From an uncultured Marinobacter sp. (GTDB lineage: Bacteria; Pseudomonadota; Gammaproteobacteria; Pseudomonadales; Oleiphilaceae), in assembly GCF_913055835.1 (NCBI RefSeq), contig NZ_CAJXKQ010000013.1:39512-103511 (forward strand): a DNA stretch of 64,000 bases. Reading direction: 5' to 3'. The notes beneath the pieces were generated by a model, which worked only from the letters and a program-made list of their open reading frames with translations, was not told the origin of the DNA and searched no databases. The position numbers and the translations under genes were made by a program. Below are positions 1-64,000 of this stretch, piece after piece; position 1 is the first letter of the stretch; the number at the start of each line of letters is the position of its first letter.

Positions 1-389
1 TTTGGACAACGATCCATCACCACTGTCAGTCCCGCTGCCTCTGCCCGGGCAGCACCCTCATCATTGATCACACCAATCTGCAGCCACACCACCGGGATGT
101 TGAGTTCGATGGCCTGGTTGATGACCGCGTCGGTGCGTTCCGGTGCCAGGAAAAGATCCACCATGTCCACCGGTTCCGGCAGACTATGCAGGTCGGCGTA
201 AACGGTTTCTCCAAGTACCGTCTGGCCCGCCAGACGGGGGTTCACCGGGAGAATTCGGTAGCCGTGGGCCTGAAGATATTCCATGACTTCGTGGGAAGGC
301 CGGTTGGTCTTCTGGCTTGCGCCAACAAGGGCGATGGTCCTGACCCTTGTCAGGATGTCACGCATCTGGTCCGGGGAGTTGCTCGGCAT
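1..389 (-). CDS. CoA-binding domain protein, YccU type (3' end cut by window edge)
   Basis: This gene is absent from the ORF track because its stop lies before base 1. Reading the minus strand from the ATG at 389 gives a continuous frame beginning MPSNSPDQMRDIL and reaching VVMDRCPK at the edge. The Rossmann-like start (TIALVGASQKTNRPSHEVM) and the MDRCPK ending are typical of the small CoA-binding proteins of the YccU family, which are usually about 135-140 residues, so only the last few codons are missing. The family fold resembles the CoA-binding domain of succinyl-CoA ligase. The physiological role is unknown. The gene sits 23 bases downstream of folX on the same strand and may be cotranscribed with it. 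Confidence 0.85.
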   Translation of the reverse strand, partial: MPSNSPDQMRDILTRVRTIALVGASQKTNRPSHEVMEYLQAHGYRILPVNPRLAGQTVLGETVYADLHSLPEPVDMVDLFLAPERTDAVINQAIELNIPVVWLQIGVINDEGAARAEAAGLTVVMDRCP

Positions 390-412
390 GGTGCTGGGGA
401 ATCCTGGTTGAA

Positions 413-787
413 TTAACGGTGTGCCTGAAGACACACAGACACGGATTCCGCGTAGCGTAGCGCGTGAGGCTTGTCGATTTCCACTTCGGCCCACTGAACC
501 GCCTCATTCTCCATCACGATGGTCAGAACTTCATGGGTCAGGCGCTCGAGCAGGGCAAACCGGTTTCCATCCACATGATGGATGATCTGCTTGGTGATGG
601 TGCGATAGTTGAGGGCGGCTGAGATTTCATTCCTGTTTACCGCTTCAGACGCATCGTAAGTCAGCGCAACGTTGATCAATACGTCCTGCTGATTGTTGAT
701 TTCCTCCTCCTTGATGCCGATATAGGCTCTCAGAAGAAGATCCTTGATGCGGACTTTTGCCAGGTGATTCCCGTGGACGTCTGTCAT
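413..787 (-). CDS. folX: dihydroneopterin triphosphate 2'-epimerase FolX
   Basis: This is a 124-residue cytosolic pterin enzyme of the FolB/FolX tunnelling fold. The stretches [38 protein letters not shown] and [18 protein letters not shown] match E. coli FolX along nearly the whole length and fit it better than the aldolase FolB. FolX epimerises dihydroneopterin triphosphate to dihydromonapterin triphosphate, the branch leading to tetrahydromonapterin. The gene lies 24 bases after folE on the same strand, so enzyme and substrate producer are probably in one operon. The reductase FolM is not in the window. FolB is the main alternative, but the IKEEEINN and HALRYA blocks favour FolX. Confidence 0.9.
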
Positions 788-811
788 GCGGCCTCCCTAG
801 GGTCAGGTGCT

Positions 812-1387
812 TCAGCGATTGTTGCTGATCAAGGTCAGAAACTCGGTGCGAGTAGCCTGGGACTTGCGGAACTGCCCGAGCATCATCGACGTCTTCATGC
901 GGGAATTCTGTTTCTCCACGCCTCTCATCATCATGCACATGTGTTGCGCCTCGATAACCACCGCCACGCCTTTGGCGCCGGTGACGCTTTCGACGGCTTC
1001 GGCAATCTGCCGGGTCAGGTTTTCCTGGATCTGCAGGCGGCGGGCATACATGTCGACGATGCGGGCGAACTTGGAAAGACCCAGCACCTTGCCAGCGGGC
1101 AAGTAGGCGATGTGGCACTTGCCGATGAACGGCAACATGTGGTGTTCACACATGCTGTACAGTTCGATGTCCTGGACAACGACCATTTCGTCCATGGCGG
1201 ATTCGAATACCGCGTTGTTTACCAGGTCGCCAAGGTCCTGCTTGTACCCGCAGGTGAGAAACTGCATGGCTTTGGCGGCGCGCATTGGAGTGTCTTGCAG
1301 ACCCTCGCGGTCCGGATCTTCGCCCAGGCCATCGATAATGGCACGAAAATGGCCGGAGAGGTCGTCAAGGAGTTTGCTCATAATCAT
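812..1387 (-). CDS. folE: GTP cyclohydrolase I FolE
   Basis: This enzyme converts GTP to 7,8-dihydroneopterin triphosphate, the first step of folate and pterin synthesis, as a cytosolic homodecamer. The 191-residue product shows the family signature: [20 protein letters not shown] carries the zinc ligands (the Cys and a His of CEHH), and [16 protein letters not shown] holds the second zinc cysteine. [12 protein letters not shown] near the N-terminus is the usual substrate-site entry. Its length fits the short bacterial FolE type. MIMSKLL offers two starts six bases apart, and the upstream one is given. It leads folX on the same strand. The divergent hydrolase gene starts about 190 bases away, leaving room for promoters. 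Confidence 0.95.
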
Positions 1388-1576
1388 TTCCGGTTAGCAG
1401 TGTCTTACGAGGGCCAAAGCTTAAGGCAATTTGCCCACCATCTCTACGTTTACGGAGGCATTGCCGGAAAAGACCACTTTGGCTGCCCCGCCGTCTGGTT
1501 TGGGCGATGGAGCTATGGCAGCGTGGGCTGCGATGTTTTACAGTTTCAACCTGTGAATGTTCGCCGGGGACAATAC

Positions 1577-2497
1577 ATGGAAGAGCTGATGCCCACCGTC
1601 GGTGGGGTTTCCGCCGCAGGGCGCGAGGAAGGCACCCTGGAAGGGTGGCAACAGGGAGGTAAGTGGTTCAGTTTCGAGGGGCATGCCATTTTCAGTCGGA
1701 TGGCGGGTTCGGGAGAACCACTGGTCCTCATTCACGGGTTTCCTACCGCCAGTTGGGACTGGAATCGCCTCTGGCCGATGCTGGTTCAGCAGAACAACGT
1801 GCTCACCCTGGATATGCTGGGCTTCGGCTTTTCGGACAAGCCCTCCAACTACGATTACAGCATTGAAGATCAGGCCGACCTCTTCCAGGGTTGGATTGAG
1901 GGGCTTGGCCTGCCTTCGGTGCACCTGCTGGTCCACGATTATGGCTGCAGTGTGGCCCAGGAGCTGCTGGCCCGGGAGCAGGAAGGCGGGCTGCCTTTCC
2001 GGATTGCCAGTGTCTGCTTCCTCAATGGTGCCCTTTTCCCGGAAGTCCACAATCCGTTGCTGATTCAGAAACTGTTGAGAAGTCCCTTTGGCGGCTTGAT
2101 CAGCCGAGGCCTTACCCGACGGAGTTTCGAGCGCAACTTCCGCCGGCTGTTCGGCAACCAGAATCCGCCGGACCGTCAGGATATGGAGGACTTCTGGCAT
2201 CTGCTGACCTACAACAACGGGCGTGGCATCCTGCATCACCTGATCCAGTTCATGGAGGAGCGCCGTTGTCACCGGAACCGCTGGGTTGGCGCTCTGCAGA
2301 AGGCGACGCAACCGATGCGACTGATCTCCGGTACGGCCGATCCTGTGTCTGGAGCCGGCATGGCGCGTCGGTACCGCGAACTGATACCCGATGGCGATGT
2401 GGTCACCCTGAGGAACATCGGGCACTACCCGCATTTCGAGTGCCCCTGGGAGGTTTTCAGCGCCTACCGGGAATTTCGTAAACGTTGCGACCAGTAA
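1577..2497 (+). CDS. alpha/beta hydrolase resembling MEST/epoxide hydrolase, Asp nucleophile
   Basis: The ORF track extends to 764, but that part is antisense to folE. I place the start at the ATG at 1577 (MEELMPTVGG), giving 306 residues; an ATG at 1589 is an alternative. The oxyanion motif HGFPTASWDW lies near residue 53. The nucleophile elbow VHDYGCSVAQELLAR near residue 121 has Asp where most esterases have Ser. ADPVSG and GHYPHFE supply the acid and the catalytic His. The blocks SVCFLNGALFPEVHNPLLIQKLL and FRIASV...RWVGAL resemble the vertebrate MEST/PEG1 hydrolases, themselves relatives of epoxide hydrolases and haloalkane dehalogenases. The substrate is unknown. There is no signal peptide, so it is probably cytosolic. 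It converges with the diguanylate cyclase gene, 19 bases apart. Confidence 0.85.
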   Translation: MEELMPTVGGVSAAGREEGTLEGWQQGGKWFSFEGHAIFSRMAGSGEPLVLIHGFPTASWDWNRLWPMLVQQNNVLTLDMLGFGFSDKPSNYDYSIEDQADLFQGWIEGLGLPSVHLLVHDYGCSVAQELLAREQEGGLPFRIASVCFLNGALFPEVHNPLLIQKLLRSPFGGLISRGLTRRSFERNFRRLFGNQNPPDRQDMEDFWHLLTYNNGRGILHHLIQFMEERRCHRNRWVGALQKATQPMRLISGTADPVSGAGMARRYRELIPDGDVVTLRNIGHYPHFECPWEVFSAYREFRKRCDQ

Positions 2498-2516
2498 CCC
2501 TGGCCGATACTGCGCT

Positions 2517-3584
2517 TCAGCCCGAAGCCGAATCGGGCATGTCTTCGGCGCCCCGGCCCACAACCGGCAGCGGCCGGGCGGCGTTGACCACCTGGTTGCG
2601 GCCCTGGGATTTTGCTTCGTAAAGCGCCTGATCCGCCCGGTTGAGCCAGACCGACCAGGTTTCGCCTTTGCTGACCTCGGCAACACTGGCGCTGGCCGTC
2701 ACCTTGATGTCTTCAAGGAAAGGCCGGGCGCTGATGCTGGTCAGAAGCTGGTGTGCCAGTACATCGGCATCCTTCTGGCGGGTTTCCGGCAGCACGATCA
2801 TGAATTCCTCGCCGCCAATCCGGAACAGCTGATCGCTTTCCCGGAGTCGCTTTCGCAAACGCAGCGCCATCTCCGTGAGAACCTTGTCACCGGCCAGGTG
2901 GCCCCACTGATCGTTAATGGTCTTGAAGTAGTCCAGATCCAGCAAGATCAGGCTGGACACCCGCTCATACCGCTCCCGCATCTGAATCTGGCCGTTGAGA
3001 ATATCGGCAAGCTGTGACCGGTTCAGGCAACCGGTCAATGGATCCGTGGTGGCCAGTCGGGTGAGCTCCTGCTGGAGTTTGCCCACCAGAAAGGCAAAAA
3101 TCATGGCAAACAGGCAGGTCAGACCGAGGGAAAACGTGATTCGCCAGAAATCGGCCTCGGGAAAGCGCAGGAAGGACACGACAGCCATAACCACCACAAA
3201 GATGATATTGCTGCCAATGGCTTCTCTCAAGGGCAGCAGGAAGAACAGGGCCGCGGCAGCGGGGTAGGCCCAGTAGAGGCCGGCGTGGCCATTGATGTGG
3301 GTGGAGTAGGCGGCACTGACTACGGCGAGCAGGGGGAAAAGCCGACCTTTGAGAAAGTAGGTGCCACGAAATCTCAGAAATGCGATAACCAGAAGGGCGT
3401 TGACACAGAACAGGACCAGTACCGCAGACAGCAGGTAATGGGATTGCTGCCATTGCACCATGACCAGGGGCGCGACGGCGATGAACGCCCAGAAATGCAG
3501 GTGGTAGACCAGCTGGCGTTTGAAGCCCAGCACCGCGAGTGTCGGGTTGGTGGCAAGGGTAGAGGGTGGTACCGAAAAATTCAC
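2517..3584 (-). CDS. membrane-bound diguanylate cyclase (GGDEF)
   Basis: This 355-residue inner-membrane protein makes cyclic di-GMP from two GTP. The first ~175 residues hold about six hydrophobic segments (for example HFWAFIAVAPLVMV, AVLVLFCVNALLVIAFL and FSLGLTCLFAMIFAFLVG) with no recognisable extracellular sensor domain. A C-terminal GGDEF domain follows, from about residue 180 (TTDPLTGCLNR). The active site reads RIGGEEFMIVL near residue 257. RESD, five residues before it, is an intact product-inhibition I-site, so the enzyme is probably active and feedback-controlled. The start is GTG at 3584, behind a GGGAG ribosome-binding site. Nearby type IV pilus chemosensory genes make motility control plausible, but nothing links them directly. 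Confidence 0.93.
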   Translation of the reverse strand: MNFSVPPSTLATNPTLAVLGFKRQLVYHLHFWAFIAVAPLVMVQWQQSHYLLSAVLVLFCVNALLVIAFLRFRGTYFLKGRLFPLLAVVSAAYSTHINGHAGLYWAYPAAAALFFLLPLREAIGSNIIFVVVMAVVSFLRFPEADFWRITFSLGLTCLFAMIFAFLVGKLQQELTRLATTDPLTGCLNRSQLADILNGQIQMRERYERVSSLILLDLDYFKTINDQWGHLAGDKVLTEMALRLRKRLRESDQLFRIGGEEFMIVLPETRQKDADVLAHQLLTSISARPFLEDIKVTASASVAEVSKGETWSVWLNRADQALYEAKSQGRNQVVNAARPLPVVGRGAEDMPDSASG

Positions 3585-3779
3585 AGCATACTCCCGCTGT
3601 CTGAGTCGAATCCGCCCGCGTCCTGTGCCGGGATCGTGTTGAAGTCTAGCATGGCCATTTCTCTAATTAAGCAGATACCGCTGTTTATGACCACCATTAG
3701 TTTTGTTCAGTTGGCCCGCCCTTGTCCACTTCGCTAAACTCCGCTGGACTAATTCAGGGACATGCCCAGGGACCATCCT

Positions 3780-4862
3780 ATGACTGCTATTCACACCCGA
3801 GAACCGGCCCTGACCATCCGGGCCGGCCGGCGCGCCTTGCAACGACTCAAGGAAAAACCGTTGTCACCAGAAGACGTGCACGTGATTCCAGGCGCAGCCG
3901 GAGGCCCCAAGGCCCTGGGAATAAGTGGCCTGGACAAGGCCATATTCGGCGACTGGCTGCCTCGGGTTCCCCAGGAGCGTTCACTGATCGGTTCGTCCAT
4001 TGGAAGCTGGCGGTTCGCCGCTGTGACGTCCTCCGACGACCCGAAACGCCAGCTCGGCCGGCTGGCTGAACTTTACACCGCCCAGCGATTTGCCAAAGGT
4101 GTCAGCGCCGCGGAAGTGAGCCGCAAAAGTGTGCTGTTTCTGGAGGAACTGCTCGGTGGCCGGGAAGACACCATCCTGAACCATCCCTGGTACCGGCTCA
4201 ACGTTGTGGTTGTTCGCAGTCTTGGCATGCTGGCGGAGGATGCCAGGGGTCGGTTGGGGCTTGGCCTGATGAGCGCTATCAGCGCCAACATGGTCAGTCG
4301 CCGGCATTTGGGCCGTTTTATGGAGCGGGGGATCATCCACGATGCCCGCCTGAAAACGCCGGTGGCGAAGCTGGTGGATTTCCCCAGCCACGAAGTGGCG
4401 CTGACCCGCGAGAACTTGTTGCCTGCCCTTCTGGCTTCGGCGTCGATTCCCCTGGTGATGTCCGGTGTCCGTAATATTCCCGGTGCACCCGAGGGCGTCT
4501 ATCGTGACGGTGGTCTTCTGGACTACCACCTCGATCTGCCCTACAAACAGCCGGGTGTGGTGCTATACCCACACTTCACCGATAAGGTGGTGCCGGGCTG
4601 GTTCGACAAGTCGTTGCCCTGGCGGCGGGGCGATACCACCCGGTTGCAGGATGTATTGCTGGTTGCACCCTCGAAAACCTATCTGGAATCCCTGCCTGAC
4701 CGGAAACTTCCGGATCGTAAGGATTTCGAGTGCTATGTTGGTGATGACGCCGGTCGTGAGCGGGCCTGGCAGGCGGCTATTGCCGAAAGTGACCGGTTGG
4801 GCGACGAGTTTATGGAGCTCATCGAAACCGGGCGCCTGCCCGACGTTGTCAGGCCGCTCTGA
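3780..4862 (+). CDS. patatin-like phospholipase family protein
   Basis: The product is a 360-residue lipid acyl hydrolase of the patatin family with a Ser-Asp dyad. The nucleophile elbow is GSSIGSWR (GxSxG) near residue 73. The catalytic Asp is in YRDGGLLDYH (the DGG motif) near residue 242. GAAGGPKALG near the N-terminus is a glycine-rich oxyanion segment, though less canonical than GGGxRG. There is no signal peptide or membrane segment. The track starts at 3762, where a GGGA sits only one base from the ATG. The ATG at 3780 has AGGGA at normal spacing, so I chose that. Substrate and role are unknown. The gene is followed after 64 bases by the CDGSH gene on the same strand. Confidence 0.88.
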   Translation: MTAIHTREPALTIRAGRRALQRLKEKPLSPEDVHVIPGAAGGPKALGISGLDKAIFGDWLPRVPQERSLIGSSIGSWRFAAVTSSDDPKRQLGRLAELYTAQRFAKGVSAAEVSRKSVLFLEELLGGREDTILNHPWYRLNVVVVRSLGMLAEDARGRLGLGLMSAISANMVSRRHLGRFMERGIIHDARLKTPVAKLVDFPSHEVALTRENLLPALLASASIPLVMSGVRNIPGAPEGVYRDGGLLDYHLDLPYKQPGVVLYPHFTDKVVPGWFDKSLPWRRGDTTRLQDVLLVAPSKTYLESLPDRKLPDRKDFECYVGDDAGRERAWQAAIAESDRLGDEFMELIETGRLPDVVRPL

Positions 4863-4874
4863 ACGCAGAGTTTC

Positions 4875-4899
4875 CGGAACAGTGTCTATACTGGTTCCG
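4875..4899 (+). terminator. hairpin between patatin and CDGSH genes
   Basis: CGGAACAGT pairs with ACTGGTTCCG around a short loop, with one bulged G. No T-run follows, so it could be a weak or factor-dependent terminator, or an RNA structure in the leader of the next gene. Confidence 0.3.
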
Positions 4900-4926
4900 T
4901 AAAGTCATGACTTGGGGGAACAGATT

Positions 4927-5175
4927 ATGTCCGATGCGAAACCGGTGATCGCCAGCAAGACGCCTTTTTCTGTCATGGTGGAGGCAGGAAAGAATTACTT
5001 CTGGTGTGCCTGCGGCCGCAGTGGCAGCCAGCCATTCTGTGATGGCTCCCATAAGGGGACCGGGATAACACCGGTAAAATTCGAGGCCGAAAAGAAAGAG
5101 TGGGTCTGGTTCTGCGGGTGCAAACAAACGGGCAACGCTCCCTTGTGCGATGGCACCCACAAGACCCTCGACTAA
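4927..5175 (+). CDS. CDGSH iron-sulfur domain protein with two CDGSH motifs
   Basis: This 82-residue soluble protein has two CDGSH-type [2Fe-2S] motifs. The first is CACGRSGSQPFCDGSH and the second is CGCKQTGNAPLCDGTH. Each supplies three cysteines and one histidine to a cluster, as in the double-motif (MiNT/CISD3-like) proteins. The spacing and length fit that subgroup. The ORF track begins at 4912, but GGGGGA before the ATG at 4927 (MSDAKPV) makes that start better. The biochemical role in bacteria is not settled; electron transfer or cluster handling are the usual proposals. Its stop overlaps the convergent PAS-protein stop by four bases. Confidence 0.93.
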   Translation: MSDAKPVIASKTPFSVMVEAGKNYFWCACGRSGSQPFCDGSHKGTGITPVKFEAEKKEWVWFCGCKQTGNAPLCDGTHKTLD

Positions 5176-6179
5176 AGCGCCATACGCTGCAGGGTACTTG
5201 CCCTGAAGCCTGAAAGGCCGTGGACCGGGTCTTTCAGAGCCCGGACCCTGAGCACAACCGGAACCTCGTTTTCCTCATCCCGGTGGAGCAGCGGAAGATC
5301 GATCCGCTCAATGGAACCCTCGCTGCGAGCGGCTGACAAGGCCCGCCTGAAATTGTCCTGAAAGGCTGGCGCAACCATCTCTTCCAGGGGCTGCCCCACC
5401 AGATCAGTGGGCGCTCGATCCAGGAGTTCGGCAATCTGTGGTGAAACAAAACCGATCCGGCCATTTTCATCCAGCTCCCAGATCACGGCTCCAGACAGGG
5501 CTACCAGATCACGACTTCGCTGTTCGCTGTCATTCAGCGCCTGACGCAGTATCGACTTCTCGACCTGAAAGTTGGCGATCTGGTGATCAGCGCCAATTTC
5601 CCGCTGTTCAAGGCCGCGGATATGGAGCGTCTGCAGATGAAGTCGGCGGTTGAGGAGCAGGGCAAGCGAGGCAGCGAACACAGACAGCGCGACACCGGCT
5701 ATCCAGACCGTTTGTGAGGCAGACCGGGCGACTTCTTCCAGCCCTTCTGGAGAGGGCACGGTGGTGAGGATCCACTGCTGGTCCAGTGGTGACACTTCTG
5801 TGCGCAGTGCCCGCGTCGGGTCCACTGAACCGTTGGTTCGTATCTCCAGCAGTGGCCTCTTGGTGTGTCGTTCGAGGGTATCAATACGCAAGCCGAGGGA
5901 ATCGGGCAGGGTGTCGCTGAACAAAGCCTGGAGCCATACCGAAACGGGTTGGTTGTTGTCACCCGACACCGACCGGTCCGGCACGTTGGCCAACAGATGA
6001 TTGACCAGAGCCTGATGCTGGGCATAGTAACGCGCCTCAGCAAGCGCCATGGCCCGCCGACCCTCAATACTTGCGGTGATTCCGGTTACCAGCAGTCCGG
6101 CTGCGACCAGAAGCAGGGGGATCCAGAGTCCTGGCCAAAGTACCGGTCTGCGGAACCGGCCTGGAGCTGAGCTTTCCAT
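5172..6179 (-). CDS. membrane PAS-domain protein without an output domain
   Basis: The 335-residue product has an N-terminal membrane segment (LWIPLLLVAAGLLVTGITA), a periplasmic region of roughly 120 residues, and a second membrane segment (TVWIAGVALSVFAASLALLL). A coiled-coil-like linker (HQIANFQVEKSILRQALNDSEQ) leads into one PAS domain (LSGAVIWELDENGRIGFVSPQIAELLDRAP). The periplasmic part looks like the sensor half of a CHASE-type receptor. The chain then stops, with no kinase, GGDEF, EAL or methyl-accepting module. It may be a sensory partner that signals through another protein, or a gene that lost its C-terminal half. The znuB gene lies 91 bases upstream on the same strand. Confidence 0.75.
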   Translation of the reverse strand: MESSAPGRFRRPVLWPGLWIPLLLVAAGLLVTGITASIEGRRAMALAEARYYAQHQALVNHLLANVPDRSVSGDNNQPVSVWLQALFSDTLPDSLGLRIDTLERHTKRPLLEIRTNGSVDPTRALRTEVSPLDQQWILTTVPSPEGLEEVARSASQTVWIAGVALSVFAASLALLLNRRLHLQTLHIRGLEQREIGADHQIANFQVEKSILRQALNDSEQRSRDLVALSGAVIWELDENGRIGFVSPQIAELLDRAPTDLVGQPLEEMVAPAFQDNFRRALSAARSEGSIERIDLPLLHRDEENEVPVVLRVRALKDPVHGLSGFRASTLQRMAL

Positions 6180-6270
6180 GCCGGGCGTCCTTTGCGGCTG
6201 GGTCTGTACCCCTGGGCCAGACCGACTGTACTTCTATACTCTAGTTCAGCTCTGCTGCGGAGGGAAATGT

Positions 6271-7083
6271 TCAGGTGCGGACTTTGCCGGCTGCACCATA
6301 GACCAGCAGGAAAGCGACGAAAGCTGTCACCACAATGGAGGGGCCGGCCGGTGTGTCCAGGTGCCAGGACAGGCTCAGGCCGCCGCTTACCGCAATGAAC
6401 CCGAACCCGATCGCCATGGCCACCATGATCTCCGGATTGTGAGCCAATCTTCGGGCGGTCGCCGCAGGAATGATCAGCAATGCGGTAATAAGCAGTACGC
6501 CGACGATTTTCATGGCCACTGCAATGACCAGGGAAAACATCAGCATCAGAACCAGACGGAGCCGTTCGACAGCAACGCCTTCCACCCGGGCGAGTTCTTC
6601 GTGAATCGTACTCATCAGCAAGCCCCGCCAAAGCACCGCAAGCAGCACAAGGATCAGCGCAGCGCCGCCGTAGATCCACAGCAGGTCGTTTCGACTCATG
6701 GCGAGCAGATCCCCGAACAGAAGGCCAGTCAGGTCAACGCGAACATCCGGCATGAAGCTCAGCGTTACCAGGCCGATGGCCAGGGCACTGTGGGCCAGAA
6801 TACCGAGCAGGGTATCCGTTGCCAGCGTCCTGGTTCGGGAGAGCAGAACGAGTGCCATCGCCAGGACCACGCAGGTGATGATCACGCCAAGGTTCAGTGG
6901 CACGCTGATCAGAAAGCTCAGGGCAATACCCAGCAGCGCCGAGTGCGCCAGGGTATCGCCAAAATAGGCCATGCGTCGCCAGACCACGAAGCAGCCCAGT
7001 GGCCCCGCCACGAGGGCAACACCAAGACCGCCAATCAGAGCGCGCCAGAAGAAATCGTCCAGGACGGCATCAATGATGGGCAT
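6271..7083 (-). CDS. znuB: high-affinity zinc ABC transporter permease ZnuB
   Basis: This is a 270-residue polytopic inner-membrane permease that passes Zn2+ delivered by a periplasmic ZnuA. Hydrophobic segments run the length of the protein. The family stretches RRMAYFGDTLAHSALLGIAL, HEELARVEGVAVERLRL and KIVGVLLITALLIIPAATARRLA are clear. The track ORF begins upstream at 7248, but those 55 residues are antisense-like and lie inside znuC. The ATG at 7083 (MPIIDAVL) starts the domain and overlaps the znuC end by 14 bases, indicating translational coupling. No znuA lies in this operon or elsewhere in the window. Confidence 0.95.
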   Translation of the reverse strand: MPIIDAVLDDFFWRALIGGLGVALVAGPLGCFVVWRRMAYFGDTLAHSALLGIALSFLISVPLNLGVIITCVVLAMALVLLSRTRTLATDTLLGILAHSALAIGLVTLSFMPDVRVDLTGLLFGDLLAMSRNDLLWIYGGAALILVLLAVLWRGLLMSTIHEELARVEGVAVERLRLVLMLMFSLVIAVAMKIVGVLLITALLIIPAATARRLAHNPEIMVAMAIGFGFIAVSGGLSLSWHLDTPAGPSIVVTAFVAFLLVYGAAGKVRT

Positions 7084-7837
7084 GATCACACTCCGTGTGG
7101 CCGCCCTCAACCACGTCCCCGTGCAGGTCATGACTGTGGTTATGGTGATGGTGGTAAACCGCCAGGGATTCTGCCACCGGTCGGCCAAACGTCTCGATAA
7201 AGGCGGGATCGTGAGAGATGTCTGCCGGATAACCACTGCAGCAGACATGCTGGTTCAGGCAGATAACCTTGTCGGTAGCCGCCATGACCAGATGCAGGTC
7301 GTGGGAGATCATGATTACACCGCAGTTCAGGTCGTCCCGCAGCTCTCGAATCAGGTCGTAAAGCGACGCCTGGCCATTGATATCCACGCCCTGGGCCGGT
7401 TCATCCAGCACCAGCAGGTCCGGCTTGCGGGCCAGGGCCCGGGCGAGTAACAGCCGCTGTTTCTCCCCGCCGGAGAGGTGGTGCACGGAGGCGTGAAGCA
7501 GATGGCCAACGCCAGTTCGTGCCAGAGCGGATTCACATTCTGCGATTGACTGGCCGCTGAGCAGCATGAACCGTTTTACGCTCACGGGCAGCGTGGCTTC
7601 GAGCGTCAGGTGCTGAGGGACATAGCCGATGACCAGATTTTTTTTCAACGACACATGGCCCGCGGATACTTTCTGGATACCCAGGACCGCCTTGATCAGC
7701 GTGGTCTTGCCAGCACCGTTGGGGCCAATGATAGTGATGATGTCACCGCGGTGAATAGCCAGGTTGACCCGGTCAACCACGGGGCGTTCGTCAAAGCGCA
7801 CTGTGAGATTTTCCAGGCGGACCAGGGGGTCAGTCAT
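7070..7837 (-). CDS. znuC: zinc ABC transporter ATP-binding protein ZnuC
   Basis: This 255-residue ATPase powers the ZnuB permease. It has Walker A (GPNGAGKTT), the Q-loop region GYVPQHLTL, signature LSGGEKQR, Walker B LLVLDEPAQGVD and the switch histidine ISHDLH. The C-terminus ends in a histidine-rich tail (YHHHHNHSHDLHG followed by HTECDHAHH), which could bind zinc on the cytosolic side. That is a feature of many but not all ZnuC proteins. I moved the start from 7876 to the ATG at 7837 (MTDPLVRLENL), which overlaps the zur stop by eight bases. Order zur-znuC-znuB matches Pseudomonas-type zinc operons. Confidence 0.96.
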   Translation of the reverse strand: MTDPLVRLENLTVRFDERPVVDRVNLAIHRGDIITIIGPNGAGKTTLIKAVLGIQKVSAGHVSLKKNLVIGYVPQHLTLEATLPVSVKRFMLLSGQSIAECESALARTGVGHLLHASVHHLSGGEKQRLLLARALARKPDLLVLDEPAQGVDINGQASLYDLIRELRDDLNCGVIMISHDLHLVMAATDKVICLNQHVCCSGYPADISHDPAFIETFGRPVAESLAVYHHHHNHSHDLHGDVVEGGHTECDHAHH

Positions 7838-8321
7838 GGTCCGGCTCCGCCTGGCAGCGGGGACACAGACCGGCAATCTCGAGCGTGGTGTTCTCGGCCC
7901 GGAACCCTTCCTCGGAGGCCGCTTTGCCGACTTCTGTTGAGACTGCAGGTGCGGTCAGCTCGAGCACATTGCCACAGGCACGACAGATCAGAAACATTCC
8001 GGTGTGGTGTTCACCGGCGTGGGTACAGCCGATAAAGGCGTTGAGTGAGGCAATGCGGTGCACCAGGCCGTGCTGTTGCAGGAAATCCAGGGCACGGTAA
8101 ACCGTCGGCGGGGCTGCATTATGGCCATCGGAGGACAACTCTGCGAGCACATCATAGGCACCGAGGGGCTTATGGGACTGCCAGATCAGTTCCAGTACCC
8201 TTTCCCGAATGGGGGTGAGACGGGCGTTCTGGCGCTGGCAAATGGCCCGAGCGTCAGTCAGAGCCTGGCTGACACAGGCGTCATGGTTGTGGGGCCGATA
8301 GGGAATCGCTCGGGCGGACAT
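7830..8321 (-). CDS. zur: zinc uptake regulator Zur (Fur family)
   Basis: This 163-residue Fur-family repressor uses Zn2+ as corepressor. An N-terminal winged helix (RQNARLTPIRERVLELIWQSHKPLGAYDVLAEL, then PPTVYRALDFLQQHGLVHRI) is followed by the dimer and metal domain. CRACGN and CPRCQ are the structural CxxC pairs, and HAGEHHTGMFLIC provides the regulatory-site histidines. Its place as the first gene of the znuCB operon, together with a Zur-box-like sequence about 20 bases upstream of its start, argues for Zur rather than Fur and for autoregulation. Confidence 0.93.
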   Translation of the reverse strand: MSARAIPYRPHNHDACVSQALTDARAICQRQNARLTPIRERVLELIWQSHKPLGAYDVLAELSSDGHNAAPPTVYRALDFLQQHGLVHRIASLNAFIGCTHAGEHHTGMFLICRACGNVLELTAPAVSTEVGKAASEEGFRAENTTLEIAGLCPRCQAEPDHD

Positions 8322-8342
8322 GGTCTGGATCCTGTAAAATTT

Positions 8343-8361
8343 GAAACATTATAACATTTAC
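8343..8361 (-). promoter_or_regulatory. predicted Zur operator overlapping the zur promoter -10
   Basis: On the minus strand this reads GTAAATGTTATAATGTTTC, close to the gammaproteobacterial Zur box (core TGTTATAATGT) known upstream of E. coli znuCA. It contains TATAAT, a perfect -10 hexamer reading toward zur, so a bound repressor would cover the promoter. Confidence 0.7.
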
Positions 8362-8401
8362 AGGAATGTCTGCCATGCTCGACACCGGGCCGGGCAACCG
8401 G

Positions 8402-8863
8402 TCAGTGCCGGGATTTCAGAACCAGTGACTCCAGATACTCCAGATTCGGGATCCAGGCGTTCTCGCCCTCTACCTCAACCAGCATGAGGTCTGCCGGGCC
8501 CGGTTCGCCTTCCAGTTTCCTGACCTGATCCTCGGTCAGGCGAGCCTGGCTGGGAATACCCTGGGTAACCAGGGCCATAAAGGGGACTTCCTTGTGGTGA
8601 TCTCCGATGGTGTTGAGCACCACAATTCGGCCACGATTGTCGCCCGGAACAGTGAGGGAGCCACCGTTGGCCGCATCGTAGGAGATCACGGGAAGCTGGA
8701 GGCCCCGCCAGTCCAGGTATCCAACCAGCCACTCCGGTGTGTTGGCGCCCGCATCAGAGCTGGCGTAGTCCACCACTTCTGCAATCGAGACGTTTGGCAG
8801 CAGTAGTTGCCGTCCGCTCATGGGAATCATGACGCAGGAGAGGGATTGGCTGTTGTCATTCAT
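8402..8863 (-). CDS. chpC: CheW-like protein ChpC
   Basis: This is a 153-residue CheW-domain adaptor of the type IV pilus chemosensory system, probably cytosolic. The CheW core is recognisable in SGRQLLLPNVSIAEVVDYA, LVGYLDWRGLQLPVISYD and RIVVLNTIGDH. In Pseudomonas, ChpC is an accessory CheW that can link additional receptors to ChpA. It is the last gene of the pilGHIJK-chpABC operon, 11 bases after chpB, and a GAGGT ribosome-binding site precedes its ATG. Assignment as ChpC rather than PilI rests on its position and on the presence of PilI elsewhere in the operon. Confidence 0.88.
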   Translation of the reverse strand: MNDNSQSLSCVMIPMSGRQLLLPNVSIAEVVDYASSDAGANTPEWLVGYLDWRGLQLPVISYDAANGGSLTVPGDNRGRIVVLNTIGDHHKEVPFMALVTQGIPSQARLTEDQVRKLEGEPGPADLMLVEVEGENAWIPNLEYLESLVLKSRH

Positions 8864-8874
8864 TGCTTGTTACC

Positions 8875-9927
8875 TCAGGCGGAGTCCCGTTTCTGCCGGC
8901 TCTTGAGCAGGCAGGATTCTTCAATGGTTTTTACCAGTTCCCGGGCCAGTTGTTCGGGGGTGCCACAAAAACCGGCGCAACCGGTGGCGGCCACGGATTC
9001 GGGCATGGAGCTGTTGCCACAGCTTGTGCTTTCCTGCACCCATATCCGGCTTCCGTAGGCTTTCAGCAGAGGCGCGGCAATAGCGCCATCATTGCCCATG
9101 CCGGAAAACAGAATGGCATGGCAGCGCTGCCCGTAATGATCAGCGATATTCAGCAACACCTGGTCAATGGAAGGGCCATAGGGGCCGGGCCAGGCGTTGC
9201 TGGTTTCTGTCAGGGTGCCTTGTTCGCTCAACTTCCACTCATGCTCCACCGGCATCAGTACAACATCACCATTCTTGACCTGGTAACCGTCTTCCGCCCG
9301 CTTGAGCTGGTAGTGGGCGTGGCGACCCAGGACCCGGGTCAGGACCTCGGTGAAATTGCCATCAATGTGCTGGGCATAGATAAAGCCCACAGGCAGATTC
9401 GGAGGCAGGTGATCCAGGAACGTCTTTACCGCCGCCGGGCCACCCAGGGAAGCACCCAGTATCCAGACTTCTTCGGCCACCGATCCGGGAACGGCCGGTG
9501 GAATCCAGTGAGGCAGATCCGGTGACGGTGTTGCTTCCGGCACCTCCTGCTCCAGCTCTGCCAGTGTGGCTTCGGAATCCAGCTCTTCAAGATGCCCCAG
9601 TTGCTGTTCCAGCTTGCCCAGCAGCCGCCTCTCCCAGCGAAAGTACTCGGTGGTTCCAGGCTTGGGGGCCTCGTCCAGCCCGAACAGTACCGGTGCCTCC
9701 GTATTCTCGAGCAGGTGATCGAACAGTTGCGGGTGGTCGGCCTCGTCCTCGAGGGTCACCAGCCAGAGGCTGGCATCGGGAAACGCCGGATAGCCCAATA
9801 ACCGGTCCGGATCCCCGGAGAAACGCACCTCGAGACCGAACTTGGAAGTGGCGGCCTGCAGGCGATGACGCTGCAGCACCACATCCGACACGATCCCGAC
9901 CGTAGGCCGGCCACACTGGCCGGCCAT
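8875..9927 (-). CDS. chpB: protein-glutamate methylesterase ChpB (CheB family)
   Basis: The product (350 residues from the ATG at 9927) demethylates PilJ and so helps adapt the Pil-Chp pathway. The C-terminal methylesterase domain shows the catalytic Ser in GASLGGPAAV, the His in YAQHIDGNF and the Asp in GMGNDGA. The N-terminal ~120 residues look like a degenerate receiver-like domain (TVGIVSDVVLQRHRLQAATSKFG) without a clear phosphoacceptor Asp, as in Pseudomonas ChpB, so activation by phosphorylation is doubtful. The ORF track uses a GTG three bases earlier. Both starts overlap the chpA stop, so the genes are translationally coupled. Confidence 0.9.
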   Translation of the reverse strand: MAGQCGRPTVGIVSDVVLQRHRLQAATSKFGLEVRFSGDPDRLLGYPAFPDASLWLVTLEDEADHPQLFDHLLENTEAPVLFGLDEAPKPGTTEYFRWERRLLGKLEQQLGHLEELDSEATLAELEQEVPEATPSPDLPHWIPPAVPGSVAEEVWILGASLGGPAAVKTFLDHLPPNLPVGFIYAQHIDGNFTEVLTRVLGRHAHYQLKRAEDGYQVKNGDVVLMPVEHEWKLSEQGTLTETSNAWPGPYGPSIDQVLLNIADHYGQRCHAILFSGMGNDGAIAAPLLKAYGSRIWVQESTSCGNSSMPESVAATGCAGFCGTPEQLARELVKTIEESCLLKSRQKRDSA

Positions 9928-12900
9928 CACTGTCTTCCGGTCAGCCGCTCAATGGTTTCAAGCAGCTCGGTTTCCTGGAACGGCTTGCCGAGATACTCGT
10001 TGACACCAATGGCCAGCGCACGTTCGCGGTGTTTTTCGCCGGTCCGCGAGGTGATCATGCAGATCGGAGTTTCCCGCAGGTTGTCGTCGTGGCGCACAAA
10101 GCTGGCAACTTCGAAACCGTCCATCCGCGGCATCTCGATATCCAGCAGGATGATGTCCGGCTTGTGGTCCTGAAGCTGCGCCACCGCATCCAGGCCGTCT
10201 TTGGCGGTGATGACTTCCATGCCGTTACGCTCCAGCAGTCGTGAAGTAACCTTCCGTACCGTGACCGAGTCGTCCACCACCATGACCACGGTGGCCTGTT
10301 CCTCGTATCGGGCAGACTCGCGGGCCTTCTCGAGATTGGCCAGGCGCTGGCGTTCGGACAGGATGTCGGAACGGATCATGGCTGGCAGGTCGAGAATCAC
10401 CACCACGTTACCGTCACCCAGGATGGTCGCACCCGAGACACCCCGCACGGAACTGAACTGCGGGCCAAGGGACTTAACAACGATTTCCCGGCTGCCCATC
10501 AGGTTGTCCACCTGCAGGGCCATGGGTTGCTCGGCGCCGCGTACCAGGATCACCGGCAGTGGCAGGGCCTGACCCTGCAGCTTCGGATGGTGGTCACTGT
10601 TCAGCAGGCTGCCCAGATACTGAAGCCGGTATTCCTGGCCGGCGTATTCGTACAGCGGTGCGTCCGGCTTGTAGTATTCCTCGAGCTCGTAGGTGCTGAC
10701 CCGGACAATACCCTCGATGGTGTTCAGCGGGATGGCGTAGAAGTCCTCGCCCGTGGACACCATCAGGGCCCGGTTCACGGATACCGTGAACGGCAGACGC
10801 ACGGTGAAGGTTGTACCACGGCCCAGGGCCGAATCAATGTCGAGGCTACCGCCGAGCTGCTTGATCTCGCTGGCAACCACGTCCATGCCCACGCCCCGGC
10901 CGGAAATCTGGGTCACCTGCTGGGCGGTGGAGAAGCCGGGTTGCAGGATGAACTGCAGGATTTCCCGTTCGGACAGGTCTTCATCTTCCCGCAGCATGCC
11001 CTGACGGATGGCCTTGTCCCGAATCACCGAGGAGGGAATGCCGGCGCCATCGTCGATCATGCGCAGCACTACGTCGCCGCCTTCCCGCGTCAGTGACAGC
11101 GTCACTTCGCCGGTTTCGGGTTTTCCAGCCTTCTTGCGGTCGGCCGGGCTTTCAATGCCGTGGTCCAGTGCGTTCCGGAGCATGTGTTCGAGGGGCGCGA
11201 TCATGCGCTCCAGAATGTTCCGGTCCATCTCGCCCTCGGCATTGCGAACATCGAAGTCCACTTTCTTGCCCAGTTCGCCGCTGATCTGGCGAACGATCCG
11301 TCGCAGACGGGGCACCATGGAGGCGAACGGAATCATCCGGGTCTTCATCAGACCTTCCTGGAGTTCCGTGTTGATCCGCGACTGCTGTACCAGCAGGGTT
11401 TCGGTGTCACGTACCCGGTCGGACAGGGTCTCTCGCAGGTCCGCGAGGTCCGAGGAAGATTCGGTCAGGGCCCGGGACAGCTGCTGGATGGACGAGTAAC
11501 GGTCCATTTCCAGGGGGTCGAAGTCGTCGCCGTAATCCGGGCCGTGCTCTTTCTCGGCGCTGAACAGGATCTGGGCTTCGGTCTCGATTTCCATCCGGCG
11601 CAACTGCTCACGCAGACGCTCGATGGTGGCAGCCATTTCATCCAGGGTATGACCGAAATCGCTGGTCTGCTGTTCCAGGCGGCCCCGGGTGATACTGGTT
11701 TCACCGGCCAGGTTGACCAGCTCATCCAGCAGCGGTGCCGACACCCGGATGGTTTCCTGGGCCGCGCGCTGGGCCTCCGCCGCTTGTTTACGGGCCTTGG
11801 CCGGAGATTTGCCGGGCTTTGGTGCCGGTGCCGACGGTTTTTCCGCTTTGGCGGGCGGTGTCGGCTGTTCAGACGTTTTCGGTTCCGGGACGGCCGGGGC
11901 AGGCGCTGGTTGCTCTGCCTTCGCTGCGGGCACACCCGTGCCTGACTCATAGCCTTTACGGATATCGGCAACCAGGGCAATGATGGCGTCGTGGTCTTCG
12001 GTAATGGCCTGCCACTGGGATTCATCAGGGGCATTGCCGCCCAGGTCAATCAGGCGGGTCTCAAACGCGTGCGCCCTGTCGCCAAGCTGGGTCAGCTGGG
12101 ACAGACGGGCACCGCCCTTGAGGGTGTGCAATGCCCGCTGGGCTTCCTGATTGAAGTTGTGGTTTGCCGGCTCTTTGCGCCAGTCATCGAGCAACTGCTC
12201 AAGCTGGTCCATGATCTCACCGGCTTCCTCCAGGAAGATTTCCAGTACCTCCGGATCGATCGCTTCCTGTTCGGATTCGGCACGGGGAGCTGCGCTTTCT
12301 TGGGCGGCTACCTCATGAGCAGTCTGGAAGTCTTCAACAAGCCCGGTATCCGGTTCAGGCTTGCTGCCTTCCTCCAGGCTGTCGAGCATGGACTTGAGGC
12401 TGCCCAGTGCACGATCGCTGAGGTTCAGCAGGGTCTTCTGGTTATTGGATCCGGAAATCAGCGGATCCAGGGCGTCTGACCAGGCCTCTGCCAGGTTGGC
12501 AATGGGATCCACATCTGAAAGCCGCGCACCGCCCTTGAGGGTGTGTAGTTCCTGCTGAAGCTGGGTCAGGCCGGTGAGTACTTCGGGCTCGTCGCGCCAC
12601 TGGTCCAGACATTCGCTGATGGCGTCGTAGATTTCCAGACCTTCGTCCAGGAAGATACCGATCAGGTCGTCATCACTGGCCTGTGCCAGGGTCTCGCTGA
12701 GGCTGGTGCCTTCCGGCGTTTCCTCGGCCGGAGGCTCGGCTTTCTCTGCCGCTACGGGCTGTTCGGTCTCTTCCTCCAGGGTATCAGAGGGCATTGCCTC
12801 GCCCCGCAGGATGGACTGGACGCGGGCAACCAGCTCATCGGCCGGTGGACAGGGCTTCTGGGTGGCCACCTGTTCGACCATCTGCGCCAGCCTGTCATGG

Positions 12901-15900
12901 CAGGCAAACAGCAGGTCATTCATGGAGTCGCTGGCTTCCAGCTGACCTTCCGCAACCTTTTCAAACAGGTCTTCAAGCACGTGGGTCAGATCGCCGATGG
13001 CTTCCACCCCGGCCATACGGGCGCCACCCTTGAGGGTATGGACATCCCGTTGCAGCTCCGCTGCAATGCTCCGGTCCGAAGGATCCTCTGTCCAGGTGTG
13101 CAAGGCACTCCCGGTTGAGTTAATCAGATCGTAGGCCTCTTCCAGGAAGATACCGACCAGTTCCGGATCCAGGTGCGATAGGTCGGCGACTCCGTCTTCC
13201 GATTCACCGTCTTCATCGGACAGTTCAGTTCCTTCAGGCTCATCCACTTCCGGGAGTGGGGCCTGCTCCTCTGCGTTTGCATCCGGTGCGGATTCGTCTT
13301 CGAGGCTGGCCACATTGGTGACCGGCCGGGTTCCTGTAGCGCTGTCCATGTAGGCCTGAATTTCGGCAATCAGATCCGGAGCGGGACGTGGCGGCTCCTT
13401 GGCCTCCAGATTCTCAACCATACCCGCCAGGCGGTCGTGGCAGCGGAAGAGCAGGTCGGACAGCTCGTCGTTGATCGACAGCCGCTGTTCGGTCAATCCC
13501 TCGAACAGGTTCTCCAGTTCATGGGAGAGATCGCCTACGGCCGGGATGTCCGCAAGCCGTGCGCCACCCTTGAGGGTATGCAGATCCCGCTGAAGCAGAC
13601 GCAGGATATCCAGGTTCGCCGTATTCTCGCTCCAGCTCTGGAGCGCTTCGGCGGTACTGTCGATAAGGTCGCGGGCTTCCTCCAGGAAGATTTCCGCCAG
13701 CTCCTCATCCATTTCGTCGTCGGCTTCGGCCGTTTCCGGCAGCGGCGGTTGCTCGGTTGTCTCGGCCTCTTCACTGGCCGGCGTCTCGCTCTCGTCCATC
13801 TCAAAGCTGAGATCGATCTCCTCAAGGTCGCCGGTGAATTCCTGTTCGAAGGCATCCGGTTCCTGGCTTTCCGGGGCCTGAGCCTGTTTCAGCCCTTCAA
13901 GGGCGGTGACCATATCATCACTGGATTCGGTAGCAAGCCCGGCTGCCACCTGGTCCATCATGTTGATGAGCTGTTCGTGGGCGGCACGAACCGTCTCGAA
14001 GAAAACCTCGTTCGGCGCTTCGTTGTGTTTTGCCGCCTCGTCATAGGTTTCTTTCAGGGCACTCGACAGCGCGGCAACGTCGCCAAGCCCGGCTTGGGAG
14101 GCGCCGGCGGTCAGCTGCTCCAGTTCGGAACGTAGCGGGTTCAACGACTCCATTTCGCGGGGGTTGTCCGCCCAGTGATCGAGAATCCGGTCAGCATCGA
14201 GAACAATGTCGAGACCTTCGTTCAGGAACAGCTGAACCAGCTGTGACGGCGCCTGCTCCGGGTGCTGGCGCGGCGCCTCCTCGCTGTGACTGCGGAGTGT
14301 TTCTTCCGTCAGTTGGTGCAGCTTTTCAAGGAAGGCTTCGGTGCCGGGCAGCGAAGCCTGCGGGTTTTCACGGATCTGGGCCAGGCCCTGGGTCAGGAAA
14401 TCGCAGGCGGATTCAATCAGCGAGAGCACGTCGCGGTTGGCGCGCTTGTTTTGAGCCCGGGATTCCTTGACGAAACGCTCCAGTGGCGTGATCACGGCAG
14501 CGATCGGGGCAATGCCAGCGGTATGTGCACTGCCCTTGAGCGTATGCAGGGCCCGGGAAAGATCATCGGTGTAGGCAACCGTGGTTTTGTCACCTGCGGC
14601 CGAGAGGAAATCCTTCAGCGTTTGAAGATGAGTCTCGGTTTCGCTTTCAAAAATATCCAGCAACACCGGGTCAACCGCATCCTCGTCAGTAGCCAGGGCC
14701 TCTGGCTCGCCGGTATCGGTTTCGCCTTCGGACGTGGTTTCCAGTCCTTCCGATTCGGCCGCGGGCATCATGCTGGCATCGGGAATCTCGCCGTTGGCCA
14801 GGGCGTTGGCTCGGGCTTCCAGGTTCGAGGTGTCGACCGATGGCGACCGGCGCTTTTCAAAATCTTCGACCAGGGCGGGCAGGTTGGAAGTGACATCCTC
14901 CAGCAGGCTGGCAATGTCATCATTCATGAAGATGCTGCCGTCGATAACGCGGTTCAGCATGTTCTCTACGGACCAGGCCAGCTCACCCACTACCAGTGCG
15001 CCAACCATACGGCCACTGCCTTTCAGTGTGTGGAAGGCGCGGCGAACTTCCGACAGAGCACTGCGGTCATCGTGCTGGCGCAGAAGCATCGGCAGGTATT
15101 CACGAATGGTGTCCAGCACCTCACCGGCTTCTTCAACAAAGATTTCGAGTATTTCGTCGTCAATCAGGTCGTCTTCATCAAAGGAAGCTTCAGATGCCGC
15201 CTCTTCGGTGTCTGTCTCCTCGATGGGCAACTCTGTTTCCCGGACTTCCTCTGGGGTCTCGGAGGTTGTGTCTTCCTCTTCTGCAACTTCCGATGCTTCG
15301 ACAGCCTCATCGTCAGTCCGGCGGGTTGTCGCCATGGCCTCGGCACGGCTGATGAGCGCTTCAACATCGCCAGCGCTCTGGCCTTCCTTGAACTCCCGGA
15401 TCAGCGAGGGAATGCGGGCATTGACCTCGTCCACCAGGGTAAACATATCGTCGGTGGGGCGAATGGTCTGATCAATCACACGGTTCAGCAGGTTTTCCAC
15501 TGACCATGCCAACTCGCCAATACTGGTAGCGCCAACGAGACGGCCGCTGCCCTTGAGTGTGTGGAAGGCGCGACGAACCTCGGTGAGCGCTTCACGGTCA
15601 TCGTGATTCTGGCGCAGCCGGGGATAGAATTCGTGGATGGTTTCGAGAACTTCCTCGGCTTCCTCAACGAAGATACCGAGAATTTCATCGTCCAGGAGTT
15701 CCGCGTCCGAACCCTTGGTTTCTTCGGGGGCGGCCGTTGTGGTGGTCTCCGGGTGCTCTGCAACCGGTTCAACAACGGGTACATCCTCCTCGGTGGTCTC
15801 CGTCCACGTGGGCTCGGCACCGACCGGGAAACCGAGGGATGCGAGACTGTCTTCAGCGACTCGGAGGATCGAATCGTTGTCGCCAATCCCTTCGGCCAGG

Positions 15901-17519
15901 CGCTCGAGATAATACTCGATGCTGGTGACCGCATCGGCCAGGATATCCAATTGCTTCCAGTCCGGAACCTGTTTGCTGCCCAGCAACACATCGGTAATGT
16001 AACGCTCGGCCGAGGCCAGCATGCCGGCAACCCGGTCCAGCGGGATCAGGCTGAGGCCGCCGCGAATGCTGTGCAGCAGGCCCGGAACATGCTCAATTTC
16101 CCGAGTATCCCATTGCGAGGCAATGAAATTCACGATGGCGGATTTCACCTGTTCCAGGGTGTTCCGGGATTCGCGGAGCAGTGCACCACTGGCTTCGCCC
16201 AGTTCCCTGGAGCCCAGGTTCACCGGGGCATCGGGAGCCTCCTCTGCGGACGACTCCTGCTGTCCTTCACTGTCCAGGCCGGCGAGACTGGCCTCGACGT
16301 AAAGCAGCGCGCCGGCGATGTCCATCAGGGTGCCATCGTCAACCTGCTCGGTCTGGGTGCTGAGTTTTTCAACCAGTTCAACCTGCTCGGTCACCACTTT
16401 CCTTGGTATGCCGAGACCCAGCACCGCCAGGGTATTGGCCACCTGACGCAAGCCCGGCAACAGGTCCTCAAGTTCACTGTTCTGACGCAGCTCTGAGCGA
16501 ACAAACAGGTCCAGCTGGTCCTTGAGTTTGGCCAGCTCTTCGTTGAGCGCACCCACCACGGAATGGATGGCATCCCGACCCGGACCGGATACCCGGGTTC
16601 GAGCGGCATCAACATCGTCTTCCGAAGGCAGCGCCTGATTCAGCTGGTAGGCGTCCCGCAGGGCACTGACCTGGGGTGAATCCAGGTCCCGGGCCCGGGC
16701 AACATAGTAGAGCAGGTGTTTGAGCAGTGCTTCCGGCGCCGGTTGCTGGAGGATGTCGGCATGCTCGTCGGTCAGTCGGCGGATTTCACTGTCCAGTTCC
16801 CGGAGCAGGGATTTCACTGCCGCATTCACCGGATTGACGTGTGCCTGCAGCGTTTCCACAAAGGCACTGGCCGCTTTCCAGAGCTCGCCCCTGGGCGTCT
16901 TCTGGCACAAGCGGATCAGTCGCTGGATCACCTTCTGCATGTACTCGAAATGGGCATCCAGATCCGCTTCCCGTATAACGCCAGCCAATGCGAACTGGTA
17001 CATCTGGCGCAGCTTACGGATGTGGCCCAGAACTGTCGGGTCCTGCAGGCGCTGGGATACCTTTCCAGTCACGGTGATTCGTGAGGGAGCCAGGTCCGGT
17101 TTGAACAGCGAGGTGTCGGAGAGCAGGGATTCGCCACGGGCGGCCCGAAGGTCGTTAAGCAGTGGCAGCAGCACCATCGGGAAATCGTCCTGGCTGCTGG
17201 CCAGGTGCTCAAGGTATTGGGGTAGCTGCAGGATGGCCTGCATCAGGACTTCAACGGCTTCGTCGGTATTGGCAACGGTTTCGTTGAGCACGGCCTGGGT
17301 GAGCTTTTCCATTTCCTCGGTGAGCAGGGCTGCACCGTAGAGCTCGACCATTTGCAGGGTGCCGTGTACCTGATGGAGATAATTCAGGCAGAAGCGCAGG
17401 CGCGCGGTGTCGTCACGATTCTCGACATACGCTTCCAGTGCATGCTGACCCTGGGTCAGCGTGTCCTGTATCTCTCCCCGAACCCAGTCGAGGGCGATGC
17501 TGTCATGGTGATTGCCCAT
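9927..17519 (-). CDS. chpA: giant hybrid histidine kinase ChpA with multiple Hpt domains
   Basis: This is the CheA-like kinase of the type IV pilus chemosensory system, about 2530 residues. Nine segments align with the Hpt phosphoacceptor helix and keep the His: approximate residues 49 (LHQVHGTL), 483 (LHSIRGGL), 653, 830, 992 (HTLKGS type), and 1314, 1494, 1659, 1798 (HTLKGGAR type). A tenth Hpt-like segment near 1140 (LRSELEQLTAGASQAGLGDV) has no His. Acidic linkers separate them. An Ala/Pro/Lys linker precedes the CheA core, with N-box LRNALDHGIE, G-boxes DDGAGI and GRGVGMDVV, then a CheW-like domain and a C-terminal receiver (VVDDSVTVRK, LLDIEMPRMDG, GKPF). GTG at 17525 is in the track. 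I prefer the ATG at 17519 because GGAG lies five bases before it. Confidence 0.96.
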   Translation of the reverse strand: MGNHHDSIALDWVRGEIQDTLTQGQHALEAYVENRDDTARLRFCLNYLHQVHGTLQMVELYGAALLTEEMEKLTQAVLNETVANTDEAVEVLMQAILQLPQYLEHLASSQDDFPMVLLPLLNDLRAARGESLLSDTSLFKPDLAPSRITVTGKVSQRLQDPTVLGHIRKLRQMYQFALAGVIREADLDAHFEYMQKVIQRLIRLCQKTPRGELWKAASAFVETLQAHVNPVNAAVKSLLRELDSEIRRLTDEHADILQQPAPEALLKHLLYYVARARDLDSPQVSALRDAYQLNQALPSEDDVDAARTRVSGPGRDAIHSVVGALNEELAKLKDQLDLFVRSELRQNSELEDLLPGLRQVANTLAVLGLGIPRKVVTEQVELVEKLSTQTEQVDDGTLMDIAGALLYVEASLAGLDSEGQQESSAEEAPDAPVNLGSRELGEASGALLRESRNTLEQVKSAIVNFIASQWDTREIEHVPGLLHSIRGGLSLIPLDRVAGMLASAERYITDVLLGSKQVPDWKQLDILADAVTSIEYYLERLAEGIGDNDSILRVAEDSLASLGFPVGAEPTWTETTEEDVPVVEPVAEHPETTTTAAPEETKGSDAELLDDEILGIFVEEAEEVLETIHEFYPRLRQNHDDREALTEVRRAFHTLKGSGRLVGATSIGELAWSVENLLNRVIDQTIRPTDDMFTLVDEVNARIPSLIREFKEGQSAGDVEALISRAEAMATTRRTDDEAVEASEVAEEEDTTSETPEEVRETELPIEETDTEEAASEASFDEDDLIDDEILEIFVEEAGEVLDTIREYLPMLLRQHDDRSALSEVRRAFHTLKGSGRMVGALVVGELAWSVENMLNRVIDGSIFMNDDIASLLEDVTSNLPALVEDFEKRRSPSVDTSNLEARANALANGEIPDASMMPAAESEGLETTSEGETDTGEPEALATDEDAVDPVLLDIFESETETHLQTLKDFLSAAGDKTTVAYTDDLSRALHTLKGSAHTAGIAPIAAVITPLERFVKESRAQNKRANRDVLSLIESACDFLTQGLAQIRENPQASLPGTEAFLEKLHQLTEETLRSHSEEAPRQHPEQAPSQLVQLFLNEGLDIVLDADRILDHWADNPREMESLNPLRSELEQLTAGASQAGLGDVAALSSALKETYDEAAKHNEAPNEVFFETVRAAHEQLINMMDQVAAGLATESSDDMVTALEGLKQAQAPESQEPDAFEQEFTGDLEEIDLSFEMDESETPASEEAETTEQPPLPETAEADDEMDEELAEIFLEEARDLIDSTAEALQSWSENTANLDILRLLQRDLHTLKGGARLADIPAVGDLSHELENLFEGLTEQRLSINDELSDLLFRCHDRLAGMVENLEAKEPPRPAPDLIAEIQAYMDSATGTRPVTNVASLEDESAPDANAEEQAPLPEVDEPEGTELSDEDGESEDGVADLSHLDPELVGIFLEEAYDLINSTGSALHTWTEDPSDRSIAAELQRDVHTLKGGARMAGVEAIGDLTHVLEDLFEKVAEGQLEASDSMNDLLFACHDRLAQMVEQVATQKPCPPADELVARVQSILRGEAMPSDTLEEETEQPVAAEKAEPPAEETPEGTSLSETLAQASDDDLIGIFLDEGLEIYDAISECLDQWRDEPEVLTGLTQLQQELHTLKGGARLSDVDPIANLAEAWSDALDPLISGSNNQKTLLNLSDRALGSLKSMLDSLEEGSKPEPDTGLVEDFQTAHEVAAQESAAPRAESEQEAIDPEVLEIFLEEAGEIMDQLEQLLDDWRKEPANHNFNQEAQRALHTLKGGARLSQLTQLGDRAHAFETRLIDLGGNAPDESQWQAITEDHDAIIALVADIRKGYESGTGVPAAKAEQPAPAPAVPEPKTSEQPTPPAKAEKPSAPAPKPGKSPAKARKQAAEAQRAAQETIRVSAPLLDELVNLAGETSITRGRLEQQTSDFGHTLDEMAATIERLREQLRRMEIETEAQILFSAEKEHGPDYGDDFDPLEMDRYSSIQQLSRALTESSSDLADLRETLSDRVRDTETLLVQQSRINTELQEGLMKTRMIPFASMVPRLRRIVRQISGELGKKVDFDVRNAEGEMDRNILERMIAPLEHMLRNALDHGIESPADRKKAGKPETGEVTLSLTREGGDVVLRMIDDGAGIPSSVIRDKAIRQGMLREDEDLSEREILQFILQPGFSTAQQVTQISGRGVGMDVVASEIKQLGGSLDIDSALGRGTTFTVRLPFTVSVNRALMVSTGEDFYAIPLNTIEGIVRVSTYELEEYYKPDAPLYEYAGQEYRLQYLGSLLNSDHHPKLQGQALPLPVILVRGAEQPMALQVDNLMGSREIVVKSLGPQFSSVRGVSGATILGDGNVVVILDLPAMIRSDILSERQRLANLEKARESARYEEQATVVMVVDDSVTVRKVTSRLLERNGMEVITAKDGLDAVAQLQDHKPDIILLDIEMPRMDGFEVASFVRHDDNLRETPICMITSRTGEKHRERALAIGVNEYLGKPFQETELLETIERLTGRQ

Positions 17520-17530
17520 AACCACTCCGG

Positions 17531-18430
17531 TTATTCTTCGTCAGTCTGGCGTTTGATCCACGCCAGCACATGTTCCGAGGGGACTCTCTGTAACCCGGGA
17601 GGCTGCCAGTCGGTCAGCTCTCCCTGGCCCAGAACCAGCAACCCCCCGGGCGCCAGCCGCTCTGCAAGTCGCTTGACAATTTCCCGCCGGCGCCAGCGAC
17701 GGAAATAAATCAGCAGATTCTGGCAGAAGATGATGTTCATCCCGTGCATGGGGGCTTTATCAAGATCCAGAACATTCAGTCTGGTAAAGCACACCCTGTC
17801 ACGGATGCTGTTCACAATTTCTACGGTATTCCGCTCGGCCGGGCGGAAATACCGGGATTTCATGTCCTCGTCCATTCCCAGCAGTTTGCGGGGGTTGAAC
17901 TGACCGTTCCGGGCCTTCTCGATCACCGGTTTGCTGATGTCAGAGCCGGTGACGCCAAACAGTGGCTGTAACGCCAGCTGGCTCATGCATTCATTCAGCA
18001 CCATGGCCAGGGTGTAGGGCTCCTCTCCGGTGGAACATCCGACACTCCAGGCTTCCAGGGGGCGCTTTTTCAGTTGCTCCCTCGGCCGGGTCAGGACATA
18101 GTCGGAAACCAGCCGGAAGGCGTCGGGATCCCGGAAAAACCGGGTTTCCTGAACCGTGAGCCGATCCACCAGCGTTGACCATTCCCGGATTGCATCGGGC
18201 CCGGATACGATTTTTTCGTAATAGGCCTGATAGCTGCTGCAGCCGATTTCCCGCATCCGGATGCCAAGGTTCGTTTCCAGAAACGAGCGACGCTCGGCGG
18301 ACAGGGTTATGCCGGTTCGGTGTTCCAGCAGGGTTTGCCACTGGCTGAACTGCGCCTCGTCCATATCCGGGAGTCGGCGCAGTGACCAGATGCCCTCGGC
18401 AGGTGACAGGTTGTTATGCATTTGCGCCAT
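17531..18430 (-). CDS. pilK: chemotaxis-type protein methyltransferase PilK (CheR family)
   Basis: This 299-residue SAM-dependent enzyme methylates glutamates on the receptor PilJ. The N-terminal helical CheR domain (FSQWQTLLEHRTGITLSAERRSFLE) precedes the methyltransferase domain with the SAM motif VGCSTGEEPYTLAMVL. Further family blocks are GSDISKPVIEKARNGQF and INIIFCQNLLIYF-like GMNIIFCQNLLIYFRR. It is the fifth gene of the pil-chp operon, 27 bases after pilJ and about 11 bases before chpA. MAQMHNN allows an alternative start three codons in. Confidence 0.93.
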   Translation of the reverse strand: MAQMHNNLSPAEGIWSLRRLPDMDEAQFSQWQTLLEHRTGITLSAERRSFLETNLGIRMREIGCSSYQAYYEKIVSGPDAIREWSTLVDRLTVQETRFFRDPDAFRLVSDYVLTRPREQLKKRPLEAWSVGCSTGEEPYTLAMVLNECMSQLALQPLFGVTGSDISKPVIEKARNGQFNPRKLLGMDEDMKSRYFRPAERNTVEIVNSIRDRVCFTRLNVLDLDKAPMHGMNIIFCQNLLIYFRRWRRREIVKRLAERLAPGGLLVLGQGELTDWQPPGLQRVPSEHVLAWIKRQTDEE

Positions 18431-18457
18431 AAACCGTCAACAGCCCTGGAACGGAAA

Positions 18458-20533
18458 TCAGCCCACCACCGGAACGTCGCTGTCTTCCTCTTCTTCCTGA
18501 TCCGCCACGTCTTCTTCCGGCAGGGTGAAGCCGGCAACGGAAGACCGCAGCTCGGACGCCATTTCTGCCAGGTTACCGATGGACTTCGCGGTCGCATTGG
18601 TACCAGAGGAGGTCTGGGACGTGATTTCCTGGATAACATTCATGGTGTTGGAAATGTGAGCGGCCGACGAGGACTGCTGACGTGCGGCGTTGGAGATGTT
18701 CTGGATCAGTTCCGCCAGAGACATGGATACGTTCTCGATTTCCTCGAGGGCGATACCCGCGTCCTGGGCCAGACGGGCACCACGGACCACCTCGGCAGTG
18801 GTGTGTTCCATGGAGATAACCGCTTCGTTGGTATCCGACTGGATCGTCTTAACCAGCGCTTCAATCTGCTTGGTTGCAGCGGACGAACGTTCCGCCAGTC
18901 GCTGAACTTCGTCCGCAACCACCGCGAAGCCCCGGCCCGCGTCACCGGCCATGGAGGCCTGGATCGCTGCGTTCAGGGACAGGATGTTGGTCTGGTCGGC
19001 GATGTCGTTGATCAGGGATACGATGTCACCGATTTCCTGGGAAGACTCACCCAGACGCTTGATCCGCTTGGAGGTTTCCTGGATCTGTTCACGGATGTTG
19101 TCCATGCCGCGGATGGTGTTCTGTACCACTTCCGCGCCTTTCTTCGCGATCGCAACCGACCGCTCCGCAACCGCGGAGGATTCGGCGGCGTTCGAGGATA
19201 CCTGGTCGATGGACACCGCCATCTCGTTAACCGCGGCGGAGGCACCGGCAATTTCCTGGGCCTGGTGCTCGGAAGCATCAGCCAGGTGCATGGCCGTAGC
19301 CTGGGTTTCCTGGGCCGCTGAGGCTACCCGTACGGCGGTACCACGAATCGCCTGTACCAGCCCGCGCATCTGGTCGATCGCGTAGTTGATGGAGTCGGCG
19401 ATCGCGCCGGTGAAGTCCTCGGTTACCGTGGCCTCGGTGGTCAGGTCACCATCAGCCAGGTCGGCCAGTTCGTCCAGCAGTCGCAAGATCGCGTTCTGGT
19501 TCTGCTCGTTCTGCTCTTGCGTAGCAGCCAGTCGGGCCTGGGCTTCGCGGTACAGGGCGAGACCGATAAACACAACGATCGCAACCATGGCGGCCAGGAT
19601 GGCGAAGGCCAGGGTCGGGCTGACCAGGCGTGAGGCGGACTGGGTCCGGAAGTTTTCGGCCAGTACAGAGAGTTCGGAAAGCAGGATCTCGGAATTCTGG
19701 AAGATATCGCTGGCGGCAGTACGAACCTTGAAGAGGTCGGGAGAGGCTTCAAGGATTGCGTCTACGTTCTGGGAAACGAACTGGAACAGTTCATCGACGG
19801 CTTCGAGGCCGTAGATGGCGTCTTCGTCATTTACCCGTGAGATGCCCATGGCAGGGTTGCCGTTCAGCTGGCCCTCGAGCACTCGACCGAACAGGCTTGC
19901 GTCACGACCAAAACGGTCGGCGGCAATAACCGCGTCTTCGTCACCGGAGAGTACGTTGTTGACCGAGCGAACAATCCGCTCCGCCAGCAGTGACTGGCGC
20001 TGGGCCAGTGCGATCTGTTCGGCGGGTGCGTTGTTGTCGAGCAGGATCTGTACGATATCGTCGTACTCGACCTGCAGCTGCGGGATGGTTTCGTTCAGGG
20101 TCCGGGCAACCTCATGCAGGCCGAGAACCGCATCCTGGGTAGAGAGGATGCTGTCGGCGTTTTCCCGCACGGTGTTCCAGTTTTCCTGAACGCCACTCTG
20201 CTGGGCCAGTTCACTCGGTGGCAGACCGGTTTCCGGATTACCCTCGGTTACGTTGGTCCAGAGCTGTTGGAATTCGTCACGGGAGCGGCGCAGCTGGTTG
20301 AAGGCCTCGGCGGTACCGCCGGCAGCCTCGGTCGCGTTCTTCGCGATTTCCTGAGAGAGCACCCTCAGCTCGGCGGTGTTGGCGATGTATTCCTGATCGT
20401 TCTGGCTGTCCTGGTTGATAATGAACAGCACGACAACGAGCAGGATGGTGAGTGCGATCAGCGCGGCGATCAGGCCGGCAACCAGCTTGTTGCCTCCCTG
20501 TCCCATACTGAGTCTTCCGGCTCTGTTCTTCAT
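18458..20533 (-). CDS. pilJ: type IV pilus methyl-accepting chemoreceptor PilJ
   Basis: This 691-residue inner-membrane receptor feeds ChpA. Transmembrane segment 1 (LIAALIALTILLVVVLFII) is near residues 17-38 and segment 2 (LAFAILAAMVAIVVFIGLALY) near 300-322. Between them lies a periplasmic double PilJ-type four-helix sensor region. A cytoplasmic HAMP-like and coiled-coil signalling domain follows, with the hairpin tip DIADQTNILSLNAAIQASMAGD and the flank GRGFAVVADEVQRLAERSSAATKQI. The Ser in LNAAIQASMAG and the altered tip are typical of PilJ rather than of flagellar receptors. In Pseudomonas it responds through pili to surface contact. A GGGAG site precedes the ATG. Confidence 0.95.
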   Translation of the reverse strand: MKNRAGRLSMGQGGNKLVAGLIAALIALTILLVVVLFIINQDSQNDQEYIANTAELRVLSQEIAKNATEAAGGTAEAFNQLRRSRDEFQQLWTNVTEGNPETGLPPSELAQQSGVQENWNTVRENADSILSTQDAVLGLHEVARTLNETIPQLQVEYDDIVQILLDNNAPAEQIALAQRQSLLAERIVRSVNNVLSGDEDAVIAADRFGRDASLFGRVLEGQLNGNPAMGISRVNDEDAIYGLEAVDELFQFVSQNVDAILEASPDLFKVRTAASDIFQNSEILLSELSVLAENFRTQSASRLVSPTLAFAILAAMVAIVVFIGLALYREAQARLAATQEQNEQNQNAILRLLDELADLADGDLTTEATVTEDFTGAIADSINYAIDQMRGLVQAIRGTAVRVASAAQETQATAMHLADASEHQAQEIAGASAAVNEMAVSIDQVSSNAAESSAVAERSVAIAKKGAEVVQNTIRGMDNIREQIQETSKRIKRLGESSQEIGDIVSLINDIADQTNILSLNAAIQASMAGDAGRGFAVVADEVQRLAERSSAATKQIEALVKTIQSDTNEAVISMEHTTAEVVRGARLAQDAGIALEEIENVSMSLAELIQNISNAARQQSSSAAHISNTMNVIQEITSQTSSGTNATAKSIGNLAEMASELRSSVAGFTLPEEDVADQEEEEDSDVPVVG

Positions 20534-20624
20534 TTTCTGGCTCCCGGCCTCTTCAAGAAATTGGCAAGTTTGTTTTTTCGGGTTTCAGGCGGTCAGGGTG
20601 ATGTTCCTGCCATTGTCACCACCC

Positions 20625-21170
20625 TTACCACTGTGCGACGTCCAGAAATCGTTCGTCCTCGAGCAGATCGACGGCCGAAAACACTTTCCAGACTTCCTCG
20701 TTGCGTTCGTAACCGCCTGAGACAAACGGTCGAACGTTTTCAGGTACGCCCTCGGGCGAATCCTTGAAACTGTCAGTCGCGAAATACTGCATGCCCAATA
20801 CACTGTCGACTACCAGCCCGCTGAAGATATCGCCCTGTTCAACAACCAGCACTCGCCGCTCCCGCTGGCTTCGGGAAGAGCGGGGGATATCGAAAAAACC
20901 GGCGAGATCAACCAGGGGCAGAAGGCGGCCACGGACATTGGCCGCGCCAAGCAGAAACGGGCGAACCCCGGGTATGTGGGTGAACCGGGGGACATGGAGA
21001 ATTTCAGTGACTTCGCCCATGGGGGCCACGTAGCGTTCACCTGCGAGAACGAAGCCGATGCCGTTCCACAGTTCAACGGCTTCCTGTTGTTCCGGCAGGC
21101 CGGCAGCCAGCGACCGGCTGCGCGCGGCGATATCCGTCAGAACGGCAAAAGGGGCGGCCTGGTCGGACAT
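20625..21170 (-). CDS. pilI: CheW-like adaptor PilI
   Basis: This 181-residue cytosolic CheW homologue couples PilJ to ChpA. The CheW fold is evident in IGFVLAGERYVAPMGEVTEILHVP, GVRPFLLGAANVRGRLLPLVDLAGFFD and RRVLVVEQGDIFSGLVVDSVLGMQ. The RGRLLPLVDL block is the usual CheW signature. GGAG is nine bases before the ATG. It is third in the operon after pilG and pilH, and precedes pilJ by 91 bases, the widest gap within the cluster. Confidence 0.93.
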   Translation of the reverse strand: MSDQAAPFAVLTDIAARSRSLAAGLPEQQEAVELWNGIGFVLAGERYVAPMGEVTEILHVPRFTHIPGVRPFLLGAANVRGRLLPLVDLAGFFDIPRSSRSQRERRVLVVEQGDIFSGLVVDSVLGMQYFATDSFKDSPEGVPENVRPFVSGGYERNEEVWKVFSAVDLLEDERFLDVAQW

Positions 21171-21190
21171 GCGTACTCCACGGTTGGGGA

Positions 21191-21553
21191 TCAGGCAATC
21201 AGACTGTTGATTGTTTTGATCAGGTCGTCTTCGTTAACCGGCTTGACCAGGTAACCCTTGGCGCCCTGGCGGGTGCCCCATACGCGGTCAGTTTCCTGAT
21301 CCTTGGTGGTTACGATGACCACAGGGATGGAAGCGGTTTCCGGTGCGCGGGTCAGTTGGCGAGTTGCCTGGAAGCCGTTAAGGCCGGGCATAACCACATC
21401 CATCAGAACCAGATCCGGTGTTTCGGCACGGGCCTTGGCAACACCGTCTGCGCCGTTGTCGGCGGTCAGCACTTCGTGCTGGTGCTTTTCCAGGATCGTG
21501 GAGATTTTCTTAACCTCGGTAGGGGAGTCGTCAACAATCAGAATGCGGGCCAT
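21191..21553 (-). CDS. pilH: single-domain response regulator PilH
   Basis: This is a 120-residue CheY-like receiver that accepts phosphate from ChpA. In Pseudomonas it opposes PilG and influences pilus retraction. The receiver residues are visible: DD in ILIVDDSPTEVKKI, the phosphoacceptor Asp in LVLMDVVMPGLNGFQ, Thr in VIVTTKDQETD and Lys in YLVKPVNE. The track ORF starts at 21634, but the ATG at 21553 (MARILIVDD) has GAGGAAA in front and starts the domain directly. PilH rather than PilG is assigned by order and by the AMARILIVDDSPTE-type start. Confidence 0.93.
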   Translation of the reverse strand: MARILIVDDSPTEVKKISTILEKHQHEVLTADNGADGVAKARAETPDLVLMDVVMPGLNGFQATRQLTRAPETASIPVVIVTTKDQETDRVWGTRQGAKGYLVKPVNEDDLIKTINSLIA

Positions 21554-21584
21554 GGTTTCCTCAATGGTTCTTGGGTCAGCAGGT

Positions 21585-21977
21585 TTACTGTTCCGCCTGT
21601 GGGACATACTGGCGGATGGTATTGAGCAGCTCATCCTTACTGAACGGTTTGGTCAGATACTGGTCCGAGCCGACGATCCGGCCCTTGGCCTTGTCGAACA
21701 GCCCGTCCTTGCTGGAGAGCATGATAACCGGCGTCTTTTTGAAGGAGGAATTGTTCTTGATAAGTGCGCAGGTCTGGTAGCCGTCCAGGCGGGGCATCAT
21801 GATATCAACGAAAATGATATCCGGCTGGGAATCGGCAATTTTTGCAAGAGCGTCAAAGCCGTCAGTCGCGGTGATGACCTCACAGCCGACCTTTTTCAGA
21901 AGGGTTTCTGCGGTGCGACGTATGGTTTTACTGTCGTCGATCACCATGATCTTCAAATTCTCGAAGTTGTCATCCAT
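21585..21977 (-). CDS. pilG: single-domain response regulator PilG
   Basis: This is a 130-residue CheY-like receiver, first gene of the pilGHIJK-chpABC operon. It carries DD in IMVIDDSKTIRRTAETLL, the phosphoacceptor in IIFVDIMMPRLDGYQ, Ser-Ser in VIMLSSKDG and Lys in YLTKPFSKDELL. In Pseudomonas, PilG promotes pilus extension and cAMP synthesis through CyaB. It is divergent from gshB, as in Pseudomonas, so the pil-chp promoter must lie in the ~300-base gap. A weak AAGG precedes the ATG. Confidence 0.93.
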   Translation of the reverse strand: MDDNFENLKIMVIDDSKTIRRTAETLLKKVGCEVITATDGFDALAKIADSQPDIIFVDIMMPRLDGYQTCALIKNNSSFKKTPVIMLSSKDGLFDKAKGRIVGSDQYLTKPFSKDELLNTIRQYVPQAEQ

Positions 21978-22049
21978 TGTCCAACTGCCTTGCGCTCAGC
22001 GACTGTCATTATTTTAAACCGGGGGTTTTAACACAAACCTTAAGGTTCT

Positions 22050-22074
22050 TCTATAAACCCCGCTCATTTATAGA
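22050..22074. promoter_or_regulatory. inverted repeat in the pilG-gshB divergent region
   Basis: TCTATAAA and TTTATAGA form perfect 8-base arms around a 9-base spacer (CCCCGCTCA). The site lies about 75 bases before pilG and 200 before gshB. It is AT-rich against a GC-rich background and could be an operator for either direction. Nothing shows which protein would bind. Confidence 0.35.
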
Positions 22075-22274
22075 TTATCAATGGCCGGATAAAAAGTATT
22101 AGTTTGTGACCAAATGTACTTCTGCCCGCAACGTCACGTAACTGACTGAGGATTTCTCCGGATGCATTTGCAGCTCGGGTACAATACCATCTGATGTCAC
22201 AGCATAGCACTTAATGCCTGGTCCGCTCTGCAGACCGGTTCGTGTTTTTAACCCTCAGGAGTGCAGGAACGCCC

Positions 22275-23228
22275 ATGACCGTCAGACTCGGGATCGTGAT
22301 GGATCCGATTGAAGATATCCACTTCAAGAAAGACAGCTCACTGGCCATGTTGCTGGCTGCCCAGAACCGTGGCTGGGAAATCGAGTACATGGAACTGCCG
22401 GACATGTATCTTGACGGTGGCAGGGCCATGGCGCATACCCGTGATCTGACCGTCCACATGGATCCGGAAAACTGGTACAGCTTTGGCTCCAGCCAGGACC
22501 GGGCCCTTGGTGATCTGGATGTGATTCTGATGCGCAAGGACCCGCCCGTGGATCGCGAGTTCCTGATGGCCACCTATATATTGGAGGCAGCCGAGCAGCA
22601 GGGTGCCCTGGTGGTCAACCCGGCATCCACGCTTCGCGACTGCAACGAGAAGCTCTTTGCCACGCAATTCGAGGACCTGACACCACCGCTGTTGGTCAGC
22701 CGTTCGGCTACCCGGTTCCGCGAGTTCTACGCCAGACACGGCGATGTCATCATGAAGCCGGTGGACGGCATGGGTGGGCACTCAATCTTTCGTATCCGGG
22801 AGAACGACTTCAATCTGGGGGTCATCATTGAAACCCTGACCAACTATGGCTCCCATCAGGCCATGGCCCAGAAATACATTCCCGAAATCAGCGATGGAGA
22901 CAAGCGTATCCTGCTGATCGACGGTGAGCCGGTACCCTATTCCCTTGCGAGAATACCGTCCCACGGCGAGAATCGGGGCAATCTTGCCGCCGGCGGCCGG
23001 GGTGAGGGGCGGGAGCTGACCGCCCGGGATCGGGAGATCTGCGAGCGGGTTGCGCCGGTGATTAAAGAGAAGGGCCTCATTTTTGTCGGCCTGGATGTAA
23101 TCGGTGACTATCTGACCGAAATCAATGTCACCAGCCCGACCTGCATCCGGGAACTCGATGCGGCGTTCGGGATCGATATTGGTGGCCTGTTAATGGACGC
23201 AATCGCAAAACGCCTGGGCCAGGCATAA
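22275..23228 (+). CDS. gshB: glutathione synthetase GshB
   Basis: This 317-residue ATP-grasp enzyme joins gamma-glutamylcysteine and glycine to make glutathione. Family blocks are LGIVMDPIEDIHFKKDSSLAM at the N-terminus, MRKDPPVDREFL, VVNPASTLRDCNEKL, DVIMKPVDGMGGHSIF (ATP-grasp), RILLIDGEPVPYSLARIP and FVGLDVIGDYLTEINVTSPT (metal site). The length equals E. coli GshB. The ORF track starts at a GTG at 22242. The ATG at 22275 begins the conserved MTVRLGIVMDPI and has AGGA sites upstream. The gene heads a plus-strand run toward tonB3 and is divergent from pilG. Confidence 0.97.
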   Translation: MTVRLGIVMDPIEDIHFKKDSSLAMLLAAQNRGWEIEYMELPDMYLDGGRAMAHTRDLTVHMDPENWYSFGSSQDRALGDLDVILMRKDPPVDREFLMATYILEAAEQQGALVVNPASTLRDCNEKLFATQFEDLTPPLLVSRSATRFREFYARHGDVIMKPVDGMGGHSIFRIRENDFNLGVIIETLTNYGSHQAMAQKYIPEISDGDKRILLIDGEPVPYSLARIPSHGENRGNLAAGGRGEGRELTARDREICERVAPVIKEKGLIFVGLDVIGDYLTEINVTSPTCIRELDAAFGIDIGGLLMDAIAKRLGQA

Positions 23229-23276
23229 TCCGGTAATGGTAACCGGGCAGGTTTAACGACAGGATCCGTATCAGGA

Positions 23277-24143
23277 ATGGCAGTTCAGGTAAGCGACTTC
23301 GACCGGTTTTCCTTCACCCTTTTCATGGCGCTGGCGGTGCACGCCATCGTGGTACTGGGAATTACCTTTGCGCCCGAACCGCCCCGTTCCTCGGCTCAGA
23401 CCATGGAAATCACCCTTTCCCAGTTTGACGATGAGGAAGCCCCTGAGAAAGCGGACTTTCTGGCCCAGACCAGCCAGAAGGGCAGCGGTACCCAGGAAGA
23501 GGTTCGGGAAATGACCACCCCGCAACCGGCAGAGGTGAGCCAGCCTGAAGTCGCTCAGGTTCAGCCCGAGCCGCCGGCCCAGACCGAGCCCCAGCCGCGC
23601 CAGGAAAAGCAGGTGGTGCAGACCGAGAGTTCATCCAGCCAGAAGGTTCAGCAGCCTGAGGAGCGCACCAAACCGGAAAAAGAGCCCCTGCCGGTGCGGG
23701 AGAAAAAGAGCCTGATGGAACGCAGCCTGGAAATTGCCAGCCTGGAAGCGCGCTTCGATGCCCAGCAGCAGGCCTATGCCCGCAAGCCCAGGGTGATGCG
23801 CGTCACCGCGGCGTCCACGCTCAAGTCCACTAACGCCTGGTATGTCCAGAACTGGGTGAGCAAGGTAACGAGGGTGGGTAATATCAATTACCCGACCGAG
23901 GCGCGTAATGCCGGAATCTATGGCACACTGCGAATGCTGGTTTCGCTCAAGAAAGACGGCACCATTAAAGAGGTGGCCATCCTGCAGTCGTCCGGCAGCA
24001 CCGTCCTGGATGATGCTGCCATCCGTATAGTCAGGATGGCCTCACCGTTTGCACCATTTCCGGACGAAATGCGGCAAGAGGTGGATGAACTCGAAATCAT
24101 ACGTACCTGGTCCTTCCAGCGTCGGGGGCTGACATCCGGATGA
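23277..24143 (+). CDS. tonB3: TonB-family energy transducer, TonB3-like
   Basis: This 288-residue inner-membrane-anchored TonB protein has a membrane anchor (FSFTLFMALAVHAIVVLGITFA) and a Pro/Glu/Gln-rich periplasmic spacer (QPAEVSQPEVAQVQPEPPAQ). A C-terminal TonB domain follows: GNINYPTEARNAGIYGTLRMLVSL, then LQSSGSTVLDDAAIRIVRMASPFAPFP. Its place between gshB and yqgE is that of Pseudomonas tonB3, which is needed for twitching motility and pilus assembly rather than iron uptake. A similar pilus-related job is inferred here from position beside pil-chp. No exbB or exbD is adjacent. The stop overlaps the next ATG by four bases. Confidence 0.87.
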   Translation: MAVQVSDFDRFSFTLFMALAVHAIVVLGITFAPEPPRSSAQTMEITLSQFDDEEAPEKADFLAQTSQKGSGTQEEVREMTTPQPAEVSQPEVAQVQPEPPAQTEPQPRQEKQVVQTESSSSQKVQQPEERTKPEKEPLPVREKKSLMERSLEIASLEARFDAQQQAYARKPRVMRVTAASTLKSTNAWYVQNWVSKVTRVGNINYPTEARNAGIYGTLRMLVSLKKDGTIKEVAILQSSGSTVLDDAAIRIVRMASPFAPFPDEMRQEVDELEIIRTWSFQRRGLTSG

Positions 24144-24706
24144 CAGCATCGAAACACTCTCCCCATAGCCTGCGGCACCATTTTCTGGTGGCATCACCCT
24201 ACCTTGCGGATCCGCGTTTTCATGGCGGCGTGATTTACATCTGTGAGCATTCCGACGACGGTGCCCTGGGGTTGATGATCAATCACCCGCTGGACATCCA
24301 TCTGGGCGAGATTCTGGAACAGCTGGATCTGGCAGGGGGCGAGCTGGATCTGCCGGTATTCAGTGGTGGCCCGGTGCAGCCGGAGCGGGGCTTTGTGCTG
24401 CATCCTCCCGGAACCACCTGGCAGAACACGGCAAAGGTCACCGACGACGTCCTGCTGACTACATCCCGGGACATACTGGCAGGAATTGGCCGTGGCGAAG
24501 GCCCCGACGAATATCTGGTGGCCCTGGGCTACTCCGGCTGGAGTGAGGGCCAGCTTGAAGAGGAGCTGGGCAGTAATGCCTGGCTGACTTGCCCGGCCAC
24601 CACAGACATCCTGTTCCGAACCCCCTGGGAAGAGCGCTACAAGGCGATACTCCGGCTCATCGGCATTGACCTGAACCAGCTCAGTGAATCGGTTGGCCAT
24701 GCCTGA
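24140..24706 (+). CDS. yqgE: YqgE/AlgH family protein
   Basis: The 188-residue product belongs to the YqgE/AlgH (DUF179) family. It has the typical N-terminal LRHHFLVASPYLADPRFHGGVIYICEHSDDGALGLMINHP and the block FSGGPVQPERGFVLHPPG. The family is widespread next to ruvX. A regulatory role in alginate has been claimed for Pseudomonas AlgH, but the molecular function is not established. There is no signal peptide. The ATG overlaps the tonB3 stop (ATGA), and the gene end overlaps ruvX, so this is one transcriptional unit. Confidence 0.93.
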   Translation: MTASKHSPHSLRHHFLVASPYLADPRFHGGVIYICEHSDDGALGLMINHPLDIHLGEILEQLDLAGGELDLPVFSGGPVQPERGFVLHPPGTTWQNTAKVTDDVLLTTSRDILAGIGRGEGPDEYLVALGYSGWSEGQLEEELGSNAWLTCPATTDILFRTPWEERYKAILRLIGIDLNQLSESVGHA

Positions 24707-25130
24707 GTCAGCCAGTCATCGTGTCATGGCATTTGATTTTGGTACCCGCCGGATTGGTGTTGCCGTCGGCCAGGAATTGCTGGGCACCGGGCAGCCCGTG
24801 GCGCTGATTCCCGCCCGCGACGGTATCCCGGATTGGCAACAGATTGAATCCCTGCTCGAGGAGTGGCGCCCGGATCTGGTGGTGGTTGGTCTGCCCCTTA
24901 ATATGGACGACACCGAGAACGACATGTGTGCCAGGGCCCGCAAGTTCGGCAAACGTCTGCATGGTCGCTACCATGTGCCGGTCGAGATGGTGGATGAGCG
25001 GCTTACCAGTTTCGAGGCCAAGGGCGAGGTGATGGCCGCCGGGGGCAGTCGTGATTTTGGTCGTCACGGGGTAGATGACCGGGCGGCGGTGCTGATCCTG
25101 GAAACCTGGTTTGGTCAGCGGGAAAAATGA
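24699..25130 (+). CDS. ruvX: Holliday-junction resolvase-like / pre-16S rRNA nuclease RuvX (YqgF)
   Basis: This 143-residue RNase H-fold nuclease is implicated in maturation of the 16S rRNA 5' end. MAFDFGTRRIGVAVGQ carries the first catalytic Asp, VVGLPLNMDDTEN the second region, and MVDERLTSFEAKG plus DDRAAVLILETWF the remaining acidic residues. The length matches YqgF. The ORF track begins at a GTG at 24684. I chose the ATG at 24699 (MPESASHRVMAFDFG), which overlaps the yqgE stop by eight bases. No strong ribosome-binding site is visible for either start, consistent with coupling. Confidence 0.93.
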   Translation: MPESASHRVMAFDFGTRRIGVAVGQELLGTGQPVALIPARDGIPDWQQIESLLEEWRPDLVVVGLPLNMDDTENDMCARARKFGKRLHGRYHVPVEMVDERLTSFEAKGEVMAAGGSRDFGRHGVDDRAAVLILETWFGQREK

Positions 25131-25175
25131 TGCCGGTGCACGACCCAGGCCGGTTTACAAAACAGTGAGGACTGA

Positions 25176-25685
25176 ATGACGGCATTGCTTGATATTGATC
25201 AGTTGCTTGATCAGATGGAATCCGGGCTGCGCCGGGCGCTTGAGCAGCGGGGCGTCGAATCGCCGGTTCTGATCGGTATACGGACCGGTGGCGTCTGGCT
25301 GGCCGACGTGCTGAGTAAACGCCTTGGCATCGAAGAGCCCTTCGGCGAACTGGATATTTCCTTCTACCGCGATGATTTCAGCCGTATCGGCCTGAACCCC
25401 CGGGTCAAACCCTCAAGCCTGCCATTTGATACCGAGGGCCGGGACATCATCCTGATTGACGATGTCATCATGAGTGGCCGGACCATCCGCGCAGCGATGA
25501 ATGAGATCTTCGATTATGGTCGCCCAGCCAGTATCATACTGGCCACCCTGATTGACCTCGGTGCCCGGGAACTGCCCATCCAGCCGGACGTGGCTGGCAA
25601 GACAATGGCGCTGGAATCCCATCAGCGCGTCAAGCTGCGCGGCCCCGACCCGCTCCGTATTGAGCTTCAGGAAGCCGGACAATAA
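25176..25685 (+). CDS. pyrR: PyrR bifunctional regulator / uracil phosphoribosyltransferase
   Basis: This 169-residue phosphoribosyltransferase-fold protein has the PRPP-binding motif DIILIDDVIMSGRTIRAA. The block LIGIRTGGVWLADVLSKRL is the typical N-terminal part. PyrR proteins bind uridine nucleotides. In Bacillus they bind pyr mRNA to cause attenuation; in Pseudomonas PyrR also regulates pyr genes, by a less clear route. I see no obvious attenuator in the short upstream gap. GAGGA precedes the ATG. It is first of pyrR-pyrB-pyrC', matching the Pseudomonas order. Confidence 0.94.
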   Translation: MTALLDIDQLLDQMESGLRRALEQRGVESPVLIGIRTGGVWLADVLSKRLGIEEPFGELDISFYRDDFSRIGLNPRVKPSSLPFDTEGRDIILIDDVIMSGRTIRAAMNEIFDYGRPASIILATLIDLGARELPIQPDVAGKTMALESHQRVKLRGPDPLRIELQEAGQ

Positions 25686-25712
25686 ACCTCCGAATCAGAT
25701 AACAGGCGACCC

Positions 25713-26726
25713 ATGACCGCGAACGACTCTTCCCCGCACCACTTGCAGCTGACCCGGGATGGTCAGTTGCGGCACTTCCTCACCCTCGACGGCCTCGACC
25801 GCGCCCTGCTGACCGACATCCTGGATACGGCAGATTCCTTTATCGAAGTCGGTGAGCGCACCATCAAGAAAGTGCCGTTGCTCCGTGGCCGGACCGTGGT
25901 GAACCTGTTTTTCGAGTCCAGTACCCGCACCCGCAGCACCTTTGAGCTGGCGGCCAAGCGCCTCTCTGCGGATGTGCTCAACCTGGATATCAGCACCTCG
26001 GCCACCTCCAAGGGCGAATCCCTGTCGGACACCCTCCTCAACCTCGAAGCCATGGCCAGTGACATGTTCGTGGTTCGCCACTCCCAGAGTGGTGCGCCGC
26101 ACTTCATTGCCGAGAGCGTGACCCCGGGAGTGGCCATTATCAACGCTGGTGACGGCCGTCACGCCCACCCGACCCAGGCTATGCTGGATATGCTCACCAT
26201 TCGCCAGCACAAGGGCCAGTTCGAGGGGCTGAAAGTCGCCATCGTCGGTGATGTGCTGCACTCGAGGGTAGCCCGTTCCCAGATTCGCGCCCTGAACGAA
26301 TTGGGCGCGGAAGAAGTTCGTGTTATAGCCCCGGGTACCCTGCTTCCCAAAGATGTGGAAAGCCTGGGCTGCACGGTGGAATACGACATGGCCCGGGGGA
26401 TGAAGGATCTGGATGTGGTGATCATGCTGCGGTTGCAGAAAGAGCGGATGGAAGGTGCGCTGCTGCCCAGCGAGCGGGAATTCTACCGGCTTTACGGCCT
26501 GAACCAGCAGAAACTGGCACTGGCTCATCCGGAATGCATTGTCATGCATCCCGGGCCGATAAACCGGGGCGTTGAAATCGAATCGGCGGTGGCCGACGGG
26601 CCACAATCGGTGATTCTGAACCAGGTTACCAATGGTATTGCCATCCGGATGGCGGTCATGTCCATGGCCATGGGTGGCCAGGTGGCCGAGCGCCAGCAGA
26701 AACTGAGTGAGAGGGACCAGGCATGA
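25713..26726 (+). CDS. pyrB: aspartate carbamoyltransferase catalytic subunit PyrB
   Basis: The enzyme joins carbamoyl phosphate and aspartate in UMP synthesis. The 337-residue chain has [19 protein letters not shown] (carbamoyl-phosphate site), [29 protein letters not shown] and [14 protein letters not shown]. It is longer than the ~310-residue E. coli PyrB because of an N-terminal extension, as in Pseudomonas. There the extension carries nucleotide regulation, and the enzyme assembles as a dodecamer with a PyrC-like subunit instead of PyrI. The adjoining gene encodes exactly such a partner and overlaps by four bases. No pyrI is present. Confidence 0.97.
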
Positions 26727-28027
26727 GCAGCGTCAACAATTCCGGACGCAGTCTGAAGATTACCGGAGGCCGACTGTTCGATGGTCAGGGCGCAGAACAG
26801 GCGAATACCGCACTGCTGATTCGCGATGGCCGTATTGTTGCGGTGGGCGAAGCTGCGGCCCGCGAGACGGCCGACGAGACCGTCAATGCAGAAAACGGCG
26901 TGATCACACCCGGCTTTGTGGATCTGTGCTGCAACCTCCGTGAGCCGGGCAACGGCCAGAAAGGTAACATCGCTTCGGAGACCCTTGCGGCGGCCCACGG
27001 CGGATTTACCACCGTGTGCGCCTCGCCGGAGACGTCACCGGTAAACGATTCCAGTGCCGTCACCCACCTGATCCGTGATGGTGCTGCCAGCCGTTCACCG
27101 ATCCGGGTTTTGCCTATAGGCGCCATAACCCGGGGCCTTGAGGGCGATCTGCTCAGTGATATGTCAGGACTGGCCTCAGCGGGCTGTGTCGCAGTAGGGA
27201 ATGGTTCCAGGGGCGTGCGGAATGCCCGCATTCTGCGCCGGTGCATGGCCTATGCCCAGACCTTTGGCTTGACAGTAATGTTCAGCCCCGAGAACCAGGC
27301 CCTGGCCGCTGACGGCTATGCCCACGACGGCCTGGTAACCTCTCGTTTGGGCCTGCTCGGGATTCCGGAAGTGGCGGAAACCGCCGCGGTTATGGAAATG
27401 CTGTTGCTGGCCGAGGAAACCGGGGTTCGTCTGCACCTGAGCCAGTTGTCCTGCGGTCGCAGTGTTGAAATGCTGGCCGATGCCCGTAGCCGGGGTATTG
27501 CAGTAACCGCCGATGTGGCCATGCACCAGCTGGTGTTCACCGAGGAGGCCCTGGCCGGGTTCGACAGCCGCTTCCATGTTCGGCCGCCACTGCGCAGCGA
27601 GAGCGATCGCAAGGCCCTGATAGCCGGTGTCCGGGACGGGGTGATTGATGCCATCGTCAGCCAGCATCAGCCCCACGATACCGCCGCCAAACAGGCCCCC
27701 ATGGCGGCCACCGAGCCGGGTCTGTCCAGCATCGAAAGTGTACTGTCGCTGGGTCTGGAACTGGTGGAAATGAACGAACTGGCGCTGCCTGACCTGATCC
27801 GGGCACTGACTACCGGTCCGGCCTCCGTACTTGGCCGCACGGCCCGACTCGCGGAGGGTGAAACGGCCGATATCTGCCTGTTCGATCCCGATGCCTTCTG
27901 GACACCAGGCCCGAAAACACTGGTTTCGGCCTGTCGCCATGCGCCGGTGACCGATCGCAAACTTCCGGGTGTCGTCCGGCTGACCCTCAGTGAGGGGCGA
28001 CAGGCCTGGCCCCAGTTTGCTGGCTGA
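26723..28027 (+). CDS. pyrC': dihydroorotase-like subunit PyrC', predicted non-catalytic
   Basis: This is a 434-residue amidohydrolase-fold protein of the dihydroorotase family. Active members carry HxH in the sequence D-x-H-x-H-x-R-E-P-G. Here it reads [18 protein letters not shown], with both metal histidines replaced (C and N), so hydrolysis of dihydroorotate is not expected. This matches the inactive PyrC' of Pseudomonas putida, which is needed structurally for the PyrB dodecamer. Later family blocks ([23 protein letters not shown] and [19 protein letters not shown]) are intact, so the fold is preserved. A catalytic PyrC should be encoded elsewhere. ATGA overlap with pyrB supports coupled synthesis. 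Confidence 0.92.
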
Positions 28028-28053
28028 TCCACTGATCCAGTCCGAAAGTGCGG

Positions 28054-28073
28054 CAGAGGTTGCGGAACCTCTG
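28054..28073 (+). terminator. hairpin after pyrC'
   Basis: CAGAGGTT and AACCTCTG form a perfect 8-base stem with a GCGG loop, 27 bases after the pyrC' stop. No T-run follows, so it is only a possible terminator or mRNA 3'-end stabiliser. Confidence 0.4.
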
Positions 28074-28240
28074 TCGACACCATCACAGAATCTCCCCCTT
28101 TTGCTGAAAAACCCTTGATGGCAGGCACCCGTGCCAACGTATTCTTGTAGCCGTCGCCCTATGGTCGACCAAGGAAAGCGTGGCCTGGCCGGTGCATTTG
28201 CAGACACCGGCGCCCGACAATAATAACCAGGAGTCATCCC

Positions 28241-29278
28241 GTGAAATCAGCAAACCTCCCCCAGCGGGTAGCCATGGCGGCTGCCCTCTGTGCCAGTCTG
28301 GTCTTTCCCTCAATGGGGCAGGCGCAGGCACAGAATGAGCCTCTGGAACGCAGTTTTTGCGTTTTTGACCCGGTTGGTGCCAATGGCCCCCTGTTTGCCA
28401 TCACCAAGACCTTCCAGCCGGTTGCCCTGAAAAACGGCATCAAGCTGGATCTTCGCGCCTACACCGATGAGAAGGTGGCCGCCGAGGACTTCAAGGCAGG
28501 ACAGTGCGACGCCGTTCTGCTCACCGGCACCCGTGCCCGGGAATTCAACAAGTTCACTGGCAGCCTTGAAGCCATGGGCGCTGTGCCCGGCGAAGAGGAA
28601 ATGCGCCTGCTGTACAACACGCTGAGCCAGCCCAAGGCCCGGCCGTTCCTGATTGACGGCCCCTACGAGGTGGCCGGTGTGTTTCCGGGGGGAGCCATCT
28701 ACCTGCACACCCGGGACCGCAGTATCGATTCGGTCGAGAAGTTGCAGGGCAAACGCATCGCTACCCTGGACTACGACCAGGCATCCGTGCGAATGGTTCG
28801 CCATGTGGGCGCCTCCGTGGTGGGCTCCAATTCCGCCAACTTTGCCGGCAAGTTCAATAACGGCAGCGTTGACCTCGCCTATGCACCCGCCGTCGCCTAC
28901 ACCCCTCTGGAATTGTACAAGGGCGTTCAGCCCAACGGAGCCGTGGTCAAATATGCCCTGGGGTATATGAACTTCCAGGTCATCATCCATCGGGATCGGT
29001 TCCCGGATTCTGCGGGCCAGATGGTCCGCGACCAGGCGATCAAGCGGATTGACGAGGCCTATGAAATTATCGCCCAGGCGGAGGCGGAGATTCCTTCAGA
29101 CGTCTGGATGGAATTGCCGCGGGAAGATACTGCCGAATACGACAAGATGCTGCGCAAGGTGCGGCTGTCGTTACTGGAGGACGGTGTTTACGATGAGCGG
29201 GCCATCAAGTTGATGAAAGCGATTCGCTGCCGGGTGGATGCCACCCGTTCCGAGTGCGCCTCTGTCGCCGGCACCTGA
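28241..29278 (+). CDS. periplasmic solute-binding protein, probable P subunit of a TRAP-type transporter
   Basis: The 345-residue exported protein has a Sec signal peptide ending near QAQA-QNEP (residues 1-31). The mature part resembles the putative solute-binding family that includes AdeT-like proteins: RSFCVFDPVGANGPLFAITKTFQP, GQCDAVLLTGTRAREFNKFTGS and LQGKRIATLDYDQASVRMV. The last block matches TRAP substrate-binding proteins, where a segment names a periplasmic ligand receptor. The start is GTG at 28241 behind CCAGGAG. Downstream, beyond a reversed HU gene, come a lipoprotein and a TRAP permease, so the three probably work together. The ligand is unknown. An efflux role claimed for AdeT relatives is less likely. 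Confidence 0.75.
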   Translation: MKSANLPQRVAMAAALCASLVFPSMGQAQAQNEPLERSFCVFDPVGANGPLFAITKTFQPVALKNGIKLDLRAYTDEKVAAEDFKAGQCDAVLLTGTRAREFNKFTGSLEAMGAVPGEEEMRLLYNTLSQPKARPFLIDGPYEVAGVFPGGAIYLHTRDRSIDSVEKLQGKRIATLDYDQASVRMVRHVGASVVGSNSANFAGKFNNGSVDLAYAPAVAYTPLELYKGVQPNGAVVKYALGYMNFQVIIHRDRFPDSAGQMVRDQAIKRIDEAYEIIAQAEAEIPSDVWMELPREDTAEYDKMLRKVRLSLLEDGVYDERAIKLMKAIRCRVDATRSECASVAGT

Positions 29279-29290
29279 AGGGAGTTGATG

Positions 29291-29310
29291 AGGCCCGCAG
29301 ATGCGGGCCT
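29291..29310. terminator. hairpin between the convergent SBP and HU genes
   Basis: AGGCCCGC and GCGGGCCT form a perfect 8-base stem around AGAT between two convergent stops. There is no strong T-run on either side. It is probably a shared bidirectional terminator. Confidence 0.5.
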
Positions 29311-29318
29311 GTGCCTGA

Positions 29319-29591
29319 CTAGCGGATTTCGTCTTTCAGGGCCTTCCCGGCCTTGAAGCCGACGGTTTTGCTGGCTGGAATGCGAATGGTCTCGCCGGTT
29401 TGCGGGTTGCGTCCGTCCCGCGCCTCGCGGCTGCGGATATTGAAGGTGCCAAAGCCGATCAGGGTGACATCTTCGCCCCGGGAGGCGGCGGCCGATACCT
29501 GGTCGGTAAACGCGGTAATCACTTCGCTGGCCTTGTCTCGGGTCAGGCCGGTGCGGTCGGCAATGGCCGCGGCGAGTTCAGGTTTACGCAT
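29319..29591 (-). CDS. hup: HU-family nucleoid DNA-binding protein
   Basis: This 90-residue histone-like protein bends DNA as a dimer. The arm motif GRNPQTGETIRIPASKTVGFKAGKALKD and the core DVTLIGFGTFNIRSREAR are diagnostic of HU, and length and composition fit HU-beta or HU-alpha better than IHF. A GGAG ribosome-binding site precedes the ATG. It is transcribed against, and lies between, genes of an apparently single transporter system, which suggests either an inserted gene or a separate divergent unit. Confidence 0.93.
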   Translation of the reverse strand: MRKPELAAAIADRTGLTRDKASEVITAFTDQVSAAASRGEDVTLIGFGTFNIRSREARDGRNPQTGETIRIPASKTVGFKAGKALKDEIR

Positions 29592-29885
29592 CGGATACTC
29601 CTTTTATTGTATTTCTGTTGTTTGGCTCTCTGTCCTGGCCGGAATCACAACGACTCACGGTTGCTCCAATCTATAGTGGCTCCCGACGCATTGTGCAAAC
29701 CCCCGTCAGCAATGGTGTGTTTCATTTAGCGTCATTTGCGGCATCGGTCGCATAAAAACCGCGATTCGTGGGCCATAATGCGTGTCTGGTTACAGTCTGT
29801 AACAAACCGGATCCTCCGTCAGAGTCTGGCCCGTGAGATTGCAGCAGGACTGCTTCAGAACAAAAACGCAAAAGGTGAAGAAGGT

Positions 29886-30950
29886 ATGACCCATTTCCGG
29901 AATCCCTCCCGCACGGCGCTTTTTACAGTGCGCGGTGCCCGTAATCTGGTGGCAGCTCTCTTGGCCAGTGTGGCCCTGAGTGGTTGTGGTGTGGTCAATC
30001 ACATGATTTACAAGACTACTGGCGATGTGATGCAGGGCTTCTCCCGGAATCACACGGTACCCTTTTTGATGGAGAGCAATGACCTGGCCATGGGGTGCGC
30101 CATGAGTGAGGCGACCGCGCCATTGCTGATGTCCTTCGGTCGAGTCACCAATGAGCCGGACCAGCTGGCGGTCATGCTCTACCTGTCTGCCGGCGGCTGT
30201 GCCGAGGAAGAGGCCAGGGAACACGAGTTGGCCGCACTTGCCGCCCTGCACGGCATGAACGGGAATGCCGCCGAAGATGCCATGATCCGCCAGAAACGGG
30301 CCCATACGGTTGCTGCCCGGCGTTATTACACCGCGTGGCAACACCACAATGCCCATTACGGCAACCCCGCCGACGGCGAGTGCCCCGATTTCGATGATGA
30401 CATGGATGAGTTTATCTACATGGCCGGCCTGCTGTCCGGTCTTCAGGCCCTGAACGCCCAGATTCAGTCCACCTCCTCCATTGGCGTGCCTGCCAACGTT
30501 GGTTCCATTGCCGCGCGGGCCACGAGCTGTCTTGATAATGAGAAATGGTGGGGCGCGCCCATGGCTCTGAGAGCAACGGTCTGGGCCATGATCCCGGGCG
30601 CTCAGCCAGCGGGAGAGGATGCCTTTGAGCGGCTCGCCATTGCTGGCGAACAGGGTGATGCCGCCGGTGTTCGTTTGCCCCACGTATTCCACGCCATCGC
30701 GGCTCTGAACAAGGGTGACGAAGCGATGGTACGGGACGTGATTCGGGAACACGCTGAATCTGTCGAGAATACGCCGGCCAATGAGGACTGGCGATTTGTA
30801 GACGCCATGGCAACCGATATGATCGTCGCGGTGTCTGATCGTCTGTGGGTCGAGAACACCGGGCATCGTACGCCCATGGGCCAGCTCGGCACCTTCTGGG
30901 ATGACCAGCGGGAAGAGGTCGAAACCATGGATCTGGACGATCTGCTGTAA
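29886..30950 (+). CDS. outer-membrane-type lipoprotein, probable TatT-like TRAP partner
   Basis: The track starts at a TTG at 29736. I use the ATG at 29886 (MTHFRNPSRT), preceded by GAAGAAGG, giving 354 residues. A lipoprotein signal follows: LVAALLASVALSGC, with the lipidated Cys at residue 34. The mature part is helical and Ala-rich (EEAREHELAALAALHGM and HVFHAIAALNKGDEAMVRDVI), suggesting TPR-like repeats. The start after the Cys (GVVNHMIYKTTGDVMQGFSR) recalls the TatT T-component lipoproteins of TPAT TRAP transporters described in Treponema. Position 26 bases before a TRAP permease gene supports this. No Asp at +2, so outer-membrane sorting is expected. Confidence 0.65.
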   Translation: MTHFRNPSRTALFTVRGARNLVAALLASVALSGCGVVNHMIYKTTGDVMQGFSRNHTVPFLMESNDLAMGCAMSEATAPLLMSFGRVTNEPDQLAVMLYLSAGGCAEEEAREHELAALAALHGMNGNAAEDAMIRQKRAHTVAARRYYTAWQHHNAHYGNPADGECPDFDDDMDEFIYMAGLLSGLQALNAQIQSTSSIGVPANVGSIAARATSCLDNEKWWGAPMALRATVWAMIPGAQPAGEDAFERLAIAGEQGDAAGVRLPHVFHAIAALNKGDEAMVRDVIREHAESVENTPANEDWRFVDAMATDMIVAVSDRLWVENTGHRTPMGQLGTFWDDQREEVETMDLDDLL

Positions 30951-30976
30951 CCACTCCCTACCCAGAGTAATCAGTT

Positions 30977-33040
30977 ATGTCGAAGGGCGGTTTTCATCGT
31001 AGCGGGCTGGAGTGGTTTTCATCACTGCCGGCGTGTCTGCTGTTGCTGGCGGTGGTCATCTTCTCCACAAGCAGCGACATTCACAACCAGATGTTGCGGG
31101 GCGGTGAACAGCTTTGGAGTGGCTACTACAAGTTGCGGATGGACCCGGTTCAGCCCACCTGCGACCCGAACCGTGACATCGAGGCGGCAGTTGCTGCGGA
31201 AATGGCGGCCGATGATGCGGCGGATGACCCCATGGCAGCGTTGCTGGGGGCCGAGGAAAAAGACCCGGCCGATGTTCGGCTTGCTATCGAGCGGGCCGTT
31301 GCTGACTGCCGCGAGGCCCACCGGAATTTCGAGAATCTCAGGGACCAGCTGACACCGGGTGTAAAAGCCTATCGGGCTGTTGAGCTATTCATTGCGGACC
31401 TGATTGCGTTTGGCCTGGAGTCCCAGCGTTTCATTCTGGTGATCCTGGTCATGTTGTGTGCGGTGACCGCGACGCTGACCCGCCATCACATCGCCATGCG
31501 CGCCATGGAGACCAGGCTGGATTATACGGTTTCCCACACCCTGCAAACCATCGCCAATGCCATGCTACTGGGCTCGAGCGCAATCTTTCGCCAGTCCAGC
31601 CTGGGTTCAGACACGGCGGTCTCGTCCGAAGAGCTGTTGCTGCACAATTTCTGGATCGTCGGTTTCGCCTGCCTGACCCTCGCCAGCCTTTACCGGCTGT
31701 TCCGGGGGCCGGATGACCTTCAGGAGGGTGGCAACCTGAACAAGGCCTTCCTGGCAGTTCCACTGTATACCGTGATGTGCCTGATATCCGGCACCTATTT
31801 CGCCCTGATCGGACACGCCTCCGGGATTGGTATCTATCTCGGCAAGATGATGGAGCTGTCCGACATGTTCCTGAATGTCGGTCTGTATGTGTGGGTGGGT
31901 ATGATGCTGAAGCAGACCCGCCTGGCCACCCTGGTGTTCAATGTATTCCGGCCCTGGCGAATGCCGCCGGAAATGCTGGCGGTTGTAGCGGTTCTGGTGG
32001 CGGCCGTGCCAACGGCCTACACCGGTGCCTCCGGCATCTTCGTGATCGCCGCCGGCGCGGTGATCTACAGTGAATTGCGTGCCGCAGGGGCCCGGCGCCA
32101 TCTGGCCCTTGCAGCCACCGCCATGTCCGGCTCGCTGGGCGTGGTGTTGCGGCCCTGCCTGCTGGTGGTTGTCATTGCTTATCTGAACCGGGAAGTCACT
32201 ACTGATGAACTGTTTGGCTGGGGCATCTGGGTATTCGTACTGACCGCCACCATGTTCGCGATAGTGGCACTGAGTGTGAATCGCCAGAGCCAGTTCAACC
32301 TGGCCCCTTCTGCCGAAGCCTTCCCGGCCATGACTCAGGCGCTCAAGCCATTGATTCCCTATGTTCTGGTAATCGCTGCCGTAGTGCTGTTCTATCGTCT
32401 GGCACTGGACGTGAGCATGGATGAGTTTTCGGCGCCGAGGCTTCTGCCGGTGATCATGCTGGCAATCCTCATCTATGAGCATGTCAGCCTGAAAAACCGG
32501 AGAGGAAAAGCCTCAGGGGAAATTAACCATCAGGGGCTGGAGCGAAGTCTCCGCGGCGCCACCAACGACACGACAGCGGAAATCGGCGCGCTGTTGCTGT
32601 TGCTGGGTCTGTCGGTCAGCATCGGTGGGGTGATCGAGCGGGCTCACCTGATGGAGGTCTTCCCGCAATCGTTCGAAAGTGCCTGGTCGGCCATGCTGCT
32701 GATGGTGGTGATCCTGGTGATCCTGGGCATGATCATGGACGCGTTCGGCGCCGTGATCCTGGTGACGGCCACCGTTGCCACGATCGCCTACTCCAGTGGT
32801 ATCCATCCGATTCATTTCTGGATGGTTACCCTGGTGGCCTTCGAACTCGGCTACCTGAGCCCGCCGGTGGCCCTGAACCATCTGTTGACCCGGCAGGTCG
32901 TGGGAGAGGCGGAAGTGCTGGCAGCCCAGCAGGAGGGTGGTACTTTTTACCAGCGCCATGAACGCATCATCATGCCATTGATTGCCATGGGAATTTCGCT
33001 GGTGCTGGTAGCCTTTGTGCCGCTTCTATTCTATGCCTGA
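30977..33040 (+). CDS. TRAP transporter permease, large, with fused QM-like architecture
   Basis: This 687-residue polytopic inner-membrane protein has an N-terminal membrane segment, a roughly 100-residue acidic extramembrane region (IEAAVAAEMAADDAADDP) and about fifteen further hydrophobic stretches. Signatures of the DctM-type TRAP permease are VPTAYTGASGIFVIAAGAVIYSELRAAG, LLGLSVSIGGVIERAHL, GMIMDAFGAVILVTATVATI and FELGYLSPPVALNHLL. The length suggests a small Q-type unit fused before the M domain. It presumably imports an organic solute using an ion gradient and the upstream receptor and lipoprotein. The substrate cannot be read from sequence. Confidence 0.88.
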   Translation: MSKGGFHRSGLEWFSSLPACLLLLAVVIFSTSSDIHNQMLRGGEQLWSGYYKLRMDPVQPTCDPNRDIEAAVAAEMAADDAADDPMAALLGAEEKDPADVRLAIERAVADCREAHRNFENLRDQLTPGVKAYRAVELFIADLIAFGLESQRFILVILVMLCAVTATLTRHHIAMRAMETRLDYTVSHTLQTIANAMLLGSSAIFRQSSLGSDTAVSSEELLLHNFWIVGFACLTLASLYRLFRGPDDLQEGGNLNKAFLAVPLYTVMCLISGTYFALIGHASGIGIYLGKMMELSDMFLNVGLYVWVGMMLKQTRLATLVFNVFRPWRMPPEMLAVVAVLVAAVPTAYTGASGIFVIAAGAVIYSELRAAGARRHLALAATAMSGSLGVVLRPCLLVVVIAYLNREVTTDELFGWGIWVFVLTATMFAIVALSVNRQSQFNLAPSAEAFPAMTQALKPLIPYVLVIAAVVLFYRLALDVSMDEFSAPRLLPVIMLAILIYEHVSLKNRRGKASGEINHQGLERSLRGATNDTTAEIGALLLLLGLSVSIGGVIERAHLMEVFPQSFESAWSAMLLMVVILVILGMIMDAFGAVILVTATVATIAYSSGIHPIHFWMVTLVAFELGYLSPPVALNHLLTRQVVGEAEVLAAQQEGGTFYQRHERIIMPLIAMGISLVLVAFVPLLFYA

Positions 33041-33061
33041 TCCCGGAATGCGGGGTGGCCG

Positions 33062-33340
33062 CTAGCGGTTGCCCCACATCTTCGACACCGCGGCATCCGA
33101 GCCCAGGGTTCCCACAACCACGCAAACCCCGCCAACACCCAGAAACACCAGCATTGGAATCAGGGCGCCGACTTTGCCGGTGTATACCAGTGCAGTAACG
33201 GATACCGTTGCCAACACCAGGAACAACACCCCTACGACGTTCAGAACGGTCCGGTGGGACGACTTGTAGTTGGGCCCGACTTTCCCGGACTCCAGGGGTT
33301 TGAGGAGGGGGGCGAAAAGCTGTCGCAGGCGTTGTTTCAT
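33062..33340 (-). CDS. small membrane protein of unknown function
   Basis: The 92-residue product has two hydrophobic segments (VLNVVGVLFLVLATVSVTALVY and ALIPMLVFLGVGGVCVVVGTL) with a short N-terminal basic part (MKQRLRQLFAPLLKPLESG). I do not recognise the family. The ORF track begins at 33373. I chose the ATG at 33340 because AAGGAAA lies upstream at normal spacing. It converges with the TRAP permease gene, 21 bases apart, and lies downstream of the pckA terminators. Confidence 0.6.
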   Translation of the reverse strand: MKQRLRQLFAPLLKPLESGKVGPNYKSSHRTVLNVVGVLFLVLATVSVTALVYTGKVGALIPMLVFLGVGGVCVVVGTLGSDAAVSKMWGNR

Positions 33341-33380
33341 GAAGCCATTTCCTTGATTGTGTCGCCCTATCATACAAAAA

Positions 33381-33406
33381 AAGCGCCGTGCTTTCGCAGG
33401 GCGCTT
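33381..33406 (-). terminator. rho-independent terminator downstream of pckA
   Basis: Read on the minus strand, AAGCGCC and GGCGCTT arms flank a 12-base loop and are followed by a run of T (A-run at 33375-33380 on the plus strand). It is the second of two tandem hairpins after pckA. Confidence 0.8.
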
Positions 33407-33412
33407 CCTTGA

Positions 33413-33449
33413 CAGGGGTCAGATGAAAGCGTTCATCTGACCCTGTTTT
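33413..33449. terminator. GATGAA-type terminator hairpin, copy 1
   Basis: CAGGGGTCAGATGAA pairs with TTCATCTGACCCTG around AGCG, with one bulged G. TTTT follows on the plus strand. It lies just after the pckA stop in the pckA direction. The core CAGATGAAAGCGTTCATCTG recurs with one change at 39970-39989 after the desaturase gene. Confidence 0.75.
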
Positions 33450-33456
33450 CAGCTTT

Positions 33457-34992
33457 TCAGCTCAGCTTGGGGCCGGCCTCGACGATAGAATCCGCCACGT
33501 CGAATTTCTTGAAGTTCTCGACGAACTGGGCGATCAGCTCCTGGGCCTTGCCGTCGTAGTAATCCGGGCTTACCCATGTGTTGCGCGGGTTCAGCAGCTC
33601 GGTGTCGACGCCCGGAACATGCTTGGGCACATCCAGGTTGAGGGTCGGAAGGTGTTCGGTTTCCACGTCGTCCAGGTCGCCGTTCTGGATGGCGGCGATG
33701 ATGGCACGGGTGGTGGGGATGCTGAAGCGCTGGCCTTCACCGTAGGGGCCGCCGGTCCAGCCGGTGTTCACCAGGAAGACCTTGCTGCCAAACTCGTCCA
33801 TCCGCTTCATCAGCAACTCGGCGTATACGCCGGCCGGACGCGGGAAGAAAGGCGCGCCGAAGCAGGTGGAGAAGGTTGACTTCAGTTTCGAGGAAGAACC
33901 CATCTCGGTGGAGCCAACCAGCGCGGTGTAGCCACTAAGGAAGTGGTAAGCGGCGCCTTCGCGGCTCAGGATGGACACGGGCGGCAGAACGCCGGTCATG
34001 TCACAGGTCAGGAACACGATGTGGGACGGTTCTCCGGCACGGTTCTCGATCACGCGTTTTTCAACGTGGTCCAGCGGGTAGGCGCAACGGGAGTTCTCGG
34101 TCAGCGACACATCGGTGTAATCCGGCTCGCGGGTTTCCGGATCGATTACCACGTTCTCGACGATAGCGCCAAAGCGGATGGCATCCCAGATGATCGGCTC
34201 GTTCTTGCGGGACAGGTCGATGCACTTGGCGTAGCAACCGCCCTCGATGTTGAATACCGTGCCCGGGCCCCAGCCGTGTTCGTCATCGCCGATCAGATAG
34301 CGGTGCGGGTCTGCCGACAGGGTGGTCTTGCCGGTGCCGGAAAGACCGAAGAACAGGCAGGTTTCGCCGTCTTCACCGACGTTGGCGGAGCAGTGCATGG
34401 GCAGCACGTCTTTCTCGGGCAACAGGAAGTTTTGTACCGAGAACATGGCCTTTTTCATTTCGCCGGCGTAGTGCATGCCTGCCAGCAAAACCTTGCGCTT
34501 GGCAAAGTTGATCATTACGCAGCCGTTGCTGTTGGTGCCATCGCGCTCGGGCACGCACTCGAAGTTGGCGGCGTTGAGGATCTGCCATTCCTGCTTGTCG
34601 GCCGGGTTGTAGCTGTCCGGGCGGATAAACAGATTGCGACCGAACAGGTTCTGCCACGCGGTCTCGGTGGTCATCTTGACCGGCAGGTAATGTTCCGGGT
34701 CGGAACCGACATGAACGTGAGACACGAACTGGTCTTTTTCGGCGATGTAGGCTTCAACACGATCCCAGAGGGCGTCGAATTTTTCGGCGTCGAAAGGGCG
34801 GTTGATCGGACCCCAGTGGATATCGTCCGAGGTGCTGGGCTCCTCGACAATATAACGGTCCATAGGAGACCGGCCTGTGCGGTCACCGGTTTTTACGACC
34901 AGGGAACCGTTGGATGCCAGCTGGCCTTCGTCACGTGCCAGTGCCACCTCAACCAGTCGTGCTGTACTCAGATCATTATAAGTGTTGCTCAC
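33457..34992 (-). CDS. pckA: ATP-dependent phosphoenolpyruvate carboxykinase PckA
   Basis: This 511-residue gluconeogenic enzyme converts oxaloacetate and ATP to phosphoenolpyruvate, CO2 and ADP in the cytosol. It has [47 protein letters not shown] (kinase-1a P-loop, GLSGTGKTT), DDEHGW (metal site), and [15 protein letters not shown] (adenine site). The start is GTG at 34992, with GAGG before it. It is read last in the yrfG-hslR-hslO-pckA cluster, the order seen in E. coli. A 172-base gap separates it from hslO, so it probably has its own promoter. Confidence 0.97.
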
Positions 34993-35164
34993 TTCGACCT
35001 CGCCCTCGGGATGTCTTAGTGATTGCTCAGGCCGCCCCCCAAAATTGACGGAAATCTGAGCAATCGGGTCAATTCAGGCGCGCTATTATGCCAGAGACGC
35101 CGGTAAAAAACGACTGCGCGGGAAGCCTTGCTATCAGCGGTTTCCCGGCCAATCGAACGAGCTT

Positions 35165-36019
35165 CTAGTGTAGCGTATGACCGGTGAAAAGATGATCAAT
35201 ATCATTTCTATCGAAGCGATAGTGAGCGTGACAGAACTGGCAGTCCATCTCGATGGAGCCCTGTTCCTCCAGAATGCTGTAGCACTCCTCGCGGCCAATG
35301 GCTTCCAGGGCACCGAGCGTGCGCTCCCGGGAACAGCTGCACCGGAAGGCGACCGGTTCGGCATCAAACAGCCGGACGGTTTCCTCGTGGAACAGGCGGT
35401 GAAGCAGGGTTTCACTGTCCAGCTGAAGCAACTCGAAAGCTTCGACGGTCCGCGCCAGATGGTTTACCCGATCCCAGAGGTCTTGATCCTCTTCCGTGGC
35501 ACCCGGGAGGCGCTGGAGCATCAGTCCGGCAGCACCGTTTTCGTCGGCAAACAGGAACAGGCTGGTGGGAATCTGTTCTGAACGGTCAAAGTATTCCTCA
35601 AGGCAGCCGCCAAGGGTCTCCTGATCCCTGGGCACCACACCCTGGTAGCGGTTGCCGCGGTTTGGCGTAATGGTGATGGCCATACGGCCTTCACCGAGCA
35701 GGTCATGGAAGCTGTCTTCGCTGACCGCATGCTCGTCAAAGCGGGCCAGCCCACGGATATGCCGGTCGTGGCTGCATTCGGCCATCAACGTGCGCAATGG
35801 CCCCTCTCCCTGGGCCTGAACCGACAGGGTGCCCTCGAACTTCAGGGTGCTGCTCATCAGGATGCTTGCCACCAGGGCTTCCCCGAGGAGTTCGCGGACG
35901 GTGTCCGGATATGGCGCCTGGCTGCCAATTTCCTGATAGCTGTCTGCCAGCTGCACCCAGGCTCCCCGCACCTGGCTGTGTTCAAAAATAAAGCGCTGGA
36001 ACTGGTCGCGGGATGCCAT
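35165..36019 (-). CDS. hslO: redox-activated chaperone Hsp33 (HslO)
   Basis: This 284-residue cytosolic holdase is switched on by oxidation. The C-terminal zinc switch is intact: CxC at about residues 227/229 (FRCSCSRERTLG) and CxxC at about 260/263 (DCQFCHAHY). Earlier blocks, LLGEALVASILMSSTLKFEGTLSVQAQGEGP and FDRSEQIPTSLFLF, are typical of the family. AGGAGA precedes the ATG. It follows hslR in the same orientation, 68 bases away, and precedes pckA. Confidence 0.97.
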   Translation of the reverse strand: MASRDQFQRFIFEHSQVRGAWVQLADSYQEIGSQAPYPDTVRELLGEALVASILMSSTLKFEGTLSVQAQGEGPLRTLMAECSHDRHIRGLARFDEHAVSEDSFHDLLGEGRMAITITPNRGNRYQGVVPRDQETLGGCLEEYFDRSEQIPTSLFLFADENGAAGLMLQRLPGATEEDQDLWDRVNHLARTVEAFELLQLDSETLLHRLFHEETVRLFDAEPVAFRCSCSRERTLGALEAIGREECYSILEEQGSIEMDCQFCHAHYRFDRNDIDHLFTGHTLH

Positions 36020-36087
36020 GTTGTGTCTCCTGAATGCTAAATGCCGGTCGTTGCACGTTGACTGAAGGCGGGGATGTATAAATGGGT

Positions 36088-36495
36088 TCAGAGGCCGTTC
36101 TGTTCGCGAAAGCGCTGAATGTCCCTGCGGTCTTTCTTCGAGGGGCGTCTGGCCGGGGGAAGCTGCGCTGCCTGCATGGTTTTGCGCTGCCAGGCCATTT
36201 CCTCGCGTTTCTTAACGCTGTCTTCGGTTTCGTGGTAGAGCTTCTGGGCTTCGGGTGCCCCGCGGCGCCGGTCGCTGATGTCATCAACTATAACGATTTT
36301 TTCCTGCCAGCCCAGGCGCAGTGTCAGCTTCGCGCCGGTTTCTACCAGCTTGCCGGGCTTGCAGCGCTGGCTGTTGTAGTGGACCTTACCCCCCTCAATC
36401 GCTTCCTTGGCCAGGGAGCGGGTTTTGTAGAAGCGGGCGGCCCAGAGCCATTTGTCGAGTCTTACCCTTTGGTCGTCAGCGGTTGATGCCGTCAT
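36088..36495 (-). CDS. hslR: heat-shock protein 15 (HslR), S4 RNA-binding
   Basis: The 135-residue protein carries one S4 RNA-binding domain (VRLDKWLWAARFYKTRSLAKEAIEGG) followed by a basic, lysine- and arginine-rich tail (RRPSKKDRRDIQRFREQNGL). In E. coli, Hsp15 binds stalled 50S subunits that carry nascent chain-tRNA. The length and tail match. GAGGAG precedes the ATG. It sits between yrfG and hslO on the same strand, with 41 bases to yrfG. Confidence 0.95.
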   Translation of the reverse strand: MTASTADDQRVRLDKWLWAARFYKTRSLAKEAIEGGKVHYNSQRCKPGKLVETGAKLTLRLGWQEKIVIVDDISDRRRGAPEAQKLYHETEDSVKKREEMAWQRKTMQAAQLPPARRPSKKDRRDIQRFREQNGL

Positions 36496-36536
36496 GTCTC
36501 CTCACCTGATGGGCTTGTTCGTCAATTATAACCCTG

Positions 36537-37226
36537 TCATCGGCCGGATGGCAGGGGCGACCGCTGGCGAAGGGTCGGGAGAATTTCGTCGAAGTGGTGG
36601 ATGCAGGGAATTTCCGGGTGCCGTTGCCGGGCCTCCTGTTGGCTGTCGGGCGCGAGGACCGCAAGGCACTGGGCAATACCGGCTGCCAGGGCACTTTCCA
36701 ATACCGGGAAGCTGTCGTCGACCATCAGGGTGTTGTCGGCCTCATAGGGCGTCACCTGCTGGAGATCCTGCCAGAACGATGGGTCTTCCTTGGGCTTGCC
36801 TAGCTGATGGCTGGAGACTATGGCATCCACCCGTGTGTCCAGGCCGGTTCGTTTCAGCTTCAGGGCCAGAGGGTCCGGGTGACAGTTGGTGACAATCACC
36901 GAGTGAAGCCCGGATTGCCTCAGGGCATCGAGAAAATCCGTGACGTGAGGGCGGTATCCGATCCGGTCGCCCACCTCAGCTTTCAGCCCGGTAATGTCCA
37001 GGGACAGGCGCTCGCTCCAGTAATCGGTGCAATACCAGTTCAGTGAGCCGCGCTCGGCCATGATCATCGGGATCAGTCGGTCTTTCGCTTCCTGGGGATG
37101 AAGGTCATAGTGCTCGGCGTACCTGGTCGGCAGGTGCTCGAGCCAGAAGTGGTTATCGAAATGCAGATCCAGCAGTGTCCCGTCCATATCCAGGAACACG
37201 GTGTTAAGCGAGGACCAGTCAACCAT
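36537..37226 (-). CDS. yrfG: HAD-family GMP/IMP nucleotidase YrfG
   Basis: The 229-residue HAD phosphatase has motif I in NTVFLDMDGTLLDLHFDNHFW, Thr/Ser motif II in HSVIVTNCHPDPLALKLK, Lys in LGKPKEDPSFW and motif IV in NTLMVDDSFPVLESA. E. coli YrfG hydrolyses purine nucleotides, and the FDNHFW block supports the same group. The track begins at TTG 37232. The ATG at 37226 (MVDWSSLNTVF) fits homologues. I see no ribosome-binding site: the start codon lies 10 bases after a terminator-like hairpin and its T-run, so expression may depend on readthrough or an unusual leader. Confidence 0.9.
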   Translation of the reverse strand: MVDWSSLNTVFLDMDGTLLDLHFDNHFWLEHLPTRYAEHYDLHPQEAKDRLIPMIMAERGSLNWYCTDYWSERLSLDITGLKAEVGDRIGYRPHVTDFLDALRQSGLHSVIVTNCHPDPLALKLKRTGLDTRVDAIVSSHQLGKPKEDPSFWQDLQQVTPYEADNTLMVDDSFPVLESALAAGIAQCLAVLAPDSQQEARQRHPEIPCIHHFDEILPTLRQRSPLPSGR

Positions 37227-37236
37227 AAACAAAAAC

Positions 37237-37260
37237 AGCCTGAAGAATTTGCTTCAGGCT
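37237..37260 (-). terminator. terminator hairpin just upstream of yrfG
   Basis: On the minus strand AGCCTGAAG and CTTCAGGCT form a perfect 9-base stem around a 6-base loop, followed by GTTTTTGTTT. It should end transcription of the small exported-protein gene upstream, yet it is only 10 bases before the yrfG ATG. Confidence 0.85.
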
Positions 37261-37321
37261 GCCGCAGTTCACTCGTCGGGGCAAGCCGTGAAAGTACGGA
37301 GGCGTGCCCGATGGAGCCGGA

Positions 37322-37651
37322 TCAGTTGCTGGTATGTACCGTTTCGGGCTTCTTGCCGGTGCGGGTACATCCCAGGCAGCGCACGAAGGTCGCCTTGGCA
37401 GGCCCCATGACCAGAACCTCACCGGCTTCATCGGCGTTGCCGCCCAGCAGGGAGAAGGGCAGGGATACCAGGTAGACAGCGCCGCCCACAATGGTGGTTG
37501 CCAGCAGGGCCGGACGAACAAAAATCGCATCGCCGGTCATGGCCAGCGCTGACGGGGTTTCATCCACGGCCTGGGCGTGTCCGAGAGAAGAGAATGCCAT
37601 CAGGCAGGCCGCCAGAGTGGCCACCAGAGTGCGGGAAATCTTGCGGGTCAT
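37322..37651 (-). CDS. small exported protein of unknown function
   Basis: The 109-residue product has a signal peptide (KISRTLVATLAACLMAFSSLGHAQA), then one hydrophobic stretch (PALLATTIVGGAVYLVSLPFSLLGG). A conserved-looking C-terminal part follows, AGEVLVMGPAKATFVRCLGCTR, with two cysteines. Similar short proteins are found in marine gammaproteobacteria and Pseudomonas and are sometimes named multidrug transporter, but nothing here supports a transport function. I chose the ATG at 37651 over 37693 because AGGAGA precedes it. It ends in the terminator upstream of yrfG. Confidence 0.7.
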   Translation of the reverse strand: MTRKISRTLVATLAACLMAFSSLGHAQAVDETPSALAMTGDAIFVRPALLATTIVGGAVYLVSLPFSLLGGNADEAGEVLVMGPAKATFVRCLGCTRTGKKPETVHTSN

Positions 37652-37788
37652 CGTACTGTCTCCTGAGCTTTTTGGCCCTAAATACCGCCCCATTGTATAC
37701 CTTGGGCGTAAATCCTCTGTTAACTATGAATCATATTTGCGCATTTTCAAACGATTTTTCGTTGCTGAATGTGCCATCTCGTAAGCGT

Positions 37789-38601
37789 TCAACGCTGGCA
37801 ACGTGGGCAGTAAACAGTGGATCGGTTATTCATTCGGATTTCTTTCAACGTCGTCCCGCACTCTTTGCATGGCTGGCCGCCGCGACCATATACCAATAAA
37901 GATTGAGCAAAGTAGCCGGGCTTGCCGTCACTGTTCACAAAGTCCCGCAGGGTAGTGCCGCCCATCAGGATAGCGGCACTGAGCGTTTCCCGGATGGCTT
38001 CGGCCAGCCTGTGATAGCGGTCGAGGCTGATTCTTCCTGCTTTTCGGCGGGGATGGATGCCGGATTTGAACAGGGCTTCGTTGGCGTAGATGTTACCCAC
38101 CCCGACCACGACATGATTGTCCATGATGAAAGACTTCACCGGGGTATTTTTGCCGCGGGACAGCCGGAACAACAGTGCACCATTGAATTCGGGGGCCAGG
38201 GGTTCGGGGCCAAGATGGCTGATAAGTGGGTGCTCTGAGGCAGAGTCGGCCCAGAGCCAGCAGCCAAACCGGCGAGGGTCGTTGAATCGCAGAATGACGC
38301 CGGACTGTAACGCCAGGTCGATATGGTCATGTGCCAGCGGCGGGGTATTGTCGGTGATAATACGCAGGCTGCCGGACATGCCAAGGTGAACGATCACTGA
38401 GCCCTGATTGAGATTCAGGAACAAATACTTGGCCCGACGGTCTACGCTTCTAATGATCTGACCTTCCAGCCGCTCGGCCAGGTCCGCGGGTACAGGCCAT
38501 CGCAGGCTGCCGTTGCGCACAGTCACACGGGTAATGGTCTCACCTTCGCAATGGGGAGCTATTCCCCGGCGGGTGGTTTCTACTTCTGGCAGTTCAGGCA
38601 C
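37789..38601 (-). CDS. mutM: formamidopyrimidine-DNA glycosylase MutM (Fpg)
   Basis: This 270-residue base-excision repair enzyme removes 8-oxoguanine and formamidopyrimidines and cuts abasic sites. The catalytic N-terminus [13 protein letters not shown] (Pro1 and Glu2 after Met removal) is present. NYIANEAL-like [19 protein letters not shown] is the helix-two-turn-helix region. The C-terminal zinc finger is [11 protein letters not shown]...YCPRCQR. The start is GTG at 38601, with GGAGA upstream. The gene stands alone on this strand, with the divergent desaturase gene 140 bases away. Confidence 0.97.
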
Positions 38602-38741
38602 GAGCGGGCATCTCCGATGGAAAACGGGTAAGTGTAATCAGTAACAATTTTGCATCCAAATGCTGTTGTTGTGGCTTACAGCTGTACGCTAAAGTGGCTG
38701 GGTTGGCCTCGCGCCATAGATAATGATTTTGAGGATTTGCT

Positions 38742-39920
38742 ATGTGGTTTAACGGTCTCCTGGACCTGTCGGTGATGCAGCTCATTCTGGTCACCCTCGG
38801 AATGACACACGTCACGATTGTCAGTGTTACGCTCTATCTGCATCGCCACTCGGCGCACAACTCGCTGGACCTGCATCCGGCCCTGAAACACTTCTTCCGG
38901 TTCTGGCTCTGGCTGACCACCGCCCAGAACACCAAAGAGTGGACCGCTATCCACCGTAAACACCACGCCAAGTGCGAAACCGAGGAAGATCCCCACAGCC
39001 CGGTGGTGTTGGGCATTCGCAAGGTTCTGTTCCAGGGTGCTGAGCTCTATGCCGAATCTGCGACCCCGGAAACGCTCGAGCGCTATGGCCAGCGGACCCC
39101 GGAAGACTGGGTAGAGCGTAATGTCTACAGCCGCTACAAGATGCTGGGCATCGCGTTGATGGCGGTTATCAACCTGGCCCTATTTGGCGTGCACGGCATC
39201 TGGATCTGGGCGGTACAGATGATGTGGATCCCGGTGTGGGCTGCTGGTGTGGTCAATGGCATTGGCCACTGGATGGGTTACCGGAACTACGAGTGTGCCG
39301 ACAACGCCCGCAACATCAGCCCGCTGGGTTTTCTGATCGGTGGCGAAGAGCTGCACAACAATCATCACACCTACCCGAATTCCTCCAAGCTGTCCCGTCG
39401 CTGGTTCGAGGTGGATATCGGCTGGGGCTATATTCGTCTGTTCCAGTTGTTCGGCCTGGCCAAGCCCAAGGGCTATCGTCCGATTGCGCACCATGTGCCG
39501 GGTAAGCTTGAAGTAGATGTTGAGACCGTCCAGGCCATCGCCAACAACCGCTTCGACATCATGCGACAGTACCGCAAGCGGGTTATGGAGCCGGTGTTGC
39601 GCCAGCAGAAGTCGCTGATGGACGACGAGATCCGGCCCCGGTACCGGAAGCTCAAGCAGCTGCTTTCACGCGAGATTACGCTCATCCATCCGAAGGAAAA
39701 GGAAACTCTCGAGTCCGTGCTGGAACGCAATGCGGTCCTGCGCCAGATCTACGAGAAGAGCCACGAGCTGCAGGCGCTCTGGCGCCAGCGTGGGCTCAAA
39801 CCCCAGGACAAGCTGAACGCGCTGATGGAATGGTGCCGCGAGGCGGAAGCCAGCGGTATCCGGTATCTTGAGGAGTTTGCCGAACATCTCAGGGCCTATT
39901 CGCTGCGCCCCTCGGCCTGA
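38742..39920 (+). CDS. desA: acyl-lipid delta-9 fatty acid desaturase DesA
   Basis: This 392-residue integral membrane di-iron desaturase has the three histidine boxes: HRHSAH (about residue 34), HRKHH (about 71) and HNNHH (about 205). Hydrophobic segments lie between. The first 80 residues closely resemble Pseudomonas aeruginosa DesA, which desaturates acyl chains on membrane phospholipids under oxygen. A soluble C-terminal extension of ~110 residues (VMEPVLRQQKSLMDDEIRPRYRKL) is retained as in DesA. GAGGA precedes the ATG. It ends in a strong terminator that touches the rsmD stop. Confidence 0.93.
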   Translation: MWFNGLLDLSVMQLILVTLGMTHVTIVSVTLYLHRHSAHNSLDLHPALKHFFRFWLWLTTAQNTKEWTAIHRKHHAKCETEEDPHSPVVLGIRKVLFQGAELYAESATPETLERYGQRTPEDWVERNVYSRYKMLGIALMAVINLALFGVHGIWIWAVQMMWIPVWAAGVVNGIGHWMGYRNYECADNARNISPLGFLIGGEELHNNHHTYPNSSKLSRRWFEVDIGWGYIRLFQLFGLAKPKGYRPIAHHVPGKLEVDVETVQAIANNRFDIMRQYRKRVMEPVLRQQKSLMDDEIRPRYRKLKQLLSREITLIHPKEKETLESVLERNAVLRQIYEKSHELQALWRQRGLKPQDKLNALMEWCREAEASGIRYLEEFAEHLRAYSLRPSA

Positions 39921-39964
39921 TCGGGAGCCAGGAGTCCACCTGAAACGGTTTCGGCGGTGAACGC

Positions 39965-39999
39965 GGGGCCAGATGAAAGCCTTCATCTGGCCCCTTTTT
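39965..39999 (+). terminator. GATGAA-type terminator hairpin, copy 2
   Basis: GGGGCCAGATGAA and TTCATCTGGCCCC form a perfect 13-base stem with an AGCC loop, then TTTTT. It ends desA transcription and abuts the convergent rsmD stop codon. The core differs in one base from the hairpin at 33413. Confidence 0.9.
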
Positions 40000-40649
40000 C
40001 ATTCGGGCTCGGGAGCGACCCGGAATAACGAGTAGGTGACCTGCCCCGCGCTTTTCTGACGGTGCAGATGCCAGGATGCAGGCACTGCCGGGGTTGGTAA
40101 TTCGCTCTCGTGTTCCACATAAACCCAGCCGCCGGGTTTGATCCAGGCCTGTTCCTCAAGCAACGGAAACAGTTTCTCCAGCCAGCCCTGGCGGAACGGC
40201 GGATCCATGAACACGATGTCGAACGGTGGCCGGTTTCTCTGGCGCAGGTAGCTCTCTACGTCTGAACACGCCACCTCGCCGCCCTCGGATTTCAAGAGCC
40301 TGAGGTTGTCCCTTAGCGCCTTCGCCAGGGCCGGGGTGTGATCCACGAGGGTTGCTCGTGCGGCACCTCTGGACAGGGCCTCCAGCCCAAGTGCGCCGGA
40401 GCCGGCGAACAGATCCAGGCAGTCGCTTCCTGCAAGGTGAAAGGCCAGCCAGTTGAACAGGGTTTCCCGGGTTCGAGCGGGAGTTGGCCGCACGCCACCG
40501 GCATCCGGAAAGCGCAGTTTCCGGCTGCGCCAGTCGCCGCCGATGATTCGCAGTTCACCGGTGCCGATTTTGTTGTGCGCCGAAGCAGCACCGCGACCGG
40601 GAGGGTTTCTTTTTGAAGGGCTCTGACTGGTGGGTTTTCGGCGCGCCAT
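39999..40649 (-). CDS. rsmD: 16S rRNA (guanine966-N2)-methyltransferase RsmD
   Basis: This 216-residue SAM-dependent methyltransferase acts on 16S rRNA G966 in the small subunit. The start of the domain is GELRIIGGDWRSRKLRFPDAGGVRPTPARTRETLFNWL, typical of RsmD. The SAM site is CLDLFAGSGALGLEAL, and the catalytic motif is IVFMDPPFRQG. A basic N-terminal tail (RRKPTSQSPSKRNPPGRG) is longer than in E. coli. It is divergent from ftsY, as in many gammaproteobacteria. Confidence 0.96.
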   Translation of the reverse strand: MARRKPTSQSPSKRNPPGRGAASAHNKIGTGELRIIGGDWRSRKLRFPDAGGVRPTPARTRETLFNWLAFHLAGSDCLDLFAGSGALGLEALSRGAARATLVDHTPALAKALRDNLRLLKSEGGEVACSDVESYLRQRNRPPFDIVFMDPPFRQGWLEKLFPLLEEQAWIKPGGWVYVEHESELPTPAVPASWHLHRQKSAGQVTYSLFRVAPEPE

Positions 40650-40810
40650 AGTCGCGGCTCCGGGACTGTGCTGGGTTCTGGGTCTCTGCGCGCATCTTAC
40701 CGGAAACCGGGCCGGGCGCGATAATCCGGGCGGCCCTCACTTCAACGGGACAGTCTGCTAGAATGTCGGCTTTCTTTGTCCCGCCCATTCAGACTGATGG
40801 ATTGACTTTT

Positions 40811-42016
40811 ATGACGGCAGAGTGGATTTCAATCGGCCTTCTGGCCCTTCTTGTGCTCGTATTTGTCCTGGATATCGCCGGTAACCGCAGCCGGGCGCCA
40901 CGCCCCAAGCCGGTGCCACAGCGCAAGCCGGAGGTTGCCAAAGGGCCAGCTCCGGAGCCGGAAAAAGGCGAGAGTGAAGCGCCTGCCGCCGCAAAGCCAC
41001 AACCAGAGCCGGTGGCGGAGCCAGAACCAGAACCGGTTCTGGAGCCCAAGCCCGAGCCCGCGGAAGAGCCTCAGAAAGCCCCGGAACCTGAGCCTCAGGT
41101 CAGCGTTTTCGAGCGAATCAAAAAAGGATTGGGCAAGACCCGGGCGAGCCTGACCGGCGGCCTGTCGGACCTGTTCTCCCTGAGCAAGAAAATTGACGAG
41201 GACCTGCTGGAGGAAATCGAAACCACGCTGTTGATGGCGGATGTGGGTGTTACCGCCACTTCCGAAATCATTGATTCGCTTACCGACAAGCTCGAGCGCA
41301 ATCAGCTCAAGGACGGGGAAGCTCTGCGCAAGGCCTTGAGGGATGAACTGCATGGACTGCTGAAGGATGTGACCAAACCTCTGCAGATCGACTCCGGCAA
41401 GACGCCCTACGTCATCCTCATGGTGGGGGTAAACGGGGTCGGCAAGACCACCACCATCGGCAAGCTCACCAAGAAATTCCAGAACGAAGGCAAATCGGTC
41501 ATGCTGGCCGCCGGCGATACCTTCCGCGCTGCGGCAGTAGAGCAGTTGCAGGTCTGGGGGGAGCGCAACAATGTACCGGTGGTGGCGCAACACACCGGTG
41601 CTGACAGCGCCTCGGTGATTTTCGATGCCATCCAGTCTGCCACGTCCCGTGGTGTCGACGTGGTGATTGCCGACACCGCCGGCCGGCTGCAGAACAAGGA
41701 CAACCTGATGCAGGAGCTGGAGAAGGTGGTCCGGGTGATGAAGAAGCTGGACGACTCTGCGCCCCACGAAGTCATGCTGGTGCTGGATGCAGGCACAGGC
41801 CAGAACGCTCTGAGCCAGGCCCAGGTGTTCCAGCAGGCCGTCGGCGTGAGTGGCATTACGTTAACGAAACTGGACGGCACGGCTAAAGGCGGTATTGTGT
41901 TTGCCATCGCCCGTCAGTTGCAGTTGCCAATCCGGTTTATTGGTGTTGGTGAACAGGTGGACGACCTGCGCAGCTTTGACGCCGAAACCTTTGTGGACGC
42001 TCTGTTTGACGAGTAG
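40811..42016 (+). CDS. ftsY: signal recognition particle receptor FtsY with N-terminal membrane segment
   Basis: This is the SRP receptor GTPase for co-translational membrane targeting. The NG domain is complete: GVNGVGKTTTIGKL (G1), DTFRAAAVEQLQVW, DTAGRLQNKDNLM (G3) and TKLDGTAKGG (G4), giving 401 residues from the ATG at 40811. The N-terminus is unusual: WISIGLLALLVLVFVLDIAG is a clear membrane segment. It is followed by a Pro/Glu-rich linker where E. coli and Pseudomonas FtsY have a soluble acidic A domain. The ORF track start (40763, MSAFFVPPIQT) would add 16 residues, and neither start has a strong ribosome-binding site. It heads ftsY-ftsE-ftsX. Confidence 0.95.
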   Translation: MTAEWISIGLLALLVLVFVLDIAGNRSRAPRPKPVPQRKPEVAKGPAPEPEKGESEAPAAAKPQPEPVAEPEPEPVLEPKPEPAEEPQKAPEPEPQVSVFERIKKGLGKTRASLTGGLSDLFSLSKKIDEDLLEEIETTLLMADVGVTATSEIIDSLTDKLERNQLKDGEALRKALRDELHGLLKDVTKPLQIDSGKTPYVILMVGVNGVGKTTTIGKLTKKFQNEGKSVMLAAGDTFRAAAVEQLQVWGERNNVPVVAQHTGADSASVIFDAIQSATSRGVDVVIADTAGRLQNKDNLMQELEKVVRVMKKLDDSAPHEVMLVLDAGTGQNALSQAQVFQQAVGVSGITLTKLDGTAKGGIVFAIARQLQLPIRFIGVGEQVDDLRSFDAETFVDALFDE

Positions 42017-42045
42017 CCCGGAATCCAGCCGCGCGGAAGCCGCCC

Positions 42046-42738
42046 ATGATTGAATTTCGCCAGGTCACCAAGCGTTACGACAGTGATCACACCGCTCTGC
42101 GCCAGGTCAATTTTGGCCTGGAGCGCGGCGAGCTGGCGTTTCTGACCGGGCATTCCGGCGCTGGCAAAAGTACCCTTCTGAAACTGATCATGGTGATGGA
42201 GCGCCCCAGTGCCGGCGAGGTGGTGGTCGGTGGACAGGTTCTGAACCGCCTCCCCCGCCGTCAGATCCCCTATATTCGCCGCCATATCGGCGTGGTCTTC
42301 CAGAACCATCAACTGCTGTTTGACCGGACCGTTTTCGACAACGTCGCCATGCCGCTGGAAGTCATGGGTGCGTCGCCAAGAGATACGGGCCGGCGCGTGC
42401 GAGCTGCCCTGGACAAGGTAGGGCTGCTGCAGAAGGAAAAAATGAACCCGATGCAGCTATCCGGCGGGGAGCAGCAGCGAGTCGGTATTGCCCGGGCAGT
42501 GGTCAACAAACCCCCGGTGCTTCTGGCCGATGAGCCGACAGGTAACCTGGACCCGGCGCTGTCTGCTGACATCATGAATCTGTTCGGGCAGTTCAGCCAG
42601 GTGGGCGTAACCGTGTTAATCGCAACCCACGACATCGCCCTGATCAACGAGATGGGCCGGCGAACGCTGAAGCTCGATCATGGCCGTCTGGTGACTGGCG
42701 GCACCTCGGTAATAGGAGGAGGTGCCAGTGGCCGCTGA
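42046..42738 (+). CDS. ftsE: cell-division ABC transporter ATP-binding protein FtsE
   Basis: This 230-residue ATPase pairs with FtsX at the division site to activate septal peptidoglycan hydrolases through EnvC-type partners. It has Walker A ([13 protein letters not shown]), the block [22 protein letters not shown], signature [16 protein letters not shown], Walker [12 protein letters not shown] and IATHD. The ATG follows ftsY by 29 bases with GGAAG upstream. The C-terminal end overlaps ftsX. Confidence 0.97.
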
Positions 42739-43735
42739 TACTCGCAAAAAATCCCAACCCGCACGGGGCGCGAACAAGGCCCGTTCGCCGTGGCGCGAGC
42801 AGGCGGAAAGCTATTTTACCCATCATCGCAAGGTCGCCGAGGATAGCGCTCGTCGCCTCTGGCGTAACCCAGTGGCCAGTCTGATGACCTGGACCGTGAT
42901 GGGCGTTGCCCTGGCTTTGCCGGTGGCACTGCTGTTGCTGCTGACCAGCCTTCAGGGGGTCAGCGCCGGCTGGGAAAGCAGTGCCCGGGTGACCGCCTAC
43001 ATCGAGCTGGACGTGCCGCTTGAGCGGGCACGGGTGTTGAGCAATGAGATTGCCGGCGACGGCCGGGTCGCCAGCGTTGAGCTGGTTGATCGCGACCAGG
43101 CGCTGTCGGAGTTCCGGGCCTCATCGGGCCTGGAAGATGCCCTGGATTATCTCGAGGATAACCCGCTGCCGCACACACTGTTGATTACCCCGGAGGAAGG
43201 CGCCCGTTCCACCGAGGGTGTCGAGGGGCTGGTGCGGTTTGTTGAGGGCATGGAAGGCGTAGAGCGGGTGCAGGTGGACCTGGGCTGGTTGCAGCGTCTG
43301 AATGCCATGACTGATCTTCTTGCCCGTGCCGTCTGGGCGCTGGCGATCCTGCTGGCCGCTGCGGTTGTACTGGTGATCGGCAACACCGTGCGTCTGTCGA
43401 TCGAGAGCCGCCGGGACGAAATCCTGGTTGCGAAACTGGTGGGTGGGACGGACAGCTTTGTCCGCAGACCTTTTCTGTACACCGGCGCCTGGTTCGGACT
43501 CGGTGGCGGAATTGTTGCGTTGATTCTGTTGCAGTTGTCCCTCTGGTGGCTTAGCGGGCCCATAGAGCGGCTGGCTGGACTGTACCGGAGTGATTTTTCC
43601 CTCGACGGTTTGCAGTTCGATGGGGCCCTGGCGTTGATAATTGTGGCAATGCTGCTAGGCTGGCTGGGCGCCTGGGTCGCGGTGAAGCGTCATCTAGATG
43701 ACATGGAACCGGGGGATATTGCCGGAGGAAGATGA
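42728..43735 (+). CDS. ftsX: cell-division permease-like protein FtsX
   Basis: This four-helix inner-membrane partner of FtsE has 335 residues. The first membrane segment is LMTWTVMGVALALPVALLLLL. A periplasmic loop carries VTAYIELDVPLERARVL and the lobe around LEDALDYLEDNPLPHTLLI. Three more segments close the protein: ALAILLAAAVVLVIGN, AWFGLGGGIVALILLQ and ALALIIVAMLLGWLGAWVAV. The start is GTG: the ORF track uses 42722, but AGGAGGAGG sits on top of that codon, so the GTG at 42728 has better spacing. The overlap with ftsE indicates translational coupling. Confidence 0.95.
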   Translation: MAADTRKKSQPARGANKARSPWREQAESYFTHHRKVAEDSARRLWRNPVASLMTWTVMGVALALPVALLLLLTSLQGVSAGWESSARVTAYIELDVPLERARVLSNEIAGDGRVASVELVDRDQALSEFRASSGLEDALDYLEDNPLPHTLLITPEEGARSTEGVEGLVRFVEGMEGVERVQVDLGWLQRLNAMTDLLARAVWALAILLAAAVVLVIGNTVRLSIESRRDEILVAKLVGGTDSFVRRPFLYTGAWFGLGGGIVALILLQLSLWWLSGPIERLAGLYRSDFSLDGLQFDGALALIIVAMLLGWLGAWVAVKRHLDDMEPGDIAGGR

Positions 43736-43869
43736 TCCGGATAGCGGGAAAACCGTATTGAAGAAACAGCTTCTACTGGCGTAGGTTGTCAGTCAGTAAA
43801 GCCACGGTGAGATTTCCAGATAGTTGATTTGAAACGTTTTACTGGAGATTTCGGGAACTTTCAGAGTTC

Positions 43870-43898
43870 TTGGCGGTCTAAAAAGTAGTTGGTATATT
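43870..43898 (+). promoter_or_regulatory. predicted sigma-70 promoter of rpoH
   Basis: TTGGCG and TATATT are separated by 17 bases, about 30 bases before the rpoH ATG. A start near 43905 would give a leader of roughly 20 bases, including the GGAGG ribosome-binding site. Confidence 0.65.
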
Positions 43899-43927
43899 TA
43901 AGGGCCGTTGGGTTCGGAGGTTAGAGC

Positions 43928-44788
43928 ATGGGTACGAGTTTACAACTGGTTGACAGACTGGTTCCGGGTCAGAATCTCGAGTCTTACATTCAGGCTGCGA
44001 GCCGCATCCCGGTGCTCACAGTGGATGAAGAGCGGGAGCTGGCTGAAAGGCTCCATTATGAGGGCGATGTGGAAGCCGCCCGTCAGCTGGTTATGTCTCA
44101 CCTGCGCTTTGTGATTCACATTGCCCGGAGCTATTCGGGTTATGGTCTGGCACAGGCGGACCTGATTCAGGAAGGCAACGTGGGCCTGATGAAAGCGGTC
44201 AAACGCTTCAATCCGGAATACGGTGTGCGGCTGGTGTCTTTTGCTGTTCACTGGATCAAGGCAGAGATTCACGAGTTTATCCTGCGCAACTGGCGGATTG
44301 TGAAAGTGGCCACGACCAAGGCCCAGCGCAAGTTGTTCTTTAACCTGCGCAGCCAGAAGAAGAAGCTGGCGTGGCTCAGCCATGATGAACTTAATGCCGT
44401 TGCCGAGGATTTGGGCGTAGAACCCAAGGTTGTTCGCGAAATGGAAGGCCGGCTCGCGTCCCAGGATACGGCATTTGACGGTCCGCAGGACGACGATGAC
44501 GACAACGCCTATCAGGCACCGGCGTATTATCTGGAAGACGCTCGCAGTAACCCGGCGACCCAGCTTGAAAACGCTGATTGGTCCGACGATTCCAACGGTC
44601 GGCTGATGCAGGCCCTGGCGCAGCTGGATGAACGCAGCCAGGATATTCTTCGGGAGCGCTGGTTGTCCGAGAGCAAGTCGACGCTGCATGAGTTGGCGGA
44701 CAAGTACGGCGTGTCGGCGGAGCGTATCCGGCAGCTTGAGAAGAATGCGATGAAGAAGATTCGCATGCAGATGGTTGAGGCGGCCTGA
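43928..44788 (+). CDS. rpoH: heat-shock sigma factor RpoH (sigma-32)
   Basis: This 286-residue sigma factor directs heat-shock transcription. Region 2 ([38 protein letters not shown] and [22 protein letters not shown]) and region 4 ([27 protein letters not shown]) are complete. The RpoH box [13 protein letters not shown], used in chaperone and protease control, identifies sigma-32 among its relatives. GGAGG precedes the ATG. It follows ftsX by 192 bases with its own promoter and ends in a strong terminator. The order ftsY-ftsE-ftsX-rpoH is conserved in gammaproteobacteria. Confidence 0.97.
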
Positions 44789-44821
44789 ACCGGCGGCCCA
44801 ATCTCGAGACTGAGTCGTTAA

Positions 44822-44855
44822 AACGCCACCACCGGTTCCGGTTGGTGGCGTTTTT
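44822..44855 (+). terminator. rho-independent terminator of rpoH
   Basis: AACGCCACCA pairs with TGGTGGCGTT around a CCGGTTCCGGT loop, followed by TTTTTG. It lies 33 bases after the rpoH stop. Confidence 0.9.
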
Positions 44856-44887
44856 GTTTGTATAATCGGAAACTTTACCTTGGGGGC

Positions 44888-44998
44888 AGAAGCGATTGGG
44901 TGGGCCTTTCCAAAACACGCTGTGAATACGTCCCTGTACGCTCGGCTCCGCCATCCATGGCTCCGCACGGTTTTGGAAAGGCCCACCCAATCCCTTCT
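44888..44998. repeat. long-stem inverted repeat element A (conserved core on minus strand)
   Basis: Arms 44888-44916 and 44970-44998 pair at 28 of 29 positions, with the inner 23 perfect (GATTGGGTGGGCCTTTCCAA and onward). The 53-base loop, read on the minus strand, begins GTGCGGAGCCATGGATGGCG. It shares 25 consecutive bases plus the blocks AGCGT, GGACG and AGCGT with element B near 54.3 kb, whose outer arms differ. It lies between the rpoH terminator and the reductase gene. Overlapping open frames on either strand are by-products of the repeat. Confidence 0.85.
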
Positions 44999-45024
44999 CG
45001 AACCTTTGTGCAGAGGCCTGAAAA

Positions 45025-45936
45025 ATGACTAATAAACTCCCTCATATCGCATTTCTTGGCATTGGCCTGATGGGTGCGCCCATGACGCGGAATTTGCTGA
45101 ACGCCGGCTTTCCGATGACCCTTTGGAACAGAACGGCCAGCAAGTGCGAGCCCTTTGCTTCTGAAACAACCATTGCCGAATCCCCGGCGGAGGCGGTTGC
45201 CAATGCCGACGTGGTGATCACCATGTTGGAGAATAGCGATGTGGTTGAGCAGGTGCTGGTGAAGCAGGGGGCTCTTGAGGCCCTGAAGCCGGGGGCGCTG
45301 GTGATTGATATGAGTTCCATCCAGCCTACCGTGGCCCGTCGCCATGCTGAGTTGGCTGCAGAGCGGGGCGCGGGCTATGTGGATGCGCCCGTGTCCGGGG
45401 GTACGGTGGGTGCGGCGGAAGCTCGCCTGAGTATCATGGCGGGTGGTTCGGAAGCGGATGTTGATCGTGCCCGGCCGGTGTTTGAGGCGCTTGGCAAATG
45501 CACGCGCATTGGGCCCGTGGGCTCGGGGCAGCTGGCGAAGCTGGCCAATCAGGCTATTGTTGGAATCACCATTGGTGCCGTGTCCGAGGCGCTGCTGCTG
45601 GCAGCGAAAGGCGGCGCCGATCCTGCGGCCGTGCGGGAAGCGTTGCTGGGTGGGTTTGCCGGTAGCCGGATTTTGGAGTTGCACGGGCAACGGATGATTG
45701 ATCGGGATTTTGCCCCCGGCGCGCCGGCACGGATTCAGCTCAAGGACATGCGGATGATTCTGGATGAGGCCCGGGCGGAAGGGTTAACCCTGCCGCTGGC
45801 CCAGCAGACTCACAATGAATACCTGTCGCTGGTGGCCAATGGTCACAGTGATGTCGACCACAGTGGCCTGCTGCTGGAGCTGGAGCACCTGAACGGTGCC
45901 CTGCTTGGCTCCCTTGGCCGCCCCCGGAAGGAGTAA
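45025..45936 (+). CDS. 2-hydroxy-3-oxopropionate reductase-like (tartronate semialdehyde reductase) dehydrogenase
   Basis: This 303-residue beta-hydroxyacid dehydrogenase has the NAD(P) motif AFLGIGLMGAPMTRNLLNAGF and the substrate block YVDAPVSGGTVGAAEARLSIMAGG. The catalytic Lys region is GSGQLAKLANQAIVG. The family includes GarR/GlxR and 3-hydroxyisobutyrate dehydrogenase. The adjacent hydroxypyruvate isomerase gene, seven bases downstream, favours the glyoxylate/tartronate semialdehyde pathway. The third enzyme of that route, glyoxylate carboligase, is not nearby, so the exact substrate is unproven. GAGG precedes the ATG, and repeat element A ends 26 bases upstream. Confidence 0.85.
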   Translation: MTNKLPHIAFLGIGLMGAPMTRNLLNAGFPMTLWNRTASKCEPFASETTIAESPAEAVANADVVITMLENSDVVEQVLVKQGALEALKPGALVIDMSSIQPTVARRHAELAAERGAGYVDAPVSGGTVGAAEARLSIMAGGSEADVDRARPVFEALGKCTRIGPVGSGQLAKLANQAIVGITIGAVSEALLLAAKGGADPAAVREALLGGFAGSRILELHGQRMIDRDFAPGAPARIQLKDMRMILDEARAEGLTLPLAQQTHNEYLSLVANGHSDVDHSGLLLELEHLNGALLGSLGRPRKE

Positions 45937-45943
45937 CCACGCC

Positions 45944-46723
45944 ATGCCCCGTTTTGCTGCCAATCTGTCGATGCTGTTCACGGAAGTCGACTTTCCCGAG
46001 CGCTTCGCCATGGCCCGGGCTGCCGGTTTTGAGGGGGTGGAATACCTGTTCCCCTATGCCTATCCCAAGGAACTGCTCAGCCAGATGCTGAACGATAACC
46101 AGCTGACTCAGGTGCTGTTCAATCTGCCGCCGGGGAACTGGGACGCTGGTGAACGGGGCATTGCCTGCCTGCCGAACCGGGTTGAGGAGTTCCAGGCCGG
46201 GGTGGGCCAGGCGATTGAATACGCTCGCGCTCTGGGCTGCCAACAGCTGAACTGCCTGGCAGGGCTGAAACCCGCTGACGTTTCGGATGAGGTTGTCTGG
46301 CAGACCCTGGCCGATAACGTCGCCTGGGCAGCAGCCAGGCTGGCGGACGAGGGCATCACCCTGTGCCTGGAGGCCATCAACTCACGGGTGGACATGCCCG
46401 GTTTCGTTCTGGACACCTCCGGTAAGGTGCTCGCGTTGATCGAGGAAGTGGACGCAGACAACGTGCGCCTGCAGTACGACCTTTATCACATGCAGATCAT
46501 GGAGGGGGATCTCGTGCGCTCCATGGAGTGCCTGCTGCCGTGGATCGGACATATTCAGTTTGCGGATAACCCCGGACGCCACGAACCGGGCACCGGGGAG
46601 ATTAACTTTTCGAATGTTTTTAAGGCCATCGATGCCATGGGTTATGACGGCTGGGTAAGCGCGGAATACCGGCCCACAGGGGCAACGGGTGACAGCCTCG
46701 GCTGGTTTTCGGGGAGGGTCTGA
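45944..46723 (+). CDS. hyi: hydroxypyruvate isomerase family protein (Hyi-like)
   Basis: This 259-residue TIM-barrel isomerase interconverts hydroxypyruvate and tartronate semialdehyde in the known family. The N-terminus PRFAANLSMLFTEVDFPERFAMARAAGFEGVEYLFPY matches Hyi. Catalytic glutamates are expected in CLEAINSRVDMPGF and in WVSAEYRP, and metal-site residues in RLQYDLYHMQIMEGD. The length equals E. coli Hyi. I moved the start from 45896 to the ATG at 45944, which has GGAG upstream. OtnI-type 2-oxotetronate isomerases are close relatives and cannot be excluded. Confidence 0.87.
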   Translation: MPRFAANLSMLFTEVDFPERFAMARAAGFEGVEYLFPYAYPKELLSQMLNDNQLTQVLFNLPPGNWDAGERGIACLPNRVEEFQAGVGQAIEYARALGCQQLNCLAGLKPADVSDEVVWQTLADNVAWAAARLADEGITLCLEAINSRVDMPGFVLDTSGKVLALIEEVDADNVRLQYDLYHMQIMEGDLVRSMECLLPWIGHIQFADNPGRHEPGTGEINFSNVFKAIDAMGYDGWVSAEYRPTGATGDSLGWFSGRV

Positions 46724-46826
46724 CCGTCGCCAATGGCGACACCCTCTTACAAGATCGTAACTGGCCGGTTTGCCAACTTATTCGTACCCTTGTCGTTAAT
46801 GTAATCCGCTATCGGGAGGAGAACCG

Positions 46827-47507
46827 GTGAAAGCGCTGGTAATCGAAGACGATCAGGACGTTGCAAACTATCTTGTCAAAGGTCTGAAGGAATCCGACTT
46901 CGTGGTCGATCATGCGGCCGATGGCAAGGAAGGCATGATGATGGCGGCCAGCGAAGATTATGACATCATGATTGTGGACCGCATGCTGCCGGGTATGGAT
47001 GGCCTTTCCATCATCAAGACCGTGAGGGCCACCGGAAATCAGGTACCAGTCCTGATTCTTAGCGCCCTGGGTGACGTGGATGACCGCGTTGAGGGTTTGC
47101 GGGGCGGCGGTGATGATTACCTGACCAAGCCGTTCTCGTTTACCGAACTGTTGGCCCGTATCGAATCCCTGGTGCGGCGCAATCGGCAGTCGGCCGAAAC
47201 CGAAACCGTACTTCGGGTTGCCGATCTGGAAATGGATCTTCTGGCGCGGACCGTCAAGCGCGCCGGCCAGAATATTGATGTCCAGCCCCGGGAGTTCCGT
47301 CTGCTGGAATACCTGATGCGCAATGCCGGCCAGGTGGTCACGCGGACCATGCTGCTGGAGAAGGTCTGGGATTACCATTTCGATCCCCAGACCAACGTGA
47401 TTGACGTGCACATCAGCCGGCTGCGAGCCAAGATCGATAAGGAATTCGATACGCCCTTACTGCAGACCATTCGGGGTGCAGGGTACATGTTACGTGAAAC
47501 TGCTTAG
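46827..47507 (+). CDS. OmpR-family response regulator
   Basis: This 226-residue DNA-binding regulator has a receiver domain (ALVIEDDQDVANYLVKGLKES, phosphoacceptor in IMIVDRMLPGMDG, Lys in YLTKPFSFTELLARI). A winged helix follows (QPREFRLLEYLMRNAGQVVTRTMLLEKVW and IDVHISRLRAKID). The start is GTG behind GGGAGGAGA. It overlaps the sensor kinase gene by 14 bases, so the two form a two-component pair. The signal and target genes cannot be inferred from this window. Confidence 0.94.
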   Translation: MKALVIEDDQDVANYLVKGLKESDFVVDHAADGKEGMMMAASEDYDIMIVDRMLPGMDGLSIIKTVRATGNQVPVLILSALGDVDDRVEGLRGGGDDYLTKPFSFTELLARIESLVRRNRQSAETETVLRVADLEMDLLARTVKRAGQNIDVQPREFRLLEYLMRNAGQVVTRTMLLEKVWDYHFDPQTNVIDVHISRLRAKIDKEFDTPLLQTIRGAGYMLRETA

Positions 47508-48984
47508 CCAGCTCAGGACCTCGTCCTTCCAGCTAGCCCTGCTGTACATGGTGGTGTTTGCCACCTCGGTATTTCTGTTACTGGCCTTTATCTACTGGCG
47601 TACAGCGGGGTTCATGACCGCCCAGACCGACGAAACCATCGAAGCGGAAATCGCGGGTCTGGCGGAGCAATACCGTGGTCGTGGCGTAAACGGCCTGATC
47701 ACAATCATCCGCGAGCGTGTTGCCCGCGATCCCAACGCCAAATCCATTTACCTTCTGACCACCGACGACTTCCTCAAACTGGCCGGCAATATCGAGACCT
47801 GGCCGGAAGGCAGCCGTTCCGAGAGTGGCTGGATCAACTTTACCCTGAACGAATCTGTGGGCTGGACCGGGCCTGAACGCCTGGCCCGTGCGCGAATCTT
47901 CGAGGTTCAGGGTGGCCTGCGCCTGCTTGTGGGGCGCGATGTCGACGAACTCACCAACCTCAAGAGGGTGATCGAAACTGCCATCAATTGGGGCATGGGG
48001 ATTACCCTTGCACTCGCGCTGCTTGGTGGTTTTCTGATGAGCCGCAGCACCACCCGGCGTATCGAGGTGATCAACAACACTTCACGCCGCATCATGAACG
48101 GCCACCTGTCCCTGCGGATTCCCACCCGCGGCACTGATGATGATTTCGACCAGCTGGCGGAGAACCTGAACCAGATGCTGGACCGGATTGTGTACCTGAT
48201 GGAAGGCATCCGGCACGTTTCCGACAGCATTGCCCATGATTTGCGCACGCCGCTGACCCGACTGCGAAACCAGCTGGAAAACACCCTGATGTCGGTGGAT
48301 AACGACGAGGCACGGGAGCAGGCCGGCCGCGCCGTCGCTGAAGCCGATCAGTTGCTGGCGACCTTTAACGCTCTCCTGCGCATCGCCAGACTGGAAACCC
48401 GGGGCAATACCGCGGATATGAAGCCCGTGCCGCTGGACGAGTTGGTTGCCGATGCCTGCGAGCTCTACGAAGCCCTGGCCGAAGATAAAGACCAATCGTT
48501 TGAACAGGATCTGCAGAGTGGTGTGAAGATTGAAGGTGACCGTGACCTTCTGTTCCAGATGGTCAGTAACCTGATCGATAACGCTATCAAGTACACCCCC
48601 GAGCATGGCGTTATCGGCGTCTCGGTTCGGCGAGAAGGTTCAGAAGCCGTCTTTGAAGTTCGGGACAGTGGCATCGGTATTCCCGATGCGGAGAAAGACC
48701 AGGTTTTCCAGCGCTTCTACCGGGTGGGAAAGAGCCGTTCGCTACCGGGTAACGGTCTGGGCCTCAGCCTGGTAAGTGCTGTTGCGGAGATTCATCAGGG
48801 CCGGATTGTTTTGAGCGATACTCACCCCGGAGAAGAATCGCCGGGGCTGACAGTGGCTGTGAAGATCCCTGCCTTTACCGAGGCCCGCAAACGCATTCGA
48901 GCGACCCAGGCGGAACAGCCATCGGATTCAGCGGCCGGGGAAACCCACGCCGCCTCAGAATCCACCGGCGTGAAGACTCACTGA
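47494..48984 (+). CDS. membrane sensor histidine kinase, partner of the upstream regulator
   Basis: This is a 496-residue kinase from the GTG at 47494 (VKLLSQLRTSSFQLA). The track start at 47401 lies within the regulator gene. Two membrane segments (LALLYMVVFATSVFLLLAFIYW and WGMGITLALALLGGFLMS) flank a ~130-residue periplasmic sensor. HAMP follows (RIEVINNTSRRIMNGHLSLRIP). The phosphoacceptor is in SDSIAHDLRTPLTRL near residue 247. The catalytic domain has SNLIDNAIKYTPEHG, RDSGIGIP and GNGLGLSLV. The stimulus is unknown. Confidence 0.93.
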   Translation: MKLLSQLRTSSFQLALLYMVVFATSVFLLLAFIYWRTAGFMTAQTDETIEAEIAGLAEQYRGRGVNGLITIIRERVARDPNAKSIYLLTTDDFLKLAGNIETWPEGSRSESGWINFTLNESVGWTGPERLARARIFEVQGGLRLLVGRDVDELTNLKRVIETAINWGMGITLALALLGGFLMSRSTTRRIEVINNTSRRIMNGHLSLRIPTRGTDDDFDQLAENLNQMLDRIVYLMEGIRHVSDSIAHDLRTPLTRLRNQLENTLMSVDNDEAREQAGRAVAEADQLLATFNALLRIARLETRGNTADMKPVPLDELVADACELYEALAEDKDQSFEQDLQSGVKIEGDRDLLFQMVSNLIDNAIKYTPEHGVIGVSVRREGSEAVFEVRDSGIGIPDAEKDQVFQRFYRVGKSRSLPGNGLGLSLVSAVAEIHQGRIVLSDTHPGEESPGLTVAVKIPAFTEARKRIRATQAEQPSDSAAGETHAASESTGVKTH

Positions 48985-49259
48985 CTGGCGCGAAACCGGT
49001 TGATCTTCGAAAGCACCGGGCCGATCAAGGCGTCTTTGCGGGATTCGATCTCATGGCTAATCTTTTCAACCTGTGAGCGGCGACGGTTTACCCGTACCTG
49101 AATGCTGTCCCATTCGCCTTCCAGATGCTTCTGTTCTGCTGCCAGGAAAGCCGCGATGTTGTGCCGGTTGATCTTGCCAGTAATCCCGTACTGGTCCAGA
49201 CGATAGCCAAGAGCATCCACGCCATTGAGCGCCAGGTTCAGCAGCTTCTGAGTATCCAT
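48978..49259 (-). CDS. small helical protein of unknown function
   Basis: The 93-residue product is soluble and strongly helical with charged heptad-like stretches (HLEGEWDSIQVRVNRRRSQVEKISHEIESRKDAL). I do not recognise the family. I chose the ATG at 49259 (MDTQKLLNLALNGVDALG) over 49334 because GGAGA precedes it at normal spacing. The stop overlaps the convergent kinase gene by seven bases. Confidence 0.6.
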   Translation of the reverse strand: MDTQKLLNLALNGVDALGYRLDQYGITGKINRHNIAAFLAAEQKHLEGEWDSIQVRVNRRRSQVEKISHEIESRKDALIGPVLSKINRFRASQ

Positions 49260-49321
49260 GTTGTTTTCTCCGAGAATGGAAACGTTCGAAAAGAAGATAA
49301 ACGCTACGCTATGCTCCGAAC

Positions 49322-49417
49322 CTAGAGTCTGCAACCTAATTCCGCGAGCCAGCGTTCGTAATTTCCCTGACGAAAAGGTAATTCCTCGGCCACGCTGGTG
49401 TAACCAAGGGTGTGCAT
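49322..49417 (-). CDS. possible 31-residue small protein
   Basis: Too short for the ORF track. From the ATG at 49417 the frame reads MHTLGYTSVAEELPFRQGNY and ends WLAELGCRL before a TAG. The frame also extends upstream to a GTG at 49447. The amino-acid composition is protein-like, but no ribosome-binding site is visible near the ATG (GGAGGG lies further upstream, before the GTG). It could be a real small protein, the remnant of a longer gene, or chance. Confidence 0.25.
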   Translation of the reverse strand: MHTLGYTSVAEELPFRQGNYERWLAELGCRL

Positions 49418-49488
49418 AATGGAAACTGTAGCTTTGGAAGCCTGCACGAATTGTTGCTTGCTTCTCCCTCCAGCACAGCGCTAGCCTT

Positions 49489-49512
49489 ACCCCGTTTTTA
49501 CGGGGTTTTTTT
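49489..49512 (+). terminator. orphan plus-strand terminator upstream of greB
   Basis: ACCCCGT and ACGGGGT form a perfect 7-base stem around TTTT, followed by seven T. The nearest plus-strand gene upstream (the kinase) ends 505 bases earlier, with an opposing gene between. It may end a small RNA or attenuate greB. Confidence 0.8.
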
Positions 49513-49562
49513 ATGCCCTTGCATTTTTTGACTCCCGACTGGCAGAGGACGTTACGAGACCA

Positions 49563-50078
49563 ATGACCCAGGTTTCCGGTAATGGCGGGCCACGCCCCAG
49601 ATACATTACGCCCGAAGGCGAGCAGGCCCTGCGTGAGGAATTGCAGTATCTCTGGAAGGTAAAACGCCCGGAAGTGACTCAGGCGGTGCGTGAGGCCGCC
49701 GCCCTTGGCGATCGGTCCGAGAACGCCGAGTACATCTACGGCAAGAAGCAGTTAAGGGAAATCGACCGACGGGTGCGTTTCCTCAGCAAACGCCTGGAGG
49801 AACTCACCGTGGTTGACCGCTTGCCGGATGACCGGAACAAAGTATTTTTTGGCGCCTGGGTGACGGTAGAGGACGAGGACGGTGAGGAGCAGACCTATCG
49901 CCTGGTAGGCGCCGACGAGTTTGATCTGAACAAGGGTTATCTCAGCATTAACGCTCCTCTGGCCCGAGCCCTGATTGGCAAGCGCCTCGACGACGAAGTG
50001 AGCGTTCGAACCCCGGAAGGCTGGAAGTCGGTGTTTGTGGTTGGCATTCGCTACCAGGCGCCTGGCGACGACAAGTGA
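49563..50078 (+). CDS. greB: transcription elongation factor GreB
   Basis: This 171-residue factor enters the secondary channel of RNA polymerase and stimulates cleavage of backtracked RNA. The N-terminal coiled coil (PEGEQALREELQYLWKVKRPEVTQAVREAAALGDRSENAEYIYGKKQLREI) carries the acidic tip residues in ALGDRSENAEY. The C-terminal FKBP-like domain shows VTVEDEDGEEQTYRLVG and SINAPLARALIGK. The length and the IYGKKQLREIDRR block identify GreB rather than GreA. The ATG follows GAGG, and the start lies 50 bases after a terminator. Confidence 0.96.
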   Translation: MTQVSGNGGPRPRYITPEGEQALREELQYLWKVKRPEVTQAVREAAALGDRSENAEYIYGKKQLREIDRRVRFLSKRLEELTVVDRLPDDRNKVFFGAWVTVEDEDGEEQTYRLVGADEFDLNKGYLSINAPLARALIGKRLDDEVSVRTPEGWKSVFVVGIRYQAPGDDK

Positions 50079-50195
50079 ATGATGTCACAAAATTGGCGTG
50101 TGCCCGGGCAGATTGTGTGATTTGGCGATAGACTGATCAAAATTTGTCACAATTGGTCGCAGACAGGATCGTCTGCCGGGGTAATTGCCGTGGGT

Positions 50196-50651
50196 ATGCG
50201 TGGAGAAATCAGGAACCTTCAGAGCAGGGTGAGCACATCGCTGGTATTGGCGGGGCTTTTGGCTGCTGCCGTTTCTGCCGGTGGGGCAGTTGCGCAGAGT
50301 GACAGGCAAGACAGTGCGTTCCAGTATGAAGAGCGCTCGACCATCAATACCATTCAGTTGAATTCCATGGAGGAGGAGACTCTGGCCAATACCGTTATCG
50401 AGGGTGGTCTGACAGCGCCGGCTGCGGGTGTGCCGCTCAAGCCCCGGATTGAAGACGACTTTTACCTGGATCCGCTTGGCCTTCGCCCCGGTGATAGCCG
50501 AACCGACCTTGGTCGCTCGCAGATTCCGGTGGAGTTCCGGTTCAGCAATCCCAAGTCCATTCCCGGGCAGACCCACAGCAACAACTACGTGATCCGTCCA
50601 CCCGAAAACCGCACCTACGACGCGCTGAACATCAATATGAACGAGCGCTAA
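50196..50651 (+). CDS. exported protein of unknown function
   Basis: The product (151 residues from the ATG at 50196; a GTG six bases earlier is also possible) has an N-terminal signal peptide (STSLVLAGLLAAAVSAGGAVAQS) and a mature part of ~115 residues. That part is rich in Asn, Arg and Pro with no cysteines (FRFSNPKSIPGQTHSNNYVIRPPENRTYD). I do not recognise the family. A periplasmic or outer-membrane-associated role is likely. It follows greB by about 115 bases and is convergent with the integrase-like gene, nine bases apart. Confidence 0.65.
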   Translation: MRGEIRNLQSRVSTSLVLAGLLAAAVSAGGAVAQSDRQDSAFQYEERSTINTIQLNSMEEETLANTVIEGGLTAPAAGVPLKPRIEDDFYLDPLGLRPGDSRTDLGRSQIPVEFRFSNPKSIPGQTHSNNYVIRPPENRTYDALNINMNER

Positions 50652-50660
50652 AACCGGCTA

Positions 50661-50978
50661 TCAGGCGGCGGCGCAGCCGTTGTTGCCGACAGGCGTCTTG
50701 CCCAGTACATCCTCATAGAAGAATGCCAGGGCCTGGTTGGCCTGGTTGAAACGCGCCCGGGATAACCGCATACGATCACTCAGATAGTCCAGAAATTGCT
50801 GCCGGTCTTCATTGGCCAGCGCATCCGGATCCTTGAGATCGGTGAACAGTACGAACCGGGTAATCCAGTGCAGGTAGGTCTGCTCTGAGCGTTGATTGAG
50901 CTTGTGCTTGTGAATGGCGTCCTTGATCCGTGCCACTAAGCCTGGCTGGGATTGTTCCAGCGCCTCGGTGATGTCCAT
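50661..50978 (-). CDS. integrase N-terminal (SAM-like) domain protein without catalytic domain
   Basis: The 105-residue product aligns only with the core-binding (SAM-like) domain of tyrosine recombinases, most like integron and phage integrases: ARIKDAIHKHKLNQRSEQTYLHWITRFVLFTD and FLDYLSDRMRLSRARFNQANQALAFFYEDVLG. The chain ends after VGNNGCAAA with a clean stop. The catalytic Arg-His-Arg-Tyr domain is absent from it and from all frames downstream, where the neighbouring exported-protein gene lies. It may be a decayed integrase or a small DNA-binding protein recruited from one. It is not a functional recombinase. Confidence 0.75.
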   Translation of the reverse strand: MDITEALEQSQPGLVARIKDAIHKHKLNQRSEQTYLHWITRFVLFTDLKDPDALANEDRQQFLDYLSDRMRLSRARFNQANQALAFFYEDVLGKTPVGNNGCAAA

Positions 50979-51111
50979 AAATAACTCTTGCTGATGAATT
51001 GGTATTGTTATTTTGGGCGCATCTTATGACAAGAGATTTACGAGCGCAAAGCTTTATTCAGGAAGATTGACTCTGGTCATTTTGTGACCAGAGTCCGGGC
51101 TGGAAGGCCGA

Positions 51112-51372
51112 TTATTTCAGGGCTTCGAGCTTGTCGATGTACTTTTGCATGGCGTCATCGCTGGACATGCCCTTGAGCTTCTCCCAGGCATCAAACTTTG
51201 CACGGCCGACAAAATCCATCATGCCCGGGCGCTTGCCGGACACATCCCCTTCGGTGGCCTGTTTGTAGAGCGCATAGAATTCCAGTTTCATCTCGTTGGA
51301 GGGTTTGAAGTCGCCCTCGGCGGTCTGGATGTAGTTGACAGCTTCCTCGAAGCGGGTTTTCAGGTCACTCAT
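51112..51372 (-). CDS. acyl-CoA-binding protein (ACBP)
   Basis: This 86-residue four-helix protein binds long-chain acyl-CoA esters in the cytosol. The family residues are all there: [36 protein letters not shown] (the YKQAT motif) and [24 protein letters not shown]. It is the full length of animal and yeast ACBP, an uncommon but known family in proteobacteria. A ribosome-binding-like AGAT precedes the ATG weakly. It is divergent from the type VI secretion genes, 277 bases away, and has no evident functional tie to them. Confidence 0.93.
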
Positions 51373-51620
51373 GTTGATCTCCGTATGGTTTTACTTTGGT
51401 CCTGTTTGTTGGCCGAGTATAGCCACAGCCACCGGCTCCGTCATTGACTGAATCTTTCCAGGTCATTGGCGGAAAGGGAAACCTCAGCATTCTGGCAAAA
51501 GCTTGCCCGGCTGCACATTCCGGAAAAATGCTGGCGAGTTTTTGCTTGAGAAAGGCAAATGATCTGTGTAGAGTTTTTCGCGTTGCGTGCCAGGAAGGTG
51601 CGTACAAGGGATTGGACAAC

Positions 51621-51635
51621 TGCAAATGATTTGCA
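51621..51635. promoter_or_regulatory. 15-base palindrome at the tssB ribosome-binding region
   Basis: TGCAAATGATTTGCA has 7-base arms around a central G, ending just before the AGGGAG of tssB. A related half-site, GGCAAATGATCTG, lies about 65 bases upstream. This is a candidate operator for the type VI cluster. No regulator is identified. Confidence 0.4.
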
Positions 51636-51649
51636 CAGGGAGCAAGCGC

Positions 51650-52147
51650 ATGTCTTCAAAAGACGGTTCCGTCGCGCCTAAAGAGCGCATCAATATCAAA
51701 TACGTCCCCGCCACCGGAGATCAGCAGGCCGAAACCGAGCTGCCGCTGAAAATGTTCGTGGTTGGCGATTTCAAGGGACACGCCGAAGAAACCCCCATCG
51801 AAGATCGCAAGGCCATCTCCGTCGACAAGAACAACTTCCGTTCGGTCATGAAGGAAGCCGGCCTGACGCTTTCCACCACCGTGACCAACAAGCTGGATGA
51901 GGAAGCCGACGAGCTGCCGGTGAACCTGGAATTCCAGACCCTGGATGATTTTTCCCCGGACAGTGTCGCTCGTCAGGTTCCGGAGCTGAACAAGCTGATC
52001 GAGCTGCGGGAAGCCCTGGTGGCGCTCAAAGGCCCGCTGGGTAACGTACCGTCGTTCCGGTCCAAGCTGCAGGAACTGCTGGACAACGACGACGCCCGGG
52101 ACAAGCTGCTGGCCGAACTGGAACTGGCCACCGACAGCAACGAGTAA
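51650..52147 (+). CDS. tssB: type VI secretion sheath protein TssB (VipA)
   Basis: This 165-residue small sheath subunit polymerises with TssC into the contractile tube around Hcp. The stretch ERINIKYVPATGDQQAETELPLKMFVVGDFKG and LPVNLEFQTLDDFSPDSVARQVPELNKLIELREAL are diagnostic. The track start (51587) is upstream of the ATG at 51650, which has AGGGAG in front. It is first of tssB-C-E, and the gap before it probably holds the operon promoter. Confidence 0.96.
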   Translation: MSSKDGSVAPKERINIKYVPATGDQQAETELPLKMFVVGDFKGHAEETPIEDRKAISVDKNNFRSVMKEAGLTLSTTVTNKLDEEADELPVNLEFQTLDDFSPDSVARQVPELNKLIELREALVALKGPLGNVPSFRSKLQELLDNDDARDKLLAELELATDSNE

Positions 52148-52201
52148 GCGAACGCACGCTCACTCTCCTATTTTCATCAAAACGTACTGAAGGGATGTGG
52201 T

Positions 52202-53683
52202 ATGTCTGATACTGCTGTGCAGCAATCTGCTGCCTCCGAATCCGTTGCAGAAGGCTCTCTGCTCGACCAGGTCATGGCCAACAGCCGCATGGCGCCGGCG
52301 GATGAGGGTTACGATGTTGCCCGCAAGGGCGTGGCAACGTTTATTGCCAACCTGCTGAAAAGCGACGAAAAAGGCCAGCCGGTCAACAAGGCCCTGGTGG
52401 ACCAGATGGTGGTGGAGCTGGATCGCAAGATCAGCGCCCAGATGGATGAAATCCTGCACGCGCCCAAGCTACAGGAGCTGGAATCCTCCTGGCGCGGCCT
52501 GAAGTTGATGGTCGATCGCACCGACTTCCGCGAAAACATCAAGGTGGATATCCTCCACGCCACCAAGACCGAACTGTTGGAAGACTTCGAATTTGCGCCG
52601 GATGTCACCCAGACCGGCTTCTACAAGCACATCTACTCCACCGAATACGGCCAGTTCGGCGGTGAGCCGGTGGGTGCGGTAGTGGGCAACTACGCCTTCA
52701 CCCCGTCCACGCCCGACATGAAGCTGCTGCAGTACGTGTCGTCGGTCGGCGCCATGGCCCATGCTCCGTTCCTGTCCTCCGTGGCACCGTCGTTCTTTGG
52801 CGTCGACAGCTACCAGGAACTGCCGGCCATCAAGGAACTGAAGGCCGTGTTCGAGGGCCCGAAATACGCCAAGTGGCGGTCCCTGCGGGAATCTGAAGAC
52901 GCCCGCTACCTGGGCCTGACGTCTCCGCGCTTCCTGTTGCGGGTGCCCTACGACCCCACCGAAAACCCGGTGCGCAGCTTCAACTACAAGGAAGACGTGT
53001 CTGGCGATCACGAGCATTACCTGTGGGGCAACACCGCGTATCTGCTGGCCACGCGCCTGACCGAGAGCTTTGCCAAGTACCGCTGGTGCCCGAATATCAT
53101 CGGCCCTCAGAGCGGCGGCGCGGTGGAGGACCTGCCGGTGCATCTGTTCGAATCCTTCGGCCAGCTGGAAGCCAAGATTCCGACCGAAGTGCTGATCACC
53201 GATCGTCGCGAATACGAAATGGCCGACGAGGGTTTCATCGCCCTGACCATGCGCAAGGGCAGCGACAACGCCGCGTTCTTCTCCGCCAACTCGGTGCAAA
53301 AACCCAAGCAGTTCCCCAACACCAAGGAAGGCAAGGAAGCGGAAACCAACTACAAGCTGGGTACCCAGCTGCCCTACATGATGATCGTTAACCGCCTGGC
53401 CCACTACATCAAGGTACTGCAGCGGGAACAGATCGGCTCCTGGAAAGAACGCCAGGATCTGGAACGGGAACTGAACACCTGGATTCGCCAGTACGTGGCC
53501 GACCAGGAAAACCCGCCCGCAGAAGTCCGCAGCCGTCGGCCCTTGCGCGCGGCTCAGGTCACCGTCTCTGACGTGGAAGGCGATCCGGGCTGGTACCAGG
53601 TGTCCCTGGCGGTGCGTCCGCACTTCAAGTACATGGGTGCCAACTTCGAACTGTCACTGGTTGGCCGGCTGGACAAGGACTGA
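52202..53683 (+). CDS. tssC: type VI secretion sheath protein TssC (VipB)
   Basis: This 493-residue large sheath subunit has family blocks ESSWRGLKLMVDRTDFRENIKVDIL, PVGAVVGNYAFTPSTPDMKLLQYVS, FMLRxPY-like LTSPRFLLRVPYDPTENPVRSFNY, and the C-terminal VTVSDVEGDPGWYQVSLAVRPHFKYMGANFELSL. The N-terminal part supplies the helix read by the ClpV recycling ATPase when the sheath contracts. It follows tssB by 54 bases with a ribosome-binding site. The frame is intact. Confidence 0.97.
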   Translation: MSDTAVQQSAASESVAEGSLLDQVMANSRMAPADEGYDVARKGVATFIANLLKSDEKGQPVNKALVDQMVVELDRKISAQMDEILHAPKLQELESSWRGLKLMVDRTDFRENIKVDILHATKTELLEDFEFAPDVTQTGFYKHIYSTEYGQFGGEPVGAVVGNYAFTPSTPDMKLLQYVSSVGAMAHAPFLSSVAPSFFGVDSYQELPAIKELKAVFEGPKYAKWRSLRESEDARYLGLTSPRFLLRVPYDPTENPVRSFNYKEDVSGDHEHYLWGNTAYLLATRLTESFAKYRWCPNIIGPQSGGAVEDLPVHLFESFGQLEAKIPTEVLITDRREYEMADEGFIALTMRKGSDNAAFFSANSVQKPKQFPNTKEGKEAETNYKLGTQLPYMMIVNRLAHYIKVLQREQIGSWKERQDLERELNTWIRQYVADQENPPAEVRSRRPLRAAQVTVSDVEGDPGWYQVSLAVRPHFKYMGANFELSLVGRLDKD

Positions 53684-53686
53684 TCC

Positions 53687-54127
53687 GTGTTCCAGCACCC
53701 GGCCAGCGACGGATCGCAGGCCGGCACCGGCAGCCTGTTCGAACGACTGGAGCAGGCGGCTGAACCGGCCGGCCAGAGTATGGGAGAAGTAACCCACGTG
53801 GTTGAGTCCATCAAGCGCCACCTGGTGCGCCTGCTGAATGCCCACCCGGGCAACAGCGCCAGCGTACCGGACCTGGGGTTACTGGATTTCAACGACGCCA
53901 CCCTCGGCACCCACGATCTGAGCGTCCAGATCCGAGGCGCGATCCGGCAGTGCATCGAGAAGTTCGAACCCAGGGTGAAGCGGGTTGATGTGGTCAATCT
54001 GCCCCAGGGACCCGATCCGCTGCAGCTGCGGTTTCAGGTGACGGTCTATCTGAACGTCGGTTCGAAAGACGACAAAACAACCATAGATTTGGTTCTGGAT
54101 GACAAGCGGTATTACCGCGTGATTTAG
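53687..54127 (+). CDS. tssE: type VI secretion baseplate protein TssE (gp25-like)
   Basis: This 146-residue baseplate component is related to phage T4 gp25. The block HVVESIKRHLVRLLNAHPGNSASVPDLGLLDFND, with the LN..PG.....PxYGL-like pattern, and the ending VTVYLNVGSKDDKTTIDLVLDDKRYYRV match the family. The start is GTG three bases after the tssC stop, with AAGGA upstream. Two long hairpins lie between it and tssF, breaking an otherwise tight operon. Confidence 0.93.
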   Translation: MFQHPASDGSQAGTGSLFERLEQAAEPAGQSMGEVTHVVESIKRHLVRLLNAHPGNSASVPDLGLLDFNDATLGTHDLSVQIRGAIRQCIEKFEPRVKRVDVVNLPQGPDPLQLRFQVTVYLNVGSKDDKTTIDLVLDDKRYYRVI

Positions 54128-54139
54128 ACAGCAGGGAAA

Positions 54140-54231
54140 GGAGGGGGTGGCGACACTTTTCTTCTGGGAAAAAACAACTCGCTTCGCTCAGACATCTTTT
54201 TTCCCGCCAGAAAAGCATCCCCACCCCCTCC
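54140..54231. repeat. symmetric long hairpin after tssE
   Basis: Three perfectly paired blocks are separated by internal loops of equal size on both sides: GGAGGGGGTGG/CCACCCCCTCC (11), a 6/6 loop, TTTTCT/AGAAAA (6), a 3/3 loop, and GGGAAAAAA/TTTTTTCCC (9). The 22-base apical loop includes ACTCGCTTCGCTCAGAC. There is no open frame across it. It is unrelated in core sequence to elements A and B. Confidence 0.8.
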
Positions 54232-54280
54232 GGCAGACCTGAGTGCTAATTGCTCTGGGCTGTTTTGAAGGCAAGGATGA

Positions 54281-54395
54281 GAGCAGGGGTGTGGTTGATC
54301 TTTCCAAAAGTGTGCGGAGCCATGGATGGCGGAGCCCAAGCGTCCCATGGACGGGCTTGAAGCGTCTTTTGGAAAGATCAACCACGCCCCTGCTC
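54281..54395. repeat. long-stem inverted repeat element B (conserved core on plus strand)
   Basis: Arms 54281-54310 and 54366-54395 pair at 29 of 30 positions, and the odd pair (T/G) would be a G-U wobble in RNA. The arm begins GAGCAGGGGTGTGGTTGATC, unlike element A. The 55-base loop shares GTGCGGAGCCATGGATGGCG and onward with element A in the opposite orientation. It lies just upstream of the tssF ribosome-binding site, so an RNA hairpin could affect tssF expression. Confidence 0.85.
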
Positions 54396-54419
54396 GGAGC
54401 CAGACAAGGTGCAGTAACG

Positions 54420-56192
54420 ATGAAGTTAAATCGATTTTACAGGGACGAGTTGAGTTTTCTCAGGCTCCAGGGCCGGGAATTCGCGGATGCCCATCCTCAG
54501 CTGACCCGGTTTTTGTCCGAGCAGAGCACCGATCCGGATGTTGAACGGCTGCTGGAAGGCTTTGCGTTTCTCACCGGAAAACTCCGCGAAAAAGTCGAAG
54601 ACGAGTTCCCGGAAATCACCCATTCGCTGCTGAACATGCTGTGGCCAAATTACCTTCGACCAGTGCCCAGTTGCACCATCATGCGTTTCGACCCGCAACT
54701 GCATGCCATCAGCGAACGCCAGCGGGTGGACCGACACACTGAAATCAAAAGCCGGCCCCTGGGCGACACCATGCGCCAGACCCAGTGCCGGTTCCGCACC
54801 TGCCGGGCGGTGGACGTTTACCCGGTCAGCGTCGCTGCGGCCCACGCGGAACACTCGCGGGAAGTCTCATCCGTGACCGTGGACCTGGCCCTGCATACGG
54901 ATCAGCCGCTGTCGTCTCTCGGCATGGGCAGTTTGCGGTTTTATCTCGGTGGCGAAAGCCACATTGCCGAGACGCTGTTCCTGTGGCTCAACCATTACCT
55001 GGAACGCATCGATCTGGTGGTGGGCGACGCTGTTTACCGCCTACCTGCCTCACTGTTGCAGCCGGTGGGTTTTGGCAACGACGAGGCTCTGCTGCCGTAC
55101 CCAAAGAACGCCTACCCCGGCTACCGCATCCTGCAGGAATACCTCAGCTTCCCGGAAGCCTTCCGTTTCGTGGACATCCACGGCCTGGCCCGCCGGCTGC
55201 CGGCGGTGCAGGCGGACGAAATCAGCCTGCGTTTTCATTTCAGCCGGATATTGCCGCCGGATGTGAAAGTGCGGGAGGACAATTTCCAACTCTACTGCAC
55301 CCCGGCGGTGAACCTGTTCACCCACGAGGGCGAGCCAGTGGATCTGAACGGTCGCCAGACCGAATACCGGATTTCGCCGTCCAGCCGCTCGCCGGATCAT
55401 TTTGAAGTATTCAGCATCGAGCAGGTGGAAGGCTGGCTGGAGGGCCGGTCAGGGCGCGGTGAGCCCCGGATCTACACCGCGTTTGAAAGTTTCCAGCATG
55501 AAGTGGAACGGGACCGCGGGCGCACCGCCCTTTACTACCGGATCCGCGCCCGAGACAGCGTTCGTGGGGATGGCTTTGACCATTACATATCGTTCGTCCG
55601 GGGCGACGAGTCTGAATGCCTTAACCGGCAGGAGGCGATCTCCCTCACCCTCACCTGCACCAACCGCCAGCTCCCCAGCCAGCTGGCGGTGGGCGAAATC
55701 TGCATGGCCACCGAGAGCACGCCGGCGTTTGCCACCTTCAGTAACATTACCCGGCCCACTGCGACCCTGCGGCCAACTCTGGATGGCAGCCTGTTGTGGA
55801 CGCTGATCTCGAATCTGTCCCTCAATTACCTGTCCATGCTGGACGTGGATGCGCTGCGAACAGTGCTTCGAGTCTATGATTTCCGGGCCCTGGTGGACCG
55901 CCAGGCGGAGCGGGTGTCCCAGAAACGACTGGCTGGTATTACCGGTATCGAGACGGCTCCGGTTGACCGGATGGTCAGGGGCCTGCCGGTGCGGGGGATT
56001 CGCTCGGTACTGAAACTGGACCAGCAGGCCTTTGCATCAGAAGGCGATCTCTACCTGTTCGGTACGGTTCTCAGCCAGTTCTTTGCTCTTTATGCCAGTA
56101 TCAACGCATTTCACCAACTGGAAGTGGTGAACACCGATAACCAGGAACGGTACACATGGACGTTACAGCAAGGTCAGCAGCCGCTGATGTAG
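54420..56192 (+). CDS. tssF: type VI secretion baseplate protein TssF
   Basis: This is a 590-residue baseplate wedge protein. The start NRFYRDELSFLRLQGREFADAHPQLTRFLSEQSTDPDVERLLEGFAFLTGKLREKVEDEFPE is the TssF hallmark, followed by HSLLNMLWPNYLRPVPSCTIMRF. The ORF track begins at 54243 within the repeat. The ATG at 54420 (MKLNRFYRDEL) has AAGGTG upstream. It overlaps tssG by 37 bases. The leader consists almost entirely of hairpin element B. Confidence 0.96.
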   Translation: MKLNRFYRDELSFLRLQGREFADAHPQLTRFLSEQSTDPDVERLLEGFAFLTGKLREKVEDEFPEITHSLLNMLWPNYLRPVPSCTIMRFDPQLHAISERQRVDRHTEIKSRPLGDTMRQTQCRFRTCRAVDVYPVSVAAAHAEHSREVSSVTVDLALHTDQPLSSLGMGSLRFYLGGESHIAETLFLWLNHYLERIDLVVGDAVYRLPASLLQPVGFGNDEALLPYPKNAYPGYRILQEYLSFPEAFRFVDIHGLARRLPAVQADEISLRFHFSRILPPDVKVREDNFQLYCTPAVNLFTHEGEPVDLNGRQTEYRISPSSRSPDHFEVFSIEQVEGWLEGRSGRGEPRIYTAFESFQHEVERDRGRTALYYRIRARDSVRGDGFDHYISFVRGDESECLNRQEAISLTLTCTNRQLPSQLAVGEICMATESTPAFATFSNITRPTATLRPTLDGSLLWTLISNLSLNYLSMLDVDALRTVLRVYDFRALVDRQAERVSQKRLAGITGIETAPVDRMVRGLPVRGIRSVLKLDQQAFASEGDLYLFGTVLSQFFALYASINAFHQLEVVNTDNQERYTWTLQQGQQPLM

Positions 56193-57172
56193 CCGAGCTG
56201 CAACCCGTTCTGGGTAATGCGCGGCGATACAGTTTTTTCCAGCTGGTGGACTTGATTCACCGGCACCACGGGGACGACCTGGAGCGCACCGCCGATGACC
56301 AGCCCCGGCAGGAGCGGATCCGGTTTTCGGCGTCTGCCGGCCTGGGGTTTCCCGGCAGCGACGTGGTCTCGGCGCTGTCGCCGGAACATGAACACGCCCC
56401 GTACCAGATGGAAGTCAGCTTTCTGGGGTTGCACGGATCGCAGTCGCCGCTGCCGGGCTATTACCTGGAGGATCTGGCCTGGGAAGCGGGCCAGAATCTG
56501 GGTATCCGCCGGCATTTTCTGGATTTTTTCAATCATCGCCTGGTTACGCTGTTCCACCGGGCGTGGCGCAAGTATCGCTATTACGTTCGGTTTCAACCCG
56601 GTGCCTCGGACGGCTTTTCAGAGCTGATCTTTGCCCTGATCGGGCTTGGCGACAGCCGGTTGCGGGAGGCGACACCGGTTAACTGGTCAAAGATGCTGGC
56701 CTATTCCGGCCTGATGGCCGGTCGCAGCCGGTCGCCGGAGGTAGTGAGCGGCATCGTTGCCCATTGCTTCGATCTGGAGGATGTCAGTATTGAACAGTGG
56801 GTTCTGCGTAAGGTGGCTATCGCCGATGATCAACAGACCCGACTGGGCCAGACCAACGCCTGTCTGGGCAGCGACACACTGGTGGGATCGGCCATCCGGG
56901 ATCGCAGTGGCAAATTCGTACTCCGGTTGCGGAATCTCAGTCGACAGCGCTTTGCGGATTTCCTGCCCAATGGCCAGGACCACCAGCGCCTGGTCAAACT
57001 GGTGGAGTTCGCTACACGGGAGCAACTGGCCTACGACCTGGAGCTTCAAATGCGTCCGAAGGACATCCGCCCCATGCAGTTGGGGGAAGATGTGCGGCTT
57101 GGCTGGAATTCCTTCGTGACCCCGGAAAAGGCCCGGCGCCGACCGGCGGTCCGGATTCAGATTCGCCGGTAA
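56156..57172 (+). CDS. tssG: type VI secretion baseplate protein TssG
   Basis: This 338-residue baseplate wedge partner of TssF has family blocks YSFFQLVDLIHRHHGDD near the N-terminus, IRFSASAGLGFPGSDV, VSFLGLHGSQSPLPGYYLEDL, LDFFNHRLVTLFHRAWRKYRY and CLGSDTLVGSAIRDRSGKFVLRL. The long overlap with tssF (37 bases in another frame) is common in this pair and indicates coupled translation. The tssF C-terminus is not disturbed. Confidence 0.95.
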   Translation: MDVTARSAAADVAELQPVLGNARRYSFFQLVDLIHRHHGDDLERTADDQPRQERIRFSASAGLGFPGSDVVSALSPEHEHAPYQMEVSFLGLHGSQSPLPGYYLEDLAWEAGQNLGIRRHFLDFFNHRLVTLFHRAWRKYRYYVRFQPGASDGFSELIFALIGLGDSRLREATPVNWSKMLAYSGLMAGRSRSPEVVSGIVAHCFDLEDVSIEQWVLRKVAIADDQQTRLGQTNACLGSDTLVGSAIRDRSGKFVLRLRNLSRQRFADFLPNGQDHQRLVKLVEFATREQLAYDLELQMRPKDIRPMQLGEDVRLGWNSFVTPEKARRRPAVRIQIRR

Positions 57173-57192
57173 ACCCGGCAGGGAAGGCATTC

Positions 57193-58509
57193 ATGGATGA
57201 ACAACAGGCTGCGGGCCTCAAGCTGACAGTCACCAATCCGACCGTTGCCGGCGGTGGAGCAACCATCGAGCATTGTTTCAGCGCTCGCGGTGGCTCTATC
57301 GGTACAGCGGCCAGTGATACCTGGCGGTTATCCTCCCAGCGAACGGGAGCGGTTCCCGGTCACGCGGAGATCCGTTTTCTGGATGGCGGCTTCTGCCTGA
57401 TTGATCGCAGTGGCCGGACCTACATCAATAGCGCAAGTCAGCCTGTGGGCAGGGGCCGTCGGGCACGCCTGAAACATGGAGACGTCGTCAGTATCGGTCG
57501 CTATCAGCTTCGTGCGGAGTTGGCCGAGGCTGTTGGCGAACCGTTGCTTGAGAGCGGTGAAGCAGAGCGGGCCGGGCAACTGATCAATGTCTATGAAGGG
57601 CCGCTGGTGCGGGCCGAGGACTCAACCAGCCAGACCGAGAACCCGGAGCCGCTGCAAAATTTTGCCCCGGTAGCCGGGGAGGCGGCCAGTGATGACCCAT
57701 TGGCACCGTGGACCGATCAGCCGGAAGAACAAACGTCGGACACCGACGCGCTGATGGTGAGTGAAACCTCCTGGCGAGCTGCTGGAAGGGAGGTTTCGGA
57801 TGAGTACCGTGAAAACCGCGATGTAGCGATGGGCCTGCCCGTTCGCAAAGGAGAAAAAGACAGGATGTCTGAGATTACAAAGAGTACTGATCGCCGGGAG
57901 GCTTCAGACCAGAGCAGCAAACACATCAGTGGTGCCCCCCTGTTGCGGGGTATGGAAGCCGGGCTGGACTTTGCCGACAGCGATGAGATGCGCCTGTTCC
58001 TGGAGGAAGCGGGGCAGACTCTGAAGGCGACCGTGGAGGGTTTGTTGGCTCTGCACCAGGGCGAAGACAGCAGACATCAGGCGCTGCGAACCCGTTTGCA
58101 ACCCATTGAGGATAATCCACTGCGGTTGGGTGAGGGGTATGAAGACACGGTGCAGACCCTGTTCGCCAGCCACCGTAGCCCGGTTCACCTCTCGGCGCCG
58201 GCAGCGGTACGGGAGAGTCTGCAGAGCCTCAATCACCACCAGCAGGCAACCCGTGAGGCTATCAGCGAGGCACTGGAGGCCATCCTGCATGCTTTTTCGC
58301 CCGAGGCCTTGCTGCGTCGTTTCCATGGTTACCGACGGGGACTGCGCCAGAACGAGGACGAGGGACGCTGGGCATGGGATATGTACCAGCATTATTACCG
58401 GGAATTGAAATCCAGCCGTCAGCAGGGATTCGAGCGTCTGTTCCAGGAAGTGTTCGAACAGGCCTACGACCAGAACCTGCGCCAACTACAGAGGGAGAAC
58501 CCGTTGTGA
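57193..58509 (+). CDS. tagH: type VI secretion FHA-domain protein TagH
   Basis: The 438-residue protein has an N-terminal FHA phosphothreonine-binding domain (GGSIGTAASDTWRLSS, GHAEIRFLDGGFCLIDRSGRTYIN, HGDVVSIGRYQLRAEL). A disordered acidic middle and a C-terminal alpha-helical domain follow (LFLEEAGQTLKATVEGLLAL to EGRWAWDMYQHYYRELKSS), as in TagH/Fha proteins. In systems with threonine phosphorylation it transmits the PpkA signal to assembly, but no ppkA or pppA is visible here. AGGGAAGG precedes the ATG. The gene overlaps tssJ. Confidence 0.9.
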   Translation: MDEQQAAGLKLTVTNPTVAGGGATIEHCFSARGGSIGTAASDTWRLSSQRTGAVPGHAEIRFLDGGFCLIDRSGRTYINSASQPVGRGRRARLKHGDVVSIGRYQLRAELAEAVGEPLLESGEAERAGQLINVYEGPLVRAEDSTSQTENPEPLQNFAPVAGEAASDDPLAPWTDQPEEQTSDTDALMVSETSWRAAGREVSDEYRENRDVAMGLPVRKGEKDRMSEITKSTDRREASDQSSKHISGAPLLRGMEAGLDFADSDEMRLFLEEAGQTLKATVEGLLALHQGEDSRHQALRTRLQPIEDNPLRLGEGYEDTVQTLFASHRSPVHLSAPAAVRESLQSLNHHQQATREAISEALEAILHAFSPEALLRRFHGYRRGLRQNEDEGRWAWDMYQHYYRELKSSRQQGFERLFQEVFEQAYDQNLRQLQRENPL

Positions 58510-59039
58510 AGACCTGCAAATGGAGTTTGCTGGCCATCGTATTCGTGCTTGCCGGATGCAGCACCCCCTATAACGCGGTCACCAAAACCGCAAAAGTGCT
58601 CTGGGACCCGGATATCCCGGTGGGATACCCGGAGGATCTGCCCAGCCGGGTTGGTCTGACCATGGTGGCCGAACCGGATGTAAACCCGAATGAATCCCTG
58701 GCACCCACGCCCATTGCGTTTCAGATCATCGAGATGCGGGACAGCTCACTGTTGATGGCCGGGGATTTCGACCAGCTACTGAGTGACCTGGAGGCGTCAC
58801 TGGGCCAGAACTATGTGGACCACAGCGATTACTCCCTGGTGCCGGGCCAGTTCAAGTTCATCGAACCTTTCGAGATTGGCGATGATACCCGATTTATCGG
58901 CGTGATCGCCTTTTACGCCTACCCCAACCTGTCCCAGTGGAAGAAGGTGGTAAAGGTGGATCCAATCGGCGGCCGCTACAACCTGCTGGTGAATCTGCGG
59001 GAGCGGGAAGTTCAACTCAAGCATTCGGATGACACCTGA
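58506..59039 (+). CDS. tssJ: type VI secretion outer-membrane lipoprotein TssJ
   Basis: This 177-residue lipoprotein anchors the TssJLM membrane complex in the outer membrane. The signal TCKWSLLAIVFVLAGC ends in a lipobox (LAGC), followed by STPYNAVTKTAKVLWDPDIPVGYPEDLPSRVGLTMVAEPDVN, typical of TssJ. The start is GTG at 58506, overlapping the tagH stop (GTGA), with GAGGGAGA upstream. The track ORF begins earlier, at 58374, inside tagH. The stop overlaps the tssK start (TGATG). Confidence 0.93.
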   Translation: MKTCKWSLLAIVFVLAGCSTPYNAVTKTAKVLWDPDIPVGYPEDLPSRVGLTMVAEPDVNPNESLAPTPIAFQIIEMRDSSLLMAGDFDQLLSDLEASLGQNYVDHSDYSLVPGQFKFIEPFEIGDDTRFIGVIAFYAYPNLSQWKKVVKVDPIGGRYNLLVNLREREVQLKHSDDT

Positions 59040-60373
59040 TGGCACTAACCAATCGAGTCGTCTGGAGTGATGGCCTGTTCATCAAGCCCCAGCACTTCCA
59101 GCAACAGCAGCGATATCTGGAACACCAGATCAATGAACGGGCGCTCGCGATCTCCGATTATCTTTATGGCTTCAGCAACCTGGAACTGAATGCAGAGTAC
59201 CTGAGTTTCGGACGGATTGGCCTCGTGCGGGCATCCGGACTGTTCCCGGATGGCACCCGCTTCAGCCTGCCCCAGGACGACGTGATGCCGGAGCCCATGG
59301 AAATCACCGATGCCTCCGTGGCCAATCAGGTCGTCTACCTGGCGTTGCCGTTGGGCAGTGAAAGCCTGGCGGAAGTGGAATGGCCGGACGCCCCGGTGGC
59401 CGGTCGGTTCCGTGCCGACTCCCGGGAAATCCGGGATCTGCACTCGATCGACGGCGATGCCCACACCATTGATGTGGGCCGAGTGGCGCCCCGCCTGATG
59501 CTTGAGAGGGAAGATCGCAGCGCCTATGCGGCCTTGGCGATTGGCCGGATTCTTGAAAAACGCCCGGACGGAAGCCTGGTGATGGATCCGAACTTCCTCC
59601 CCACCATGCTGAGTGTGCGAGCCGCACCCAGGCTGCAGCGATTCGTCGGTGAAATGGCAGGCTTGATGCGGGAGCGGGCACGCAATATCGCCGAGCGTGT
59701 CGGTGCACCGGGGCAGGGTGGCGTTGCGGACGTGGCGGACTTTATGTTGCTGGAGATGCTGAACCGGGCTCATCCCAGATTCATGCACCTGGCCCGCCTG
59801 CGCCAGTTGCATCCCGAACGGCTGTTCGAAGCCCTGCTTGAGCTGTGTGGCGAGCTGGTGACCTTTACCGACGAAGGACGCCTGCCGAGAGAGTACCCGG
59901 CCTATGACCACGATCTGCCGGAGGATTGTTTTACCCCGCTCATGCAGGTTCTGCGGCAGTCCCTGAGCACGGTGCTGGAACCGAGGGCGTTGGCTATCCA
60001 GCTCCAGCAGCGCCAGTACGGCCTGACCGTGGCCCCGGTTCAGGACGCCCAGTTGGTCCGGGATGCGGAATTCATTCTTGCGGTCAAAGCCGACATGCCA
60101 CTGGACGATCTGCGCAAGCAGTTCACCCAGCAGTGCAAGGTGGCCTCGGTGGAAAAAATCCGGGATCTCATCAGCCTGCAACTGCCGGGAATACCGCTCG
60201 CCCCGTTACCGGTCGCACCCCGGCAATTGCCGTACCACGCCGGCTTCGTCTACTTCCGCCTGGACGACCAGAGCCAGGCCTGGCAAATGCTTGACAACGC
60301 GAGCGGCTTTGCATTCCACGTGGCCGGCAGTTTCCCGGGCATGGAAATGCAGTTCTGGGCAATCAGGAGCTAA
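59039..60373 (+). CDS. tssK: type VI secretion baseplate-membrane connector TssK
   Basis: The 444-residue protein links the baseplate to the membrane complex. The start NRVVWSDGLFIKPQHFQQQQRYLEHQINERALAIS is the TssK signature. VRAAPRLQRFVGEMAGLMRERARNIAER and the C-terminal LPYHAGFVYFRLDDQSQAWQMLDNASGFAFHVAGSFPGMEMQFWAI block are also typical. It starts within the tssJ stop codon region (TGATG) and precedes tssL by three bases, so it is tightly coupled in the operon. Confidence 0.96.
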   Translation: MALTNRVVWSDGLFIKPQHFQQQQRYLEHQINERALAISDYLYGFSNLELNAEYLSFGRIGLVRASGLFPDGTRFSLPQDDVMPEPMEITDASVANQVVYLALPLGSESLAEVEWPDAPVAGRFRADSREIRDLHSIDGDAHTIDVGRVAPRLMLEREDRSAYAALAIGRILEKRPDGSLVMDPNFLPTMLSVRAAPRLQRFVGEMAGLMRERARNIAERVGAPGQGGVADVADFMLLEMLNRAHPRFMHLARLRQLHPERLFEALLELCGELVTFTDEGRLPREYPAYDHDLPEDCFTPLMQVLRQSLSTVLEPRALAIQLQQRQYGLTVAPVQDAQLVRDAEFILAVKADMPLDDLRKQFTQQCKVASVEKIRDLISLQLPGIPLAPLPVAPRQLPYHAGFVYFRLDDQSQAWQMLDNASGFAFHVAGSFPGMEMQFWAIRS

Positions 60374-60376
60374 ATC

Positions 60377-61204
60377 ATGGCAGATGCACAGGTAATGGAC
60401 TTACCCAGTGGCAGCAGGAATTCCGGCAGCAGTGCGTTCAGTGATCTGATTTTTGCCGACAGACGGGGAACAGCTGAGGGCAACAGGGAAGGGCAGGTCG
60501 ACGAGCAGTTCCAGCTCAGAGGATTGGAACATAACCGCCTGATTGATGCCGCCACACCATTGCTTGGCCTGGTGATCAGGATACGCAGGCTGGCAGACTA
60601 TCGCGCGGTGGAAACCCTCTACCAGCAGGTGGTGGATGAGATCGCTGCCATCGACCGGGAACTGGTGGAACAGGGTTACGACCGGCCAGTTGTTGTCGCC
60701 TACCGGTATGTTCTCTGCGCCTTCATCGACGAGGCCGTGCTGGGAACCGACTGGGGCGCCCACAGCGTCTGGTCACAGCACTCCCTGTTGTCCCGCTTCC
60801 ACAACGAGACCTGGGGTGGGGAGAAAGTGTTTGCGATTCTTGCCCGGATGGAGCAGGAACCGGCCCGTTACTGCGACATGTTGTCGTTCATCTACCTGTG
60901 TCTCTGTCTGGGTTTCGAAGGGCGGTACAAGGTGATGGAAAACGGCCGGGATGAATACGACCAGATTGTCCGTGGCCTGCACGAACAACTGAAAGCGTTG
61001 CAGGAGGAGCTGGAACCGGCGCCTCTTGCGGATGCCCGCGCGAATGTAGCGCCAACCCGGAACCGGTTGCGCAGTGGCATGCCCGTCTGGGGCATTGCTG
61101 GTCTGTTTGTGGCGGCCATGGCCGGCATCTACTCCCTGTATAACATGGCACTGAACGAGCGCATCACGGACGTATTGCGCGTACTCGACCAACTACCGAA
61201 ATAA
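60377..61204 (+). CDS. tssL: type VI secretion membrane protein TssL (DotU family)
   Basis: This 275-residue inner-membrane protein of the TssJLM complex has a cytosolic domain with the DotU blocks NRLIDAATPLLGLVIRIRRLADYRAVETLYQQVVDEI, VAYRYVLCAFIDEAVLGTDWG and FLCLCLGFEGRY-like IYLCLCLGFEGRYKVME. One C-terminal membrane segment follows (GMPVWGIAGLFVAAMAGIYSLYNM). There is no C-terminal OmpA-like domain, so peptidoglycan binding must come from another protein. Its partner TssM is not in the window. Confidence 0.95.
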   Translation: MADAQVMDLPSGSRNSGSSAFSDLIFADRRGTAEGNREGQVDEQFQLRGLEHNRLIDAATPLLGLVIRIRRLADYRAVETLYQQVVDEIAAIDRELVEQGYDRPVVVAYRYVLCAFIDEAVLGTDWGAHSVWSQHSLLSRFHNETWGGEKVFAILARMEQEPARYCDMLSFIYLCLCLGFEGRYKVMENGRDEYDQIVRGLHEQLKALQEELEPAPLADARANVAPTRNRLRSGMPVWGIAGLFVAAMAGIYSLYNMALNERITDVLRVLDQLPK

Positions 61205-61214
61205 GGACATCAAC

Positions 61215-63848
61215 GTGATTCGGGTAGAACTGCCGGCGCTGATCGGGCGCCTCAACGACATCTCTCGCCAGGCACTGGAGGCTTCTGCCGCCCTGTGCAT
61301 CAGCCGCCAGGGCGCGGAAATCACTCCGGCCCATTTGCTGTTCAAACTGCTGGAAACCCCGTTTTCCGATGTGCGCCAGATTCTGGAGCATACCGGCATT
61401 GAGCATCAGCAGTTGCAACCGTTGGTGGGCGACAGCCTGAACGGTGAGGCCCAAAGCGCTGAGCCCTATCCGTCGTTCTCACCACTGTTGGTGGAACTGC
61501 TGCAGGATGCCTGGCTGCTGGCTTCCACCGAACTGGGTCACACTGAGCTTTGCTCCGGCGCCGTATTCCTGGCCCTGCTGATGAATGCCGAGCGCTATCT
61601 GATGCCCTGTGTGGCTCAGGCACTGGCGGAGATCAACCGTGAGCAGCTGCGCAAGCAGTTTGACCGGCTCACCGATGGCTCCGCAGAACGCCTTCAGTTG
61701 GGCGAAAACGGCGACGCCAGGTCGGCCTCGCAGACCGATATGGATCCGCTTACCCGCTACGCCACCGACTTCACCAGACTCGCCCGGGAAGACAAACTGG
61801 ACCCCGTGGTGTGCCGTGACGCCGAGATCGACCAGATGATCGACATCCTCTGCCGCCGCCGCAAGAACAACCCCATCGTGGTCGGTGATGCCGGTGTCGG
61901 CAAAAGTGCCGTGGTAGAAGGCCTCGCCCTGCGCATCGTCAACGGCGATGTGCCGGATCGCCTGAAAAACGTCGAACTCTGGACGCTGGATATGGGCGCT
62001 TTGCAGGCCGGTGCGTCTGTGAAAGGCGAGTTCGAAAAGCGCCTCAAAGGCGTTATTGAAGCGGTCAAAGGCTCTGCCACGCCGATCATCCTGTTCATCG
62101 ACGAAGCCCATACCCTGATCGGCGCGGGCAACAGCGAAGGTGGCTCCGACGCCGCCAACCTGCTGAAACCGGCCCTTGCCCGGGGCGAGCTCCGCACCAT
62201 CGCCGCGACCACCTGGCGCGAGTACAAGAAATACTTCGAAAAAGACCCGGCCCTGGGCCGGCGCTTCCAGCCGGTCGCCCTGGACGAGCCGACACCGGGC
62301 GAAGCCGTCCACATTCTCCGCGGCCTGCGAACCGTCTACGAAAAAGCCCATCAGGTCCTGATCGCCGACGACGCCCTGAAAGCCGCCGCTGACATGTCGG
62401 CCCGTTACCTTGCCGGCCGTCAGCTACCGGACAAAGCCATCGATGTACTGGACACCGCCTGCGCCCGGGTCAGCCTGAATCTGAGCACGCCGCCCAGAAG
62501 CCTGAGCCACGTCCGCAGCGAGCTGCATCAGCTGGCCATGGAACAGAACCTGCTAAGCCGGGAGCACACTCTGGGCCAGACTGTGGATGCCGAACGGGAA
62601 CGGGAACTGGAACAGCGAATTGCCAGGATCACTGCTGAATCCGAAGCCCTTGAACAACGCTGGAACGACCAGCGCGAACTTGTGGCCCGACTGGTGGATA
62701 TCCGGGAACAGTTGCTCACCGGTGAATCGCAGGGCGAAGCGGATACCTCTGAGTTGACCGATGGAGATACAGAAGAACGCCCGGATCTGAAAAGCGAAGC
62801 CGCCGCAATTGAGCAGGAACTGACTGAACTCCAGGCCGACGAGCCGCTGGTACACGCCCGCGTTGATGCCAGACAGGTGGCCGAAGTTATCGCCGACTGG
62901 ACCGGCATCCCGGTCAATCGAATGACCACCGACGAACTTGAAAAAATCACCCATTTGCCGGCGTATCTTCAGGAGCATATCAAAGGCCAGGACACCGCCA
63001 TCGACTACCTGCATCAACATCTGCTTACCGCCCGCGCCGACTTGCGCCGGCCGGGCCGCCCCATGGGCGCCTTCTTGCTGGTGGGCCCGAGCGGCGTTGG
63101 CAAAACCGAAACCGTTGTACAGCTGGCCGAACTGCTCTACGGCGGCCGCCAGTTCCTCACCACCATCAACATGTCCGAATACCAGGAAAAACACACTGTC
63201 TCCCGCCTGATCGGCTCGCCTCCCGGGTATGTGGGTTTTGGCGAAGGCGGCATCCTCACCGAAGCCATCCGCCAGAAACCCTACTCCGTGGTCTTGCTCG
63301 ACGAAGTCGAAAAAGCCCATCCGGAAGTCCTCAACCTGTTCTACCAGGCGTTTGACAAAGGCGAATTGGCCGACGGCGAAGGCCGGTTGATCGACTGCAA
63401 AAACGTCGTCTTCTTCCTCACCTCCAATCTGGGCTACCAGACCATCGTCAACCACGCCGACTCGCCGGCCAGCCTGGAAGAGGCCCTGTACCCGGAATTG
63501 GCCAACTTCTTCAAGCCCGCTTTGCTGGCAAGGATGGAAGTGGTGCCTTATTTACCCCTGGGCGAGGAAACCCTCAACCGTATCGTTGGCGACAAACTCC
63601 AGCGGCTGGCAGACCAGATCAAGGGCCGTTACCACACCGACGTGGAACTGGAAGAAGGACTTATCGAGGCTATTCGAAGCCGTGCGACAAGAAGTGAAAA
63701 CGGCGCAAGGATGCTTGAGTCGATCATAGAGGGTGAATTGTTGCCGCCTGTTTCACTGGCGTTGCTGGAGAAATTGGCGGCGAGGGAGCCGGTAAGAAAA
63801 GTGACTCTCGGTGTAGATGAGCATCAGTTTGTGGGAACTGTTGCTTGA
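61215..63848 (+). CDS. tssH: type VI secretion AAA+ ATPase TssH (ClpV)
   Basis: This 877-residue ClpB-like unfoldase recycles contracted TssBC sheaths. The N-domain (DISRQALEASAALCISRQGAEITPAHLLFKLLE) is followed by AAA1 with Walker A GDAGVGKSA (about residue 227) and Walker B ILFIDEAHTLIGAG. A coiled-coil middle region comes next (RERELEQRIARITAESEALEQRW), then AAA2 with GPSGVGKTE (about 626) and VVLLDEVEKAHPEV. The C-terminal clp-type end is complete. The GTG start at 61215 follows tssL by 10 bases. It is ClpV rather than ClpB by its N-domain and operon. Confidence 0.96.
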   Translation: MIRVELPALIGRLNDISRQALEASAALCISRQGAEITPAHLLFKLLETPFSDVRQILEHTGIEHQQLQPLVGDSLNGEAQSAEPYPSFSPLLVELLQDAWLLASTELGHTELCSGAVFLALLMNAERYLMPCVAQALAEINREQLRKQFDRLTDGSAERLQLGENGDARSASQTDMDPLTRYATDFTRLAREDKLDPVVCRDAEIDQMIDILCRRRKNNPIVVGDAGVGKSAVVEGLALRIVNGDVPDRLKNVELWTLDMGALQAGASVKGEFEKRLKGVIEAVKGSATPIILFIDEAHTLIGAGNSEGGSDAANLLKPALARGELRTIAATTWREYKKYFEKDPALGRRFQPVALDEPTPGEAVHILRGLRTVYEKAHQVLIADDALKAAADMSARYLAGRQLPDKAIDVLDTACARVSLNLSTPPRSLSHVRSELHQLAMEQNLLSREHTLGQTVDAERERELEQRIARITAESEALEQRWNDQRELVARLVDIREQLLTGESQGEADTSELTDGDTEERPDLKSEAAAIEQELTELQADEPLVHARVDARQVAEVIADWTGIPVNRMTTDELEKITHLPAYLQEHIKGQDTAIDYLHQHLLTARADLRRPGRPMGAFLLVGPSGVGKTETVVQLAELLYGGRQFLTTINMSEYQEKHTVSRLIGSPPGYVGFGEGGILTEAIRQKPYSVVLLDEVEKAHPEVLNLFYQAFDKGELADGEGRLIDCKNVVFFLTSNLGYQTIVNHADSPASLEEALYPELANFFKPALLARMEVVPYLPLGEETLNRIVGDKLQRLADQIKGRYHTDVELEEGLIEAIRSRATRSENGARMLESIIEGELLPPVSLALLEKLAAREPVRKVTLGVDEHQFVGTVA

Positions 63849-63871
63849 GGTAACTGGAGGTAGCGGACCCT

Positions 63872-64000
63872 GTGGTTCGGCTTTCCAAATACCCTGCGGA
63901 GCCATGGGTGAAGAGCGAAAGCTCTTCACGGGTTGGCCAGGGATGGCCAAGCCAGGACCCTCACTGCGACGCAGGAGCAGTAAGCAGTGAGGGGCGGAGC
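63872..64000. repeat. divergent relative of elements A/B, cut by window end
   Basis: After tssH come GGCTTTCCAAA and then GCGGAGCCATGG (63896-63907), the same order as in elements A and B. The rest differs: GTGAAGAGC/GCTCTTCAC with a GAAA loop (63908-63929), TTGGCCA/TGGCCAA (63933-63950), and CCTCACTGC/GCAGTGAGG (63959-63992). GCGGAGC recurs at the very end. The matching outer arm, if any, would lie beyond base 64000. Confidence 0.6.

Follow-up and report, generated by a model that had tools for sequence, protein, structure and literature searches.

Whether a long hairpin lying between tssE and tssF in a type VI (T6SS) operon is a switch of that operon, or a more general element that resides there, is the question raised by a stretch of 64,000 nucleotides (the window) from an uncultured Marinobacter sp. 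The operon looks complete from its sequence, and Pfam supports TssB, TssC, TssE/gp25, TssF, TssG and a ClpV-type ATPase, which confirms the location given in a preliminary description of this DNA. The inverted repeat has arms of 30 nt that are 97% complementary and enclose a loop of 55 nt; exactly as had been described, the arms form 29 Watson-Crick pairs and one T/G combination on the + strand. The RNA fold of the + strand reaches -77 kcal/mol (z -11.2), and none of 200 dinucleotide shuffles was as stable. The fold of the - strand is weaker (-69.6 kcal/mol, z -9.1) because the T/G becomes A/C there. The 3' foot of the element lies 24 bases 5' of the tssF start codon (Table 1).

Table 1. The tssE-tssF hairpin, its parts and its surroundings; positions refer to the window
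Feature	Position	Strand	Remarks
Other TwoAYGGAY copy	44888..44998	-	different arms, same plan of the core
tssE (gp25-like), upstream gene	53687..54127	+	PF04965
Whole element	54281..54395	+	TwoAYGGAY-type RNA hairpin in mRNA sense between tssE and tssF; RF01731 41.5 bits, R1 86.0 bits
5' arm	54281..54310	+	outer ~18 nt copy-specific; inner CTTTCCAAAAG family-like
Core hairpin 1	54314..54335	+	GCGGAGCC-AUGGAU-GGCGGAGC; CsrA-type ANGGAN hexaloop 54322-54327
AAGC/GCGT pairing around hairpin 2	54338-54341 with 54362-54365 (54338..54365)	+	helix 3 of the covariance analysis
Core hairpin 2	54344..54355	+	CCC-AUGGAC-GGG; CsrA-type hexaloop 54347-54352, 25 nt from the first hexaloop
3' arm	54366..54395	+	29 of 30 positions complementary to the 5' arm, plus one G-U
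AAGG	54406..54409	+	likely Shine-Dalgarno of tssF, judged from the sequence; 3' of the element's 3' foot
tssF, downstream gene	54420..56192	+	PF05947; ATG at 54420

Scanned against Rfam at a permissive threshold, the region gave a single match, the TwoAYGGAY RNA (RF01731), which lies on the + strand (41.5 bits, E 1.4e-5) and spans the full model (positions 1-168). This score is below the gathering threshold of 43 bits, and a scan of the window at gathering threshold gave no match. A sister copy in the same genome (L023) scores 44.3 bits and is thus above gathering, and most copies scored against RF01731 fall under the threshold. TwoAYGGAY was described by Weinberg et al. in 2010 and has been an RNA family without assigned function since then (PMC2864571). 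The tssE-tssF copy shares with it an outer stem, here of 30 bp, that joins two adjacent hairpins, the terminal loops of which both read AYGGAY (AUGGAU and AUGGAC) and are supported by covariation; the gammaproteobacterial range agrees in part. What differs is that the element described here is an interspersed repeat of ~100 copies per genome with a copy-specific outer stem of ~28 bp, and that its loops follow ANGGAN and not strictly AYGGAY. From its sequence, the tssE-tssF element appears to belong to the TwoAYGGAY family or to stand at its edge.

The hairpin had been taken for the second of two copies in opposite orientation. Another copy does exist on the - strand of the window, flanked by genes for an rpoH-like sigma factor and a 3-hydroxyisobutyrate-dehydrogenase-like protein that both lie on the + strand, but the total in the genome is ~114 rather than two. 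BLAST against the genome found ~40 copies, and the covariance model R1, for which 60 diverse copies were used, found 114 at E <= 0.01, 103 of them above 60 bits, when the best 150 candidates were scored. The same model found 104 copies in the relative G054. In a survey of the genus at least one copy was present in 60 of the 61 members, with a range from 0 to at least 77 each, and in a survey of the phylum 31 of 399 genomes from 20 genera had matches. The named matches are mostly from Marinobacter, and others come from Halomonas/Vreelandella, Idiomarina, Saccharospirillum, Stenotrophomonas, Sedimenticola and one Desulfuromonadales MAG. In another family of the order, six copies in the same orientation form a tandem array with a regular spacing of ~227 bp (G250:C1:94432-95644).

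In the core common to these copies two hairpins meet at a junction, GCC-AUGGAU-GGC and C(C)C-AUGGAC-G(G)G; this structure is 90.3% paired and shows a covariation of 0.63 versus 0.16 after shuffling. The inner pairs of the outer stem all have two-sided changes (12 of 12) and are 98.1% paired in 60 copies. Two CANGGANG (C-ANGGAN-G) hexaloops occur in 329 of the 340 cores found by the model in this genome, in G054 and in other species, the GGA triplets of the two loops being separated by 22-25 nt (340 cores). Since part of the core had been fixed by the pattern used for discovery, conservation of the loops was rechecked on covariance-model matches outside this pattern, where both loops were present in 40 of 44 cores with different stems. 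Variant stems of the first hairpin, AGC-AUGGAU-GCU and AUC-AUGGAU-GAU, still carry the loops. The nested stem proposed in the preliminary description (CAAGC/GCTTG and GTCC/GGAC) can be found in the sequence of this copy but is not conserved: 64.8% of the cells are paired and one pair has a two-sided change, which is no better than in shuffles.

Typical arms measure 28-29 bp, of which the inner ~11 bp are alike between copies; no two copies share the outer ~18 bp, which nevertheless stay paired. At arm positions that are not Watson-Crick pairs, counted on the strand with the core in sense, G-U exceeds A-C by 234:62 (340 copies, p ~ 1e-24), namely 82:12 in this genome, 50:15 in G054 and 102:35 elsewhere. 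As G-U and A-C mirror each other across the strands, the bias marks the strand which is under selection. It is 16:0 for copies with both neighbouring genes antisense, 19:1 between divergent genes and, more weakly, 22:10 between convergent ones. Selection at the RNA level, whatever direction the neighbouring genes take, is the simplest reading of this excess; strand-specific folding of single-stranded DNA or an asymmetric mutation process is a possible alternative. The single T/G of the tssE-tssF copy had already been read as a hint of selection on RNA in this orientation, and the hint is supported by the overall counts as well as by the orthologues of this copy (21:3).

With respect to genes, as called by a simple coding-score gene caller, the single copies are distributed as 21 sense-tandem, 23 antisense-tandem, 19 convergent and 15 divergent, and no strand preference relative to genes was found. 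Nor was there an enrichment of sigma-70 motifs 5' of the 5' foot; an element-linked promoter was rejected because the best scores upstream are no better than those downstream. Random gene orientation of this kind, together with the ~114 copies and the range from 0 to at least 77 across the genus, would be expected of a dispersed palindromic repeat that spreads as DNA and has no function in the T6SS operon, its structure being maintained either by whatever machinery spreads it or through correction of palindromes by template switching. Differences in presence and absence between close relatives point in the same direction. The comparison with G054 revealed both shared and missing copies, in a ratio that is biased because the stretches of G054 were picked around its own copies, and at its sites without the element ~110-200 bp are absent with no clear target duplications.

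A further feature that agrees with spreading as DNA is the strict arrangement of doublets. Of 51 pairs of neighbouring copies with less than 450 bp between them, 50 are arranged 5'-to-5' (13/13 in this genome, 16/16 in G054 and 21/22 elsewhere), as are 17 of 19 at distances of 450-1000 bp; examples from this genome are C8:63934/64237, C12:3664/3861 and C18:68454/68596. The cores within one doublet are somewhat more alike than others (0.76 vs 0.67, p 0.002). The gaps are mutually unrelated except for REP-type repeats in 5 of 13, and doublets as a co-mobile unit were rejected since the gaps share no homology apart from these REP insertions. These REP-type repeats (GTAGGTCGGATTAG...), for the most part arranged as inverted pairs, are located in the doublet gaps at C21:40297, C8:63934, C2:207229, C57:3937 and C19:66300, and the true REPs of this genome are a family separate from TwoAYGGAY. 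Like REP/BIME and REPIN elements, the TwoAYGGAY copies are dispersed extragenic palindromes which often form doublets of fixed orientation and may sit inside operons. In REPs, however, the stems and a flanking tetranucleotide are conserved, whereas here it is the core that is conserved and the arms are copy-specific; with at most 0.37 bit of information per flanking position an assignment to REP/BIME was rejected. A MITE was likewise rejected, as the outer arms are unrelated between copies and the empty sites of G054 show no clear duplication. Against a repeat that merely spreads as DNA stand the absence of conservation at arm ends and feet and of a clear target-site duplication, the strand-specific excess of G-U over A-C, the invariance of the loops and the deep vertical retention at the tss site described below. 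Pattern search of viral contigs and blastn against phage and plasmid records found no copies. Altogether, we consider a DNA repeat with no function of its own in the T6SS operon improbable.

A different structured domain, R2 (96-position model; covariation 16 vs 5.4 cells), occurs at 12 places in this genome and also in other species, and had no Rfam match in the one copy tested. In those examined, hairpin 2 of TwoAYGGAY is split by the domain directly after CA(U/G)GG. Copies in this genome include L205:2791-2886, L209:2780-2875, L211:1257-1352(-) and L232:5921-6016(-), and the domain is also found at L060, L083, L099, L115 and L117. Elsewhere in the order it is present in 21 of 146 genomes, where most copies examined follow a tRNA fragment that is broken at a GG and are themselves adjacent to the intact tRNA gene; at times it occurs in tandem (L297). 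R2 gives the impression of an element in its own right, mobile or structured and not described before. The window also contains, at 50661-50978 (-), a stand-alone ORF of 105 aa that consists of the N-terminal SAM-like domain of phage integrases only (PF13495).

Alignment of the tssE-tssF gap in relatives, which had been proposed as a check, gave a divided answer. Among 30 relatives with a fetched tssF locus, 17 have the element in the gap, always in mRNA sense, but in 13 it is absent or replaced. The copies at this site have conserved feet (..ATGA|GA .. TC|GGAG..) and an inner pair AAAAG/CTTTT that is typical of the site, and these feet are also seen in tss-site copies of loci that carry the name Marinobacter, such as L071 and L081. 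Arms of the orthologues are 29, 30 or 31 nt long, and since the two sides match in length in 16 of 17, even changes in length are compensated; the identity of their outer arms has a mean of 0.68 (minimum 0.50) versus 0.91 for the core. On the TssF tree the element states are clustered, with 4 changes versus 11.3 when shuffled. Within an element-bearing clade, L181 and L182 have a mini-hairpin alone between the same feet, and in L159 an unrelated long hairpin lies there. Taken together, the clustering and these exceptions indicate that the element is inherited at the tss site and sometimes lost or replaced.

A further imperfect hairpin, family A (..CTTTTCTTCTGGGAAAAAACAACTCGCTTCGCTCAGACATCTTTTTTCCC..), is located at 54140-54231 of the window. 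BLAST gives as many as 19 matches to it in the genome, a number that includes self-matches of arms, and hairpins of this family also occur in close inverted pairs. An Rfam identity was rejected for it, the matches being chance microRNA models only. In other members of the genus, family A lies between tssE and tssF, either next to TwoAYGGAY or in its place.

That a family A hairpin or a mini-hairpin fills the gap in many relatives, as if the stem alone were wanted, would also be explained by an mRNA stabiliser similar to REP/BIME elements, in which the 30-bp stem blocks 3'-5' exonucleases and yields more tssBCE than tssFGHJKL product independently of CsrA. The E. coli REP element between malE and malF acts in this way, and the very stable stem, the long intercistronic gap, the vertical retention and arms that stay paired irrespective of their sequence are consistent with such a role. 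A plain stem would, however, need neither invariant ANGGAN loops nor a covarying core, and copies are antisense to genes as often as sense; this explanation therefore seems unlikely to us. An intrinsic transcription terminator, possibly a bidirectional one, would likewise have a long GC-rich intergenic stem, and several copies do lie in short convergent gaps, but between tssE and tssF it would cut off tssF and the remaining operon. It was rejected because the GGAGCC after the 3' foot is no U-tract and there is no terminator-like match on the + strand, and its probability is very small indeed.

The conserved loops have the form of published high-affinity sites of the CsrA/RsmE type. High-affinity sites of RsmE are ANGGAX hexaloops directly on a stem (PMC4005645), and CsrA dimers accept a site spacing of 10-63 nt with an optimum of 18 nt, the SELEX consensus of CsrA being RUACARGGAUGU (PMC7652899). 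At least two ANGGAN hexaloops on stems, 10-63 nt apart, are present in 329 of 340 cores, and their form comes near the SELEX consensus, which 15 cores match exactly. The spacing of 22-25 nt is within the range of the dimer and above its optimum, and would suit one CsrA dimer bridging both loops. Both GGA triplets are unpaired in the minimum-free-energy fold of only 141 of 312 copies; in the tssE-tssF copy the opening of both hexaloops costs 3.6 kcal/mol. The genome has a single csrA (C40:29913-30068, 92.6 bits), and csrA is found in 31 of 31 element-bearing genomes compared with 220 of 399 overall in the phylum, an association confounded by phylogeny. The models of CsrB (RF00018) and RsmY (RF00195) had no match in this genome, the control set for RsmY being uninformative. 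That TwoAYGGAY matches the CsrA motif has already been published as a hypothesis (PMC4333381), of which we found no later test in the literature searched; in a 2025 preprint the motif is still described as comparatively little explored and serves as an example in RNAs whose function is not known. The T6SS mRNAs of pseudomonads are RsmA targets repressed through GGA motifs (PMC10482370), making a T6SS link plausible here.

The tssE-tssF element is thus most likely, as far as its sequence tells, a CsrA-binding, nuclease-resistant mRNA element. We have good confidence that its RNA would bind CsrA, and with somewhat less assurance we think it probable that it is a TwoAYGGAY RNA in the T6SS mRNA whose stem presents two loops to a CsrA/RsmA dimer. 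A transcript containing the element would form a long stem that carries two CsrA-type loops at its top, and the C-ANGGAN-G hexaloops, ~25 nt apart, would be held by the dimer, which in the T6SS mRNA would come to lie just 5' of the tssF ribosome-binding site. At minimum, a nuclease-resistant stem would separate tssE and tssF. Bound or merely folded, the element may locally alter the translation of tssF or the decay of the two mRNA halves, although a measurable cis effect on tssF is a possibility we lean against. Most copies lie outside cis-regulatory positions. Similarly, the ~114 copies might jointly titrate CsrA as a dispersed counterpart of CsrB/RsmZ, but that this titration is globally meaningful seems rather doubtful. 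Antisense and divergent copies also show the wobble bias (16:0 and 19:1), although the lack of sigma-70 enrichment 5' of the 5' foot points to no promoter for their sense transcripts. CsrB/CsrC and RsmX/Y/Z also expose several CsrA-type ANGGA hairpin loops, whereas TwoAYGGAY has two loops instead of many, numerous dispersed copies and no promoter or terminator that was found. The CsrA/RsmA-bound T6SS leaders of Pseudomonas likewise place a GGA-loop RNA 5' of a T6SS ribosome-binding site, but the tssE-tssF element is intercistronic, lies in a structured element and does not overlap the Shine-Dalgarno sequence.

A dedicated T6SS element that sets the ratio of sheath to baseplate proteins, as had been suggested originally, is not borne out, since there are ~114 copies in all orientations, there is no terminator match and the element is missing or replaced in 13 of 30 relatives. 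The copies elsewhere, having no strand preference, promoter or terminator, leave a dedicated tss switch unsupported, and because they occur in all contexts a generic role, i.e. titration of CsrA or a spreading repeat that is bound incidentally, has the same likelihood as a dedicated switch. The always-sense vertical retention in 17 of the 30 relatives still allows for a local role on the T6SS mRNA.

As far as the searched literature shows, the interspersed expansion to ~100 copies, the strand-resolved evidence of selection on RNA, the fixed place in the T6SS operon and the 5'-to-5' rule of doublets are new. Tentatively, and with considerable doubt, TwoAYGGAY RNAs might be proliferating CsrA-docking modules, ~100 copies of which would titrate CsrA and bring transcripts, including that of the T6SS operon, under its control. 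If this is true, the reach of a global regulator would be set by a mobile repeat rather than by a dedicated sRNA gene, and an interspersed repeat would be linked with post-transcriptional control on a global scale and with the expression of the T6SS. With ~100 copies per genome and near-invariant CsrA-type loops, this is a harmless marine genus in which the function of TwoAYGGAY is directly testable.
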